Below the pieces are notes generated by a model. The model did no database searches. It saw nothing but the letters and a program-made list of their open reading frames with translations, and was not told the DNA's origin. 64,000 bases of DNA, taken from positions 113,039 to 177,038 of the forward strand of contig JAHEYP010000004.1 in assembly GCA_023251535.1 (NCBI GenBank), written 5' to 3'. Positions 1 to 64,000 of this stretch are shown in pieces (within the stretch, counting starts at the first letter, position 1; every line of letters starts with the position of its first letter). A program made the translations under genes and the position numbers. This DNA comes from Bacteroidota bacterium. GTDB taxonomy: Bacteria > Bacteroidota > Bacteroidia > AKYH767-A > OLB10.

Positions 1-589
1 TAAATCCTCCAGCTATTTCAGTTACTGAAGGATTCGCCATAAACATTTGAGCAATGAAGGCTAATCCGATCATCGCAACTAAGGAAATGATAAAGGCTTC
101 CATTTTGCGAATTCCGTAATGTAAAAGAAATAATAGGAGGAAGGTGTCGAATGCACAAATTACTACTCCCCATAAAAGCGGAATATTAAAGAGTAGTTTT
201 AATCCGATAGCCATCCCCAATACTTCGGCTAAGTCGCATGCGGCAATCGCTATTTCAGCTAAAATATATAAATAGTAATTAATATATTTAGGGTATAACT
301 CTCTAGACGCTTGCGCAAGATCTCTTCCGCGAACAACACCTAGTCGGGCACTTAATCCTTGGAGTAATAATGCCATTAAATTCGACATCAATAATACCCA
401 AATGAGCTTGTATCCAAACTGACTTCCGCCTGCTATATCTGTTGCCCAATTACCTGGATCCATATAACCTACACTTACCATATAGGCGGGACCAATAAAG
501 GCTAAAAGTTTTTTCTTGAAGCTCATTCCGGGCTTTATATGCACCGTACCATGAACTTCCGACAATGATGAATTGTTAAATGGCTCCAT
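1..589 (-). CDS. mntH: Nramp-family Mn2+/Fe2+ transporter (MntH-like), C-terminus truncated by window edge
   Basis: Minus-strand reading from ATG at 589 gives MEPFNNSSLSEVHGTVHIKPGMSFKKKLLAFIGPAYMVSVGYMDPGNWATDIAGGSQFGYKLIWV...; the GPAYMVSVGYMDPGNWATD motif is typical of Nramp. Open to base 1. Confidence 0.85.
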   Translation of the reverse strand, partial: MEPFNNSSLSEVHGTVHIKPGMSFKKKLLAFIGPAYMVSVGYMDPGNWATDIAGGSQFGYKLIWVLLMSNLMALLLQGLSARLGVVRGRDLAQASRELYPKYINYYLYILAEIAIAACDLAEVLGMAIGLKLLFNIPLLWGVVICAFDTFLLLFLLHYGIRKMEAFIISLVAMIGLAFIAQMFMANPSVTEIAGGF

Positions 590-1247
590 ATTTCTTTACC
601 AATATGTTTTTCGAAACTTCAAGACTGAGATGGAATTTTTCTTTATTGACTTTTACAAGCATACTTTTATCGAATTCCATTATTTCGGCTATGCTTACCG
701 TTATGCCAGGTTTTAATCCGTATTTAGCAAGATGCTTAAGAAAAGCTGAACTATGTTCACCTACACCTGTAATAGTATACTTTGCTCCGGTTTCTCCACT
801 CGATAACGACATCTGATCGTTTAATTCGAGTTTTCCAGATTGATCGGGAATAGGGTCACCATGAGGATCAAATTTGGGGAAATCGAGATACGCTTCTAGT
901 CGCTTAATTAGTTCATCGCTGCTTACATGTTCTAACTCTTCAGCCATGGTATGCACTTCGTCCCATTCAAACTTTAAAACCTTCGTTAAAAACACTTCCC
1001 ATAACCGATGCTTGCGAATAATATTTAATGCCACTTTTTCGCCCTTACGAGTGATTTTTACTCCTTTGTATTTTTCGTAATTAATCAATTCCTTTTCTGC
1101 CAACTTTTTAAGCATGTCGGTTACCGATGCCGAGGTAGTCGACATTGAAGTAGCTATCGATGAAGTATTGACGGAACTGATAGTCACGTTTGAAAGGTGA
1201 TAAATGGCCTTTAAGTAGTTTTCTTCCGTTTCGGTATGTTGCTGCAT
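576..1247 (-). CDS. DtxR/MntR-family metal-dependent transcriptional regulator
   Basis: 223 aa with N-terminal HTH (ENYLKAIYHLS...TSASVTDMLKKLAEKELINYEKYKGVKITRKGE), dimerisation region and FeoA-like C-terminus; overlaps the start of the Nramp gene. Confidence 0.88.
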   Translation of the reverse strand: MQQHTETEENYLKAIYHLSNVTISSVNTSSIATSMSTTSASVTDMLKKLAEKELINYEKYKGVKITRKGEKVALNIIRKHRLWEVFLTKVLKFEWDEVHTMAEELEHVSSDELIKRLEAYLDFPKFDPHGDPIPDQSGKLELNDQMSLSSGETGAKYTITGVGEHSSAFLKHLAKYGLKPGITVSIAEIMEFDKSMLVKVNKEKFHLSLEVSKNILVKKYGAI

Positions 1248-1330
1248 GTGACGACTTAAAATATTATTTTAGACAAATCTAAAAATAAAATTTGATATCT
1301 TAAATGCGATAATTTATTAATCTTGCAGTC

Positions 1331-2347
1331 ATGTATAAAAGGTTCATTCGTCCATTCTTGTTTCTATTCGACCCTGAAACAGCTCATCACTTGGTATTCA
1401 ATCTGTTAAAGGTTGTATTTAAGGTGCCAGGTATGTCATCTTTAGTGAAGGGAATTTATGGTTATAAGGGCCGCGATTTGTCGAAAAAGTTGATGGGGAT
1501 TACTTTTCCTAATCCAATAGGCTTAGCGGCTGGCTTCGACAAAAACGCTATGTTGTTTGAAGAATTGAGCTGTTTGGGCTTTGGATTTATTGAAATTGGG
1601 ACATTAACACCCAAAGCTCAGCCCGGAAATGATTTACCTCGTATGTTCAGGCTTCCGGCCGATAAAGGGCTAATCAATCGCATGGGTTTCAATAATGAAG
1701 GAGTTGAAAAGGCCGTAGAAAGGTTGAAAAAGCAATCGGGGAAAGTGATAATTGGAGGAAATATTGGGAAGAATAAAGTTACGCCAAATGAAATAGCGCT
1801 CCGCGACTATGATATTTGCTTTGAAGCATTATTTCCCCATGTCGATTATTTTGTAGTAAACGTAAGTTCTCCAAATACCCCTGGTTTACGCGAATTACAA
1901 GATAAAGAACCTCTTACTGCACTCTTGAATCATGTGATGAAATTGAATTCGGCCAAAGAAAAGCCGAAACCGGTTTTATTGAAAATTGCACCCGATTTAA
2001 CCAACGAGCAGCTGACAGAGATCGTTGAGATAGTTAAAGAAGTGAAACTAACTGGAATAATTGCTACCAATACAACTATTTCTCGTGAAGGATTAACAAC
2101 TGCAACCGATGTTGTTAAAGAGCAAGGCGGGTTAAGCGGACTTCCTGTAAAAAATAGGAGTACAGAAGTAATTCGATATTTAAGACAATTAGCTGGTAAG
2201 GAAATGGTGATAATAGGAGTAGGTGGGATCTTTACTGCTGATGACGCACGTGAAAAGCTAAATGCAGGAGCCGATTTATTACAAGTTTATACAGGATTTA
2301 TCTACGAAGGCCCGGGAATGATAAAAAGCATCCTTAAAGGTTTATAA
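1331..2347 (+). CDS. pyrD: Dihydroorotate dehydrogenase (quinone), class 2
   Basis: 338 aa; [86 protein letters not shown] motifs. Confidence 0.95.
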
Positions 2348-2373
2348 TTTTCATTGTAAATCGCCTTTTTAAC

Positions 2374-2381
2374 TAACTTTG
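2374..2381 (+). promoter_or_regulatory. Bacteroidetes-type -7 element (TAACTTTG) upstream of the DUF4920-like lipoprotein gene
   Basis: TAnnTTTG match; a TTG at 2354-2356 lies 17 nt upstream. Confidence 0.45.
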
Positions 2382-2429
2382 CAACGCAATTAACAGAGCC
2401 CACAACAGGCTTTATTATTATAAAAACAC

Positions 2430-2933
2430 ATGAAAAAATTAACAGCCATTTTTGCAATCGCAATGTTAGGATTAGCCTCTTGCGGACAAAAGTCAGAAAC
2501 TAAAGAAGGTAACCAAGAAGCTGCTGCAGCTACTACCGAAACAGGAAATTTCGGATCTAAAATTGATGAAACCGGAGCAATAGGAATGGATTCATTAGTT
2601 GCTATGATGAGCACAGCAAAAGGTGAAATTTCTGGAGTTAAAGTAACAGGAAAAGTTGCAGAATGTTGCCAAACAAAAGGATGTTGGATGAACATCGATA
2701 AAGGTGACGGATCAGGAATGAGAGTTACTTTTAAAGATTATGGGTTTTTCGTTCCTAAATCTTCAGGTGGAAAAACAGCAGTATTTACTGGTAAGGCTTA
2801 TATGGATACTACTTCTGTTGACGATCTTCGCCACTATGCACAAGACGAAGGATTATCAGAGGCTGAAATCAACAAAATTACAGAGCCGAAAATCGAACTT
2901 TCTTTTGAAGCCGACGGTGTAATTATCAAATAA
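2430..2933 (+). CDS. DUF4920-like lipoprotein
   Basis: 167 aa with lipoprotein signal (MKKLTAIFAIAMLGLASCGQ) and GNFGSKIDETGAIGMDSL...KGCWMNIDKGDGSGMRVTFKDYGFFVPKSSGGKTAVFTGKA. Confidence 0.75.
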   Translation: MKKLTAIFAIAMLGLASCGQKSETKEGNQEAAAATTETGNFGSKIDETGAIGMDSLVAMMSTAKGEISGVKVTGKVAECCQTKGCWMNIDKGDGSGMRVTFKDYGFFVPKSSGGKTAVFTGKAYMDTTSVDDLRHYAQDEGLSEAEINKITEPKIELSFEADGVIIK

Positions 2934-2956
2934 TATTTCGAATAGAATTTTGAAGA

Positions 2957-2985
2957 GAGCCCGTTGCTATCAACGGGTTCTTTTT
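2957..2985 (+). terminator. Rho-independent terminator
   Basis: GAGCCCGTTG-ctat-CAACGGGTTC followed by TTTTT. Confidence 0.75.
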
Positions 2986-2994
2986 GTATAAATA

Positions 2995-3855
2995 ATGCCG
3001 ATAAAAATGAAAATTATCGAATGTCCTAGGGACGCTATGCAGGGAATTCATGATTTTATTCCTACCTCTGTTAAGTCTGATTATATAAATCGCTTGTTAA
3101 AAGTTGGGTATGATACAATCGATTTCGGAAGCTTTGTTTCTCCTAAGGCTATTCCACAGTTAAGAGACACTGCTGAAGTTTTATCGTCTCTCGATTTGAG
3201 TGAAACCTCTTCTAAGTTATTGGCAATTATTGCCAATGTAAGAGGAGGCGAGGACGCTGTTAAATTTGAAGAGATAAATTATCTTGGATTTCCATTTTCT
3301 ATTTCTGAAACATTCCAGCAACGAAATACAAATAGTTCTATCGATCAGTCATTGAAAACCGTTGAACAACTCCAATCGCTTTGCGTGAATAATCGTAAAG
3401 AATTGGTCGTTTATATTTCAATGGCTTTTGGGAACCCTTATGGCGATTTATGGAACGAAGAAATTGCTTTTAAGTGGGTAAATACCATTCAACAGCTAGG
3501 AGTGAAGATTGTGGCAATGTCTGATACCGTTGGTGTTGCTTCTCCGGAAGCAATAAAAACGATCTTTAGTCACTTAATTCCAGCTTTGCCGAATGTTGAA
3601 TTTGGGGCTCATTTGCATTGTACCGCAGATAACTGGAAGCAAAAAGTTGATGCGGCGTTTGTCGCAGGTTGCCGACGATTCGATGCCGCCATTAAAGGTT
3701 TTGGGGGGTGTCCAATGGCTGAGGATGAGCTTGTTGGGAACCTGGCAACTGAAAATTTGATATCCTATCTAAATGAAAATAAGGTGAATACTAATCTGGA
3801 TATGCCTGCTTTTTCTGAAGCTATGTTGTTTTCGGGCACGGTATTCGCCTCTTAA
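2995..3855 (+). CDS. Hydroxymethylglutaryl-CoA lyase-like protein
   Basis: 286 aa; IIECPRDAMQGIHDFIPTSVKSDYINRLLKVGYDTIDFGSFVSPKAIPQL, GAHLHCTADNW, FDAAIKGFGGCPMAEDELVGNLATE. Confidence 0.88.
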   Translation: MPIKMKIIECPRDAMQGIHDFIPTSVKSDYINRLLKVGYDTIDFGSFVSPKAIPQLRDTAEVLSSLDLSETSSKLLAIIANVRGGEDAVKFEEINYLGFPFSISETFQQRNTNSSIDQSLKTVEQLQSLCVNNRKELVVYISMAFGNPYGDLWNEEIAFKWVNTIQQLGVKIVAMSDTVGVASPEAIKTIFSHLIPALPNVEFGAHLHCTADNWKQKVDAAFVAGCRRFDAAIKGFGGCPMAEDELVGNLATENLISYLNENKVNTNLDMPAFSEAMLFSGTVFAS

Positions 3856-3918
3856 AATGCAACATGTTGAAATGCTTTGCGTTTCAGATAAGATTATTAC
3901 TTTCGCTAATACCAAACT

Positions 3919-6042
3919 ATGAATATTTCTTTCTCTATGCGTTTAATTAAATTGATGGTGGCATTTTGCTTGCTAATGGGATCATATTCCGCATTTGCAC
4001 AGCAAGATGGATACCTCGAAGTTGTCGGGTCGGTATTACAAGACAGCAAAGGTCTTGAAGGTGCCGATATTAAAATTTTCAAGGGTAATGAAAATGTCGA
4101 TAATGTACTTTCTTCTGCCGGCGGGAAATTTATCATTAATCTCGAATTGGGACATGATTATACCATCGTTTTCTCAAAAAACGGAAGCTTTACTAAATCG
4201 GTAATTATTGATACTAAAGTACCTGATGATTACAAAAAGCAAATTTTCAGCTTTAAGTTCAAAATGGATTTGTTTAAAGCACCAGAAGGTTCCGAACAAC
4301 CTAAGGATGCCGAGAAACCAGTAGCTAAACTTTCATTTAGTGATATGTACGAGGATTTCGACTATGATGCCGAATATTCTAAAACTCGTAAAACTGAACT
4401 TGAAAGTGTTAAAGTGAAGATGGCTGCTGAAGCTGCAAAACAAGATGCTGCCAAAAAAGCAATTGCAGAGAAAGCTCGCCAAGATTCTATTGCTGATGCT
4501 CGTGCAAAGCAATTAGCGTTACAAAAAATTCAAGCAGAACAAGAGAAAGTTCGACAAGATTCAATTGCAAAAGAGAATGCGCGTCAACAACAAATAGCTG
4601 CTGCTATGGTGGCTAAACAAAATGCTGAACGTGATTCTATCGCTGCAGTAGAAAAGAAAGCTAGGGCTGAAGAAGCGGCTCGTTTAGCGAGAGAAAAAGC
4701 TGTTCAGGATTCATTGGCAAAAGTGGTAGAGAAGTCGCGCCAGGATTCATTATTGGCAGTTAAAGAACGTTTGCGAATTGAGCAGGCCGCTTTAGCAAAA
4801 GCCCGCCAGGATTCTCTCGATAATGTTAAGAAAGAACAATTAGCTCAAGCCGCTCGTGATAAAGCTGCTCAGGATTCCATTGCACAAGTTAATGCAAGAT
4901 TAAAACAAGAACAATTAGCAAAAGCAGCTCGTGAAAAAGCTGTATCCGATTCGATAGCTCAAGTAAAAGAAAAAGCTCGTCAAGAGGAGTTGGCCCTAGC
5001 TGCACGACAGAAAGCTACCGCCGATTCGTTAGCGAAAGTTCAAGATAAGATAAAACAAGATTCAATCGCTGCTGCAAAAGAACAAGCTCGTCAAGCAGAA
5101 ATTGCTCGAGTAGCTCGTGAAAAAGCTGTTTCGGATTCAATTGCTACCGTAAAGGCAAAAGAAGAATTGGCAGCAAAAGAAGCTGCGAAAGAGAAGGCTA
5201 GGTTAGATGCAATTGCAAAAGCAGAAAGAGAAAAAGCTGCAGCGGATTCAATTGCTACTGCTAAAGAACAAGCTCGTTTAGCGGAAATCGCTCGCCAAGC
5301 TCAAGTAAAAGCTACAGCAGATTCATTAGCAAAAGTTAAAGCGAAGGAAGAACAAGATGCTTTAGCAGCTGCGAAAGAAAAAGCTCGCCAGGATGAATTG
5401 GCAAAAGCATCGAGAGCTAAGGCTACTGCCGACTCATTAGCAATAGCAAAAGAACAAGCTCGTTTGGCTGAAGTTGCGCGTCAAGCTCAGGTAAAAGCAA
5501 CAGCTGATTCATTGGCTCGTATTCGTGAAAAGTCTCGTCAGGATTCATTAGCTACAGTTGCTGAGAAAAATAGAATTGAATTGCTTGCTCGTGAAGAGAG
5601 AATTAAAGCAATGAAGGATTCCCTCGAAACAGTTAGAAAGAAACAAGAAGAGGAAAATGCTAAGCTTGCATTAGAACAAAAACGTAAGGAAGAAGAAGCC
5701 GTTGAAGCAAAGAAAATGAAAGAGATCGAAGATCAAAAGAAAGCTTTAGCATCAGGTGGAGCAACACAAGCACAGCCTAAGAAAAATCCGAATGATATCA
5801 GTGCTTATCGTATCGATTTCGAAAAACAATTTGTTCCAGATGGTATCAAAGATGAAACCATTACTGAGCCCAACAGAACTATTATCCGAACTATTGTTAA
5901 GTCAAAAGATATTCAAGCGACTTACCTAAAAGTTACTTACGGTTACGGTGGTGTATTCTACTTTAAAAATAGCGTGAGTATGTCAGAGAGTAATTATAGT
6001 CTCGAATTGCAAAATTTAAGGAAACAACTTCAGAATAAATAA
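3919..6042 (+). CDS. Secreted Ala/Lys/Asp-Ser-rich coiled-coil repeat protein
   Basis: 707 aa; signal peptide (LMVAFCLLMGSYSAFAQQ), short N-terminal domain, then a long degenerate repeat with recurring DS[IL]A motif, then a non-repetitive C-terminus. Confidence 0.75.
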   Translation: MNISFSMRLIKLMVAFCLLMGSYSAFAQQDGYLEVVGSVLQDSKGLEGADIKIFKGNENVDNVLSSAGGKFIINLELGHDYTIVFSKNGSFTKSVIIDTKVPDDYKKQIFSFKFKMDLFKAPEGSEQPKDAEKPVAKLSFSDMYEDFDYDAEYSKTRKTELESVKVKMAAEAAKQDAAKKAIAEKARQDSIADARAKQLALQKIQAEQEKVRQDSIAKENARQQQIAAAMVAKQNAERDSIAAVEKKARAEEAARLAREKAVQDSLAKVVEKSRQDSLLAVKERLRIEQAALAKARQDSLDNVKKEQLAQAARDKAAQDSIAQVNARLKQEQLAKAAREKAVSDSIAQVKEKARQEELALAARQKATADSLAKVQDKIKQDSIAAAKEQARQAEIARVAREKAVSDSIATVKAKEELAAKEAAKEKARLDAIAKAEREKAAADSIATAKEQARLAEIARQAQVKATADSLAKVKAKEEQDALAAAKEKARQDELAKASRAKATADSLAIAKEQARLAEVARQAQVKATADSLARIREKSRQDSLATVAEKNRIELLAREERIKAMKDSLETVRKKQEEENAKLALEQKRKEEEAVEAKKMKEIEDQKKALASGGATQAQPKKNPNDISAYRIDFEKQFVPDGIKDETITEPNRTIIRTIVKSKDIQATYLKVTYGYGGVFYFKNSVSMSESNYSLELQNLRKQLQNK

Positions 6043-6060
6043 TCGAATTTATATTAAAAA

Positions 6061-6087
6061 GCCCCGTCATTTAACGGGGCTTTTTTT
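6061..6087. terminator. Rho-independent terminator, plausibly bidirectional
   Basis: GCCCCGT-catttA-ACGGGGC flanked by A-run and T7. Confidence 0.8.
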
Positions 6088-7447
6088 ATTGGTTAAAGGG
6101 CCATTGCCGACTTCTTTTCGATTTGATCAAGTAAACAATGGTTCCACTAATAATTACTATTCCTCCCGAGAGCATGAATTCTTTTCCCGTAGAGATAAAA
6201 ATAAAGCCCCAAATTAAAATAGCTAATATTACTGGCAATGGATAAAGTGGCATTTTAAATGGAAGTACGGTTTTGTTTTTTCGTCTTAATATGATTAATC
6301 CCACCGCTTGTCCAATAAATTGAATTACGATGCGCATGGCTAAAATCGCCGTAATTACTTGTGAAAGTTTAAAAAGCAAACTGAAAACAAATGCCGTAAT
6401 TCCTAAACCCAAAAGAGCAATATGCGGAAAATGTCGAGTAGGATGAACTTTAGCAAATACCTCGAAAAATTCTCCTTCTTTTGCCGCTGCATAAGGAACA
6501 CGTGAATATCCAAGCATCACAGCAAATAAACTAGCAAAGGCTACCCATAAAATTAATATGGTTGCAATAATTGCCGCATTATGTCCGTAAAGTGTTTCGA
6601 AATAAGTGCTCACTACAAATTCTGATTTTGCAGCTTCTTGCCAAGGTATTACACTTACAACACTCATGTTCATGGAGATGTAAAGTGCTGCAATTCCTAA
6701 TACCGAAAGAATCATACTTAAGGGAATATTCCGTGAGGGATTTTTAATTTCTCCTCCTAAATGGCATACGTTATAATATCCTAAGTAGCTATAAATGGTT
6801 TTTACTGAAGCAGCTCCTAAAGCGGCAGCAAACGCTGCATTCAGTGTAAACCCGTCGTTAATATGTTGTAGTGGTTCAGTGAAATGTCCGTTGCTGATGC
6901 CTCCGTAAATGATCCATAGCATGGTGAAAATAACTCCACTCCATAGAAGAATACTGATTTTCCCGATTGTTTCAATTTTTCGGTAAAGCAGTAACGTTAG
7001 TACTATTACAATACTACCTGATACAATTCGTGATGTGATATCATTAAGCGGTACTAAAAATCCGAAGTAATGCGCAAATCCAATAGCTCCGCTGGCAACA
7101 ACTAATGGAGCTTGGAGCATGGTTTGCCATACATAAAGGAACGAAAATAGCTTGCCCCACGATTTTTCTCCGTAAGAAGCTCTAAGGAAATTGAAACTTC
7201 CTCCAGCTAATGGAAATGCTGCTCCTAATTCCGACCAGATCATTGCATCTATTATCGATAATAGGGCACCTGCAAGCCATGCATATAGAAACCATGGTCC
7301 ACCCATGAGTTGTATTACAATCGATAGCACTACAAAAGGACCAATACCTACCATATCGATCATATTAATGACCGTACTCTGGAAAAGTCCTAGTCTGCGC
7401 TCTAGTTGTGGTTGTTCAGCTGTTGCCATACGCCCGAAAATAAGCAA
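6086..7447 (-). CDS. APC-superfamily amino-acid permease
   Basis: 453 aa, polytopic; RRLGLFQSTVINMIDMVGIGPFVVLSIVIQLMGGPWFLYAWLAGALLSIIDAMIWSELGAAFPLAGGSFNFLR. Confidence 0.85.
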   Translation of the reverse strand: MLIFGRMATAEQPQLERRLGLFQSTVINMIDMVGIGPFVVLSIVIQLMGGPWFLYAWLAGALLSIIDAMIWSELGAAFPLAGGSFNFLRASYGEKSWGKLFSFLYVWQTMLQAPLVVASGAIGFAHYFGFLVPLNDITSRIVSGSIVIVLTLLLYRKIETIGKISILLWSGVIFTMLWIIYGGISNGHFTEPLQHINDGFTLNAAFAAALGAASVKTIYSYLGYYNVCHLGGEIKNPSRNIPLSMILSVLGIAALYISMNMSVVSVIPWQEAAKSEFVVSTYFETLYGHNAAIIATILILWVAFASLFAVMLGYSRVPYAAAKEGEFFEVFAKVHPTRHFPHIALLGLGITAFVFSLLFKLSQVITAILAMRIVIQFIGQAVGLIILRRKNKTVLPFKMPLYPLPVILAILIWGFIFISTGKEFMLSGGIVIISGTIVYLIKSKRSRQWPFNQ

Positions 7448-7552
7448 TTATTTCAACTAACATTCTCGGTTAAAAACTTTATAAAATAACTGCTCTATTT
7501 TATTGGTAATGACCGGTATTTTAATGTCATTTGTTGAATAAATTACTCTTCT

Positions 7553-8398
7553 ATGTTATTAGTATGTGATTCAGGTTCTACCAAGGCAGATTGGTTATTG
7601 TATGATGGTTCGGAAGTTAAAGGTCCATTTCATACTATGGGATTTAATCCCTTTTTCCATTCATCAGAATTGGTATTTGAGACATTAACTCAGAATAGTG
7701 ATATGGCAGCCTTTGCTGCTAATGTTAAAGAGGTGAAGTTCTTCGGAGCCGGTTGTTCAAGTGCTGCAAAAAAAGAGCAGATTGCAGTTGGATTGCGTAG
7801 GTTCTTCAGTAATGCCGATGTGTTAGTTGATCATGATTTGTTGGCTTGTGCATTTGCAACTTGTGGAAATGAACCTGGAATTTCTTGTATCACTGGAACA
7901 GGATCGAATTCTTGCTGGTTCGATGGTGTTAAAGTGCATGAAAGAAATTATGGAATGGGTTATATTTTAGGTGATGAGGGTAGTGGAGCGCATTTAGGAA
8001 AAAAATTACTCACTCATTTCCTTTATAATTTATTGCCTGCCGATGTTCACGCGGATTTCGAAAATACTTATCACCTTACCCGCGATAGTATTAATGATTT
8101 TGTGTACAAGCAGCCAAATCCGAATGTTTGGTTGGCTTCTTTCTCAACTTTCTTTACTAAGCATCGCGATAATCATTACATCCATGAGTTAATCATGAAT
8201 AATTTCCGTGATTTTATGACTTTGTATGTATGTAATTATCCCGATTACCAAAAGGTGAAAGTTCATTTCGTAGGATCTATTGCTTTTTACTTCGAAACCG
8301 AATTAAAAGCGGTAGCGAAAGAGTTAAATATTACTATCGGGCATATAGTTAAACAACCGGTTGATGGGTTGATGAATTACTATATCAATAAGAAGTAA
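7553..8398 (+). CDS. BadF/BadG-type ATPase, N-acetylglucosamine kinase-like
   Basis: 281 aa; LLVCDSGSTKADWLLYDG, SCITGTGSNSCWFDG, GYILGDEGSGAHLGKKLL. Confidence 0.85.
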   Translation: MLLVCDSGSTKADWLLYDGSEVKGPFHTMGFNPFFHSSELVFETLTQNSDMAAFAANVKEVKFFGAGCSSAAKKEQIAVGLRRFFSNADVLVDHDLLACAFATCGNEPGISCITGTGSNSCWFDGVKVHERNYGMGYILGDEGSGAHLGKKLLTHFLYNLLPADVHADFENTYHLTRDSINDFVYKQPNPNVWLASFSTFFTKHRDNHYIHELIMNNFRDFMTLYVCNYPDYQKVKVHFVGSIAFYFETELKAVAKELNITIGHIVKQPVDGLMNYYINKK

Positions 8399-8403
8399 TT
8401 TCT

Positions 8404-8865
8404 TTATTTTAGCTTTACTCCCGAGCCAACAAATGGTTCGGCATTGCCTCCGTGTTTAATAATATCTCTTACAATGGTACTCGAGATAGGAGCGTATTGT
8501 GGTGCCGATAATAAAAAGATGGTTTCTATTCCGCTTTCTAAATAGCGGTTCATCTGACCTATCGATTTTTCGAATTCAAAATCAACAGAGGTCCTTAGTC
8601 CTCGAAGTATAAATCGCGCATGGACTTCTTTGCAATAATCAACAGTTAGCCCGCTGTACGTTTTTACTTCAACTTGTGGATATTCTTCGAAGCAAGCTTT
8701 TATCCAATCAATACGGTCTTGCAATGGAAACATATAATTCTTCTGTGAATTATATCCCACGCCAACTATAATCTTATCAAATAAATCGAGTGACCTGATT
8801 ACTACATCTACATGTCCTACAGTAATAGGATCAAAGCTTCCGGGGAATAATGCGATTTTTGACAT
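8404..8865 (-). CDS. coaD: Pantetheine-phosphate adenylyltransferase
   Basis: 153 aa; MSKIALFPGSFDPITVGHVDVVIRSLDLFDKIIVGVGYNS...ISSTIVRDIIKHGG. Confidence 0.96.
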   Translation of the reverse strand: MSKIALFPGSFDPITVGHVDVVIRSLDLFDKIIVGVGYNSQKNYMFPLQDRIDWIKACFEEYPQVEVKTYSGLTVDYCKEVHARFILRGLRTSVDFEFEKSIGQMNRYLESGIETIFLLSAPQYAPISSTIVRDIIKHGGNAEPFVGSGVKLK

Positions 8866-8891
8866 GAGGATTTGTTCTATTTGATTAATTT

Positions 8892-9428
8892 CTATTGTCT
8901 GAAGAATGAAAAACTAACGTGACCGTATTTGCGAGTGTCATTATAATGTGCAATCATGCTTAGGTCATTTCCTGTTGCGTGCTCAAGAATAAATACTCCT
9001 CCTGGCTTTAATAATTTCCTTTCAAACACAATTTTAGTTAGTTCCTCGGCAGGCGTTTCTGCGTAGGGAGGATCGGCAATTATTATGTCGTAGGGCTTTA
9101 TGGCTGTCGACAGGAATTTAATAACATCTGCTTGTATTACGGATAATGCGTTATTGTTATTCAGTAATGCTGCAGTGGTTTTAATGTATTTACAACATCC
9201 TCCATGCATATCTATGCTAGTGATGTCGTTGCACCCTCTCGATAAAAATTCAAAACTCAAACTTCCTGTTCCTGCATATAAATCAAGAAAACTTACCGAC
9301 TTGAAATTATATAAATTATTTATAATATTAAACAATCCGGTTTTAGCGAAATCTGTTGTTGGGCGCACTGGTAATTGTTTGGGTGCAATTAGTTGTTTGC
9401 CTCGATATGTTCCGCTTATAATACGCAC
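8892..9428 (-). CDS. rsmD: 16S rRNA (guanine966-N2)-methyltransferase
   Basis: 178 aa; MRIISGTYRGKQLIAPKQLPVRPTTDFAKTGLFNII, DLYAGTGSLSFEFLSRG, IIADPPYAE. Confidence 0.93.
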   Translation of the reverse strand: MRIISGTYRGKQLIAPKQLPVRPTTDFAKTGLFNIINNLYNFKSVSFLDLYAGTGSLSFEFLSRGCNDITSIDMHGGCCKYIKTTAALLNNNNALSVIQADVIKFLSTAIKPYDIIIADPPYAETPAEELTKIVFERKLLKPGGVFILEHATGNDLSMIAHYNDTRKYGHVSFSFFRQ

Positions 9429-10291
9429 AGTGCTTGAGTAAATAATAGATGATATTGTGAACTGCTGATATTACTAAATCCGTATGAGTATTCAATATTA
9501 TCGGGCTTTTCTCCGAGTGATATATAGCGAATATACTTCTGCGCAACTAACCATGCAGATGAGTTTCTGTCGATTTCTCCGTAAACCATCACTTGGTTTA
9601 CATCTGGACTCAATTGCATTTGTTCCATTACATACAGCAAGTAATAAATAAAATCTTCTCCGGTATGTTGTTCAAAGGTATTGCAGAATATTAATTCATT
9701 GCCTTTGCATACTAAGATATCCATCTTATGCTTTCTAACATTCACTGCTAAGAATGGTAATTGACGATGTTTGTTCATCATCAACTGCATTTCAATGAAA
9801 TTAGATTTGGCATTAAATAATATGGCTTCCTTAAATATGTCTCCTGTTTCTTTCAAAAATGATTCAGGTACATTGTATATTAAGTGCGTATCTGCTATTT
9901 TTATATGATCTTCGTAAATATTATCGGATGCATCAGGTCGGCAAACTAATTTCAACGCTTCTTCCATATGTTCTTTGCTAAACAAAGGATCGGGAATAAA
10001 TGTGCTGCAATTACTGTGAATACCGAAAATTATCTTCTCTGCTTGAAGGTTTCCAAGTATTTCGTCTTGTTCAATAATCGATTTGAAAAATCCCGACGAT
10101 GTTCCGCTGCCTTGTATGATGTGATAGTCTTTCATCACTACAACTTTCCTTCTTGCTAGGTCGAGGATGAAATAGCAGAATTGGTGTTCGTCGATCGTAG
10201 CCACAAAAGCCGCTCGCTCGGTCATACCGTGTTCAAACGATTCGTCAACGACTTCGTGCTTAAGATTGATCTGAATTATTTCTTCTTCCAT
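9416..10291 (-). CDS. DUF3822-family protein
   Basis: 291 aa; start overlaps the coaD/rsmD cluster, a recurrent Bacteroidetes gene order (from memory). Confidence 0.65.
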   Translation of the reverse strand: MEEEIIQINLKHEVVDESFEHGMTERAAFVATIDEHQFCYFILDLARRKVVVMKDYHIIQGSGTSSGFFKSIIEQDEILGNLQAEKIIFGIHSNCSTFIPDPLFSKEHMEEALKLVCRPDASDNIYEDHIKIADTHLIYNVPESFLKETGDIFKEAILFNAKSNFIEMQLMMNKHRQLPFLAVNVRKHKMDILVCKGNELIFCNTFEQHTGEDFIYYLLYVMEQMQLSPDVNQVMVYGEIDRNSSAWLVAQKYIRYISLGEKPDNIEYSYGFSNISSSQYHLLFTQALCVL

Positions 10292-10355
10292 GGATGGTCC
10301 AAAAATAAGGAATTCCTGAATGGCCTATTTTTGTTCCTAAATATAAATTATTATT

Positions 10356-11792
10356 GTGAAAGGTGACATGGCCGCCAGGGTGCGCGCCCTCTTATATGAT
10401 TCGTTATCAGTGGTTCCGACGCAGGGGCAGGAACGCTTTATTGAGCGTTTTAGTCGTTTTGCTGAGGATTCCGACGGAGGTATTTTCGTTTTGAGAGGGT
10501 ATGCTGGTACCGGAAAGACCACTATGATGTCGGCAGTATCGAATGCTTTTCAGAATATTGTCTTGTTGGCACCCACCGGAAGAGCGGCTAAGGTGCTATC
10601 TGGGTATACTGGTCGACCAGCTTATACTATCCATAAACATTTGTATGTTCCTGCCATGAGCTCCGACGGACGCATGTGGCTGCGACCTATTGAAAACAAG
10701 TACAAGAAGACCTTGTTCATTGTTGATGAGGCTTCTATGATTCCCGATGCAGCTATCGACGATGCTGGTTCTGCTTTCCCGGGAGTGAATTTGCTGTCTG
10801 ACTTAGTTAGTTACGTGTATAGTGGAGCAGGATGTAGATTGATGCTGGTTGGTGATACTGCTCAGTTGCCACCCGTCCATTTCGATCATAGTCCTGCGCT
10901 AGATGTAAATCATCTTAGATATCGTTTCAAACGTGAGGTTTATGATACAGAACTTACCGAGGTGGTTCGTCAGCAGCACGATAGCGGAATTCTCTCTAAC
11001 GCCACTCAGATAAGAGCAAATATTAATGAGGAGATTCCCGAAATATCACTCTCCATTAACGGATTTACCGATATTCATCGAGTTAGCGGAGTCGATTTAA
11101 TTGATTTGATGCATGATGTTTATAGAGAGTATGGCCAAGAAAATGTTTTGGTAATTACGCGCTCCAATAAATCGGCTATTCAGTATAATCGTCTAATAAG
11201 ATTCCACCAACTTTGGATGGAAGATGAACTAGGTGCGGGCGATAGTTTAATGGTTGTAAAAAATAATTATCATTGGCTGAGCGAAGAACATAAAGCTGGA
11301 TTTATTGCGAATGGCGACGTGATTTCTATTCAAAAAATACATCGATTTGAAGAAAAATTGGGATTTAGATTTGCCTTAGCAACGGTTGAAATGATCGATT
11401 TTCCTGACGAACCTGCCTACGAGGCTTACTTGATTATGGATACCCTTTCGAGCGAAGCACCGGCAATGACCAAGACTCAACAACAAGCACTATTCGACAA
11501 TCTTCATGAACATTATTCCATCGATGAACCCGATAAACGCCGCCGAAATGCTTTGATCCGAAAGGATCCTTATTATAACGCGCTACAGGTGAAGTTTGCT
11601 TACGCTGTTACCTGTCATAAATCGCAAGGGGGACAATGGCCTGTAGTGTTTGTTGATCAAGGCTATTTGCCTGACGATCAGGAAGGGGTGGAGCAGTTAC
11701 GTTGGTTATATACCGCCATCACTCGTGCTTCTAAACAACTCTATCTCTTAAATTTCAATGAAAAATACTTTTTAGAAGATAATGATTTGTAG
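10356..11792 (+). CDS. ATP-dependent RecD-like/Dda-like DNA helicase
   Basis: 478 aa; Walker A GYAGTGKTTMM, LLAPTGRAAKVLSG, FIVDEASMIPD, LVGDTAQLPPV, AVTCHKSQGGQWPVVFVDQG, WLYTAITRASKQLYLL. Confidence 0.9.
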   Translation: MKGDMAARVRALLYDSLSVVPTQGQERFIERFSRFAEDSDGGIFVLRGYAGTGKTTMMSAVSNAFQNIVLLAPTGRAAKVLSGYTGRPAYTIHKHLYVPAMSSDGRMWLRPIENKYKKTLFIVDEASMIPDAAIDDAGSAFPGVNLLSDLVSYVYSGAGCRLMLVGDTAQLPPVHFDHSPALDVNHLRYRFKREVYDTELTEVVRQQHDSGILSNATQIRANINEEIPEISLSINGFTDIHRVSGVDLIDLMHDVYREYGQENVLVITRSNKSAIQYNRLIRFHQLWMEDELGAGDSLMVVKNNYHWLSEEHKAGFIANGDVISIQKIHRFEEKLGFRFALATVEMIDFPDEPAYEAYLIMDTLSSEAPAMTKTQQQALFDNLHEHYSIDEPDKRRRNALIRKDPYYNALQVKFAYAVTCHKSQGGQWPVVFVDQGYLPDDQEGVEQLRWLYTAITRASKQLYLLNFNEKYFLEDNDL

Positions 11793-11887
11793 AAAAGTTC
11801 GTTGATATTTTATTCGTATCCATTCGTGGTATATTCTGCGTTGCTTTATCTTTAGGCTCTCTAATACGAAGTATTCATTAGGAATTT

Positions 11888-12541
11888 ATGATTATTCAGG
11901 TTGCCGATTTATTTAAGTCTTATTCAAGTCTACCCGTGCTAAAAGGCATCAATATGTCGGTGGATAAGGGTGAAATTGTGTCTATTGTAGGAGCTAGTGG
12001 GGCTGGTAAATCGACTTTGTTGCACATGCTCGGCACATTAGATCAACCGGATTCAGGTACCTTGAAAATCGCCGATATTGAAGTGTCGAGGTTAAAAGGT
12101 AAGGAGTTGGCGAATTTCAGGAATAAGCATATTGGATTCGTATTTCAATTTCATCAGTTATTACCTGAGTTCACTGCACTCGAAAATGTGTCGATTCCAG
12201 CATTGATCGGTGGACGAAGCAAAGTAGAAGCTGAGAAAGATGCGGAGCAGTTATTGGTGAGAATGGGATTAAAAGATCGAATGGAGCATAAACCTTCTAC
12301 AATGTCGGGTGGCGAGCAGCAACGAGTAGCCATTGCTCGAGCATTAATTAATAAACCGGCCTTAATTCTTGCCGATGAACCTTCGGGAAATTTGGATTCA
12401 GCCAATGCGCGCGAATTGCATCAATTGTTCTTCGATTTACGTAAAGAGTTTAATCAAACTTTTGTTATTGTTACTCATAATCCCGATTTAGCCGAAATGG
12501 CTGATAGGATGTTAACGATCAGCGACGGAGTAATTCTTTAA
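11888..12541 (+). CDS. lolD: ABC transporter ATP-binding protein, LolD-like
   Basis: 217 aa; [66 protein letters not shown]. Confidence 0.85.
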
Positions 12542-12570
12542 TGATCAATTATAAAAACTAATTTGCTACT

Positions 12571-14661
12571 GTGGGAATTTCACTAATAACTGAGTTGCCT
12601 TTCGGATTTACGGTATTCTGCCTGTTGGTAGGTGCTGGTTATTCTTATTTGTTATATCGCAAGGAACAATTAATGAAGGACCTTCCGAAATGGCAAAGCC
12701 GATTGATTGCCGGTGCTCGATTTACCTTGGTTTCATTATTGTGCTTTTTATTGTTAGGGCCAATGTTGAGAGTCGTTTCTCGAGAAGTGGAAAAGCCTAT
12801 TGTGGTGCTTGCTTTAGATGCTAGTAAGTCGATTGTAAATCGTAAAGACTCATCCGAAATTATTGCAAAATATAAAGCTGGAATCGAAAAAGTTGCTTCC
12901 GGTTTGGGTAGCGATTACGAGGTGAAATTACTTTCCTTCGGCGATCATGTACGTGATAATTTTGATTTTAATTTCGCTGATAAAGAGACTGATTTCTCAG
13001 GCTTATACAGAGATTTAGATGCCAAATTTGCCAATAGAAATGTTGGTGCGATTGTTATTGCCAGTGATGGATTATACAATGAGGGAAGTAATCCCGTTTA
13101 TGGTCCCGACCGATTAAAAGTACCTGTATACACAATCGCGCTTGGCGATACTACTATTCGAAAAGATATTGTTATTTCTAAGGTAAACGCAAATAAGATG
13201 GCTTTCTTAGGAAATAATTTTCCCATGGAGGTTTGGGTCGATGCTCGTCAAGCTGCAGCCGCTTCTTTGACTCTTTCCGTTTCAGAAGATAGTGCTAGAT
13301 TATTCACACGTGCCATATCTGTTTCAGGAAATAATTTTCATACGTCAGTACCACTGTTCCTCGATGCAAAAAAGAAAGGTATTCATCATTATGTAGTTAG
13401 TATTACTCAATTGGAAGGAGAGGTTACTTATACCAATAATATTCGTGATGTATTTGTTGAAGTTGTTGAGAATAAACAAAAAATTCTGATTGTTTCAGCA
13501 GCACCAAATCCCGATGAAAGTGCGTTAAAAAACGCCATTGAAATGAGTCCGAATTATGAAGTATCGATAATCGCTCCTGCTGACTTTACTGGTAGAATCA
13601 ACGACTTTAGCTTAGCTATTTTACACGGTTTACCTTCGCAACGTGCTGATGCTTCTAACCTAATTGAAAAATTTAAAGCGGCACGTATTCCGATGTGGTT
13701 TATCTTGAGCGCAAACACAACTGTTAGCGATTTTAATAACATTAGAGCGGGAATTCAAATCGCTGATAACAGAGGATCATTAAACGAAATGCAAGCCGTT
13801 CCTGCAGGTAATTTCTCCTTATTCAATGTGAGTGATGATTTGCTGAAACAAATTGATGAATGGCCTCCATTGAAAGGTCCTTTCGGTGTATATTCTTCTA
13901 ACGGTAATGCCTATTCGTTATTTAATCAAAAGATTGGTGCTGTTGTTACTAAACAACCTTTGCTTTCTTTTGCTGATGCTGATGGCGTTAAATACGCAGT
14001 CTTGGGTGGTGAAGGGTTGTGGAAGTGGAGATTAGCCGACTTTAGCTCAAATGGTTCTCACGACCGTTCTAATGAGTTGATATCAAAAATTGTTCAGTAC
14101 TTAAGCGCAAAAGAAAATAGAAGTCCATTTCGTGTTATTGTAAAAAATAGCTTTAAAGAAAATGAACCTTTGGTTTTTGATGCTGAATTGTATAATCAGT
14201 CGGAGCAACCTGTAAATGATCCCGAAGCTCATTTAACAATCTATAATTCGAAAGGAGACCAATTCCCGTATGTTTTTTCTCGTATTGAGAATACTTATTC
14301 ATTGAATGTTGGGCAATTTCCTGTAGGTAATTACAAGTATAAAGCAGAGGTTAAACTAGGTGATAAACTATATGCACAACAAGGAGAATTCAGTGTGAAT
14401 GCATTACAACTAGAAACCTCAAATACTGTAGCAGATCATCAATTGCTATATGCATTATCGCAGAAGTCAGGTGCTATTTCCATTTTGCCTGGTGACGAAG
14501 ATAAATTAATTGATGCGCTGAAGACAAGAGAGGATCTTAAACCTGTCTCTTTTACGCATAAGAAGTTAGAAGATTTGGTAAATCTGCCTTGGGTATTTTT
14601 CTTGATGATGTTATTGCTCTCTATTGAGTGGTTCATTAGAAAGAGAGCAGGGGCATATTAA
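12571..14661 (+). CDS. Membrane-anchored von Willebrand factor A-like domain protein
   Basis: 696 aa; GTG start; N-terminal TM helices, VVLALDASKSI (MIDAS-like), C-terminal TM and basic tail. Confidence 0.65.
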   Translation: MGISLITELPFGFTVFCLLVGAGYSYLLYRKEQLMKDLPKWQSRLIAGARFTLVSLLCFLLLGPMLRVVSREVEKPIVVLALDASKSIVNRKDSSEIIAKYKAGIEKVASGLGSDYEVKLLSFGDHVRDNFDFNFADKETDFSGLYRDLDAKFANRNVGAIVIASDGLYNEGSNPVYGPDRLKVPVYTIALGDTTIRKDIVISKVNANKMAFLGNNFPMEVWVDARQAAAASLTLSVSEDSARLFTRAISVSGNNFHTSVPLFLDAKKKGIHHYVVSITQLEGEVTYTNNIRDVFVEVVENKQKILIVSAAPNPDESALKNAIEMSPNYEVSIIAPADFTGRINDFSLAILHGLPSQRADASNLIEKFKAARIPMWFILSANTTVSDFNNIRAGIQIADNRGSLNEMQAVPAGNFSLFNVSDDLLKQIDEWPPLKGPFGVYSSNGNAYSLFNQKIGAVVTKQPLLSFADADGVKYAVLGGEGLWKWRLADFSSNGSHDRSNELISKIVQYLSAKENRSPFRVIVKNSFKENEPLVFDAELYNQSEQPVNDPEAHLTIYNSKGDQFPYVFSRIENTYSLNVGQFPVGNYKYKAEVKLGDKLYAQQGEFSVNALQLETSNTVADHQLLYALSQKSGAISILPGDEDKLIDALKTREDLKPVSFTHKKLEDLVNLPWVFFLMMLLLSIEWFIRKRAGAY

Positions 14662-15372
14662 CTAACTACCTATTCTTACCTGACTACCTAAAAAGTAAGG
14701 TTTTTTGTTTAACAGATAAAGATCTAATACGACCATTGCTCTTGCAAAATATTCCCTAACTCTAACTTTTAATGTAAAGTCGTCAGGAGGATCAACTGCA
14801 TTGTAAGCAACTGCATCAATATCATTGAAACGAGCGATATAAATGGCTCTTTCATTGTGAAATTCTTGAGATATAATAGTGAATTTTTTTAATCCGAAAA
14901 CTTTCTTCGCTCGAACTACTGAATCTAAAGTTCGAAACCCCGCAAAGTCCATGATAATCGATGTATCGGGTATTCCTGCTCTCATTAACTCGCGACGCAT
15001 TTCTCGTGGTTCATTATAGCTGAAATAGCGGTTATCTCCACTTACCAAGATATATCTTATTTTGCCAGAGAAGAATAGGGCAGAAGCGGCTTTGATTCGA
15101 TAATAAAAAAAAGGATTTTGTGATCCGTTGGTAAGATGCCTGCTAGTGCCTAATAGCACTCCTACTTTATTAGCAGGAATTTTATTGAGGTCAGTATAAA
15201 TATATCCTTTTGATCCTTCTTCAACGGCATTATTGCATTGTCGTGTGATAATGATGGCAGCAATAAAAAAAATTGAAAACGAAATTTTAAATGCCTTGGA
15301 TTTGAAAAAATACAATGCTCCTTCCTTAAAATTAGAAAGTACTTTTATGAAAATAGCTTTGTCAAATTGCAT
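14662..15372 (-). CDS. SanA/YdcF-family (DUF218) membrane protein
   Basis: 236 aa; VGVLLGTSRHLTNGSQNPFFYYRIKAASALFFSGKIRYILVSGDNRYFSYNEPREMRRELMRAGIPDTSIIMDFAGFRTLDSVVRAKKVFG. Confidence 0.85.
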   Translation of the reverse strand: MQFDKAIFIKVLSNFKEGALYFFKSKAFKISFSIFFIAAIIITRQCNNAVEEGSKGYIYTDLNKIPANKVGVLLGTSRHLTNGSQNPFFYYRIKAASALFFSGKIRYILVSGDNRYFSYNEPREMRRELMRAGIPDTSIIMDFAGFRTLDSVVRAKKVFGLKKFTIISQEFHNERAIYIARFNDIDAVAYNAVDPPDDFTLKVRVREYFARAMVVLDLYLLNKKPYFLGSQVRIGS

Positions 15373-15661
15373 TTTGCTCCGGTGGTCGATTATTTTATTT
15401 AACGTTTAATCATGTATGCCGGGTTACACCCATTTGAACGATTTCATTTTCTGACCTTGTGAAATTAGGTAATTTCATTTTGATATCCATTTTAAAATTG
15501 TTTTTTCAGAACAAAATTCGAACGATTAAGTGCCTGAATTAGAGTTGTGATGGCAATTTGTTTTCTTGTATTTTCCTAACTTTCCTTTACGTAATTACCC
15601 TCATTTGATTCACTTATAATTATTTTGGTTACATTTGTTTACACACCCAAACCCTCAAACC

Positions 15662-17542
15662 ATGAAATTTTATTTACGTTTACTATTACTACTTTGCTTA
15701 TCACTGCAGGTCAAGGCTCAAAATCCTTCGCTCATTGCAGTACCGTATTCAACGGGATTAATAAAACCAGTTTGTATCACAAATTGCAAAGATTCTCGAT
15801 TGTTTGTTGTTGAACAAGACGGTCGAATTCGTATAATCAATAACGGCACTTTGGTTACAACTCCATATCTCGATATTAATCCTGTTGTAGGTTCTTCGGG
15901 AAATGAACAAGGTTTATTAGGAGTTGCATTTCATCCTAACTATAAATCAAACGGTTACTTTTATGTGAATTATACCAATAATAATGGCAATACAGTTATT
16001 GCTCGTTATAGTGTAAATCCTGCCGATTCTAATCTTGCGCTTGCAAATAGCGAACTTGTTTTATTAACGATTGCACAGCCATATTCTAATCACAATGGTG
16101 GCGATTTAGCATTTGGTCCCGATGGATATTTGTATATTGGTACGGGTGATGGTGGAAGCGCTAATGATCCAGGAAACCGTGGACAAGATACAACTCAATT
16201 CTTAGGTAAAATGTTGAGAATTGATGTCGATCATGGTACATTATATGCCATTCCTTCCGATAATCCTTTTGCTAATAGTACTACTGCCGTTCGTGAAATT
16301 TGGAATGTAGGTATGCGTAATCCTTGGCGATTCGATTTTGATAATCTTACTGGCGATTTATGGATTGGTGATGTTGGTCAAAATATTTGGGAAGAGGTCG
16401 ATTTTCAAGCTGTAGGAACTGGAAGCGGAAAGAATTACGGATGGAGATGTTATGAAGGGAATGCAGCTTTTAATACTGCTGGATGTGCTGCACAAAGTAA
16501 TTATGAATCGCCAGCTTATGTATATCAACATACAGGTGGAAATTGCTCGATTTCTGGCGGAGCCATTTATCGTGGCGGGAAATATGCTAATATGTTCGGG
16601 TATTATGTGTTTACCGATTTTTGCGTTTCATCTCTTCGTACGTTGAAGCGTGATACTACTTCTTTCTCTTATCTCCAGCATGCAACTTTATCGGGAATAA
16701 GTTTGAGCTGTTTTGGTGAAGATAACCAAGGTGAAATTTATACTGGAAGTTTATATACCGGTGCAATTTATCATATAGTTGATACTTCTTCTTGTGCTCC
16801 AGTTGCATTTATTAGTGATCAAGATACGCTTCATGTATGCGATACTTTGATTACCTTATATACTCCTGCAAACGATTCTAATATGTACAATTGGAAGTTT
16901 AATGGAAGTGTTATTTCTGGTGCTAATTCAAATTCGTATGAAGCAAATCAAAGCGGTGAATACATTGTAATAGTTACTAGCTTAGCTACATTTTGTTCAA
17001 GTACCGATACTGTGGTTGTGGATTTAAAAACACCTGCTCCTGCAGCTTCGATCAGTGGACTCGACACTTTATATTGCATTTTCCAATCACCTGTGAATTT
17101 GATTTTAGATCCTCCGGGAGGATCGATTTCGGGTGTTGGTGTTACTGGTGGAACATTTGAACCTTCATTGGCTGGAGCAGGTACTTTTACATTGAATTAT
17201 GTTTATGAAGCTCCCAATGGTTGTACAAGTTCTGCTTCACAACAGGTGAGTGTTTACGATTGCTCAGGATTGAGTAGTGTAGATCGTTCTTTATTGCTAA
17301 AAGTTTATCCTAATCCTTCGAATAACATTTTTAATATTGATCTCGAGATTATTTCATCTGACATAATTACTGTCTCATTAAGCGACTTGGCAGGTAGAGT
17401 AGTGTCAGAAAAGAAATATCAAGTAAATTCTGGTATCCAAAAAATCGGATTCGATATTTCTTCTGTGATGAACGGAAATTATGTGATGAAAATTTCGGGA
17501 AACCAACGATCAGCTGTTGTGCCGGTCACTGTGATTCGATAA
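15662..17542 (+). CDS. PQQ-dependent sugar dehydrogenase-like (soluble glucose dehydrogenase fold) protein with T9SS C-terminal sorting domain
   Basis: ORF opens at 15635 but the signal peptide MKFYLRLLLLLCLSLQVKAQ starts at 15662; GLLGVAFHPNYKSNGYFYVNYT, HNGGDLAFGPDGYLYIGTGDGG; C-terminus LKVYPNPSNNIFNIDLE...GNYVMKISGNQRSAVVPVTVIR. Confidence 0.88.
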   Translation: MKFYLRLLLLLCLSLQVKAQNPSLIAVPYSTGLIKPVCITNCKDSRLFVVEQDGRIRIINNGTLVTTPYLDINPVVGSSGNEQGLLGVAFHPNYKSNGYFYVNYTNNNGNTVIARYSVNPADSNLALANSELVLLTIAQPYSNHNGGDLAFGPDGYLYIGTGDGGSANDPGNRGQDTTQFLGKMLRIDVDHGTLYAIPSDNPFANSTTAVREIWNVGMRNPWRFDFDNLTGDLWIGDVGQNIWEEVDFQAVGTGSGKNYGWRCYEGNAAFNTAGCAAQSNYESPAYVYQHTGGNCSISGGAIYRGGKYANMFGYYVFTDFCVSSLRTLKRDTTSFSYLQHATLSGISLSCFGEDNQGEIYTGSLYTGAIYHIVDTSSCAPVAFISDQDTLHVCDTLITLYTPANDSNMYNWKFNGSVISGANSNSYEANQSGEYIVIVTSLATFCSSTDTVVVDLKTPAPAASISGLDTLYCIFQSPVNLILDPPGGSISGVGVTGGTFEPSLAGAGTFTLNYVYEAPNGCTSSASQQVSVYDCSGLSSVDRSLLLKVYPNPSNNIFNIDLEIISSDIITVSLSDLAGRVVSEKKYQVNSGIQKIGFDISSVMNGNYVMKISGNQRSAVVPVTVIR

Positions 17543-17552
17543 TCGATAAAAA

Positions 17553-17588
17553 AAAGAAAGAGCGACTGTTTAGTCGCTCTTTCTTTTT
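17553..17588. terminator. Bidirectional terminator
   Basis: AAGAGCGACT-gttt-AGTCGCTCTTTCTTTTT between convergent genes. Confidence 0.8.
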
Positions 17589-18747
17589 AATAACTCATCT
17601 CTATAATTTTCTTAACATCCGATGGCGTTATGTCTTTTCGCTCTCCTAAAGCTATCCATCCTCTAGCTTCTAAAGCCGCTGCTACTTTTTCTGCTGTTCC
17701 TTGATATGATTCGGTGTATTGCGATAGCTTTGTTGCAACCCCAAGTTCATTGAAGAAGGCTTCTGTTTTGGCAATTGCTTGCTCAGCCTTTTCTTCGGTA
17801 CTGCCTACCGTTAGTCCCCATACTCGTTCACCATATTGGGCTAACTTTTCTTTCTTGTTTTCCAATTTATAACGATAATGACGAGGTGCGATAATTGCTA
17901 ATGTTCTAGCATGATCAATTCCGTACATTGCCGTAAGTTCATGTCCCATGGCATGTATTGCCCAGTCTGTTGGTACTCCTTTTTGAATCAGTCCGTTTAA
18001 TGCCATTGTACAGCACCACATAAAGTCGCATGCCGCTTCGTAGTTGCTCGTATCTTTCGATATTACAGGAGCGATTTCTATCAATGTCTGCATGATACTT
18101 TCAGCAAATCGGTCTTGTAATTTGGCTTGAATAGGGTAGGTCATATATTGTTCCATCACATGCGTGAAGGCATCAATAATTCCATTCTGGATTTGTCGAG
18201 GTGGAATCGATTTTATCGCTTCAGGATCTAGTATCGAAAATTGAGGAAATAATCCTGGTCCGCCCATTCCTAATTTTTCACCTGTCTCTTCGCGAGTAAT
18301 AACCGCACCTGAATTCATTTCAGATCCTGTTGCAGGTAACGTCAAAACCGTTCCGAAAGGCATTGCTGTTTCAGTCCGAATATTGTTTTTAAGAATATCC
18401 CAAGGTTCCTCTCCTTTGTAGAGTGCAGCCGATGCTAAAAATTTAGTTGCATCTATAACAGAACCTCCTCCAACTGCTAGTAAATAGTTAATGTTTTCCT
18501 TTTTGATGATATCAAGTGCTTTCAATAACACCGAATATTCTGGATTAGCTGGGATGCCTCCAAATTCTTTGAAGTTATATCCGCTAAGTGCCGATATGAC
18601 TTGCTCGTATACTCCGTTTGTTTTGATACTTCCTCCGCCATATAGAACTAGGACTTTCGCATCTTTGGGGATCTCGGTACTGATTTTTATGATGGTATTT
18701 TTCCCGAAAATTATTTTCGTGGGATTCTTAAATTCGAAATTGTTCAT
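17587..18747 (-). CDS. Iron-containing alcohol dehydrogenase (YqhD/BDH-like)
   Basis: 386 aa; NNFEFKNPTKIIFGKNTI, VLVLYGGGSIKTNGVYEQV, LAVGGGSVIDATKFLA, TLPATGSEMNSGAVIT, HAMGHELTAMYGIDHARTLAII. Confidence 0.93.
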   Translation of the reverse strand: MNNFEFKNPTKIIFGKNTIIKISTEIPKDAKVLVLYGGGSIKTNGVYEQVISALSGYNFKEFGGIPANPEYSVLLKALDIIKKENINYLLAVGGGSVIDATKFLASAALYKGEEPWDILKNNIRTETAMPFGTVLTLPATGSEMNSGAVITREETGEKLGMGGPGLFPQFSILDPEAIKSIPPRQIQNGIIDAFTHVMEQYMTYPIQAKLQDRFAESIMQTLIEIAPVISKDTSNYEAACDFMWCCTMALNGLIQKGVPTDWAIHAMGHELTAMYGIDHARTLAIIAPRHYRYKLENKKEKLAQYGERVWGLTVGSTEEKAEQAIAKTEAFFNELGVATKLSQYTESYQGTAEKVAAALEARGWIALGERKDITPSDVKKIIEMSY

Positions 18748-18761
18748 GTGAATGATTGACT

Positions 18762-19427
18762 TTATTTTGATGTATTAGTCTGTCGTTTTTTAAAGAGAAA
18801 TATTTTAAGAGCTATTATTAGTAACAGTAAAACGAGCCCTACTGTTTCGATTTCAAAAGGTATGTCGCGATTTATTTCTTTAAATCTTAATTCTAGGACG
18901 ATTAATAAAACTATAATTGAAATAATTGTTGAATTAGCCGTTGTTCTAATTCCCTTACTTATATCAAGTTGTTGATGGCCTTGCCTGTATTGTCCAAATT
19001 TTATGCTGATGTTCTCCGCAATCAACATCCTCAAACTGATTTTTTTATGCAAATAGTAATGGATCAGGATTTTCGAACCAATAAACCACGAAACTAGAGC
19101 TATTGGATTAACCGCCATTCCAATTAATCCAGTGAGAATTAGATAGTCGCTGAGAATCAGTGGATTTGGACTTAAAGTCATAATCCCTTCATTAAATTCT
19201 TGCTTTTCGGTATCGTTTGTGGAGTTGTACCAAGTTTGGAGTATCCATCCGAATACCACGAACCATGCTGAAAACCAGGTGAGAAGTGCTGATTTTAAAT
19301 GGAATAAAATACCAAATTGGGAATAATAAGCGCCAATAATTGCGGCTATGGAACCAATTATCCACAAAAGTAACCGGAACTTTTCGTGCTTTTGTCCTCT
19401 AAAAGGGTACATTTTTGCGTTGTTCAT
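18762..19427 (-). CDS. Hypothetical polytopic membrane protein
   Basis: 221 aa, several hydrophobic segments; no family recognised. Confidence 0.55.
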   Translation of the reverse strand: MNNAKMYPFRGQKHEKFRLLLWIIGSIAAIIGAYYSQFGILFHLKSALLTWFSAWFVVFGWILQTWYNSTNDTEKQEFNEGIMTLSPNPLILSDYLILTGLIGMAVNPIALVSWFIGSKILIHYYLHKKISLRMLIAENISIKFGQYRQGHQQLDISKGIRTTANSTIISIIVLLIVLELRFKEINRDIPFEIETVGLVLLLLIIALKIFLFKKRQTNTSK

Positions 19428-19523
19428 TGAAAATTACAATTCTTTATTTGTTCGTATTGTTTTTTAACTATATTTCGCTCCATCGTTTGGACTATATCAA
19501 CAACCAACTAACATTTTCGCGTT

Positions 19524-20576
19524 ATGGCGAATTCGAAAAAAGCGAGTAAACCTATTAAGAAGTCTACTTCTTCAAAGGCTGCTCCGGCAAAAAAAGCACC
19601 TGCTGTTAAAAAGCCTGCTTCTAAAGCCGTTGCTGCTAAGGCAAAAGTACCTACAAAAAAGGCAAGTCCGGCTCCAAAAAAGCCAGTAGCCTCTAAAAAG
19701 GTTGCCACCAAGCCTGTTGTTTCCGCTAAATCGGTCGCACCCAAAAAAGTAGAAGTTAAAAAAGTTGTTGCTCCCAAAGCATCTTCAAAACCTGTCGCTC
19801 CTCAAAAATCAGCTAATACTAAGTTGGCAGCTAAGCCTGTTATTGCTGAAAAGCCGATTGATAAAAAGAAAGTTGCTGAAAAGGCACCTATTGTTGCTCC
19901 TAAAGTAGCTGCTAAAAAGCCAGAGGTTAAATCTACTGTGATTGAAAAAAGCGATAAAAAATTAGCTAAGCCTTCTGTTGTACCGGTTAAAGATGTTAAG
20001 CAAGATAAAAAGGTAGAAAAACCCGACGATAAACTCGATCCTTTGCATGTAAAAGCGGCTAAGGCTATTAAGGAATTAGAGGAAACGATGGACTTAAGTA
20101 AAGTTCGTCCTCGAATTCAAGCAGGACCAACACCTGCTCCGAAGCAAATTGTTAAGTTAAAAGAGCCGCCTTTAAAACTCATCGAGCCAATTAATACGAC
20201 TAAAATAAAATACTCGTTGGAGTTTGAGTTTCGATCATCACCTAAAATTTTGTTTAATTGCTTAAGTGATTCAAGCGGATTAGCCGGTTGGTTTGCCGAT
20301 GAAGTGAAAACTAAAGATCGTATTTATACTTTTGTTTGGGAAGGGGGAGAGTCGTACGCGAAACTTGTAGCTATTAAAGACCAACAATTGGTGCGTTTTC
20401 AATGGCTTGATGATACTGATGGAACCTACTTTCAATTCGAAATAAAAGAGGATGATATCACTTCTGATATCGCGCTTGAAATAACGGATTTTGCAAATCC
20501 TGGAGAGAAGGAAACTTCAATTCGCTTATGGGAGTCGCAGGTGCAAAACCTAAGAATGCTCTTAGGTAGTTTATAA
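19524..20576 (+). CDS. START-like (SRPBCC/AHSA1-type) domain protein with long histone-H1-like Lys/Ala/Pro N-terminal tail
   Basis: 350 aa; residues ~1-180 are K/A/P/V rich (KKASKPIKKSTSSKAAPAKKAPAVKKPASKAVAAK...); C-terminal ~130 aa KIKYSLEFEFRSSPKILFNCLSDSSGLAGWFADEVKTKDRIYTFVWEGGESYAKL. Confidence 0.75.
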   Translation: MANSKKASKPIKKSTSSKAAPAKKAPAVKKPASKAVAAKAKVPTKKASPAPKKPVASKKVATKPVVSAKSVAPKKVEVKKVVAPKASSKPVAPQKSANTKLAAKPVIAEKPIDKKKVAEKAPIVAPKVAAKKPEVKSTVIEKSDKKLAKPSVVPVKDVKQDKKVEKPDDKLDPLHVKAAKAIKELEETMDLSKVRPRIQAGPTPAPKQIVKLKEPPLKLIEPINTTKIKYSLEFEFRSSPKILFNCLSDSSGLAGWFADEVKTKDRIYTFVWEGGESYAKLVAIKDQQLVRFQWLDDTDGTYFQFEIKEDDITSDIALEITDFANPGEKETSIRLWESQVQNLRMLLGSL

Positions 20577-20577
20577 T

Positions 20578-21165
20578 TTACATTAGTATTTCGAAAAGAG
20601 TGCGAGCTGTATTTGCCGCTTGTTGAGGAAGTGATTCTGCTTCTTCAAAGGGAATTTTATGAGCTATTTTTAAGTACGACGATTTTTCAAGTTCCTTGCT
20701 AAAATCATTATCCGGATGATTCATTTGCCAATAGTTTTTTTCATCTATGATATGCATCCACTCGTCAGAATTGGCGCTGAAATAGTAATTGCTTGGGATA
20801 TCATTTTTACGAGCTAAAATTCGTTCTGAATATTGTTTAAATATTTCTCCTGAAAGATGTAATGTGACTGAAAAACAATGTCCCCGTAAACAAAGAATGC
20901 GAAGTGCCAGAAATCCTTCAGATTCAAACTTCCGCGGAAAATCAATGATGGTCCATGGGTATCCTAGAAAATTATTCCCACGAGTCGTTTTCGCCGCTGA
21001 TTTTAATAAAGGCGAATCTTCGGGGAAAAGCGGTGATAATGCTGCTTTTATTTCGACCGAACAAGCCTCTAGCAGTGCTTGTACTCGTGACTCGGCAATA
21101 ATTAAATCATTATAAAACTGCTTGTTATTCAATAATTGTAAGGTTCTTTCGTCGAAGTAAGGCAT
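20578..21165 (-). CDS. Hypothetical protein
   Basis: 195 aa ORF, convergent with the START-like gene; family not recognised. Confidence 0.5.
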   Translation of the reverse strand: MPYFDERTLQLLNNKQFYNDLIIAESRVQALLEACSVEIKAALSPLFPEDSPLLKSAAKTTRGNNFLGYPWTIIDFPRKFESEGFLALRILCLRGHCFSVTLHLSGEIFKQYSERILARKNDIPSNYYFSANSDEWMHIIDEKNYWQMNHPDNDFSKELEKSSYLKIAHKIPFEEAESLPQQAANTARTLFEILM

Positions 21166-21233
21166 AATATCGGCTTTTGTTGATGGTCCGCAATCAAACT
21201 TAGGTTATTTTTGCAACGTAATACTACTATTGA

Positions 21234-22652
21234 TTGGTGAAAAAACTTCATAAACTGGTTCTCAGTTCATTTATAGGACCTTTTTTCCTTACTTTTTTCA
21301 TAGCGCTTTTTGTGTTGCTTATGCAATTCCTATGGAAATATATCGACGACTTAATCGGCAAAGGGCTCGACGGAGCCGTTATTGCTGAACTATTGTTTTA
21401 TACTTCCGCGAATTTGGTGCCTTTGGCATTGCCGCTAGCGATCTTGGTTTCGTCAATCATGACGTTCGGGAACATGGCCGAACATTTCGAAATTACGGCG
21501 GCAAAGGCATCAGGGATTTCATTGCAACGCCTTATGAAGCCATTGTTTTTTGTAGCAGTAATGATAAGCGTAACGGCCTTCTTTTTCTCCAATAACGTGC
21601 TTCCATATACTAACTTGAAGATGGGTTCACTGTTGTACGATATTCGTCAGCAGAAGCCTTCATTGTCGATTCGTGAAGGAGTATTTTATAATGGAATTGA
21701 TGGGTATAGCATTAAAGTCGGACAAAAAGACAAAGACGGACAAACCATTCGTAATGTCATGATTTACGATCATACCGATCACGAAGGGAATAAAAAAGTA
21801 GTAATTGCTGAATCGGGAAAGATGGAGACATCGGCCGATCAAAAATTTTTAATTCTTACGCTGTTTAATGGTAACAGCTATGAAGAGCAAAACAAAATAA
21901 AGAATGGAGCCGACTCACATCCATTGATGCGAAACGGTTTTAAAGAATATAAAATCCGCTTCGACTTGTCGTCATTTAAGCTTAGTCGTACCAATGAAGA
22001 TTTGTTTAAAGGCGGACATCAAATGATGAATTTGATGCAATTGACATCGAGTATCGATAGTTTTAAAATCGGCATTAATGCTCGAATGGCAGAAGTGGAT
22101 AATAACCTAAAACCATATTGCTTATTCTTGCGCGATACTTCGGCATTCATCAGTAATATGAAGTCGGCGACAGCCATGAAAAACGATTATTTGATAGGAG
22201 GGAGTAGAGATGTGATTTACGAAAATGCCTTAAATCAAGCGCGATCAATTCAAGCCTACATGAATGGAACGAAAGAAGACATGGAAGGGCGCAATTATCA
22301 AATCGCCAAGTACAATGTTGAATGGCATCGTAAACTGACTTTATCGGCTGCTTGTTTTATCTTATTTCTCATAGGCGCACCGTTAGGAGCAATTATTCGT
22401 AAGGGCGGAATGGGCATGCCTTTAGTGGTTTCAATCATTTTCTTCCTTATTTACCATGTTACGAGCATTACAGGAGAGAAAATGGCAAAAGAAGGTGTTA
22501 TTCCTCCGTTTAAAGGAATGTGGTTGTCGGCTGCAGTATTGTTGCCAGTTGGGATATTTTTAATTTATAAAGCTACTCATGATTCAGTCATATTTGATGG
22601 CGATGTGTATAGAAATTTCTTTCGTAAATTTTCAAAAAATAAAAAACAGTAA
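21234..22652 (+). CDS. LptF/LptG-family LPS export permease
   Basis: 472 aa; GPFFLTFFIALFVLLMQFLWKYIDDLIGKG, LPLAILVSSIMTFGNMAEHFEITAAKASGISLQRLMKPL, LIGAPLGAIIRKGGMGMPLVVSIIFFLIYHV. TTG/GTG start. Confidence 0.9.
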   Translation: MVKKLHKLVLSSFIGPFFLTFFIALFVLLMQFLWKYIDDLIGKGLDGAVIAELLFYTSANLVPLALPLAILVSSIMTFGNMAEHFEITAAKASGISLQRLMKPLFFVAVMISVTAFFFSNNVLPYTNLKMGSLLYDIRQQKPSLSIREGVFYNGIDGYSIKVGQKDKDGQTIRNVMIYDHTDHEGNKKVVIAESGKMETSADQKFLILTLFNGNSYEEQNKIKNGADSHPLMRNGFKEYKIRFDLSSFKLSRTNEDLFKGGHQMMNLMQLTSSIDSFKIGINARMAEVDNNLKPYCLFLRDTSAFISNMKSATAMKNDYLIGGSRDVIYENALNQARSIQAYMNGTKEDMEGRNYQIAKYNVEWHRKLTLSAACFILFLIGAPLGAIIRKGGMGMPLVVSIIFFLIYHVTSITGEKMAKEGVIPPFKGMWLSAAVLLPVGIFLIYKATHDSVIFDGDVYRNFFRKFSKNKKQ

Positions 22653-22654
22653 TT

Positions 22655-23854
22655 GTGAATATACTTCAGCTTTGCGTTAAAGTTCCTTATCCTCCTCACG
22701 ATGGCGGGAGTATTGCCATGTACAATATTCAGAAGGCGGTAACAGAAAATGATGCCACATTAAAAGTCCTTACGTTTAATACAATTAAACAGCTGGTCGA
22801 TTTAAATACACTCGATGAAGAGTATATTAAAATGACAAAGATTGAAGGAGTTTATCTTGATAACAGAATAAAGCCTTTTGCAGCAATTTTCAATCTTTTT
22901 ACAGGAGAATCGTATCATATTATTCGTTTTATACGACGTGACTTTGAAGAGAAATTGATTGAGATTCTCGAACGCAATGAATTTGACGTAATTCAGCTAG
23001 AGAGTTTATATATGGTGCCATACCTCGAAACGATTCGTCGTTATTCAGAGGCGAAAGTAATTCTACGCACCCATAATATTGAGCATTTAATTTGGCAACG
23101 ATTAGCAGGAATTACTGCGAATCCTATTCGACGATGGTACTTAAATTTATTGGCTGATCGATTGCGACATTATGAAATGTGGGCATTAAATAGGGTCGAT
23201 GGCATTGCAGCATTAACGAAAGAAGATGAGACGCAATTGAGGATGTTAGGAGCGGAGGTTCCAATTCATGTAGCACCTATTGGCGTCGATTTGAAAAATT
23301 ATCCAAGCTTACCTATGCCAGAAGGTAATTTATTGTTCCATTTAGGAGCAATGGATTGGCTTCCGAATCAAGAAGGAATTAAGTGGTTTTTAGAGGAAGT
23401 TTGGCCGAAATTGAGTGTCGATATGCCAGATGTACGATTTAAATTTGCAGGTAAGCGAATGCCTCCGGGATTCTTTAACTTTAAGTCGGACCGTGTTGAT
23501 ATCTCCGATAAAGTTGATTCAATTGAAGAATACTTTGCTGATGGAAAATTGATGGTAGTGCCACTGTTTAGTGGAAGCGGTATGCGAGTGAAAATTATTG
23601 AAGGAATGGCCTTCGGAAAAGCAATTATTACTACCTCCATCGGACTAGAAGGAATTCCTGCAGTTGATGGCAAAGAAGTGCTAATTGCCAATACTCCGGA
23701 AGAGTTTATTGCCAAGATAAAAACGGCATTAAACGACTCTGAATCACTCAAAATGATCGGAGAAAATGCCCGAAAATTGGTAGAAACGAAGTTTAATAAC
23801 CGAAAAATTGGCGCCGAATTGCTTTCGTTTTATGAAAATTTGGAAAAGGAATAA
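22655..23854 (+). CDS. Glycosyltransferase (GT-B, family 4-like)
   Basis: 399 aa; KVPYPPHDGGSIAMYNI, LEEVWPKLSVDMPDVRFKFAGKRMP, VVPLFSGSGMRVKIIEGMAFGKAIITTSIGLEGI. GTG start. Confidence 0.85.
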   Translation: MNILQLCVKVPYPPHDGGSIAMYNIQKAVTENDATLKVLTFNTIKQLVDLNTLDEEYIKMTKIEGVYLDNRIKPFAAIFNLFTGESYHIIRFIRRDFEEKLIEILERNEFDVIQLESLYMVPYLETIRRYSEAKVILRTHNIEHLIWQRLAGITANPIRRWYLNLLADRLRHYEMWALNRVDGIAALTKEDETQLRMLGAEVPIHVAPIGVDLKNYPSLPMPEGNLLFHLGAMDWLPNQEGIKWFLEEVWPKLSVDMPDVRFKFAGKRMPPGFFNFKSDRVDISDKVDSIEEYFADGKLMVVPLFSGSGMRVKIIEGMAFGKAIITTSIGLEGIPAVDGKEVLIANTPEEFIAKIKTALNDSESLKMIGENARKLVETKFNNRKIGAELLSFYENLEKE

Positions 23855-24019
23855 AAACAATGAGTTTTTTACAATCTAATAAATATTTGATTATCAGCAA
23901 ATTGCAAGGTTATTAACAGGCGATGTTCGATTTTTTTAATTTCCTGCACAAAAAAGGTGCTTTATAAGTGAAAATTCGCTAATATTGCAGCCCCGTTTAG
24001 GGTAATATAGAGAAGCAAA

Positions 24020-24385
24020 ATGAACTTACTTAACGTAGCTGAACAAAACAGCATCGAAATTAAGCAGTGGCCTGAATTCAGAGCCGGTGATACTATTACT
24101 GTAGTTTATAAAATTGTTGAAGGAAACAAAGAGCGTGAGCAGTTGTTCCAAGGCGTTGTAATTCAACGTAAAGGAACGGCTACTACTGGAACTTTTACTA
24201 TTCGTAAGATTTCTGGTGGAGTAGGAGTTGAGCGTATCTTCCCAATCAACAGCCCAAAAATTGCTAGTATCGAAGTTAACAAACACGGTAAAGTTCGTCG
24301 TGCGCGTATCTTCTATCTACGTGATATGGTAGGTAAGAGTGCAAGAATTGAAGAAAGAAGGGTGAATACGACTAAGGCTAAATAG
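24020..24385 (+). CDS. rplS: 50S ribosomal protein L19
   Basis: 121 aa; [33 protein letters not shown]...[44 protein letters not shown]. Confidence 0.97.
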
Positions 24386-24428
24386 TCTCATTCGGGTTGC
24401 AAAATTTCAACCTTTCATATTTTATAAC

Positions 24429-24460
24429 AAAACCTGCCCTAAAGGCGGGTTTTGTATTTT
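24429..24460 (+). terminator. Rho-independent terminator downstream of rplS
   Basis: AAAACCTGCC-ctaaa-GGCGGGTTTTGTATTTT. Confidence 0.7.
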
Positions 24461-24526
24461 ATACTTTTCTAAGATTTTTATCACTTCTTATCGCTCTTCC
24501 CATTTTGTTTTCTAATTTGGCAGTCT

Positions 24527-25051
24527 ATGCATAGAATATTCAGGCCGTTACTGATATTGTTACTGTTAGTGACCTCTTCAGCGGGGGCACAAGTTTTCCT
24601 CATCTCTCAAATTTTCCCTTCCAATAGCGAGGGAATGGCTGTGTATAGCATTTCGATTAGGAATACTGCCCGTGATAGCATTTTGGTATTACATACCCAA
24701 GAGGCACAATTTCCTCCGTTTATCAATAAGTATAGGTGGGATGAGACCCCAAATAAAACATGTAAGCTCTTTCTACACTTGGGTAAGAGTAATAATCCTT
24801 TGATGCCTGAAAAATACCGTGCTACTAAAACCTTAGCTTCGAAAGAGCAGATCGATTTATACTTCATTGTACCGGCGCGCTTAAATAGTGCTCCAAAACA
24901 ACTCGAAATTTGGTATAGCTTACTCGACGATAAATATTATTCTGACTTTCAAAAATTGGAAACTAGTAACACCAATTCAGCATTAAAACGTTGTAAAAAA
25001 CTGAAAGCGAAATATGGTAGAGTATATCATCATACGCTCGATTTTCAGTAA
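24527..25051 (+). CDS. Hypothetical secreted protein
   Basis: 174 aa with signal peptide (LLILLLLVTSSAGAQV); family not recognised. Confidence 0.5.
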   Translation: MHRIFRPLLILLLLVTSSAGAQVFLISQIFPSNSEGMAVYSISIRNTARDSILVLHTQEAQFPPFINKYRWDETPNKTCKLFLHLGKSNNPLMPEKYRATKTLASKEQIDLYFIVPARLNSAPKQLEIWYSLLDDKYYSDFQKLETSNTNSALKRCKKLKAKYGRVYHHTLDFQ

Positions 25052-25058
25052 GCAATAT

Positions 25059-25763
25059 TTATCGTACTACTTCCTTGATTTTTGCATGGAATACAAATCC
25101 TACTCCAAAAACATTTTCGATTTGTAGTGAGGAATCTTTGCTTAAGTACTTTCGTATTTTAGTAATAAATACATCTAGACTTCTTCCAATAAAATAGTCG
25201 TTTGTGCCCCAAATGGCCATGAGCATTTCCTCGCGACGAATTACTTTATTTGCATTCTGACATAAGTAAAGCAAAATGACATTTTCTTTATCTGTAATGC
25301 GTTTAGTGTTTGATCCATTTCTTAAAAGCAAATTAGCTGGCTCAAATACATATTCGCCAATGATGTAGTTTTTTAGATTTTCTGATTCCTTGATTGTACT
25401 TCTTTTAAGTATGGCATTTATTTTCCATACCAGTTCTTCTTCATCGAAGGGTTTTAATATATAGTCAACAGCTCCTGAAGTATATCCAGCTTGCTTGTCT
25501 TCTTTCATCGATTTAGATGTCAAGTATAGAAAGGGAAGCTTTGATACATGCTTAGAAATATAGCTCCCTACAGTGATTCCATCTACATACGGCATCATTA
25601 CATCTAAAATGCAAAGCTGAAACGTGTTTTGTTGAATGGCTTCAATTGCTTGCTGTCCATCTTTTGCAAGGTGAACCGAAAAGCCGTTTGATTCTAAATA
25701 ATCGACTAATAATACGCCTAAATTTAAATCATCTTCAGCTAATAATATTCGTGGTTTATTCAT
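25059..25763 (-). CDS. OmpR/PhoB-type response regulator
   Basis: 234 aa; RILLAEDDLNLGVLLVDYLESNGFSV, LCILDVMMPYVDG, DYILKPFDEEEL, winged-helix C-terminus. Confidence 0.92.
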   Translation of the reverse strand: MNKPRILLAEDDLNLGVLLVDYLESNGFSVHLAKDGQQAIEAIQQNTFQLCILDVMMPYVDGITVGSYISKHVSKLPFLYLTSKSMKEDKQAGYTSGAVDYILKPFDEEELVWKINAILKRSTIKESENLKNYIIGEYVFEPANLLLRNGSNTKRITDKENVILLYLCQNANKVIRREEMLMAIWGTNDYFIGRSLDVFITKIRKYLSKDSSLQIENVFGVGFVFHAKIKEVVR

Positions 25764-27006
25764 TTACTAAAGGAAGTTTAATGGTAAATAATGATCCTTT
25801 TCCTTCTTCACTGGCTAGTGAAATTGTCCCTTTATGTTGCGCGATGATGACTTGCACATAAGAAAGTCCTACCCCAAATCCTTTTACTGTATGAATATTA
25901 CCTGTTGGTACTCTGAAGTATCTTTCAAAAACTTTTTCGCGATATTTTGGAGCTATGCCAATGCCGTTGTCGCTAATCGAAATTAAAATTTGATTTTCAT
26001 TTCTCATAAAGTTTAATTCAATCCTGGGATTCCCATTGCTGTATTTAATGGCATTGTCGACTAGATTGATGATTGCACTTTTCAAAAGTTCTTTATCGGC
26101 ATTGATAACAATATTGTCCGGTGAATAATTGATATTAATTTCTCCTTTCGCTTCTTCAATTTGTACAGCGGTTTCACACTCAATTTCTTTTAAAAGGCTG
26201 TTTAGTTCAATTGGCTTTAGTTGAACGAAATTTCCTCCTTTTTCCCATGATGAAAGTTGCAATAATTGTTCTACTTGATTATTCAGTTTTTCTTTTTCTA
26301 CTAAAAGAATGTCGATATATCTGTTACGTTTTTCTTTATCATCATGAATCACTTCATTTCGCAACATTTTACCTGCTAAAGCGATATTCGTCAATGGAGT
26401 TTTGAATTCATGAATGATATTGCTTAAGAATTGCTTTGAGTTTGCTGCTAATTCTTTTTCTTTTTGAAGTGACCGATAGGTGTAAAAAGTGACTACCATT
26501 ACTAATAAAATTAATCCGACAGAGAGAATAAACAAAGGGCCCATTTCAGCTCTAATAAATTCTTCTTTTTCGGGGAATTTTAACTGCAATAACAACTTCT
26601 CTTGTTCATTCGGATCACTTATACAAGCTTGGTAGTTGTTGTCTTTATTAAAAAGCGATTGCGGTTGCCAAATTGGTGGATTGGCTGATTGATTTTTCCA
26701 AGGACTAACTTCAAAAGTATAATTAATGTTGATGTCGTACAGTTTTAAATAATGTCGCAGGATACTGTCCGTTTTAATTAATTCTCTTTTGTCGGCAGCA
26801 ATAAAAAGTTCTTGCTTTGCTGATGTATTGGTAGAAATTTCATTCGATACCGCAGTAAGCGCTAAATGCACTTTCTCATTAAAAATTGCTTCTTTTGTAT
26901 TCGCAGTTTTAAGAATCCAGTAATATTGTATTCCTAGAATTGCCACGAAAGCAATCCCAGTTAATAGAATAAATAGCAGATCTTTTTTGAATTTCATACC
27001 ATTCAA
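25756..27006 (-). CDS. Sensor histidine kinase
   Basis: 416 aa; two TMs, FLSNIIHEFKTPLTNIALAGKML (H-box), NLVDNAIKYSNG, ISDNGIGIAPKYREKVFERYFRV, GFGVGLSYV. Confidence 0.93.
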   Translation of the reverse strand: MNGMKFKKDLLFILLTGIAFVAILGIQYYWILKTANTKEAIFNEKVHLALTAVSNEISTNTSAKQELFIAADKRELIKTDSILRHYLKLYDININYTFEVSPWKNQSANPPIWQPQSLFNKDNNYQACISDPNEQEKLLLQLKFPEKEEFIRAEMGPLFILSVGLILLVMVVTFYTYRSLQKEKELAANSKQFLSNIIHEFKTPLTNIALAGKMLRNEVIHDDKEKRNRYIDILLVEKEKLNNQVEQLLQLSSWEKGGNFVQLKPIELNSLLKEIECETAVQIEEAKGEININYSPDNIVINADKELLKSAIINLVDNAIKYSNGNPRIELNFMRNENQILISISDNGIGIAPKYREKVFERYFRVPTGNIHTVKGFGVGLSYVQVIIAQHKGTISLASEEGKGSLFTIKLPLVNE

Positions 27007-27126
27007 AAATACTCATAATAAACGTATCAATTTAGCATTAACAACTCGTTAACACCTGAATAACGAGTGAATAACACGAGCTCTTTGCAATTGACAGTAG
27101 ATTTGCCCTATCTAAAAATCATCATC

Positions 27127-28314
27127 ATGAAATCATTAGCTATTTTATTCTGCGCAATTAGTGTTTCGGCATTTGGTCAGACTATCAATCGTCAGGGTTT
27201 ACCGTTTGCAGCTAAAAGCGATTCTCAACTTACTAATGCGTCAATTACTCCAATGCCTTTAGGGGTTAAAGAATTTAATTATGAAATAGCTCCTGATAAT
27301 AATGTCCATTCGATTTTTCGCGATCGAAAAGGTAATTTGTGGTTCGGTGCTAGCAACGGATTTTTTCAATCGACCGATAATGGTGAAATATTCAAATGTG
27401 GTGAGAGCACATGTAATCACGATACGCAAGTTAAGCGAATGAAATATTTACATGAAATAGAAATCGAAAAACACTTTATAAATGTTCTAAAAGATCGCGA
27501 ATTAATCGACTTTCATATAAATTGTGTTGCTCAAGATGCGCAAGGAGTTTTTTGGATAGGCACTAAGTATCATGGATTATGCAGATACGATGGTAAAGAA
27601 TTGAGTTTTTATTCGAAGTTGGATGGACTTGGCGACAATTGGGTGAATTCCATTTTAATTGCTAAAGACGGAACAATTTGGTTGGGAACAGAAGGAGGGG
27701 TTGGTAAATCGTTGGCGAGTTCAATTAAGAACGGAGTTGTAAACAAATTCACAAACTATAAAGTAGCCGATGGCTTGCCGAGTAATCAAGTGAATGCATT
27801 AATACAAGACAATTCAGGACAAATATGGATTGCCACCGACAAAGGATTATCCATAGCTGCAAATAATAAATTTATCACTCCGAAATTGACAGGCGATCAA
27901 CTAACCGGAAAATTGCGTACAATGGAACAAGAAAAAAACGGAGTGATTTGGGTAGGAGATGATAAAGGTATAGTGCGCATCGACCAACAAAAATCAAAAC
28001 GCATTGGTAAAGCTCAAGGATTAAAAGAGACTCGAATTTCAGCATTACATAAAGATGCTGCTGGAAATATTTGGGCAGGATTGCTGGATGAAAAGGAGAA
28101 AAATGTGGGATTAGTAAAAATCGATATTGCAGGATTTAATAACACATCCGGCAAACTTAAGATTACATCGATAGCGCCACCATTTATCAACGCCGAAATA
28201 CAGACGATATACGAAGACATCTCGGGCATCCTATGGATTGGCACTTCCAATGGAGTTGGATGCTTTAAAAACGGCGAATTTCATTGGCTGGCGGCTAATA
28301 TGGAAGGGTGTTAA
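27127..28314 (+). CDS. Stand-alone secreted two-component-regulator propeller (Reg_prop) protein
   Basis: Signal peptide MKSLAILFCAISVSAFGQ at 27127; repeats DRKGNLWFGASNGFFQS, DAQGVFWIGTKYHGLCRYDG, AKDGTIWLGTEGGVGK, DNSGQIWIATDKGLSIA, DISGILWIGTSNGVGCF; no kinase or T9SS domain. Confidence 0.8.
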   Translation: MKSLAILFCAISVSAFGQTINRQGLPFAAKSDSQLTNASITPMPLGVKEFNYEIAPDNNVHSIFRDRKGNLWFGASNGFFQSTDNGEIFKCGESTCNHDTQVKRMKYLHEIEIEKHFINVLKDRELIDFHINCVAQDAQGVFWIGTKYHGLCRYDGKELSFYSKLDGLGDNWVNSILIAKDGTIWLGTEGGVGKSLASSIKNGVVNKFTNYKVADGLPSNQVNALIQDNSGQIWIATDKGLSIAANNKFITPKLTGDQLTGKLRTMEQEKNGVIWVGDDKGIVRIDQQKSKRIGKAQGLKETRISALHKDAAGNIWAGLLDEKEKNVGLVKIDIAGFNNTSGKLKITSIAPPFINAEIQTIYEDISGILWIGTSNGVGCFKNGEFHWLAANMEGC

Positions 28315-28360
28315 GGGGAAATACTGACAACTCCTTAAATTTATTCACTTTGCTATAGAT

Positions 28361-31300
28361 TTACTCTTTCACAACCAATTTCCTCGAAAGAACTTTTCGG
28401 TTATTATCAAGTAGTAAGATAAAATAAACTCCATCGGTAAGATATTGAAGGTCGATGGATTGGGAGTAGGTTTGATGTGAGACAATTTGGCCTTGAAGAT
28501 TTCTTATTTCGTAGGTTGCAATTTTGTGTTCTTTTGATTCAATGTTTAAGATGCTTGAAGTTGGATTCGGATAAACTCTAACAAAATCATCTTGGATATT
28601 CTGTGTAAGTCCTACTGTGCCTATTTTAACTTGCAGTGTATCGATTGCTTTGCAAGCATTGCTGTTAAGTAATTCAACCGATACAGTTCCGGCTCCAATA
28701 GTTCCCCACAAAACATTAATGGAATTACTTCCTTGTCCGCTGATAATGGTCCCGTTTTGTACACTCCAAATAACTGTACTTCCTGCATTCAACTGTATAG
28801 GTAATGTGTAATTATAAGTGTTTAGAGCAGCTGTAAACGCTGGACCACTAATCGATGGCATACTTCCTTGAAAGTTATCAAAAGTACCGCTCCTGAATTG
28901 ATTTCTTATGTTAGCAACAATACTATCATTAAGTGCCATTCCTCCCGGACCATAATTGGAAGGTCCTGTAATAAATGCAATGTCGAACGATTTCATCGAC
29001 CCCGCAGGTAAATCAAAAGGACCTACGCTTCCAACTCCACACATGTTTTCTCTAAATGTTGAAGTGTCTATTGTCATCACCCAAGGATTAGGAAAATTTG
29101 TATCGCTGGTTCCGGGATACATATAATTACTGGGATTGTTGGTTGCTCCGTTTCCACTTCCATTGCCATTTCCACCATATGTGATAGAGGAACCATTCAG
29201 CCATTTACCTGATAAATAACCATAGTAATCTTCATTTATTAATGGCATATTGTATGGAGTGTTTGGTTGATTATCGAAATAATGAACAAAGTGGCTTAAC
29301 CCAATGTCTTCGTTAATTTCATCGATAGTGCCATCATTATTATTGTCAATTCCATCATTGTTTGCAGCTAATGGCCCTTTTAAGAATGAAATATTTTGAA
29401 CTGGTGGACAAGATCCATATCCTTCAGGTAATTCATCTAATGAATCTGAATTGTAAATAAAGAAGCTGTTGTTTTTTACATTTGATCCTAATAAATCATC
29501 AAGTGATCTACCTAATTGCAAATTAGACCACATGCCAAAAAAACAAGAATCATAATCTTGTTGACTGCGATTATAGAGATCATAATGATAAAACGTAGTA
29601 TAGTTTAAACCTCTCGTATTATTTAGCTGATTATTACAATTTATCGCATATGAATAAGCTTGAATTTCAACTCCCATTGATGGGGAATATGTTTGTGATT
29701 TAATTGGCATAACATCGTTAAATATCCACCAAGCCATTTGTTCTCCCTTTACATCCGGATAATCACCATCGTACGGGTTGTACTCATTATCACCATTTAT
29801 ATCAATAAATGGAGCAAGTTTTTGAGGATATCTAGGTCTGTTATAGAACGCAGGCCAATTTAAAATAAAATCAGGAATAAGATAAACTCCTGCAGCTACA
29901 TTGCCAATCGCATATTGGTATCGAAATTCATCAATATCCGATTTACGCGCCATCCATATATGATCAAATTCACGATATGCAATGCTGTCTGTTTCACCTA
30001 CAGTATCTAATGGTCCCGGCCAAAAATCATTTGCGTTTGCTTGTCGGTAGGTTTGAGCACAAGAATATATTTGTCCGGTACTATCATGTCCTCCTAACCA
30101 AACTGAAGATGCATAAACTGTTGTTTTGCCTGAATTAAATGGAACCTCATATGCAGGGGATTGCATACTCGGAATGCCATGTAAATCTCCATGATTCAGG
30201 ATTCTCGCTGTAACCATATTGCCAACTAATTTTTCTTCATCAGATCCTTTATAAGATTTAGGAATATATTGATTCTTGAAATTTGTGAAAGCAAAAGGAG
30301 GAGTTGTATTTGAGATGTTTGAATAGTAATCTAATTTAGATTTGTTGAATTTGTAAATGTGTGCTGCATTATTAATGAATACATCATTACTGAATATAAG
30401 TGAGTCTTGGTGATATTTTAATATGTTCCCAAAATCATTTGCTGATCCTGAATAATAAAACGGATACAACTTTATTTCTCCCGATTTTATCGAAATTATT
30501 GTTTGATTAAAGCTTCCGAAATTTGCAATCAGGTATATTTTATCACCATCAGTAACGAGGCGCGAATCGAATTTTTTTTCTAGCATTGTGTTTCCTGATC
30601 CGTCTATATTCATTGAATCGGAACAAAAATCTGCATGAACTAATGATTTATAAAAATATGTCGTGTCCATCGATTCATATTGTTGATTTATTTTTCTGAT
30701 TATCCCACCCGTTACTGAAAGTAAGATAGTATCAGAACTTGTAAAAGCTATATCATAAATGGAACAGTTCGGTAAAGTTGAGTTTAAATATGTAATCGAA
30801 TTGAAAATACCATTGTCGTAAATTGAGTACCCCATATTCGACGATAACCATAATTTTCCTTGATTATCAATAGTAATCGAAGTAATTGAATCGTTAATTA
30901 AATTGGAATTTAAATGGTTGTAAATGGTAAAAATTTGGTTTGTTATATTCAAGCTGATTAACCCTGATGTTGTTGCTAAATAAAGAATATTGCCTGATTG
31001 TTCAATCTCATTAATTATACAGGTTGGAAAGTTAATTGAAGAATTAAATGCTATGTTGGTATACCCAGTCGCAGTTCGATGGCTTAGACCGAAATTTGAT
31101 GCAATCCATAAATCGTTATTTTGATCTAATCTAATTGATTGAATTGTATCTGATGGCAATGAAGTATTATTAATTGTATCTTTAATTAATGTCCAATTTG
31201 TACCGTTCCAATAAATTAATCCATTTGACTTAGTAGCTACCCAAATATTTGCGTTTGATTCAATTTCTATTCCTTTTTTATTTAAAAGTGGAGAAGAATT

Positions 31301-31435
31301 GGGAAACCCTAAACTTTGATAGGAAAGTGGATTATCACTTAACCTAATTACATGCGATGATCCAAATTGTAATTCCTGACCATTGACAATAATATGAACA
31401 ATCAAAAAAATGATTAAAAGGATTATTTTTTTCAT
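28361..31435 (-). CDS. Large secreted Reg_prop-like protein with T9SS type A sorting domain (paralog 1)
   Basis: 1024 aa; SP MKKIILLIIFLIVHIIVNGQ; propeller-like repeats LDQNNDLWIASNFGLSHRT; C-terminus VRVYPNPTSSILNIESKEHKIATYEIRNLQGQIVSHQTYSQSIDLQYLTDGVYFILLLDNNRKVLSRKLVVKE. Confidence 0.85.
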   Translation of the reverse strand: MKKIILLIIFLIVHIIVNGQELQFGSSHVIRLSDNPLSYQSLGFPNSSPLLNKKGIEIESNANIWVATKSNGLIYWNGTNWTLIKDTINNTSLPSDTIQSIRLDQNNDLWIASNFGLSHRTATGYTNIAFNSSINFPTCIINEIEQSGNILYLATTSGLISLNITNQIFTIYNHLNSNLINDSITSITIDNQGKLWLSSNMGYSIYDNGIFNSITYLNSTLPNCSIYDIAFTSSDTILLSVTGGIIRKINQQYESMDTTYFYKSLVHADFCSDSMNIDGSGNTMLEKKFDSRLVTDGDKIYLIANFGSFNQTIISIKSGEIKLYPFYYSGSANDFGNILKYHQDSLIFSNDVFINNAAHIYKFNKSKLDYYSNISNTTPPFAFTNFKNQYIPKSYKGSDEEKLVGNMVTARILNHGDLHGIPSMQSPAYEVPFNSGKTTVYASSVWLGGHDSTGQIYSCAQTYRQANANDFWPGPLDTVGETDSIAYREFDHIWMARKSDIDEFRYQYAIGNVAAGVYLIPDFILNWPAFYNRPRYPQKLAPFIDINGDNEYNPYDGDYPDVKGEQMAWWIFNDVMPIKSQTYSPSMGVEIQAYSYAINCNNQLNNTRGLNYTTFYHYDLYNRSQQDYDSCFFGMWSNLQLGRSLDDLLGSNVKNNSFFIYNSDSLDELPEGYGSCPPVQNISFLKGPLAANNDGIDNNNDGTIDEINEDIGLSHFVHYFDNQPNTPYNMPLINEDYYGYLSGKWLNGSSITYGGNGNGSGNGATNNPSNYMYPGTSDTNFPNPWVMTIDTSTFRENMCGVGSVGPFDLPAGSMKSFDIAFITGPSNYGPGGMALNDSIVANIRNQFRSGTFDNFQGSMPSISGPAFTAALNTYNYTLPIQLNAGSTVIWSVQNGTIISGQGSNSINVLWGTIGAGTVSVELLNSNACKAIDTLQVKIGTVGLTQNIQDDFVRVYPNPTSSILNIESKEHKIATYEIRNLQGQIVSHQTYSQSIDLQYLTDGVYFILLLDNNRKVLSRKLVVKE

Positions 31436-31468
31436 TTCACTTACTTAATTTAAATACGCATTCTGAAT

Positions 31469-34400
31469 TTACTCTTTCACAACCAATTTCCTCGAAAGAA
31501 CTTTTCGGTTATTATCAAGTAGTAAGATAAAATAAACTCCATCGGTAAGATATTGAAGGTCGATGGATTGGGAGTAGGTTTGATGTGAGACAATTTGGCC
31601 TTGAAGATTTCTTATTTCGTAGGTTGCAATTTTGTGTTCTTTTGATTCAATGTTTAGGATGCTTGAAGTTGGATTCGGATAAACTCTAACAAAATCATCT
31701 TGGATATTCTGTGTAAGTCCTACTGTGCCTATTTTAACTTGAAGTGTATCGATTGCTTTGCAAGCATTGCTGTTAAGTAATTCAACCGATACAGTTCCGG
31801 CTCCGATAGTTCCCCACAAAACATTAATGGAATTACTTCCTTGTCCGCTGATAATGGTCCCGTTTTGAACACTCCAAATAACAGTACTTCCTGCATTCAA
31901 CTGTATAGGTAATGTGTAATTATAAGTGTTTAGAGCAGCTGTAAACGCTGGACCACTAATCGATGGAATACTTCCTTGAAAGTTATCAAAAGTACCGCTC
32001 CTGAATTGATTTCTTATGTTAGCAACAATACTATCATTAAGTGCCATTCCTCCCGGACCGTAATTGGAAGGTCCTGTAATAAATGCAATGTCGAACGATT
32101 TCATCGACCCCGCAGGTAAATCAAAAGGACCTACGCTTCCAACTCCTCGAATATCATCAGGAGGAAAGCCGGCGCCTAACATTGTCCATGTTGTAGAAAA
32201 ATTTGGATCAGTGTTTCCTGAAAACATAAAATCTGTAGGGATTGTAGTTGCTCCTATTGAACCTCCGTGTCCGTCACCACCGTATAAAATATTTGAGCCA
32301 TCAAGCCAATGTCCGGTTAAATAGTCGTAATAATCATCTGAAATATTTGGATTCCCCCCGGTAGATCCATTACTTCCGTAGTAATAAACAAAATGACTTA
32401 ATCCAATATCCTCGTTTGCTTCGTCAATAATTCCGTTATGGTTATTATCAATATTATCGTTGATAGAAGCCTCAGGACCTTTTAAAAACGTAACGTTTTG
32501 TACAGGTGGACACGATTGGTATCCATTTGCACCATCATCAATTGAATCACCATTAAATGACATAAAACTATTATTTGTGATATTACACTGTATCACATCA
32601 TCTGTACCATTTCCTAAATCTGAATCTGACCACATCCCGAAATAAAATGAATGGTAATCTTTATTACTTCGATTATAAAGATCAAAATGATAAAATGTTG
32701 TAGCATTAAGTATATTCGAATTATTTGATTGGTTATTGCAATTAAATGAATATGCAGAAGCTTGAATTTCTACACCCATAGATGGAGAATTCGTTTCTGT
32801 TTTTAATCCTAATGCATCATTAAATATCCACCATGCCATTTGTTCTCCTTTTACATCGGGATAATCGCCGTCATAAGGATTATATTCATTATCGGCATTT
32901 ATATCGATAAATGGTGCCAGCTTTTGAGGGAATTTTGGTTTGTTGTAAAATGCAGGCCAGTTTAAGATGAAATCCGGTATTTGATAAATTCCTGCCGAAA
33001 CATTTCCAATCGCATATTGATATCGAAATTCATCAATATCTGATTTACGCGCCATCCAAATATGATCAAAATCTTGAAAGGTAGAACTGTCAATTTGTGC
33101 TAAAGTGTCAAGTGGTCCAGGAAAAAAATCACAAGAAGAATTTTGTCGGTACGTCTGCGCTGCAGTATACAACTGATTACTGTTATCTAAGCCACCGAGC
33201 CAAATTGCTGATGCATAAACGCTGTTTTTCCCAGAGTTAAATGGGACTTCATACGTCGGATTAAAATTATAAGGATCTAAATGAAGATTCCCTCTATTAT
33301 GAATTCTGGCAGTAATCATATTGCCTACTAAATTTTCACCATCTATTCCGACATAGGACTTAGGAATGATTTGATTGGCAAAGTTGCTTACTTGAAAAGG
33401 CTTCGTTGCAAGATGTTCTTCTGGTATTGAATTTAATGCTTGACTACTTACTTTAAAAACATTATTGACGTATAAATAAACTACAGGATTGCTGAAGTAT
33501 ATCGTGTCATTGTATATCGAAAAAATGCTATTCATAATTGAAGTATTGGTTAATAATACTTCTGGATGAATTTTAATTGAATTTGGTTCAATCGATGCTA
33601 AATGGTCTTGATTCTGATTAATTATTAGAAAAATTTTATTCCCATTTGAAATTAGTCTGGATGAAAACGAAAATTTATTAAAATTACTATTAGTACCATC
33701 ATATGAAAATGGAGAGGAGCAAAAATCACCACTAACTTTTGCACTAAAATTATAAGTTGAATCTAAAGAAATATACTGTTGATTTATTTTTCTTATTATA
33801 CCTGCTTTTGATGAAATAAGAATAGTGTCATTTGAAGTGAATGAAATATCATAAATATCACAATTGGGTAATGCTGAATTCAAATGATTGATATTACTTA
33901 AAGTGCCATTATCATAAATAGAATATCCTTCTTTAGTTGATAGCCATACTTTTCCTTGACTATCTAATGTGATAGATGATATTGTATCATTTAATAAAGT
34001 TGAATTTGTATGATTATAAAGCGTGAAACTCTGATTGCTTGCATTGAATTTTATTAGTCCTGATGTTGTTGCCAGATAAACTAGGTTCCCTGATATTTCA
34101 ATTTCATTAATTGTAGTAGGAGGGAAGCCAATAGCGGAATTAAAAGCAATATTATTATATCCCGAAGCAGACCTGTGACTGAGTCCGAAGTTTGATGCTA
34201 CCCATAAATCATAATTACTATCTTGTTTAATAGTGTGAACAGAATCAGATGGTAAATATGTTCCCGAAATAGTATCCTTTACACTTGTCCATGTAGAGCC
34301 ATTCCAATAAATTAATCCGTTAGCCGCTAACCCGATCCAAATATTTCCCGAAGGCTCAATTGCTATACCTCTTTTGTTCCTGATTGATGTTGCGGAGCTA

Positions 34401-34528
34401 AATCCTAGATTTTGATAATTGATCGGAATTGTAACTTTGGGTAAATAGGTACTAGTATTATAATTCGATTGAGCTTGAACGGTATTATTCAATAAAAGGA
34501 TAAAAATGAACAGGTAGATAATTCTCAT
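31469..34528 (-). CDS. Large secreted Reg_prop-like protein with T9SS type A sorting domain (paralog 2)
   Basis: 1019 aa; same architecture and near-identical C-terminal ~225 aa as the neighbouring paralog. Confidence 0.85.
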   Translation of the reverse strand: MRIIYLFIFILLLNNTVQAQSNYNTSTYLPKVTIPINYQNLGFSSATSIRNKRGIAIEPSGNIWIGLAANGLIYWNGSTWTSVKDTISGTYLPSDSVHTIKQDSNYDLWVASNFGLSHRSASGYNNIAFNSAIGFPPTTINEIEISGNLVYLATTSGLIKFNASNQSFTLYNHTNSTLLNDTISSITLDSQGKVWLSTKEGYSIYDNGTLSNINHLNSALPNCDIYDISFTSNDTILISSKAGIIRKINQQYISLDSTYNFSAKVSGDFCSSPFSYDGTNSNFNKFSFSSRLISNGNKIFLIINQNQDHLASIEPNSIKIHPEVLLTNTSIMNSIFSIYNDTIYFSNPVVYLYVNNVFKVSSQALNSIPEEHLATKPFQVSNFANQIIPKSYVGIDGENLVGNMITARIHNRGNLHLDPYNFNPTYEVPFNSGKNSVYASAIWLGGLDNSNQLYTAAQTYRQNSSCDFFPGPLDTLAQIDSSTFQDFDHIWMARKSDIDEFRYQYAIGNVSAGIYQIPDFILNWPAFYNKPKFPQKLAPFIDINADNEYNPYDGDYPDVKGEQMAWWIFNDALGLKTETNSPSMGVEIQASAYSFNCNNQSNNSNILNATTFYHFDLYNRSNKDYHSFYFGMWSDSDLGNGTDDVIQCNITNNSFMSFNGDSIDDGANGYQSCPPVQNVTFLKGPEASINDNIDNNHNGIIDEANEDIGLSHFVYYYGSNGSTGGNPNISDDYYDYLTGHWLDGSNILYGGDGHGGSIGATTIPTDFMFSGNTDPNFSTTWTMLGAGFPPDDIRGVGSVGPFDLPAGSMKSFDIAFITGPSNYGPGGMALNDSIVANIRNQFRSGTFDNFQGSIPSISGPAFTAALNTYNYTLPIQLNAGSTVIWSVQNGTIISGQGSNSINVLWGTIGAGTVSVELLNSNACKAIDTLQVKIGTVGLTQNIQDDFVRVYPNPTSSILNIESKEHKIATYEIRNLQGQIVSHQTYSQSIDLQYLTDGVYFILLLDNNRKVLSRKLVVKE

Positions 34529-34724
34529 TTGTTTAATTTTTTAAATTGCAGAAATATTTTCTAAATGACAAACGATTTAGACAGAATGTTGTCCTGGCTC
34601 AAAATTATTTATGTTTATTAATCCTAATTACCTTTTCTTATTGTGGGTAATTATATAAAAGTACGAAAAATTAGGATTATCTACTTTTCAAAAGAAAGCT
34701 TTGGCTACTCTAAAAACAAAAGAC

Positions 34725-35376
34725 CGAGTTGCAAAACAACGATGTCCGCTGCGCTAATTTTCTATTTCAAGCCCTTTTTAGGTTCAAGCAAGCTTGGGTA
34801 ATCTCTCGAAGGGAGTCGCTATCGCGCTTCCCTTCTCGTCGAATAGCCTAAGAACGCTAAGCCTACTGCGTAGGCTATACTTCATTTACGGGTATTTGGA
34901 TTTTCAAGCGAGGCTAAATTCGAAGGGAGTCGCTATCGCGCTTCCCTTCTTACCCGAGTTGCAAAACAACGATGACCGCTTCGCTAATTTTCTATTTCAA
35001 GCCCTTTTTAGCTTCAAGCAAGCTTGGCTAATCTCTCGAAGGGAGTCGCTATCGCGCTTCCCTTCTCGTCGAATAGCCTAAGAACGCTAAGCCTACTGCG
35101 TAGGCTATACTTCATTTCCATGTATTTGGATTTTCAAGCGAGGCTAAATTCGAAGGGAGTCGCTATCGCGCTTCCCTTCTTACCCGAGTTGCAAAACAAC
35201 GATGTCCGCTGCGCTAATTTTCTATTTCAAGCTCTTTTTAGCTTCAAGCAAGCTTGGCTAATCTCTCGAAGGGAGTCGCTATCGCGCTTCCCTTCTCGTC
35301 GAATAGCCTAAGAACGCTAAGCCTACTGCGTAGGCTATACTTCATTTCCATGTATTTGGATTTTCAAGCGAGGCTT
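34725..35376. repeat. 230-bp tandem repeat, two full units plus a partial third (units start at 34725, 34955, 35185)
   Basis: CGAGTTGCAAAACAACGATG recurs at exact 230-bp spacing; almost all intervening sequence matches. Confidence 0.95.
34808..35295. repeat. 28-nt imperfect palindrome GAAGGGAGTCGCTATCGCGCTTCCCTTC, five copies (34808, 34922, 35038, 35152, 35268)
   Basis: Arms of 12 nt (GAAGGGAGTCGC / GCGCTTCCCTTC) with one G.T and one T.C position, 4-nt loop TATC; two per 230-bp unit, one in the partial unit. Confidence 0.9.
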
Positions 35377-35400
35377 GAATCCAAATACCCGTAAATGAAG

Positions 35401-35422
35401 AAAGCCACCAAAAGGTGGCTTT
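35401..35422 (-). terminator. Hairpin downstream of tRNA-Arg
   Basis: AAAGCCACC-aaaa-GGTGGCTTT on the 3' side of the minus-strand tRNA. Confidence 0.6.
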
Positions 35423-35436
35423 GCGTTCTCATAATG

Positions 35437-35510
35437 TGGTCTCGAAGGGATTCAAACCCCTAACCTTCTGATCCGTAGTCAGATGCTCTATTCAGTTGAG
35501 CTACGAAACC
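35437..35510 (-). tRNA. tRNA-Arg (anticodon ACG)
   Basis: Minus strand GGTTTCGTAGCTCAACTGAATAGAGCATCTGACTACGGATCAGAAGGTTAGGGGTTTGAATCCCTTCGAGACCA; acceptor GGTTTCG/CGAGACC, anticodon loop CTACGGA, T-loop GGTTTGAATCC. Confidence 0.95.
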
Positions 35511-35605
35511 ATTCACTTGCGGGGTGCAAATTTACAAAATATTTAATTTCCGACAAGGAAATTGAGATTTCTTTTGGTTTGATTATGAATGGGTTATTTA
35601 TTTTG

Positions 35606-36058
35606 TTAGTTGGAATGGGTTTCAGGTACCACAGAAAGCGTCTTTTTATCGACTCCAACAACTTTAATAGGGTAATTGGGCGGTATATTGCCTTTGGCGC
35701 TGGTGGCCTTATAGCGTTGTCCGTTGATGCGTACCGTTCCATCGGGATTTAAACTGGTGAGCGTTAGTCCGGTTTGGTCGATACTAATATTATCGTTACT
35801 CTGGACACCATTCATCAACTTTTCAATCTTGGACGTATTTTTTTGAGCCCATATACGCACAAATACTAATAGCACCAGCGCTGTTATTCCGTAAATAATG
35901 GCTTTATTGGTTTCCATCGACTGGCTTACCCATAAAACTCCTACCGATAAAAATACAATGCCTCCTAGGCGTATCGCGGGATTGTTTTTGATTAAAGCAT
36001 CGCTGATGACAAGCGACACCGCAAATAGAAATAGGAGAATAGCAAATATCATCGACAT
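35606..36058 (-). CDS. NfeD-like membrane protein
   Basis: 150 aa; TM segments followed by OB-fold-like TGLTLTSLNPDGTVRINGQRYKATSAKGNIPPNYPIKVVGVDKKTLSVVP. Confidence 0.75.
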   Translation of the reverse strand: MSMIFAILLFLFAVSLVISDALIKNNPAIRLGGIVFLSVGVLWVSQSMETNKAIIYGITALVLLVFVRIWAQKNTSKIEKLMNGVQSNDNISIDQTGLTLTSLNPDGTVRINGQRYKATSAKGNIPPNYPIKVVGVDKKTLSVVPETHSN

Positions 36059-36072
36059 AGTGTTCGCGAATT

Positions 36073-36100
36073 AAAAAGCCCCTCTTGCGGAAGGGCTTTT
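36073..36100 (-). terminator. Rho-independent terminator of the M48 peptidase gene
   Basis: Imperfect stem AAAAGCCC...GGGCTTTT flanked by A/T runs. Confidence 0.6.
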
Positions 36101-36102
36101 GA

Positions 36103-36900
36103 TTATTTTTTCTTGTAGTATTTCATGGCTTCCGGCATAAATGCTTCCAGATCTTTTACCCTCTTAGTATCACTAGGGTGGGTAGAAAGAATTTGTGGTG
36201 GTTTAGCTCCGCCTTGTGCCGACATACGCTTCCAGAATTTTGGAGCTTCTTGGGGATCGTAACCCGCCATCGCTGCGAAAATCAATCCTAATTTATCAGC
36301 TTCCGACTCATGCAGTCTAGAGTAAGGTAATAATACCGCTACCTGTGATCCAACGCCATATGCTGTATTGAAAATGGTTTGAGTTTGAGCACTCTTCGTT
36401 TGTAATGCCACATTAAGTGCCATTCCGCCCATTTGAGTCATCATTTCTTGACTCATTCGCTCATTACCATGTCGTGCAACAGCATGAGCAATTTCGTGTC
36501 CCATCACTATAGCTAACGCCGTTTCGTTTTGAGTTACTCCTAATAGTCCTGAATAAACCACCACTTTTCCACCCGGCATACACCAAGCATTCACCGTAGG
36601 ATCGTTTACGAGATTATATTCCCATTTATATCCTGCTAAACGATCGCTCATTTTATTCTTTGCCATGTATTGCGTTACAGCAGTTTCTATTCTGCTGCCA
36701 ACACGTTTTACCATAGCTGCGTCGTTATTCGATGATGCAGTAGGAGGGTTCTTAGTTAAGAAGTCTTTGTATTCGGTTAAACTCATCCCGATTAAATCGC
36801 TTTCGGGCAATAAATTCACCTGACGTCGCCCAGTAACAGGAACTTTGCTACAAGATGACACAATGATAATAGCAGATAATGCTATAAGTAATTTACGCAT
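36103..36900 (-). CDS. M48-family metallopeptidase lipoprotein
   Basis: 265 aa; lipobox LIALSAIIIVSSCSK, zinc motif MGHEIAHAVARHGNERMSQ, SRLHESEADKLGL. Confidence 0.92.
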   Translation of the reverse strand: MRKLLIALSAIIIVSSCSKVPVTGRRQVNLLPESDLIGMSLTEYKDFLTKNPPTASSNNDAAMVKRVGSRIETAVTQYMAKNKMSDRLAGYKWEYNLVNDPTVNAWCMPGGKVVVYSGLLGVTQNETALAIVMGHEIAHAVARHGNERMSQEMMTQMGGMALNVALQTKSAQTQTIFNTAYGVGSQVAVLLPYSRLHESEADKLGLIFAAMAGYDPQEAPKFWKRMSAQGGAKPPQILSTHPSDTKRVKDLEAFMPEAMKYYKKK

Positions 36901-36941
36901 GGATATAGACCGGAAATTCCGGTTTGATGTAATAAAATGGA

Positions 36942-37235
36942 TTATTCAATAGTCGCATTAAGGCCGCGTTCAACCAATGCTTCGCGCATCGGACGAAGGT
37001 CTTTAAAAGAACCTTCTTTAACAGCACATCGTCCACTATAATGAACAATATAGCTGCATTGCTCCGCTTGCTCAGGATGATGTTGGCATACCTTAACTAA
37101 AGAATCAATAACCCAGTCAAAAGTATTTACATCATCATTGTAGAGAACCAAATTGTTTTCTTTTTCAACCTGCTCTTCAACGAGAATATCCTCTTCTTCC
37201 AGTGGCTTACCAAAATGATTTTTGCTCATGAACAA
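36942..37235 (-). CDS. clpS: ATP-dependent Clp protease adaptor ClpS
   Basis: 97 aa; NNLVLYNDDVNTFDWVIDSLVKVCQHHPEQAEQCSYIVHYSGRCAVKEGSF. Confidence 0.9.
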   Translation of the reverse strand: MFMSKNHFGKPLEEEDILVEEQVEKENNLVLYNDDVNTFDWVIDSLVKVCQHHPEQAEQCSYIVHYSGRCAVKEGSFKDLRPMREALVERGLNATIE

Positions 37236-37396
37236 TATTGTTTGATGTAAAGGTAAGGAGTTCTGTTTGTTTGTGGAAACAGTCGCCGTGAATAATTCTC
37301 AACAATTATGTTAACATGTTGGTTTAGAGTGTGGTAAGTGTAAAAAAGAAAACAGCCCCATTTTCATGGAGCTGCTTTCTACCTTAAAATATTTTA

Positions 37397-39226
37397 TTAT
37401 TTTTTCGTTTGAATTGCGTTTTGCAAATTCATCGGTTTTTCGTTTTTGAATGCGACTACGAATGCATCTCCAAATCCAGCTTGTTTCATTGTTGAGCGTA
37501 AGTTTTTAGCTGACGAATAACTTGTTTCTGCTCCTACGAAGAAGCGTAACCATGTTTTGTCGTCGTAACTTGTCATCATCGACTTGTCAGTTCTCTTTTC
37601 TAAGCGTTTTTGAACTCGTTCACGTTGTGATTTGTTGAACGCTCCAATTTGAACTTTGAATACAATATTGCCCGTTAAGTCGACTTTGATTCCGTCGTTT
37701 TTCAACGCAGTTGCATTTTTAATTGCTGCTTCTGCTGCTTTTGCTGCCACTACTGCAGGATCAATTCCTGCCATTTTCATAGCTGCCATATCGGCTTCTG
37801 TAATTCCGCCTGTTGTTGTTCCTTCTTCATCAGCAGTTGCTGTTAAGTTGTCGCCAACTAATCCTGCGTCTGTTAAGCGTCGGTTGCTGATGGCAACGTC
37901 TTCCATTCCGTTTAAGCTCTTGCTTAAGAAGATATCTTGTACGTAAATACGATCGCTAAATTCTCCGAATCGTACTTCTTCTGTATGTGAAGAATAGCCT
38001 GGTGCTTCAACTTTAAAGCTGTAGGTTCCTGGTCCAGGTAATTCTACTGCATATGCTCCCGTTACTTTGTCGGTTGTAACATTGGCTACAATGTTTGAGT
38101 CGCCATCGCGAGTAATAGTAATCTGAATTTCTTTTAAATCAGGTTTTCCAATACAGTTGAATTTTCCATTTATTGCTACAGGTAATTCTTCTGTATTTGA
38201 ATACGGAACTTTATATACTGTTAATGTTCCCGGTGCTGTTTCACGTTGAGAAGTGAAGTAAGCAGTTTGATCTACTGTTGATGAAACAAAGCAAAAATCA
38301 TCGTCCGGTGAGTTATATGGTGATCCCATATTTTCAGGATTACTCCATGTTTTAGATACCGTATTATAGTATGCTTTGAATAAGTCAAATCCTCCTGTTG
38401 TATTGTGTCCGCGTGAACTGAAGTATAAAATTCGGCCGTCAGAATTACAAGTAGGGAATAGTTCGTCTTGCGTTGAGTTTAATGAAGCTTCTATGCGTTT
38501 TGGTTCTCCCCAATTATCATCCAAATCTTTTTCTACTCTGAAGATATCGCGACTCGCTGTTGCATCAGATTTTGAACTAAAATACATAACGCGTCCGTTA
38601 GAGCTTAAGAAGATTGTTGGGCGTTCATCCTTATCACTTTTCGATGCCGAAATAATTTGATCTGGCATGCTTAAAAGTTTTCCGTTTGGTTGGTTGAAAG
38701 CGTATTTCGAATAGAAGTCTGAAGCTAACGATTCAGTTCTTTCTTGAATCGATGATAACTTCGTAGTATCTAATATTCGCTTAGCATTGTTTACCATTTC
38801 GATGTATTGTGGAATACTCCAACGAGGAGAATTCTTATCACCGATAATGCTGTTGAATTCAACGAACGATTGTAATGATTCGTTGAACTTGTAAGTTAAA
38901 TGACAAGCACGACCATAGTAATAGTAGATGTCTTCCGGAGTCTTCGGATTTTCCATCGCAGCTTCAAGATAAGGCAATGCCTGATTCTTGTCTTTGCCTA
39001 CGATTAACAGACAAATACCATAGTAGTAGTTGTACTTATAATTTTTAGGATTACTGCTTACCAATTGGGCAAACAGTGGGGCAGCCTTTTCGTACTGCTT
39101 TGCAAGAAAATACTTCTCTGCAGTTTTTGAACGTTGTCCTTCGGACATGTTTCCTGCTAAAGCAGTAATGGAATTAGTGAATAGCACACATACCAATAAC
39201 ACAAGTAATATTAGCTTCTTTTTCAT
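37397..39226 (-). CDS. TPR / PD40 (TolB-like) / carboxypeptidase-regulatory-like / SPOR-like multidomain protein
   Basis: 609 aa; TPR-like N-term, FLSSNGRVMYFSSKSDA and GRILYFSSRGHNTTGGFDLF repeats, TGAYAVELPGPGTYSFKVEAPGYSSH, C-term VFKVQIGAFNKSQRERVQKRL...RFFVGAETSYSSAKNLRSTMKQAGFGDAFVVAF. Confidence 0.8.
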   Translation of the reverse strand: MKKKLILLVLLVCVLFTNSITALAGNMSEGQRSKTAEKYFLAKQYEKAAPLFAQLVSSNPKNYKYNYYYGICLLIVGKDKNQALPYLEAAMENPKTPEDIYYYYGRACHLTYKFNESLQSFVEFNSIIGDKNSPRWSIPQYIEMVNNAKRILDTTKLSSIQERTESLASDFYSKYAFNQPNGKLLSMPDQIISASKSDKDERPTIFLSSNGRVMYFSSKSDATASRDIFRVEKDLDDNWGEPKRIEASLNSTQDELFPTCNSDGRILYFSSRGHNTTGGFDLFKAYYNTVSKTWSNPENMGSPYNSPDDDFCFVSSTVDQTAYFTSQRETAPGTLTVYKVPYSNTEELPVAINGKFNCIGKPDLKEIQITITRDGDSNIVANVTTDKVTGAYAVELPGPGTYSFKVEAPGYSSHTEEVRFGEFSDRIYVQDIFLSKSLNGMEDVAISNRRLTDAGLVGDNLTATADEEGTTTGGITEADMAAMKMAGIDPAVVAAKAAEAAIKNATALKNDGIKVDLTGNIVFKVQIGAFNKSQRERVQKRLEKRTDKSMMTSYDDKTWLRFFVGAETSYSSAKNLRSTMKQAGFGDAFVVAFKNEKPMNLQNAIQTKK

Positions 39227-39394
39227 TAGTGCGGATGATTTTGAACGCCCCGTATATACGCCTGTAACTTCCGCGTTGTTACACTTTGCTTATTTTAAAT
39301 TGCTAATTCCTTCAAAAATTGTTGAAATAACCTTACACGGGAATTACAGGGAAATATTGGTTATGTCTATTGAAAATGAATTAGATATAAACGA

Positions 39395-39421
39395 AAAACG
39401 CACCTTTTATTGGTGCGTTTT
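39395..39421. terminator. Rho-independent terminator
   Basis: AAAACGCACC-ttttatt-GGTGCGTTTT. Confidence 0.7.
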
Positions 39422-39448
39422 GTGATTTTCTTACAGATTTTGTGATTT

Positions 39449-40087
39449 TTATCTTGCCTTTTTGGATAAAAAACCCACTTTCGATTCTTCGCCTTTGATC
39501 AATCGCTCGATATTTTTCTGATGGGTGATAAATACCAATATGCATACAAACATCGAAAAGATGTTTAAACTGGGTACCGTTTCGTGGTAAATGAACATTA
39601 TTGCTACCGGAAAAGTAAATGCAGCCATCATGGAACTTAATGATACATAATGGGTTAGGAGCAGGGTGGCGACAAATACTCCTGCGCAAACTAAGGCAGC
39701 TCCTGGATGTACTGCAATAAGTATTCCTAACAATGTAGCGACTCCTTTTCCTCCTCTAAATCCGGCGAAAATTGGGAAGATATGTCCAAGTAATGCCGCA
39801 ATCGATAAGGTTAATTCAAAATTGATGTATTGCTGGGTTCCTGGAAGGTATTTGCCTGATAACCAGACTAATTTAACCGCCAAAAGACCTTTTAGAATAT
39901 CGATAATCAATACTGGCCATCCCGCTTTTTTCCCTAAAACACGAAAAGTATTGGTGGCTCCGGCATTCCCGCTTCCATATTCTCTTACATCAATCCCATA
40001 CATTAATTGTCCTATCCATACTGCTGAGGGAATTGATCCCATCAGGTAGGCTAAGCATAGTAATGAAATGTTAGTCATGTTTATCAT
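39449..40087 (-). CDS. plsY: Glycerol-3-phosphate acyltransferase PlsY
   Basis: 212 aa; YLMGSIPSAVWIGQLMYGIDVREYGSGNAGATNTFRVLGKKAG, GHIFPIFAGFRGGKGVATLLG. Confidence 0.95.
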   Translation of the reverse strand: MINMTNISLLCLAYLMGSIPSAVWIGQLMYGIDVREYGSGNAGATNTFRVLGKKAGWPVLIIDILKGLLAVKLVWLSGKYLPGTQQYINFELTLSIAALLGHIFPIFAGFRGGKGVATLLGILIAVHPGAALVCAGVFVATLLLTHYVSLSSMMAAFTFPVAIMFIYHETVPSLNIFSMFVCILVFITHQKNIERLIKGEESKVGFLSKKAR

Positions 40088-40334
40088 GTTTGGTCAAATG
40101 TAATAACAAAGAAAACAAGAGGACCTTTTATAGACCATTTCCCGAACGAAAAATATTAACAAATCGGCCTTTTGGGTTAATTATCAGTTGATTGAGTTGA
40201 AAGCAATGGAAAGCAGTTTTTCGGGTTCTGTTGTACAATTTTTTGGATTCATTCGCTGACCTTATGATTCGACATAGATGGATATTTCGATTATAATGAT
40301 CATTTCATATACATTGAGTGATCAGTGAACGAAA

Positions 40335-40370
40335 AAAAAGCTCCCGAATTTAATCGAGAGCTTTTTCTTT
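40335..40370 (-). terminator. Rho-independent terminator
   Basis: AAAAAAGCTCCCGA-atttaa-TCGAGAGCTTTTT. Confidence 0.65.
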
Positions 40371-43300
40371 TAGTTACCCGGAACGGCAGTGAACTTTTTA
40401 ATGAACTCAGCCTTTTTACGGTCTGTCCCTAGCATATATTCATAGGGCGGCTTATCACCTTTAGTATCTGCAATACGTTTATCGGGCTTCATGTTATTAA
40501 CTGTATCGTTGAATTTGATGTCGGATGATACAGCTTGCATAATTCCTCTGTTATAATTGAAATACCACCAAGTAGCATTATCGCTTTCTAAGTACAGATT
40601 AAATACTTCTCCGCCTTTCTTCCTTTGAATCTCTAGATATCCTTTTAATGCTCTGCTAATCGTTGTCTTACCAATGAATCCTACACCAATTGGTCCCATC
40701 GATTTGAACGATTGTGTACTCTGATCCCAATACAATTTCACATCAGTAAGGTATAATGTCCTTTGTAATTCTTGAGGTACACGTTTCGGTGCTCCGTAAA
40801 GGTTAAACTCCGATATCATCTTATCGGTTTTTTCGGTACCGACTAACTCTTTCATAGCTCTTACCCATGTTGTTCGTGAGTCGTTTGTAGGTTGTAATGT
40901 AGGATTGCTAGTTATTGCTTCTGCTATCGATTTAATAGCGTCATCATTAAACATGAATTCTAATCCCATTAATACATCTAAAGTGGTTGAATCGTTGTTG
41001 GTATTATTGGTTACATTACCAGTAACATTCATCGTGAATTGTCCGAAGTTGGTATTTAAATTCAATTTTCCTTCTCCATAAACAGTACACTTGTTATCAT
41101 TTAATACAACCATATTCCCTGGTTCATCAGGAGCTAGGATTTTCTCTTTTGGTCCGATTTTATATTCTTTCGTTTTACTGTCGTAGAATAGATATCCCGA
41201 TGCACTAACTAATGATGAATCACTGTTACGTTGCTTAGGCGATAAGAACGAGGAATAGAATCCAGCACTGTCGTTAGCTTGGTAAATTCCTACTCCTAAT
41301 CTCTCCAAGTTTTCATTGCGTGGTTCGTTGATAGGAATACTTACTCCTTTAGGGTCGATGTCAGATTTAAAGCCGAACCAATTAATAGCCAATTCCTGTG
41401 CACAACTATGATTAATACGTGCAAATCCGTCGAAGTTAACTAATGGATTGGCAGCTGTAATATTTACTTTTCCTCGATATTGAATATTAGTATTTAACTG
41501 GAAGTTGCTCGTGTCAGGTATTGTTCCTGATGCATAGGTTTGCATTGATGTATCTATCGCAATTCGATCGAGATCGATTAAGTGTTTAACTTTAGCTTGA
41601 TCTGTATATGCATATTTACCTTTGGCAGTATAGCTTTTTCTTCCCAATACATTTATGGTTGAGTTGCTAATTGTATGATATTTCGTAGTGGTATTGGCAA
41701 CGATTTTTGCTTCGTTCAAAGGTCGCATTACAGCAGCTCTTTCAATAATTATAGTTGCAGTGTCATTTGGTTGAATGCTTGCATCAGCAACCAAAATCTC
41801 TTTTACTTTTCTTGCTTTAATTAAATAGTCGATAAGGCTATATCGAGCAAGTCCCGCATTCCATCGCAATGAGTCTTGCGAAGGATTTACACTCACAAAA
41901 TCTGATCCTTCGATATTCAACTTTGTATTGTCTTTGTAGTCTTCTCCGAACTCAACTTCTTGTTTATCGATAAACCATTTAAACTGAGCAATGAAACAGA
42001 TATACTGATTCAATGGGAAACTTACATAGGATCCTTTTCCGTTTGAAATGAAATCTCCAAATCGTTTAACTAAGTCGATTTTCGATTTCACATTCTTGGT
42101 CTGAATCGCCATTACTTTTTCGTCGTCCGATTTTAATTTGAAATCAGAGGTGTCAGCGCCATATGCATCTTGCTTGAAGTAGAAGTCGAGTGAATTTAAT
42201 TCTGATTCGCTAAATAGTGCATTTCCATTTCCTCCAAGTCCTTTCGCCGCCAAAATCAAATTTCCGTCGAGTGTAACTTGTTTGTCGTATACTGTTAAGT
42301 TCTGATCAATTTTGTCGACGTACATTTTGTCTTTCTTCGGACGCCAGTTGATAAATACATTATTCCCGGATGCTTGAGGGAAACCTGTTCCCGCTATTAT
42401 ATCCTTACGTAAATCAAATGATGCATTTTGCATATTGGTAGAATCGGGGAAGAACACAATGTCTTTTGATTCCGATGCAGAACTTAAATAGTCAATTTTT
42501 CCATTACCGATAAGTCCGTTGTAGCTTAAGTCGATGTGATTAAAGAATGTTCCTTTTCCGCCGTACATCGGATACCCTTCGGTAGGACTATTTCTTTCAA
42601 ATCCGAAGCTATAATCGGGACGAATAATAGCCACTTCTTTGATATCGGGGAATATTCCAGCCGACACAAAATCTCCAGGGAATTTCAATCCGCCTGCCGA
42701 GAAATTGTCGAGTGAATCAATTGTAAACGGATCCATTCGGAAATAGAATTTATCTCTATTATAAACTCCTCCATAAATCGATGGATGATCGTAGTAAACA
42801 AACGATTCTTTGTCGGAGGTGAAAGTAGGGTAGCCGCTATAATTTTTACGACTCGATTTATTATTTAAACTATCGATGTACAGCGTACCTGATACATTCT
42901 GCAATGTACTCTTCAACGGAATTAACTTAGGATTTCCATTCTCGTCAACTTCCGTTTCCGAAACAACTTTTAAGCGAATGGAATCAACAGTGGCTAAATT
43001 GAATTTGAAATCGTCGTACTTAAATGCAAATTTCTTTCCGAAGAAATCACTTCGTCCAGCATGCACTCGTCCGTCGAAATCAAAGTCACGGTTTTTCTTT
43101 AATTTAATAGCTTGTTCAGTTGGAGTAATCCAAACTTGTTGAGAGTCGCTAAGCAATACTCTCGATACTCCTTGAACATCTAAATCGAAATTCAAGAGAT
43201 TTAATTTAGCATTCGATTTTGCTGAGATAATTGAACTAAACTCAATTTTATCGAAGTCGGTTTTATTCGATCTTGCTGCGAGATAATAGAATAACTTGTC

Positions 43301-44839
43301 GTTAATATTCGCTTTATCTTCTTCGAAATTATAGCTTACAAATCCTTTGTTTGCAAGGAAAATTAAGAGGGAACGTGCTTGTTGGTCACTCACTCTTAAA
43401 TATTTCGCTAAGTCTTCCGAATAGATATCGCGGTTATTTGAATTGGCATATTGTTTTAATTGGTACAAAGGGCTAACATCAGCCATTCCTTGAATTTGCT
43501 GGTATCTTTCGTCTGTATACAAATTCGAAGATTCTAAAAGCATTTTACTTTCACCTGCTCCAGAGATCATTCTCAAATCCATTACAGGATCATCGAGCTT
43601 CCAATAGATTCCGTCGACATACATATCCACCTGATGGAATGAATTAAAAAATGGCATCGAGATTCCTGAGTTAATATCACGAATCATTGATACTTCATGG
43701 TCTTTATTGATATACTTGAAATCAAGCGCAGGATGGTAAATTGAATCTTTATCGAAGTATACAACGATTGATGCATTATCTGAACTTATTCTTTCTGCAC
43801 GAACAACGAAGCTTTTGCTTTTTACAATTAAGAATGGCTTGTTATTTCGTTTGAAGGTAAGTGTTGCTTTTTGTTCATTCGATCCTGAACCGATCATCTT
43901 CGGACCTTGCTGAGAAAATCCTCCAACATAGTCGGCATCTTTAATTAATTCTCGTATTCCTAAAGTCAACGTGTAGCTTTGGAAACGAGGATAAGTAGCA
44001 GTTTCAATGGTAACATTGGCAAGTATTTTGTCGGACACTTTGCCCATTAATGGGTCTTTAAAATATTTAGTGCTATAAAAAATCGCAGAGTCGGCTGTCC
44101 AATCGGATCCTGTAACATCAATCGACGTTGCTTTTAAATTTGCATAAACATCTGTTTGTGGTTGACCCGCTCTTGTCCAGTAAACTTTTCCTCCTGTACC
44201 TCTAAAGTTCTTCGTTAAAGGATAATAATACCCTTTGATTCCGTAAATATTACTGCTGTCGTTTTTTGCATAACAGGTTAAATCCATTGCAGGAAAACTA
44301 ATGCGTGGTACAGTATCGAATTCAAATGTATAGTCGCCAGTTCCTGCCACCCATTTTGTGGATGATGATTCATAGAGAATATTCCCTGCAAATAGGTCAG
44401 CACATATTTCTAGGTAATCGCTATAACGTCGTGAAGATCCAAATAGCATTTTATCGAGACTGCTATGCCATTTTTTGAAAGTCTCTAAATCGCGTCCCGA
44501 TTTGGTGAAACCCATCAACGCTTCAAGGTAATTTCCGAAATCGGGAAAAGCCTTCATACGCTTCTTTAACATGTCGTTAGCAGTATGAATGATTATCACC
44601 TGTTGGTCACCTGTAAACTTAGGTTCTTCAATCCATATCACTTCAAACTGATCGAGTAGCTTTTCAGTTTCTTTTTTGTTAGTGAGCTCCATGAATCCTT
44701 TAAGTTCTTTAAAGAAAACAGCAGGGTCCGACGAGAATTGCTTCGGTGCTTGCGCTTCTGAGAAGAAAGGAGCGAGGAGGAGTAAAAAAATCAATATACG
44801 TTTCATAGAAGTATGTTCAGAAGGTATTAAGGATGTCAT
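40370..44839 (-). CDS. Very large (1489 aa) secreted/periplasmic protein of unknown function
   Basis: Signal peptide MKRILIFLLLLAPFFSEAQ inside the ORF (true start is probably the internal Met); no recognised catalytic domain; no T9SS tail. Confidence 0.7.
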   Translation of the reverse strand: MTSLIPSEHTSMKRILIFLLLLAPFFSEAQAPKQFSSDPAVFFKELKGFMELTNKKETEKLLDQFEVIWIEEPKFTGDQQVIIIHTANDMLKKRMKAFPDFGNYLEALMGFTKSGRDLETFKKWHSSLDKMLFGSSRRYSDYLEICADLFAGNILYESSSTKWVAGTGDYTFEFDTVPRISFPAMDLTCYAKNDSSNIYGIKGYYYPLTKNFRGTGGKVYWTRAGQPQTDVYANLKATSIDVTGSDWTADSAIFYSTKYFKDPLMGKVSDKILANVTIETATYPRFQSYTLTLGIRELIKDADYVGGFSQQGPKMIGSGSNEQKATLTFKRNNKPFLIVKSKSFVVRAERISSDNASIVVYFDKDSIYHPALDFKYINKDHEVSMIRDINSGISMPFFNSFHQVDMYVDGIYWKLDDPVMDLRMISGAGESKMLLESSNLYTDERYQQIQGMADVSPLYQLKQYANSNNRDIYSEDLAKYLRVSDQQARSLLIFLANKGFVSYNFEEDKANINDKLFYYLAARSNKTDFDKIEFSSIISAKSNAKLNLLNFDLDVQGVSRVLLSDSQQVWITPTEQAIKLKKNRDFDFDGRVHAGRSDFFGKKFAFKYDDFKFNLATVDSIRLKVVSETEVDENGNPKLIPLKSTLQNVSGTLYIDSLNNKSSRKNYSGYPTFTSDKESFVYYDHPSIYGGVYNRDKFYFRMDPFTIDSLDNFSAGGLKFPGDFVSAGIFPDIKEVAIIRPDYSFGFERNSPTEGYPMYGGKGTFFNHIDLSYNGLIGNGKIDYLSSASESKDIVFFPDSTNMQNASFDLRKDIIAGTGFPQASGNNVFINWRPKKDKMYVDKIDQNLTVYDKQVTLDGNLILAAKGLGGNGNALFSESELNSLDFYFKQDAYGADTSDFKLKSDDEKVMAIQTKNVKSKIDLVKRFGDFISNGKGSYVSFPLNQYICFIAQFKWFIDKQEVEFGEDYKDNTKLNIEGSDFVSVNPSQDSLRWNAGLARYSLIDYLIKARKVKEILVADASIQPNDTATIIIERAAVMRPLNEAKIVANTTTKYHTISNSTINVLGRKSYTAKGKYAYTDQAKVKHLIDLDRIAIDTSMQTYASGTIPDTSNFQLNTNIQYRGKVNITAANPLVNFDGFARINHSCAQELAINWFGFKSDIDPKGVSIPINEPRNENLERLGVGIYQANDSAGFYSSFLSPKQRNSDSSLVSASGYLFYDSKTKEYKIGPKEKILAPDEPGNMVVLNDNKCTVYGEGKLNLNTNFGQFTMNVTGNVTNNTNNDSTTLDVLMGLEFMFNDDAIKSIAEAITSNPTLQPTNDSRTTWVRAMKELVGTEKTDKMISEFNLYGAPKRVPQELQRTLYLTDVKLYWDQSTQSFKSMGPIGVGFIGKTTISRALKGYLEIQRKKGGEVFNLYLESDNATWWYFNYNRGIMQAVSSDIKFNDTVNNMKPDKRIADTKGDKPPYEYMLGTDRKKAEFIKKFTAVPGN

Positions 44840-45715
44840 TTATTTCTTTTCAAATACGGCACAGCACCATTCGTTTTCAGAGGTGTGATGTACATATTGA
44901 ATGCCCATGGTGGCAGCTTTATTTTTAATAACGGGTAAATCGTCGGTATAATATCCGCTGGTTATTAAAAGGCTTCCTTCATGCATCGCATCGTTGTACA
45001 AATGAAGATCTTGAAGGATGATATTTCTGTTGATATTGGCTAAAATCACATCGAAATTTTTGCCAGCTATTGCTTCTCCTTCGCCTAGTTCGACTTCCAT
45101 TTGGGGATACCCATTGCGGATGGCATTTTCTCTGCTGTTTTCAACGGCATTTGCGTCATTATCGATCGCTAACGCGGATGATGCTCCTTGCATGAAGGCC
45201 AAGATGGCCAAGATGCCAGTACCCGATCCCATGTCTAAAACTGTTTTTCCAGTAAAATCAGTTTTTAACATCACTTTCATCACTTGAGAGGTAGTAGGAT
45301 GGTGTCCCGTGCCGAATGCCATTCTCGGTTGAACCACGATTTCCATAGGGTAATCGGGATTCGGTGCATGGAATTCAGCTCTGATGTAAAGTTTATTGTC
45401 GATGATTTCCGGTTGGTAATTACTTTCCCATTCTTCGTTCCAGTTGCGCCAAGGAATTTCATTGAATTGATAAACGATCTCACAGCCTTGCGATTTCACG
45501 TCGTTAATAATGGCTTCAACCGCAGCTTGATCGAATAAATGAGTTTGTATGTAGGCTTTTAGTCCGTTGCCAGTTTCTTCAAACATTTCAAATCCTGCTT
45601 CCGATAAATGATAAGTCATGATATCGGTGTACATCTCCGCAGGAGTTATTTCGAGGTTGAGTTCTATATAGTTCACTCGATAAAAGTAAAAGTTAAAGGC
45701 TTGCATCTTGCTCAT
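44840..45715 (-). CDS. prmA: Ribosomal protein L11 methyltransferase
   Basis: 291 aa; MAFGTGHHPTTSQVMKVMLKTDFTGKTVLDMGSGTGILAI, VILANINRNIIL. Confidence 0.94.
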   Translation of the reverse strand: MSKMQAFNFYFYRVNYIELNLEITPAEMYTDIMTYHLSEAGFEMFEETGNGLKAYIQTHLFDQAAVEAIINDVKSQGCEIVYQFNEIPWRNWNEEWESNYQPEIIDNKLYIRAEFHAPNPDYPMEIVVQPRMAFGTGHHPTTSQVMKVMLKTDFTGKTVLDMGSGTGILAILAFMQGASSALAIDNDANAVENSRENAIRNGYPQMEVELGEGEAIAGKNFDVILANINRNIILQDLHLYNDAMHEGSLLITSGYYTDDLPVIKNKAATMGIQYVHHTSENEWCCAVFEKK

Positions 45716-45876
45716 TCATGCATTAGGTTTTCAACAGTTCAGATGTCGGTTTTGCTGATACTATTTTTAGCTTTTGAGCCTCAGTCGGTTAATAGTCATT
45801 TTCTGGTGTTTTTTTTAGTGGAATAGTTTTTTCATTTTTTGCAATTTGCAGCCTTTAATCTTCCTAATATTGAAGT

Positions 45877-46209
45877 GTGAACCTCATTCGTAAAAACTAC
45901 TTCGCCGCATTAATGATGACTTCGGCTTATTTGATGCTAGAAGGCTTTCGTTTTGTGGGGAACGATACTCGAAAAGCATGGTTTTTTATAGTATCCGCGT
46001 TCATCTTTATTATCTTTGGAGCGTCGTTTAAATCGTTGCGAAAGTCGGGTTCAGTGGCAGCAAAATTGTTTGGCGGAGTAGTTACTTTAAGCCTGTTTCT
46101 GCTGGTAATTACCGACTTTGCTTTACATCGATTTGTATTGGCCTCGGTACTATTAATGATTACTTGTATTTTCGGATACATCCTCTTAATGAATGTTAAA
46201 AAGAACTAG
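45877..46209 (+). CDS. Small hypothetical membrane protein
   Basis: 110 aa, several TM segments; directly upstream of hutI. Confidence 0.5.
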   Translation: MNLIRKNYFAALMMTSAYLMLEGFRFVGNDTRKAWFFIVSAFIFIIFGASFKSLRKSGSVAAKLFGGVVTLSLFLLVITDFALHRFVLASVLLMITCIFGYILLMNVKKN

Positions 46210-46211
46210 TT

Positions 46212-47444
46212 ATGCATCGTTTGTTAATTATTAATGCTAAAGGCATCGTTCAACATGGCAGAAGTCATGTTGTTAGAGGGAAAGATATGGCTGAATTGCC
46301 GATTTTAGAGAATGGATGGGTGTTGATTGAGGGAGATAAAATTCATTCAGTAGGACATATGGATGATGTTCTTCATGCTCCAGCGAATGAGGTTTATGAT
46401 GCTTCCGGGCGATTTGTTTTTCCATCGTGGTGCGATTCACATACGCATATCGTTTTTGCCGGCTCTCGCGAGAATGAATTTGTTGATAGAATCCATGGAC
46501 TTACGTATGAAGAAATTGCTAAACGTGGCGGTGGAATTTTAAATTCCGCGAAGCGCTTACAACAAACTTCTGAAGAGGAGTTGTTCGATGGTGCTATGAT
46601 GCGTCTCGAGGAGGTAAAGCGTAGCGGGACAGGTGCTATCGAGATAAAAAGTGGCTACGGATTAAGTTACGAAGCCGAATTGAAAATGTTAAAGGTGATT
46701 AAGAGGTTAAAACAATCTTCTGATCTCACCATCAAAGCAACATTTTTGGGCGCACACGCTTTTCCTGCAGAGTTTAAAGAGAATAGAAAGGAGTATGTTG
46801 ATATGTTGGTTGATCGTTTGTTGCCGTATATTGGTGATCACGGATTAGCCGATTATAATGATGTTTTCTGCGACCGAGGATTCTTCTCTGTGGAAGAAAC
46901 CGACCGAATTCTGGAAGCAGGATGGAAGTATGGCTTGCGTCCGAAAATACATGCCAATGAACTCGATTTTTCGGGAGGAATTCAAGTGGGAGTGAAGCAT
47001 AATGCTTTATCGGTTGATCACTTGGAATGTACAGGCGACGAAGAAATCGATTTACTATTGAAGAGCGAAACAATGCCTACTTTATTGCCGGGCACTGCTT
47101 TCTTTTTAAAGATTCATTATCCTCCAGCAAGAAATATGATTGATGCAGGATTACCTGTTGCTTTAGCTAGCGATTATAATCCTGGTTCTTCGCCTTCAGG
47201 GAAAATGTCGTTGGTAACAACGCTCGCTTGTTTGTATTTGAAAATGTCGCCAGAGGAAGCTATCAACGCAGCAACTCTTAACGGTGCTTATGCAATGGGA
47301 GTGATGGATGAATTAGGAAGTATTGTCCCTTATAAAAAAGCAAATTTGTTTATTACTAAACCTATTTCTTCAGTAGGCTATATTCCTTACGCTTACGGTT
47401 CTGATGTGATTGATAAAATTGTGATTAACGGTCGCCTTCAATAA
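46212..47444 (+). CDS. hutI: Imidazolonepropionase
   Basis: 410 aa; FPSWCDSHTHIVFAGSRENEF, GTGAIEIKSGYGLSYEAELKMLKVIKRL, LGAHAFPAEFK, ALASDYNPGSSPSGKMSLV. Confidence 0.95.
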   Translation: MHRLLIINAKGIVQHGRSHVVRGKDMAELPILENGWVLIEGDKIHSVGHMDDVLHAPANEVYDASGRFVFPSWCDSHTHIVFAGSRENEFVDRIHGLTYEEIAKRGGGILNSAKRLQQTSEEELFDGAMMRLEEVKRSGTGAIEIKSGYGLSYEAELKMLKVIKRLKQSSDLTIKATFLGAHAFPAEFKENRKEYVDMLVDRLLPYIGDHGLADYNDVFCDRGFFSVEETDRILEAGWKYGLRPKIHANELDFSGGIQVGVKHNALSVDHLECTGDEEIDLLLKSETMPTLLPGTAFFLKIHYPPARNMIDAGLPVALASDYNPGSSPSGKMSLVTTLACLYLKMSPEEAINAATLNGAYAMGVMDELGSIVPYKKANLFITKPISSVGYIPYAYGSDVIDKIVINGRLQ

Positions 47445-47449
47445 TTTTT

Positions 47450-48520
47450 ATGCAACTTAAAATCTACTCGCAAGAGGACATAAATGCGTTGGTGAAACGC
47501 CGCGCTGGGGAAGTTCGTTTGGGAGAGCGGGTAAGAGTATTAAACGTAGCTGACAACGATAACTGGGAGGTGGCATTGTCGGATAGCCCTGCCCGTTATG
47601 TTTTATTGGGATTACCGGAAGATATCGGAGTGCGTGCCAATTATGGCCGCGGTGGTGCTTATTCAGCATGGAATCCCGTAGTTGCTACGTTGCTCAATGT
47701 TCAGTCTAATCGCTATTTTACGGGTGATCAATTGCTGGTCCTCGGACATATCGATTTTTCGGATTTGATGGATAAAGCTGCTGCATTGAATTTTCAAGAT
47801 GCTGCTGATGTTAACGTGGCGCGCGAATTAGTGTCGGAAGTTGATGAGTTGGTTATGCCTGTTATTGAAGCGATAGTAAGGGCAGGAAAAGAGCCTATCA
47901 TTGTTGGCGGCGGACATAATAACGCTTTCCCGAATATTAAAGGCGCTGTTAAAGGCTTACAAACTAAATTGAATAAATCGTACGCAGCAATTGATTGTAT
48001 CAACTGCGATGCGCATAGCGATTTGCGTCCCTTAGAAGGTCGTCATTCGGGCAACGGATTCAGTTATGCTTTAGCGAGTGGCGATTTAAGAAGATATGCC
48101 ATGGTCGGATTGCATGAGATCTTTAATCCCGATGCTATTATTGAACAAATTCATTCCGACGATCGTTTGCAAGCATCTTTCTTCGAAGATATATTTGTGA
48201 AAGGCGACGATGGATTTACTGAAGCAGTAGAAGAAGCCATGCATTTTGCGGGAAACGACTTTACCGGACTAGAACTCGACCTCGATACCATTCAAAATAT
48301 TCCTTCTAGTGCAAAGACATCTAGTGGTATTTCAACTATTCAAGCTAGAAAATTTGTCCACATGGTGGCTTCGAAATGCAATGTTGTTTATTTTCATATC
48401 GCCGAAGCGGCACCTGTGTTATCACATATAAAAACCGATTTAAAAACGGGTAAGTTGATCGCTTATCTTATAACTGATTATTTAAAAGCCAGAGAATACT
48501 GGCATGCTCAATACTCATGA
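47450..48520 (+). CDS. Arginase/formimidoylglutamase-family ureohydrolase
   Basis: 356 aa; VGGGHNNAFPNIKG, DCINCDAHSDLRPLEGRHSGNGFSYA, GLELDLDTIQN; located between hutI and ftcD. Confidence 0.85.
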   Translation: MQLKIYSQEDINALVKRRAGEVRLGERVRVLNVADNDNWEVALSDSPARYVLLGLPEDIGVRANYGRGGAYSAWNPVVATLLNVQSNRYFTGDQLLVLGHIDFSDLMDKAAALNFQDAADVNVARELVSEVDELVMPVIEAIVRAGKEPIIVGGGHNNAFPNIKGAVKGLQTKLNKSYAAIDCINCDAHSDLRPLEGRHSGNGFSYALASGDLRRYAMVGLHEIFNPDAIIEQIHSDDRLQASFFEDIFVKGDDGFTEAVEEAMHFAGNDFTGLELDLDTIQNIPSSAKTSSGISTIQARKFVHMVASKCNVVYFHIAEAAPVLSHIKTDLKTGKLIAYLITDYLKAREYWHAQYS

Positions 48521-50193
48521 AACAATTAATTGAATGTGTTCCTAATTTCAGTGAAGGAAACGATTTGCAAATCATCAAACAAATCACTGATGCTATCGAG
48601 TCTGTAGAAGGTGTTAAACTCTTAAATGTAGATCCCGGTAAAGCTACCAACCGCACTGTTGTTACGATGGTGGGTGAGCCTGCAGGCGTTGTAGAAGCTG
48701 CTTTCAGAGGAATCGCGAAGGCTGCTGAATTGATCGATATGTCGAAGCATAAAGGGGAGCATCCGCGTATGGGAGCTACCGATGTTTGTCCTTTTATTCC
48801 GGTGGCGAATATCTCTATGGAAGAGACAGCAGCGTGGAGTCAGAAGTTGGCAGCGAAAGTGGGCGGCGAATTAAATATTCCCGTTTACCTCTATGAAGAA
48901 GCGCAAAAAGATAAGTCACGTAGCAATCTTTCGGTAATACGTGGGGGTGAGTACGAAGGCTTTTTCAAAAAGATAAAAGAACCGCAGTGGAAACCCGATT
49001 TTGGCCCGAGTGAGTTTAATGCTAAGTCGGGTGGGACAGTTATCGGTGCCCGCGATTTCTTGATTGCATACAACGTAAACCTAAATACTAAATCTGTTAA
49101 ACGAGCAAACTCAATTGCTTTCGATATCCGCGAAGCGGGACGTGTGAAAACAGATGAGAAAGGCAAGAAAGTACTCGATGCTAATGGCAACGAAGTGCGT
49201 ATTCCTGGATCATTGAAAGGTGTGAAAGCTATTGGTTGGTATATTGAAGAATACGGACAAGCACAAGTGTCGATTAATATCACGCAGTTCCGCGAAACTC
49301 CTTTGCATATCGTTTTCGAAGAATGTTACAAGAGTGCGTTCCATAGAGGCGCGAGAGTTACTGGAAGTGAGTTAGTAGGTCTTGTTCCTTTAAGCTCGAT
49401 GTTAGACGCAGGGAAGTACTTCTTGAAGAAACAACGGCTATCCGCAGGCGTTAGTGATGAAGAGTTGATTCACATCGCTGTTAAATCTATGGGACTGGAT
49501 GAATTGGGACCATTTGATCCTTCTAAACGCATTATCGAATATGTATTGAATGAAGGTGTATCGAATCCGTTGGTGAATATGAAATTGACTGCTTTCGCCA
49601 ATGAAACTGCGAGTGAATCTCCGGCACCTGGCGGCGGATCAATCTCTGCTTATGTAGGTGTTTTAGGAGTATCACTTGGAACGATGGTGGCTAACCTTAG
49701 CGCATCGAAAAAAGGCTGGGAAGATAAATGGGAACTGTTTAGCGATTGGGCCGAAAAAGGTCAAGCGTACAAAAAACAACTCATCGATTTAGTGGACGAA
49801 GACACAAGATCTTTCAATGCGATTATGGAAGGATTTGCTTTGCCAAAAGGAACCGACGAAGAAAAAGCAGCACGTAAAAAAGCCATTCAAGATGCAACGA
49901 AATATGCAATCGAAATTCCTTTTAAGGCGATGGAGGTTTGCTTTGCAAGCATGAGTGTGATGAAAGAAATGGTGGCAATCGGAAATCCGAATTCAATTAC
50001 GGATGCAGGAGTAGGAGCGTTATGTGCGCGTACTGCCGTATTGGGTGCTCATATGAACGTTCGAATTAATACATCAAGCTACGACGATAAAGCGTTTGTT
50101 GCTGATATCTTAGCAAAGGCAGCGAAAATTGAAGAAGAAACCTTGAAGCTGGAAGCTGAAATTATCGCAATGGTAAATAAAGCAATTAAATAA
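48517..50193 (+). CDS. ftcD: Bifunctional glutamate formimidoyltransferase / formimidoyltetrahydrofolate cyclodeaminase
   Basis: 558 aa; ECVPNFSEGNDLQIIKQITDAI, HKGEHPRMGATDVCPFIPV; C-terminal cyclodeaminase ASESPAPGGGSISAYVGVLGVSLGTMVANLS. Confidence 0.95.
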   Translation: MKQLIECVPNFSEGNDLQIIKQITDAIESVEGVKLLNVDPGKATNRTVVTMVGEPAGVVEAAFRGIAKAAELIDMSKHKGEHPRMGATDVCPFIPVANISMEETAAWSQKLAAKVGGELNIPVYLYEEAQKDKSRSNLSVIRGGEYEGFFKKIKEPQWKPDFGPSEFNAKSGGTVIGARDFLIAYNVNLNTKSVKRANSIAFDIREAGRVKTDEKGKKVLDANGNEVRIPGSLKGVKAIGWYIEEYGQAQVSINITQFRETPLHIVFEECYKSAFHRGARVTGSELVGLVPLSSMLDAGKYFLKKQRLSAGVSDEELIHIAVKSMGLDELGPFDPSKRIIEYVLNEGVSNPLVNMKLTAFANETASESPAPGGGSISAYVGVLGVSLGTMVANLSASKKGWEDKWELFSDWAEKGQAYKKQLIDLVDEDTRSFNAIMEGFALPKGTDEEKAARKKAIQDATKYAIEIPFKAMEVCFASMSVMKEMVAIGNPNSITDAGVGALCARTAVLGAHMNVRINTSSYDDKAFVADILAKAAKIEEETLKLEAEIIAMVNKAIK

Positions 50194-50201
50194 TATTTAA
50201 A

Positions 50202-50240
50202 AATCCTCTCGATGATTCATTTCTTCGAGAGGATTTTTTT
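50202..50240 (+). terminator. Rho-independent terminator of hut/ftcD genes
   Basis: AATCCTCTCGA-N12-TCGAGAGGATT followed by T-run. Confidence 0.8.
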
Positions 50241-50270
50241 TTCTTTTAGTTGATAGGAGTTTGATGAACG

Positions 50271-50436
50271 GCGGTCATTGAGATGAGTCGAAATGCGGTC
50301 ATTGAGCGGTGGTCATCGAGCGGAGTCGAGATGAATGGAAATGCGGTCATTGAGCTTGTCGAGATGTGGTCATCGAGCTTGTCGAAATGTGGTCATCGAG
50401 CTTGTCGAAATGTGGTCATCGAGCGGAGTCGAGATG
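50271..50436. repeat. REP-like array of ~7 units of ~23 bp (GTGGTCATCGAGCTTGTCGAAAT / GCGGTCATTGAGCGGAGTCGAGAT variants)
   Basis: Consecutive degenerate direct repeats without unique spacers; two alternating cores, AGCTTGTCGA and AGCGGAGTCGA. Confidence 0.9.
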
Positions 50437-51150
50437 CTACATCATCAAAAACACCACCGGCATTTTATGCAATTCCGGAATTTGTTTTTTCCACTCTTGA
50501 ATGCGCATCGTTTTTATACTTTCAGATGGAGTATCGATGTTTACTGCAATGCAAAGTTTGGTCTCGGGATTACAATTACTTAAAATATCCTTCAACAACG
50601 GATTATTGCGGTATGGAGCTTCAATGAAAATTTGCGTCTCGTTTCTTTGCTGTGAATTTCTCTCGAATTGCTGCAGCGTTTTAATGCGATCTGCTCGGTC
50701 GATAGGAATGTATCCGTGAAAGCAAAATCGTTGTCCTTCCATTCCCGATGCCATTAATGCCAGTAGGATGGAAGAGGGACCAATAAATGGTTTTACTTTG
50801 ATGTTGGCTTTATGCGCGGCTGCAACAACTCGTGCACCAGGATCTGCTACTGCTGGACAACCTGCTTCACTCAATAAGCCCGTTGCTATTCCTTTCTTCA
50901 AGGGATCTAAAAATCCATTGATGTTTTGCTTCGCGTCATGCTTGTCGAGTTCGAAAATTTCAAGCTCCGATTGGGGACTTTCAATCTTACACGCTTTCAA
51001 AAAGGCACGCGCCGATTTCTCATTCTCTACAATGAATACTTTTAATTTTCGCACTGTCGCTAGTACCGATTCTGTTAAATAAGTTTCGGGTGGGGCGTCG
51101 CTTAATCCTGTGGGGATTAAGTAAAGCGCTCTAGGTATTTCTTGTTCCAA
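50437..51150 (-). CDS. RsmI/tetrapyrrole-methylase-like SAM-dependent methyltransferase
   Basis: 237 aa; LYLIPTGLSDAPPETYL, GLLSEAGCPAVADPGARVVAAAHKANIKVKPFIGPSSILLALMASGM. Confidence 0.85.
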   Translation of the reverse strand: MEQEIPRALYLIPTGLSDAPPETYLTESVLATVRKLKVFIVENEKSARAFLKACKIESPQSELEIFELDKHDAKQNINGFLDPLKKGIATGLLSEAGCPAVADPGARVVAAAHKANIKVKPFIGPSSILLALMASGMEGQRFCFHGYIPIDRADRIKTLQQFERNSQQRNETQIFIEAPYRNNPLLKDILSNCNPETKLCIAVNIDTPSESIKTMRIQEWKKQIPELHKMPVVFLMM

Positions 51151-51200
51151 TGAGGTAAATGTTTGTTATGTATTATACATTACGTGAATAACGTAATTGA

Positions 51201-52463
51201 TTATGCCTTTGTTAATTCAAGCACGGTGATCTCAGGAAGGATTCCTACTCGTCCCGGATAACCTAAAAATCCTAGTCCGCGGTTAACGTATAAGTACTGA
51301 TTTCCTTCTTTATATAATCCAGCCCACTGCTTGTAAATATACTGCACCGGACTCCACTTAAATCCCGGGATTTCAATTCCGAATTGGAATCCGTGGGTAT
51401 GTCCCGCCAACATTATATCTACTTGAGGATACTTGGTTTGAATTTCCCCATTCCAATGTGAAGGGTCGTGCGACATCAAAATATTGACAGCGTTATACTG
51501 AATATCCTTCGTAGCTTTCTCCATACTTCCGTATTTCGGGAAGCGTAAGTGAGTGCTCCAATTTTGGACACCAATTAGCGTGATTTTATCACCTTTGTTT
51601 TCGAGGATACGATGTTCATCTAATAAAATATCCCATCCCATTTCACGGTGATGATTGATAAGAGTTGCCAAATTTTTCTTCTTGGCTTCAGGCGAATCCC
51701 ATTCTACATAATCACCATAATCGTGGTTTCCTAAAATGGAATAAACCCCATGCTTCGACTTCAATTTTGAGAGTGCCGGCATATGTTCGATTACTTCAGT
51801 ACTTCGATTGTTTACAAGATCTCCGGTGAATAAAATCAAGTCGGGATTCAAGTCATTTATCATCTTTACTGCCGTCTCTAACGGTTCCGTAGTAACGAAA
51901 CTTCCACTATGAATATCCGATACTTGTACAATCGTATATCCTTCAAATCCCGCAGGTAAATTCGGTAGCTTAACTTTTATTCTTTTTACTTGATAATCAT
52001 ATGCTCCTTTGGCCATTCCCCATAATAAGCTGATAAAAGGAATTGCACCGATTACCAATCCTGTTTTTACTAAAAAGTCGGAGCGTGAAATACCTGTTGA
52101 CTTTACAGCATCGGCAGTTGCAGGAGCTGCTTGCGCCGTTGGAAACACCTTCGTAAATGCCCAGCGAATACCTCTAATGGCATCATCGGCAAGCATGAAA
52201 ATCAACACCACTACTTTCGATATCATCCAAACAAATACGAATGCGGTGAAATAGGTTTTGATGAATTTTGGCCATGTCTGAACATCAGTCACCATAGCGG
52301 CTAAAACCACACCTACACTAAATGCAGTTAAGCTCCAAAATACAATTGAAGTTATTTTTTGAGTGGTCTCTGATGAATTACGGAAGGCGAACTTAAATGC
52401 TTGGAAAACATAAAGGTCAATGACTATTATAACAATAGCTAAAATTAATGCGCTGAATTTCAT
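51201..52463 (-). CDS. Membrane-anchored calcineurin-like metallophosphoesterase
   Basis: 420 aa; VQVSDIHSGSF, LILFTGDLVNNRSTE, YSILGNHDYGDYVEW, INILMSHDPSHWN, DIMLAGHTHGFQFG. Confidence 0.92.
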   Translation of the reverse strand: MKFSALILAIVIIVIDLYVFQAFKFAFRNSSETTQKITSIVFWSLTAFSVGVVLAAMVTDVQTWPKFIKTYFTAFVFVWMISKVVVLIFMLADDAIRGIRWAFTKVFPTAQAAPATADAVKSTGISRSDFLVKTGLVIGAIPFISLLWGMAKGAYDYQVKRIKVKLPNLPAGFEGYTIVQVSDIHSGSFVTTEPLETAVKMINDLNPDLILFTGDLVNNRSTEVIEHMPALSKLKSKHGVYSILGNHDYGDYVEWDSPEAKKKNLATLINHHREMGWDILLDEHRILENKGDKITLIGVQNWSTHLRFPKYGSMEKATKDIQYNAVNILMSHDPSHWNGEIQTKYPQVDIMLAGHTHGFQFGIEIPGFKWSPVQYIYKQWAGLYKEGNQYLYVNRGLGFLGYPGRVGILPEITVLELTKA

Positions 52464-52512
52464 AGTATGGTTTGACGAATGGGGCAGGGGTTGTATTGCA
52501 GGATTTTGAAAA

Positions 52513-53166
52513 TTATGGTGCTAAACGGAAAACCATCCATCCTCCGGGAGAGTCTTCGTATAAGAAACGGTCGTGAAGGCGGTTCAATCGTCCTTGCCAA
52601 AATTCAATACGCTGCGGCTTCACGAGATATCCTCCCCAGTGAGGAGGACGAGGAACCTCCACGTCTTTGAATTGTTCGGTATAACGTGCAATCTCGTCTT
52701 CTATTACTTGTCGCGAGGCAATAACGGTGCTCTGAGGCGATGCCCAAGCTCCAATTTGACTTTCCCTAGGACGAGTTTTGAAATATTGATCGGATTCTTC
52801 GGCTGGCACTTTAGAAATCTCTCCTTCAATACGTACTTGTCGCGCTAAAGGCTGCCAGAAGAAATTCAACGATACAAAGGGATTTTCGATTAATTCGTTG
52901 CCCTTACGACTGTCATAATTTGTGTAGAATACAAATCCACGTTCATCAACACCTTTCAGTAATACAATACGTGAGGAAGGCTTATTATTCGACACTGTGC
53001 AGAAATCCATCGCATTCGGCTCTGGCGTATTCGCCTCTGTAGCCTCTTTGAACCATTTTTCAAAGTAGTGAAGCGGGTTATCCATTAAATCGTTTTCACG
53101 AATGATACCCTGATCGTACTGCTGGCGCATATGCTGCAAAAAGTGGGTGAATGGCTTATTTGACAT
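52513..53166 (-). CDS. pdxH: Pyridoxamine 5'-phosphate oxidase
   Basis: 217 aa; NAMDFCTVSNNKPSSRIVLLKGVDERGFVFYTNYDSRKGNEL, RESQIGAWASPQS, RIEFWQGRLNRLHDRFLYE. Confidence 0.95.
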   Translation of the reverse strand: MSNKPFTHFLQHMRQQYDQGIIRENDLMDNPLHYFEKWFKEATEANTPEPNAMDFCTVSNNKPSSRIVLLKGVDERGFVFYTNYDSRKGNELIENPFVSLNFFWQPLARQVRIEGEISKVPAEESDQYFKTRPRESQIGAWASPQSTVIASRQVIEDEIARYTEQFKDVEVPRPPHWGGYLVKPQRIEFWQGRLNRLHDRFLYEDSPGGWMVFRLAP

Positions 53167-53447
53167 GAAGTAAGATTTTATCTGTTTTTACCGGATAACG
53201 AATTGTTTTGGGTCCCGATAATTTCAGTTGTTTTAATTTCCTTTGAAGGAATTCACTGCAAAAGTCACTGATTATTGCCTTATTTCCCAATAAACAAGGG
53301 TATTTATCGGTCAACGACCTTAATTCGGTTCTCGAATGCAACAAGGACTGTTGTTGGATTGTCATTTTAACAGAATTGTAAGTAACATTTCTAATTTATC
53401 GGAACATGGCCCGATTATTTCAGTTAAACTATTTAAACTTACAGGAT

Positions 53448-54008
53448 ATGAAAAAGCTGAACACCCCTGTTACTGGTAGTCTGCTGATCTCGGAGCCCTT
53501 CTTACTGGACTCTTACTTTAAACGATCGGTAGTATTACTTAGCGAACATGATGAAAAAGGTACTCTTGGGTTTATTCTCAATAAGCCTACAGATGTGAAG
53601 TTGAACGAGGCGGTAGAAGACTTTCCTCAGTTCGATGCTCCTCTGTATTTCGGGGGACCTGTAGAGACGGATACCTTGTTTTATTTACATACTATGGGAG
53701 AGCAATTACCTGGTGCACGCGAAATAGCACCCGGTATTTGGTTCGGTGGCGATTATGATCAATTGAAGTTTTTGATCGATACGCAGCAAATTGGGCAGGA
53801 TCAGATCCGTTTTTATGCCGGATATTCCGGTTGGGAACCCAAACAGCTTGATAATGAACTCAAAGAAAAGTCATGGCTGATTTCAAATGCAACGCCAAAA
53901 TTTACTTTCTTCGATAATCCGAAGGTCTTGTGGAGTCAGGTACTTAAAAGCATGGGCAATGAATATGCTATCCTGGCCAACTTCCCCGAAGATCCCAATT
54001 TGAATTAA
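53448..54008 (+). CDS. YqgE/AlgH-family protein
   Basis: ORF opens at 53406; family-typical start MKKLNTPVTGSLLISEPFLLDSYFKRSVVLLSEHDEKGTLGFILNKPT at 53448. Confidence 0.9.
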   Translation: MKKLNTPVTGSLLISEPFLLDSYFKRSVVLLSEHDEKGTLGFILNKPTDVKLNEAVEDFPQFDAPLYFGGPVETDTLFYLHTMGEQLPGAREIAPGIWFGGDYDQLKFLIDTQQIGQDQIRFYAGYSGWEPKQLDNELKEKSWLISNATPKFTFFDNPKVLWSQVLKSMGNEYAILANFPEDPNLN

Positions 54009-54027
54009 AGTACATTATTTAATAAGA

Positions 54028-54057
54028 AAGAGACGCTCCGGTTGAGGCGTCTCTTTT
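54028..54057 (+). terminator. Rho-independent terminator after yqgE/algH-like gene
   Basis: AAGAGACGC...GCGTCTCTTTT stem with T-run. Confidence 0.7.
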
Positions 54058-54127
54058 GCTTTATATGTATTTTATATATACATTTCTTTGTTCAATCCTT
54101 TGCTTGTTTTTGCTATTCGCCGATTGC

Positions 54128-54135
54128 TATCTTTG
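54128..54135 (+). promoter_or_regulatory. Bacteroidetes-type -7 element TATCTTTG just upstream of the mnmH ATG
   Basis: Exact TAnnTTTG 4 nt upstream of ATG 54140; CTTG-type -33 candidate ~21 nt upstream. Confidence 0.45.
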
Positions 54136-54139
54136 TATT

Positions 54140-55180
54140 ATGCAATTACGATTACTCGAGGTCAACGATTTTATTAATGCTTATAAGAAGTCGGGTGCAG
54201 TATTACTCGATGCTCGCAGTTCAGGTGAGTATGAAAAAGCTCATATTCCGGGAGCTGTATCGCTGCCTTTACTCGATAATGAATCGCGTGCCATCATCGG
54301 AACTGCGTACAAGCAACAAGGCCGCGAAGCTGCTGTTTTAAAGGGCTTCGAACTCGAAGGTCCTCGGTTTCATGAAAAGATTTTAAGAGCATTAACGCTT
54401 GCTCCCGACAAACAAGTATTTATATATTGTTGGAGAGGTGGTATGCGCTCAAATATATTGGCTTGGTTGCTGCAAATGGCGGGCTTTCGTGTTACTTTGC
54501 TGAAGGGTGGATACAAGACTTTCCGTCACTGGATAATCAATCACTATAAAACACCTCGAAATTACCTCGTTTTAGGAGGTAAAACGGGTTCCGGAAAGAC
54601 CGAGATTTTGCATCTTTTGCAGCAGGCTGGTGAGCAGATGGTCGATTTAGAGGGATTAGCGCATCATAAAGGATCTACTTATGGGGCGCTGGGCCAAGAA
54701 CCACAGCACTCACAAGAGCATTTTGAGAACTTATTGGGATGGCAATTGTCGGATTTAGATCCCGCACGTCGCATCTGGATAGAGAATGAAAGCCGACTGA
54801 TTGGCAGAAATTGCCTTCCACCCGATTTTTACGACTTACAAATAAAATCTCCTAAGATTTCCGTCGATGTCGATACCCAAGTCCGAACGCAACGAATTCT
54901 TAGTGAATATGCATGCTTTCCCGTTGATGTTTTAATAGAACGAACCGTTTCTGTGAAGAATAGAATGGGTCCACAGCATGCGAAAATGGCAGTGGATTAC
55001 CTGCATGCAGGTGATTATGAAGCTTGGGTGGGTAAGATGCTCGAATATTACGATAAAACGTATTCACATAGCTCTCAACAGCAGCCAAACAGTATCGATA
55101 CTACTGTGCCTTTTAAATGGGATGATCACGAAGTGAGTCTCCGAAAATTAATCAATAGGGCAAATGAAATTGCCAAATAA
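54140..55180 (+). CDS. mnmH: tRNA 2-selenouridine(34) synthase
   Basis: Rhodanese domain (VLLDARSSGEYEKAHIPGAVSLPLLDN...IYCWRGGMRSNILAWLL) plus P-loop GGKTGSGKTEIL; the ORF's upstream Met (54056) lies inside the preceding terminator. Confidence 0.95.
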   Translation: MQLRLLEVNDFINAYKKSGAVLLDARSSGEYEKAHIPGAVSLPLLDNESRAIIGTAYKQQGREAAVLKGFELEGPRFHEKILRALTLAPDKQVFIYCWRGGMRSNILAWLLQMAGFRVTLLKGGYKTFRHWIINHYKTPRNYLVLGGKTGSGKTEILHLLQQAGEQMVDLEGLAHHKGSTYGALGQEPQHSQEHFENLLGWQLSDLDPARRIWIENESRLIGRNCLPPDFYDLQIKSPKISVDVDTQVRTQRILSEYACFPVDVLIERTVSVKNRMGPQHAKMAVDYLHAGDYEAWVGKMLEYYDKTYSHSSQQQPNSIDTTVPFKWDDHEVSLRKLINRANEIAK

Positions 55181-55184
55181 CCAT

Positions 55185-56228
55185 ATGTCAGTAAAACTAA
55201 CTTCTTATAGTCATGGTGCTGGTTGCGGATGTAAAATCGCTCCCGCTGTACTCGATACCATTTTGTCAAATACACGTGATACGCTTCATTTTCCTTCGCT
55301 GTTAGTGGGGAATCACTCGAATGATGATGCGGCGGTGATGGATTTAGGGAATGGCACTGCCATGATATCTACGACCGATTTTTTTATGCCTATTGTTGAT
55401 GATGCTTTCGACTTTGGCAGAATTGCAGCAACCAATGCTATCAGCGATGTTTATGCCATGGGAGGAAAACCTTTGATGGCAATTGCCATTCTTGGTTGGC
55501 CGATCGATAAAATTGCACCAGAAGAAGCGGGACGCGTATTAGATGGAGCGAAGCAAGTTTGTGAGGAAGCTGGGATTCCTTTGGCTGGAGGACATAGTAT
55601 TGATAGTCCGGAGCCGATTTTCGGATTAGCAGTAAGCGGAATTGTGAATGTTGCCAACATCAAAAAAAACAATTCAGCGAAAGAAGGCGACCTTTTGTTT
55701 ATCACCAAGCCTATAGGAGTAGGAACTATCAGTACAGCGGCTAAAAAAGGCATTGCTACTGAAAAAGATATCGCAGCTGCTATAGCATCTATGACTACGC
55801 TGAATAAAATTGGTGAAACGCTTGGTAATTATGATGAAGTGCATGCTATGACTGATATTACTGGTTTCGGACTCTTCGGACACCTTATTGAGATGGCGGA
55901 AGGCAGCGGATTAACGGCAACGATCGAATTTAAAAACGTAAACGTCCTCGACGGATTAAGACCATATTTAGATCAATATGCCATTCCCGCAATTACCTAT
56001 AGAAATTGGAATAGTTACGGAGAAAAGATTAACGAAGTAGGGGTGGATGCTTTGCATATCGGTTGTGATCCCCAAACCAGCGGAGGACTATTAATTTCCA
56101 TACAACCGGAATTTGAAACTAAACTGTTGGAAATCTTCCGTCAGTTTAACATCAGTCCCGATCAATTTAAATGTGTAGGACAAATGATAGCAAAAGGAGA
56201 GAAGGTGGTGGTGGTGAAGGAAGATTAG
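55185..56228 (+). CDS. selD: Selenide, water dikinase (Cys form)
   Basis: TSYSHGAGCGCKIAPAVLDTI, ISTTDFFMPIVDDAFDFGRIAATNAISDVYAMGGKPLMAIAIL, GGHSIDSPEPIFGLAVSG. ORF extends to 55164. Confidence 0.96.
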   Translation: MSVKLTSYSHGAGCGCKIAPAVLDTILSNTRDTLHFPSLLVGNHSNDDAAVMDLGNGTAMISTTDFFMPIVDDAFDFGRIAATNAISDVYAMGGKPLMAIAILGWPIDKIAPEEAGRVLDGAKQVCEEAGIPLAGGHSIDSPEPIFGLAVSGIVNVANIKKNNSAKEGDLLFITKPIGVGTISTAAKKGIATEKDIAAAIASMTTLNKIGETLGNYDEVHAMTDITGFGLFGHLIEMAEGSGLTATIEFKNVNVLDGLRPYLDQYAIPAITYRNWNSYGEKINEVGVDALHIGCDPQTSGGLLISIQPEFETKLLEIFRQFNISPDQFKCVGQMIAKGEKVVVVKED

Positions 56229-56341
56229 GCGTCGCATTTTTTTTATTTGGAAGGAAGTAGTAATTAGTATATGTACTTTAATTTGAAATAATTTAAAATA
56301 GGAACATATATCATCTAAAATTAGATGAATTTAAAATATAT

Positions 56342-56371
56342 TTTGATAATTCAAATTATTTATTACTTTTG
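56342..56371 (+). promoter_or_regulatory. Candidate promoter of cassette 1 A gene: TTTG-N18-TACTTTTG
   Basis: Match to Bacteroidetes TTTG/TAnnTTTG consensus ~65 nt upstream of the ATG at 56435. Confidence 0.55.
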
Positions 56372-56434
56372 ATTTGAATTATAGTTTAGTTTGAATTATT
56401 TGTTCTTTTATTTTAACCCTTAAATTTTAACCTT

Positions 56435-56539
56435 ATGAAAACACAAAACACGTTTTCTCCAGAGCTAAACAGCTCCGAAATGACAGTCGCTAACAGTAAA
56501 ATGGGGGGGGGGTATTTACCTCAACCTAGCATCTCTTAA
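56435..56539 (+). CDS. Short ORF formed by the A1 start plus G10 tract: MKTQNTFSPELNSSEMTVANSKMGGGYLPQPSIS (OFF-phase product)
   Basis: ATG 56435 to TAA 56537-56539; same 34-codon structure in all three copies; out of frame with the following large ORF by one nucleotide. Confidence 0.6.
   Translation: MKTQNTFSPELNSSEMTVANSKMGGGYLPQPSIS
56503..56512 (+). repeat. Homopolymeric G tract (G10), A1 contingency-locus candidate
   Basis: AAAAT-GGGGGGGGGG-TATTTACC read directly. Confidence 0.95.
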
Positions 56540-56585
56540 AAGAAAGCCAAAGCGACGACGAACACCTTTAAATCTTCTAACTTCT

Positions 56586-58103
56586 ATGGCAATTACGATT
56601 GGAATATTTGTTTCAACAGCAACTTCGGCTCAGTTTACAAATGCAGTTATTGCCGATAATGTTTACTCGCTATCTACGACACCAACCATCGTTAATAATG
56701 ACATTTTAGATGACGGGAACGATACATATAGAGTTACAGCTTTTTCAGATGCCGTAGGACCTAGGTCAGGAATCATGTGGGAATGCAATTTTGCAGGTAA
56801 TTATTATACAGGAGATCTTCCTTTAAACTATTATAGCGTTTATAGCGGCGCAGTAGTAAATTATATCGATGTTAGTATTGTAAAAGACATAAACGTTATT
56901 CATGCTTTAGCCGTTTTTTCCGTTAATTCAATATATGGAAACCAATGGCTGTTGGAAGATTTTATTTGGAATGGCTCAGCATTTATCTCAAATCCTTCAA
57001 TTCCTCAGTGGAGCATAGCTTACGGAAACTTTGGAACCACCATACATATTGATGCCAATACCAATGGTGAGTTTATTGTGGTGTATGATGATGCTGGAGG
57101 GAATGTATATCATATAACTGGAATTTTAGCAGGTGGGATAAATCTGTTTGGCGTAATGACAGATTCGCAAAATAGCACGAATCCTGATGTAACAATTTCA
57201 CATGATTTATCTGGCAATTCATACATATACATGACATTTATTAACACTGGAATTCTAACCATCCAAGAAGATTATTTTTCTGTTGCAATGGGCTTTCCTA
57301 TTTTAAATCCGAACTCAATATTTAATAGCGGTATTATAGTCAGCAGACCTAGAATATCGAGCCCCAATATTTATGGAGGCGCTTTTGAATACGAAGTTGT
57401 ATACGAGTGCACTAATAATGCCCGTACCTATTATGAAATTCGCGGATACAATAATGCTTCGGCAATTGGATATAAATACAATATAGGAACTTTTGTACCG
57501 GGCGGTAATACTACCTCAGTACCTAACCATCATCCGGTTTTAGCTTATGATCAATACAATCATGTAAATGTGGGCTGGGTTTTAGATAATTCAACTGGGG
57601 CAATTTCGGGAGCATTTCAGTCGCATTATCCTATTGTTGTACCTTGCGACAATACTGGAACTCCAACTGTTTCTACTTATTGGGAAACACCACGACCGGG
57701 AGCCAATTTCGGCAACTATTTTAGCATACCTTACTTAGCGCTGTCGGGTAGACATTCTTTAACATATGATTCGACTTTTGTTTCGACTTATAGCCTTACA
57801 AATGCAGATTTTTTAACAAAGAGAGCAATCATAAATAGCGCAAGTAGCTTAAAAGTTGCAGATGTAAAAAATACATCTACAAATAACTTGCAGGTATTTA
57901 TCCAAACTGCCGATCCTTTAAGTAAATACAAAACTACTATTTGGAATACTGAAGGTCGAGAGGTATCTAGTCGTAATTTAAACTTAAGTGAAATAGAAAA
58001 TTTCATCAAATCGAATTTAGATAATTTGCCTAGCGGCATCTATTTCACCCGTTTAATTAACGACAAAAACCAAACTGCTTTCGCAGGAAAAATAAGCAAT
58101 TAA
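56586..58103 (+). CDS. Cassette protein A1: secreted protein with T9SS-type C-terminal domain; true ORF extends 5' through the G tract
   Basis: 505 aa annotated ORF; in the same frame the reading continues upstream as GGGIYLNLASLKRKPKRRRTPLNLLTSMAITIGIFVSTATSAQF; C-term KYKTTIWNTEGREVSSRNLNLSEIENFIKSNLDNLPSGIYFTRLINDKNQTAFAGKISN. Confidence 0.8.
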   Translation: MAITIGIFVSTATSAQFTNAVIADNVYSLSTTPTIVNNDILDDGNDTYRVTAFSDAVGPRSGIMWECNFAGNYYTGDLPLNYYSVYSGAVVNYIDVSIVKDINVIHALAVFSVNSIYGNQWLLEDFIWNGSAFISNPSIPQWSIAYGNFGTTIHIDANTNGEFIVVYDDAGGNVYHITGILAGGINLFGVMTDSQNSTNPDVTISHDLSGNSYIYMTFINTGILTIQEDYFSVAMGFPILNPNSIFNSGIIVSRPRISSPNIYGGAFEYEVVYECTNNARTYYEIRGYNNASAIGYKYNIGTFVPGGNTTSVPNHHPVLAYDQYNHVNVGWVLDNSTGAISGAFQSHYPIVVPCDNTGTPTVSTYWETPRPGANFGNYFSIPYLALSGRHSLTYDSTFVSTYSLTNADFLTKRAIINSASSLKVADVKNTSTNNLQVFIQTADPLSKYKTTIWNTEGREVSSRNLNLSEIENFIKSNLDNLPSGIYFTRLINDKNQTAFAGKISN

Positions 58104-58115
58104 TAATGTTAACCA

Positions 58116-58143
58116 CAGGCTACTGTAATTTTGCGGTAGCCTG
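58116..58143 (+). promoter_or_regulatory. RNA hairpin in A1-B1 spacer (attenuator/terminator/processing-site candidate)
   Basis: CAGGCTACTGTA-attt-TGCGGTAGCCTG, 12 bp including two G.U pairs; 55-nt intergenic spacer. Confidence 0.7.
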
Positions 58144-58158
58144 TAAATTTTTACAACT

Positions 58159-59865
58159 ATGAAACGCTCTACATTAGCAATAATTGTTGCTGTTATATAT
58201 ATGCCATTTTTCTCCAACGCTCAAATATTTGAAATTATCAAAAACAGATCATTAGGGACCATTGGATATGAAAATTATCCATCATTAATAGCTATAAATG
58301 ATCATGAATTAATTATGGCTTGCCGTACAGAAGGCGATATTGATGGCGACAAAACAGATCCAATTTGCGATGATATAACCCAACCTTTTCGGTCCGATAT
58401 TTGGTTGATAAAATTGGATACATCACTTAACATAATTTGGAATAAAAGTTTGGGTGGCTCCTTTACCGAAAGCGAACCCACTTTATTTTTTGACAAAACA
58501 ACTAATCATATAATAATTTCTTGCACTTCGACATCAGATTCTAGCTGCGAAAAAACCTCAAATAGTTGCGCAAGCTCTCCAGATTTATGGCTTATTGAAA
58601 CAGATACGAGTGGAATAATAATTAATAATCAAAGATATGGAGGCACCAGTGAAGAATATAGACCGGGTCAGCTAATAAACTCAAAAAGAGAACATTTAAT
58701 ATGGGGAGCCTCTAAATCACAAATTAGTGGTGACAAAAGCTCCGCGAATCATAGCAACCAATCGGATATCTGGTTAATTAAAACTGATTCTCTAGGCAAC
58801 AAGATTTGGGACAAATCAATTGGCGGCTTAGGGACTGAATTTGCAATTTCCATATATGGTTTGAGTTACAATCCATCACTAATACAAGATTCAACAGAAG
58901 CTAATTGCTTTATCGTTGGAAGCACAAATAGTCCAGTAGGCGGTGATATTACTCAAGCACCCAACCCTTCGTTTCCAACCCTAAGCAATTTATGGATTGC
59001 AAAAATTGATTCACTAGGCAACAAACTATGGGACAAAAGATATGTTGGATATATGGCTCCATTTATTAATTCATTTAAAACAGAAAATGACGGCTTGCTT
59101 ATAGGGACGGTAGGCCTTTCCGGTTTTGATTTAACTGACACAAACAAAACTATTAGTGCAGAAAATGCATGGCTATTAAAAACAGACTCTCTAGGAAATA
59201 AAATTTGGGATCATTTTTATGGAGGAAGTGGCATACCGGTAAACGGTATTGGAGCAAGTGAAAGAGCTCTAAGTAAAATCGAAAAAGCCATTGACGGAGG
59301 ATATATAGTTACTTGTACAACTAATAACGACATAGGTTTCGACATTTCCGAACCAACGTATGGAGGTATGGATTATTGGCTTTTTAAGATTGATGACAAT
59401 GGTAATAAATTATGGGACAAACGATTTGGAGGATCTAAAAACGACTTTTGCGCCGGCTTTGTCCAAATGCCAGATACTTCAATTTTTATTTATGGGCATT
59501 CAGAAGCAGGTGGAATAAACTCTATCAAAACTGATTCAGGTCATTTTTATCAAGACATCTGGATAGTTCATTTCAAATACCATGATACCACCACTGTAAC
59601 TTCGGTTAATTCAAATTTCGAGTTTGAGCAGGGAATTAGACTTTTCCCTAATCCTGCTACCAACTTCTGTACGGTGCAATCGAACAAAGAGCGCATCAAT
59701 AATGTAATGGTTTATAATACCCTTGGAGAGTTAATTGATGAAATCAAAACGCCTTCGACTACAAGTATTCAAATACCTCTAGCATCATATCCACCGGGCT
59801 TGTATTTTGCAACAATAAAAAGCGAACACCATATCGTCACAAAAAAACTAGTCATAAAGAATTAA
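58159..59865 (+). CDS. Cassette protein B1: secreted repeat protein with T9SS type A sorting domain
   Basis: 568 aa; SP MKRSTLAIIVAVIYMPFFSNAQ; recurrent DSLGNKIWDKSIGGLGTE/GNKLWDKRFGGSKNDFCAGF blocks; C-term IRLFPNPATNFCTVQSNKERINNVMVYNTLGELIDEI...PPGLYFATIKSEHHIVTKKLVIKN. Confidence 0.85.
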   Translation: MKRSTLAIIVAVIYMPFFSNAQIFEIIKNRSLGTIGYENYPSLIAINDHELIMACRTEGDIDGDKTDPICDDITQPFRSDIWLIKLDTSLNIIWNKSLGGSFTESEPTLFFDKTTNHIIISCTSTSDSSCEKTSNSCASSPDLWLIETDTSGIIINNQRYGGTSEEYRPGQLINSKREHLIWGASKSQISGDKSSANHSNQSDIWLIKTDSLGNKIWDKSIGGLGTEFAISIYGLSYNPSLIQDSTEANCFIVGSTNSPVGGDITQAPNPSFPTLSNLWIAKIDSLGNKLWDKRYVGYMAPFINSFKTENDGLLIGTVGLSGFDLTDTNKTISAENAWLLKTDSLGNKIWDHFYGGSGIPVNGIGASERALSKIEKAIDGGYIVTCTTNNDIGFDISEPTYGGMDYWLFKIDDNGNKLWDKRFGGSKNDFCAGFVQMPDTSIFIYGHSEAGGINSIKTDSGHFYQDIWIVHFKYHDTTTVTSVNSNFEFEQGIRLFPNPATNFCTVQSNKERINNVMVYNTLGELIDEIKTPSTTSIQIPLASYPPGLYFATIKSEHHIVTKKLVIKN

Positions 59866-59888
59866 ATCAACTACGGCACAAAATATAA

Positions 59889-59919
59889 TTTGTTTATTAA
59901 ATATTAGTACTTATATTTG
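59889..59919 (+). promoter_or_regulatory. Candidate promoter of cassette 2 A gene: TTTG-N19-TATATTTG
   Basis: Both elements match the Bacteroidetes consensus exactly with 19-nt spacer. Confidence 0.6.
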
Positions 59920-59982
59920 ATTTGGGGAAAAGTTTAGTTTGAATCATTTGTTCTTTTATTTTAACCCTTAAATTTTAACCTT

Positions 59983-60087
59983 ATGAAAACACAAAACACG
60001 TTTTCTACAGAGCTAAACAGCTCCGAAATGACAGTCGCTAATAGTAAAATGGGGGGGGGGTATTTACCTCAGCCTAAATCCTCTTAA
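59983..60087 (+). CDS. Short OFF-phase ORF of A2: MKTQNTFSTELNSSEMTVANSKMGGGYLPQPKSS
   Basis: ATG 59983 to TAA 60085-60087. Confidence 0.6.
   Translation: MKTQNTFSTELNSSEMTVANSKMGGGYLPQPKSS
60051..60060 (+). repeat. Homopolymeric G tract (G10), A2
   Basis: AAAAT-GGGGGGGGGG-TATTTACC. Confidence 0.95.
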
Positions 60088-60133
60088 AAAGAAACCTAAA
60101 CGGCGACGATCAGCCTTAAATATTCTATCTTGT

Positions 60134-61657
60134 ATGGCAACAACAATCGGATTATTTGTTTCAACAGCAACTTCGGCTCAGTTCACAAATGCAGTTATTG
60201 CCGATAATCTTTACTCGCTATCTACTACACCAACCATCGTTAATAATGACATTTTAGATGACGGCAGCGATACTTATAGAGTTACATCCTTTTCAGACGC
60301 TGTAGGACCTCGTTCAGGAATTATGTGGGAATGCAATTTTGCAGGAAATTATTATACTGGTGATCTTCCATTAAATTATTATAGTATTTATAGCGGAGCC
60401 GTAGTAAACTATATTGATGTGAGTATTGTCAAGGATATAAATAGTAATGTTATTCATGCCTTAGCTGTTTTTTCTGTTAATTCTATTTATGGAAACCAAT
60501 GGTTGTTGGAAGATTTCATTTGGAATGGCACAGCATTTATCTCAAATCCTTCAATTCCTCAGTGGAGCATAGCTTATGGAAATTTTGGAACTACCATACA
60601 TATTGATGCTAATACCAATGGTGAGTTCATTGTGGTGTATGATGATGCGAATGGAGATTTGTATCATATAACAGGCTTATTAGCGGGGGAAGTGAATTTA
60701 TTTTCCTTGCAACCGTATAATTTACCTGGAATATCGCCTGATGTTACAATGTCACACGACAATTCAAATAATACTTACGTTTATTTAAGTTGTATTCGAA
60801 ATGGATTGATTTATATTTTGGATGACTTTTTTACAGTTACAAATACATCTCCTGCAACTAATTTAAATTTTTTGAGCAATCCTGGCGTTATTGTTTCACG
60901 ACCAAGGATATCTAGTCCAAATTCATTGGGAGGACCAAATGAATACGAGGTGGTATTTGAATGCACCAATAATGCACGAACCTATTACGAGATTCGAGGT
61001 TATAACAATGCGGCTGGATTTGGTTTCAGATATAATATTGGCACATTCGTACCTGGAGGAAATACAACTTCGGTTCCTAATCATCATCCTGTTGTGTCTT
61101 ACGACCAATATAACAACGTAAATGTGGGGTGGGTATTAGACAATTCTACCGGAGCAATTTCAGGAGCGTTTCAATCACATTATCCAATTGTAGTTCCTTG
61201 CGACAACACAGGAACACCAACTGTTTCTACATACTGGGAAACACCACGAGCAGGAGCCAATTTCGGCAACTATTTTAGCATTCCTTATTTAGCTCTATCA
61301 GGGCGACATTCATTTACAACAGATGACACCTATGTATCTACATATAGTCTTACGAATTCTGATTTTTTAACAAAATGGGCAACAATAAATAGTTCAAGTA
61401 GTTTGAAAATAGCCAATGTAAAAAACACTGTTACAAGCAACTTGCAAACCTTTATCCAAACTGCCGATCCCTTTAGTAAATACAAAACTACAATTTGGAA
61501 TACTGAAGGTCGAGAGGTATCTAGTCGTTATTTAAACTTAAGTGAAATAGAAAATTTCATCAAATCGAATTTAGATAATTTGCCTAGCGGCATCTATTTT
61601 ACTCGTTTATTTAACGACCAAAACCAAACTGCTTTTACAGGCAAAATTAACAACTAA
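60134..61657 (+). CDS. Cassette protein A2: paralog of A1
   Basis: 507 aa annotated ORF; upstream in-frame extension GIYLSLNPLKKKPKRRRSALNILSCMATTIGLFVSTATSAQF; ends near-identical to A1, centre divergent. Confidence 0.8.
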   Translation: MATTIGLFVSTATSAQFTNAVIADNLYSLSTTPTIVNNDILDDGSDTYRVTSFSDAVGPRSGIMWECNFAGNYYTGDLPLNYYSIYSGAVVNYIDVSIVKDINSNVIHALAVFSVNSIYGNQWLLEDFIWNGTAFISNPSIPQWSIAYGNFGTTIHIDANTNGEFIVVYDDANGDLYHITGLLAGEVNLFSLQPYNLPGISPDVTMSHDNSNNTYVYLSCIRNGLIYILDDFFTVTNTSPATNLNFLSNPGVIVSRPRISSPNSLGGPNEYEVVFECTNNARTYYEIRGYNNAAGFGFRYNIGTFVPGGNTTSVPNHHPVVSYDQYNNVNVGWVLDNSTGAISGAFQSHYPIVVPCDNTGTPTVSTYWETPRAGANFGNYFSIPYLALSGRHSFTTDDTYVSTYSLTNSDFLTKWATINSSSSLKIANVKNTVTSNLQTFIQTADPFSKYKTTIWNTEGREVSSRYLNLSEIENFIKSNLDNLPSGIYFTRLFNDQNQTAFTGKINN

Positions 61658-61670
61658 AAATTTCAACTTC

Positions 61671-61696
61671 AGGCAACTGCAAAATTGCAGTTGCCT
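61671..61696 (+). promoter_or_regulatory. RNA hairpin in A2-B2 spacer, co-varying with that of cassette 1
   Basis: AGGCAACTGCAA-aa-TTGCAGTTGCCT; spacer length 55 nt as in cassette 1. Confidence 0.7.
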
Positions 61697-61712
61697 ATTT
61701 ATTCCTATAATT

Positions 61713-63407
61713 ATGAAAAATATATTTATAGTAATTACTATAACGCTATTTCTTTTAACTTTACATTCCAACGCACAAGTTTTTGAAATCATTAAGAACA
61801 GAGCATTTGGAACAGTTGGGCATGAAATTTCCCCATCACTCATTTCAATAAATGACCACGAACTAATTATGGCTTGCAAAACGGATTGTGATTTAGACGG
61901 AGACAAAACAGATCCTATTTGTGATGACATAACTCAACCAGTAAGATCAGATATTTGGTTAGTGAAGATGGATACTGCTTTAAATATTATTTGGAATAGG
62001 AGCATTGGAGGTGCGTATACCGAAACCGAACCTAAGTTGATTTTCGATTCTATAAGCGGACACATTTTTATTGCATGTACTTCCATTTCAGATTCATCGT
62101 GCGATAAAACATCAAATAGTTTTGGAAATATCTCAGATTTTTGGGTTGTTGAATTAGATACTGCTGGCAATATTTTAAGTGAAAATCGATATGGTGGATT
62201 AAATCTAGAAGAAAGGCCATCTTTAGTTTATCTTCCTGACCGAAACCGATTAATATGTGGATATTCAAAATCATCCATAGGTGGCGACAAAACATCTGCA
62301 AACCATAGTACACAAAGTGACTTTTGGGTTATCAAAACAGACTCAATAGGTCAAATGATTTGGGATAAGTCATATGGAGGAACAGGATATGAGCTAAGTG
62401 GTTCCTCACCAGAATTCATTGAAAACACTTCAATATTTCTAGAAGATAGTTCATTTAATTTTTATTTATCCGGAGGAACGACTAGTCCTCAAAGTGGTGA
62501 CATTTCTCAACCACCATTAGTTGCTGGTCCAAATTATTGGTTAGCAAAGTTCGATTCATCCGGCAATAAAATATGGGATAAAAGATATTGTGGCACTATG
62601 GAAAGCCATTTTACCGTTTCAAAAAGTAATGACATGGGATTTGTCATATCTACCACTGGCGTTTCAGGCTTTGATATGACCGACACTAACAATGTCACAA
62701 ACAAATCTAATTTATGGGTAGCCAAACTAGATTCAATAGGAAACAAAAAATGGGATTACTTTTATGGAGGGAGTGGTTCTCCTGTAAATGGAATAGGATC
62801 TCAAGAAAGATTATCTTCATGTATCTCTAAAGTAAATAACGGGTATTTAATTTCTTGTACAACTTACAATGATTTAGGATATGAAATATCTGAAAATACA
62901 TATGGTGGGTGGGATTATTGGATAATAAAAATTGACGAAAACGGCAATAAAATTTGGGATAAACGTTTTGGAGGTTCAAAAAACGATGTTTGTGCCGGTT
63001 TTGTCCTAATTCCTGATTCATCATTATATATTTATGGATATTCTGATGCCGGAGGCGTAACAAGCATGAAAACCGATTCAGGTCATTTTTATCAAGACAT
63101 ATGGATTGTCCATTTCAAATACCATGATACTACCACTGTTACTTCTGTGAATTCTAGTTTTGAGTTTGAGCAGGGGATAAAACTTTTCCCTAATCCTGCA
63201 AACAATTTCTGCACCGTACAGTCGAGCAAAGAGCGCATCAACAGTGTATTAGTTTATAATACAATTGGAGAGTTAATCGATGAAATCAGGTCGCCTTCGG
63301 CTACAAGTATTCAAATTCCATTGGAAAACTTTCCTCCGGGGTTTTATTTCGTAACTGTTCAAAACGAGAATTATAGAATTACAAAAAAACTGGTGGTTTC
63401 TAGGTGA
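61713..63407 (+). CDS. Cassette protein B2: paralog of B1
   Basis: 564 aa; SP MKNIFIVITITLFLLTLHSNAQ; same repeat organisation and T9SS domain (IKLFPNPANNFCTVQSSKERINSVLVYNTIGELIDEI). Confidence 0.85.
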   Translation: MKNIFIVITITLFLLTLHSNAQVFEIIKNRAFGTVGHEISPSLISINDHELIMACKTDCDLDGDKTDPICDDITQPVRSDIWLVKMDTALNIIWNRSIGGAYTETEPKLIFDSISGHIFIACTSISDSSCDKTSNSFGNISDFWVVELDTAGNILSENRYGGLNLEERPSLVYLPDRNRLICGYSKSSIGGDKTSANHSTQSDFWVIKTDSIGQMIWDKSYGGTGYELSGSSPEFIENTSIFLEDSSFNFYLSGGTTSPQSGDISQPPLVAGPNYWLAKFDSSGNKIWDKRYCGTMESHFTVSKSNDMGFVISTTGVSGFDMTDTNNVTNKSNLWVAKLDSIGNKKWDYFYGGSGSPVNGIGSQERLSSCISKVNNGYLISCTTYNDLGYEISENTYGGWDYWIIKIDENGNKIWDKRFGGSKNDVCAGFVLIPDSSLYIYGYSDAGGVTSMKTDSGHFYQDIWIVHFKYHDTTTVTSVNSSFEFEQGIKLFPNPANNFCTVQSSKERINSVLVYNTIGELIDEIRSPSATSIQIPLENFPPGFYFVTVQNENYRITKKLVVSR

Positions 63408-63465
63408 TTAAATAATTAGATTGTAACATACCCATTTATTAATTTGACAGAATTATTAATAATTT

Positions 63466-63496
63466 CTTGCATTTTGATAAAATGTACTTATATTTG
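63466..63496 (+). promoter_or_regulatory. Candidate promoter of cassette 3 A gene: CTTG-N19-TATATTTG
   Basis: Same TATATTTG and spacer length as cassette 2. Confidence 0.55.
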
Positions 63497-63559
63497 ATTT
63501 GGGGAAAAGTTTAGTTTGATTCATTTGTTCTTTTATTTTAACCCTTAAATTTTAACCTT

Positions 63560-63664
63560 ATGAAAACACAAAACACGTTTTCTCCAGAGCTAAACAGCTC
63601 CGAAATGACAGTCGCTAACAGTAAAATGGGGGGGGGGGGTTTACCTCAACCTAGCATCTCTTAA
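63560..63664 (+). CDS. Short OFF-phase ORF of A3: MKTQNTFSPELNSSEMTVANSKMGGGGLPQPSIS
   Basis: ATG 63560 to TAA 63662-63664. Confidence 0.6.
   Translation: MKTQNTFSPELNSSEMTVANSKMGGGGLPQPSIS
63628..63639 (+). repeat. Homopolymeric G tract (G12), A3
   Basis: AAAAT-GGGGGGGGGGGG-TTTACC. Confidence 0.95.
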
Positions 63665-63710
63665 AAGAAAGTCAAAGCGACGACGAACACCTTTAAATCT
63701 TCTAAGTTCT

Positions 63711-64000
63711 ATGGCATTTACGATTGGAATATTTGTTACAACACCGACTTCGGCTCAGTTCACAAATGCAGTAATTGCCGACAATGTTTACTCGCTTACA
63801 ACTTACCCATCAATCGTAAATAACGATATATTAGATGATGGTAACAACACTTATAGAGTTACCGCCTTTTCCGATGCAGCAGGACCACGGTCAGGAATAA
63901 TGTGGGAATGCTTTTTTGCCGGCAATAATTATTCAGGTGATCTTCCATTAAACTATTATAGCGTATATAGCGGTGCAGTGGTAAATTATATTGATGTTAG
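63711..64000 (+). CDS. Cassette protein A3, 3'-truncated by window end
   Basis: Open from ATG 63711 (MAFTIGIFVTTPTSAQFTNAVIADNVYSLTTYPSIVNNDILDDGNNTYRVTAFSDAAGPRSGIMWECFFAG...) to base 64000; upstream in-frame extension VYLNLASLKRKSKRRRTPLNLLSS. Confidence 0.75.
   Translation, partial: MAFTIGIFVTTPTSAQFTNAVIADNVYSLTTYPSIVNNDILDDGNNTYRVTAFSDAAGPRSGIMWECFFAGNNYSGDLPLNYYSVYSGAVVNYIDV

Follow-up and report, generated by a model that had tools for sequence, protein, structure and literature searches.

A poly-G tract between a short leader and a signal peptide as a probable phase-variable switch of secreted proteins in Bacteroidota

In the neisserial opa genes, the repeats are located in the signal peptide. 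Homopolymer/SSR phase-variable genes for outer-membrane and surface proteins in Neisseria, Campylobacter and Helicobacter resemble the A genes, as interpreted here, in carrying their repeat close to the 5' end, switching by reading frame and occurring as several paralogues (PMC6321876, PMC2715451), but they belong to other phyla and use other export routes, whereas the cargo considered here is of the T9SS/SprB type and the G/C tract spans 9-17 bases. The closest described case is found in Bifidobacterium breve, in which the sortase-dependent pilus genes bbr_0113a/b and bbr_1889a/b carry intragenic G-tracts, G10 being the OFF state and G9 the ON state in which two ORFs are fused (PMC9187656). 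As proposed for the A genes, out-of-frame ORFs are joined when G10/G11 loses one base (-1+3n), the second ORF lacks a start of its own, the product is a surface structure and the default assembly is OFF (PMC9187656). However, the B. breve genes encode actinobacterial sortase pili, and in that work changes in tract length and the formation of pili were both measured, while the putative switch in the A genes involves a tract placed before the signal peptide and concerns a multi-copy family.

Among the Bacteroidota, the invertible promoters of Bacteroides also provide phase variation of surface structures, although through recombinase DNA inversion and not through tract slippage, and a review treats Bacteroides phase variation as DNA inversion (PMC11868660). 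The FSD adhesins of Ornithobacterium hominis share with the A genes their presence in the Bacteroidota, their multiple copies and a putative phase variation mechanism, but they form an unrelated protein family (PMC12139837). In a literature search of incomplete coverage, neither T9SS cargo nor SprB-type proteins were described as having homopolymer switches, a negative result of little weight; switches of this kind are already known, and it is the lineage and the cargo (T9SS/SprB-type) that appear to be new.

The window, that is, the whole stretch of 64,000 nucleotides that was analyzed, harbors three tandem cassettes, A1-B1, A2-B2 and A3, the last being truncated by the contig end. The first cassette comprises the following features:

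56343-56371, plus strand: A1 promoter-like element TTG-N18-TACTTTTG (motif match), 63-92 nt before the leader ATG
56435-56539, plus strand: A1 leader ORF, 34 aa from ATG to TAA, with start and frame kept in five copies
56503-56512, plus strand: A1 G10 tract, where the leader frame meets the body frame
56538-56561, plus strand: KRKPKRRR, which in the body frame would form the basic n-region of a signal peptide, with synonymous or conservative A1/A2 differences
56586-58103, plus strand: A1 body, 505 aa, secreted and beta-propeller-like; its match to the T9SS type A C-terminal domain falls just under the cut-off
58115-58144, plus strand: hairpin with a T-rich tail in the A1-B1 gap
58159-59865, plus strand: B1, 568 aa, SBBP-type propeller with a T9SS C-terminal domain, the partner gene

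The A1 leader reads MKTQNTFSPELNSSEMTVANSKMGGGYLPQPSIS and ends at the stop TAA 56537-56539. The original prediction had placed ATG 56435 one base out of frame with the secreted ORF, and re-reading at the base level confirmed a distance of 151 nt (1 mod 3) from ATG 56435 to ATG 56586; with G10, the frame opened by ATG 56435 closes after 34 aa at TAA 56537, the coordinates having been re-checked. The expectation that G9 or G12 would fuse the leader to the body was borne out by computed products of 555 aa (G9) and 556 aa (G12), and the proposed lack of ATG in the body frame between TGA 56481 and 56586 also extends to GTG, TTG and CTG. The leader and body frames are both open over an overlap of 53 nt, which contains the G10.

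Pattern searches of the genome, from which the genomic tract counts are taken, revealed seven G runs of at least 10, compared with 0.4-0.5 expected in 3.66 Mb under iid or first-order models, and five of the seven occupy this position of the A gene family. Over the first 56.4 kb of the window, G runs reach a length of 6 at most. As in homopolymer phase-variable genes, a tract beyond chance expectation is found at the point where its length sets the reading frame.

The genome contains six or seven copies of the A body in total, those outside the window being found on contigs C48, C70 and C42. The remaining features of the window are:

59890-59919, plus strand: A2 promoter-like element TTG-N19-TATATTTG (motif match)
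59983-60087, plus strand: A2 leader ORF, 34 aa
60051-60060, plus strand: A2 G10 tract
60134-61657, plus strand: A2 body, 507 aa
61671-61696, plus strand: hairpin in the A2-B2 gap, with a stem sequence unlike that of the A1-B1 gap
61713-63407, plus strand: B2, 564 aa
63467-63496, plus strand: A3 promoter-like element TTG-N19-TATATTTG (motif match)
63560-63664, plus strand: A3 leader ORF, 34 aa
63628-63639, plus strand: A3 G12 tract, without the TA that trails G10 in the other copies
63711-64000, plus strand: A3 body, incomplete at the contig end

All five readable leaders (A1, A2, A3 and those on C48 and C70) showed the same anatomy, the 151-nt offset and the out-of-frame register. The tract is G10 in four of them and G12 in A3, which keeps the register of the others because the TA after the tract is missing. 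The leader regions of A3 and C48 are identical except that the TA closing the tract in C48 is GG in A3 (63628-63641), a substitution that slippage and realignment could explain. Contig ends share 120-121 bases within the repeat, so we infer the cassette order, with one array apparently running from selD (C54) into C48 and another from phoH (C70) into C42; given these overlaps, two cassettes may have the A3 leader in common.

Outside this genome, an A homologue with a body about 30% identical was found in another genus of the same family (genome G019). Its leader differs, reading MIMYNKNQYPNCQSSCSKASRFTNMGGG and then ATG-G10-TAG in the leader frame, and its body frame reads WGGGSSLTNCALKEPNLRLKKRAKFRK followed by the signal peptide, with KKRAKFRK as the basic n-region. 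The tract is again G10 and the register is that of A1; judging from this comparison, the leader sequence is diverged between A1 and G019 with the device retained. Tract-free A homologues in three genomes (G015, G008 and G024) have an ordinary start with ATG and a signal peptide that is longer and basic. Additionally, a class-wide profile search of 395 genomes recovered further A homologues, none with a tract, and close relatives of the body were absent from the wider genome contig collection. The proposal that the G tract is the junction of leader and body gains support from the way the basic segment changes between copies, the G019 homologue, the tract-free relatives and about 20 similar genes presented below.

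The leader as an independent conserved peptide was considered and rejected, since no further DNA copy of it occurs in its own genome or in the 42 genomes of the order; the single short match, in G041, covers only 31 nt of the 5' UTR and the leader start. A degenerate leader-plus-G7 pattern gave 11 matches in the wider genome contigs, none of which, by eye, resembled an A relative.

Tract lengths were taken from assemblies and homopolymer calls are error-prone; besides, the deposited tract length in B. breve differed from the population majority (PMC9187656). An assembly error, with true tracts one base shorter or longer and genes plainly in frame, would nevertheless have to be repeated in five separate leaders that agree with each other and in the independent genome G019, which also has G10, and nine G's at this position would remain a slippage hotspot. 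This explanation is highly improbable.

If the tract is crossed, the signal peptide would consist of KRKPKRRR, a hydrophobic stretch and TSA/QF, as judged by eye and hydropathy. Within the 69 nt before ATG 56586, 17 sites distinguish A1 from A2, and in the body frame these differences are mostly synonymous or conservative (KRKPKRRR vs. KKKPKRRR). Their BLOSUM sum is +24 in the body frame, compared with -6 and -5 in the other two frames, and the comparison with relocated changes (P = 0.055) is suggestive only of a basic segment evolving as coding sequence in the body frame. The true start is probably not ATG 56586, because this codon lies inside the hydrophobic core and the signal peptide that it opens would lack a basic n-region. 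The natural N-terminus would instead include the basic segment and, as the body frame offers no start codon there, extend across the tract.

The body might instead start alone at ATG 56586, or at a non-standard codon, for instance ATT 56514, with the leader being an unrelated small upstream ORF. This ATG is kept in 5/5 copies and precedes a hydrophobic stretch and a cleavage-like site, but initiation there would lose a basic n-region that is coding-like in its changes and recurs in G019, and would leave a signal peptide unlike the longer, basic one of the tract-free homologues. The search for an alternative start codon in the body frame yielded none; ATT 56514 is not retained, being GTT in A3. 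In all five copies, a TTG-N18/19-TAnnTTTG element, which we take to be the Bacteroidota promoter type, was matched 63-93 nt 5' of the leader ATG, and the motif search found no TAnnTTTG-type promoter between leader and body in any of them. With the promoter-like element located only upstream of the leader, expression of the body most likely runs through the leader, and an own start of the body appears quite improbable. A scan for sigma-70-type promoters gave matches no commoner than in shuffles.

The A bodies showed dN/dS values of 0.11-0.25 at dS 0.25-1.3 and no stops in any copy, and on these values the family is under purifying selection and consists of maintained rather than decayed genes. 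Such values suggest that the A genes are used and that, at least on occasion, they yield their product. Against the Por_Secre_tail cut-off of 27 bits, A1 and A2 scored 25.8 and 23.0 bits (E about 1e-5 to 1e-4), while the partner B clearly exceeded it with 50 bits. The structure model of A, with a mean pLDDT of 64, matched sialidase-like and PLL-lectin structures in Foldseek (E about 1e-6, TM about 0.4), making a beta-propeller fold class probable. Moreover, the hairpins of the two A-B gaps (58115-58144 and 61671-61696) are strong (z of -5.2 and -6.4) and have the same shape with different stems; the T tail of the former is terminator-like, and these hairpins are possible attenuators between the paired genes.

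Altogether, the A genes are likely to be homopolymer contingency (phase-variable) genes in which slipped-strand mispairing gates secreted surface proteins, probably exported by the T9SS. Transcription would start at the promoter with elements 63-93 nt 5' of the leader ATG, and translation would begin at that ATG, or at an in-frame ATG/TTG abutting the tract, and cross the G tract before the signal peptide. With G10, or with the G12 of A3 lacking TA, the ribosome would meet the stop after 34 codons and the secreted protein would be absent (OFF), and this stop may also reduce expression of the downstream B gene by polarity. Slipped-strand mispairing during replication in living cells would then lengthen or shorten the tract by 1-2 bases, and G9 or G12 would join the frames into a pre-protein of approximately 555 aa whose n-region is long and whose Sec signal peptide is basic (ON); the T9SS would export it further. 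If so, individual cells of these bacteria would differ in surface composition and perhaps also in gliding, attachment and sensitivity to phages, and such genes would be prone to annotation with a wrong start or to splitting in two.

The best reading of the assembled genome is that it presents the A family in the OFF state. All six A-type leaders (five from this genome and the one from G019) are in the OFF register, and a random switch might be expected to include an ON copy among them, which counts against it. The same observation is the main point left for programmed recoding, in which the out-of-frame register is fixed and each cell makes a set full-length fraction, either by slippage of RNA polymerase or by a +1 shift of the ribosome on G10: the register is shared across two genera, and in A3 the length changed to G12 with the offset unchanged. 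These observations are mostly non-independent, however, because gene conversion within the array reduces the independent A cases to about three (the homogenised array, A3 and G019), so that the argument from a shared register is weak.

Further evidence bearing on recoding came from the G/C tracts of at least 9 bases read in 42 genomes of the order, which amounted to 144 distinct tracts. About 20 secreted-protein genes among them combine a short ATG leader, a tract, an n-region without an ATG of its own, a signal peptide and a long ORF, the leaders having about 2-25 codons (e.g., MKTTLIT-PPP and MKNLIT-PPPP). By mechanical criteria, 6-9% of the tracts qualified, compared with 0-0.4% of control sites within the tract-bearing loci, an enrichment of about 20-fold that tests position only, since the loci were selected for tracts. 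Registers were counted by hand, with entries unlike signal peptides set aside and with the start at -43 of locus L119, common to its paralogues, used over a more distant ATG; four genes were in frame, nine were shifted by 1 and seven by 2. This spread across all three phases argues for DNA slippage over a fixed programmed frameshift, and near-identical SprB paralogues that differ by one G likewise speak against recoding, which we regard as unlikely.

SprB repeats (PF13573) were detected in five of the wider-class bodies scanned. Genome G030, which is near-complete, carries the SprB-repeat paralogues L119, L154, L155 and L156 with identical leaders. Three SprB paralogues of this genome share 94-97% identity upstream of the tract and 95-96% downstream of it, with G10 ON, G10 ON and G9 OFF, and this set would represent the clearest case of a switch. 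The preferred reading, slipped-strand switching, may also extend beyond the A genes: we rate somewhat above even the likelihood that poly-G/poly-C phase variation occurs order-wide in T9SS-bearing bacteria, with a tract between leader and signal peptide gating T9SS-type/SprB-repeat surface proteins, often multi-copy, of which each cell would express a random subset.

In two more secreted families the tract lies inside or just 3' of the signal-peptide region, and both states were seen. A giant T9SS-domain protein of about 2,150 aa has G11 in frame in G010 and is out of frame in G011, where the tracts are G13 and G10, while a propeller family in G020 has tandem G10 OFF and G12 ON copies, the OFF copy having a second frame break. 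The sole in-frame copy of the giant protein (L111:2406-2416 in G010) has a stop at 2910, about 165 codons past the tract. An intergenic G10 was also observed about 30 nt 5' of the ATG of a sensor-kinase-like ORF (L031:2273-2282, contig C72 of G000), and it is possibly a promoter or 5' UTR tract. Finally, a T9SS-domain protein carries a mid-gene tract, G10 in L032/L074 (G000, contig C6) and G12 in L076 (G008), and both are in frame, with compensating bases after the tract.
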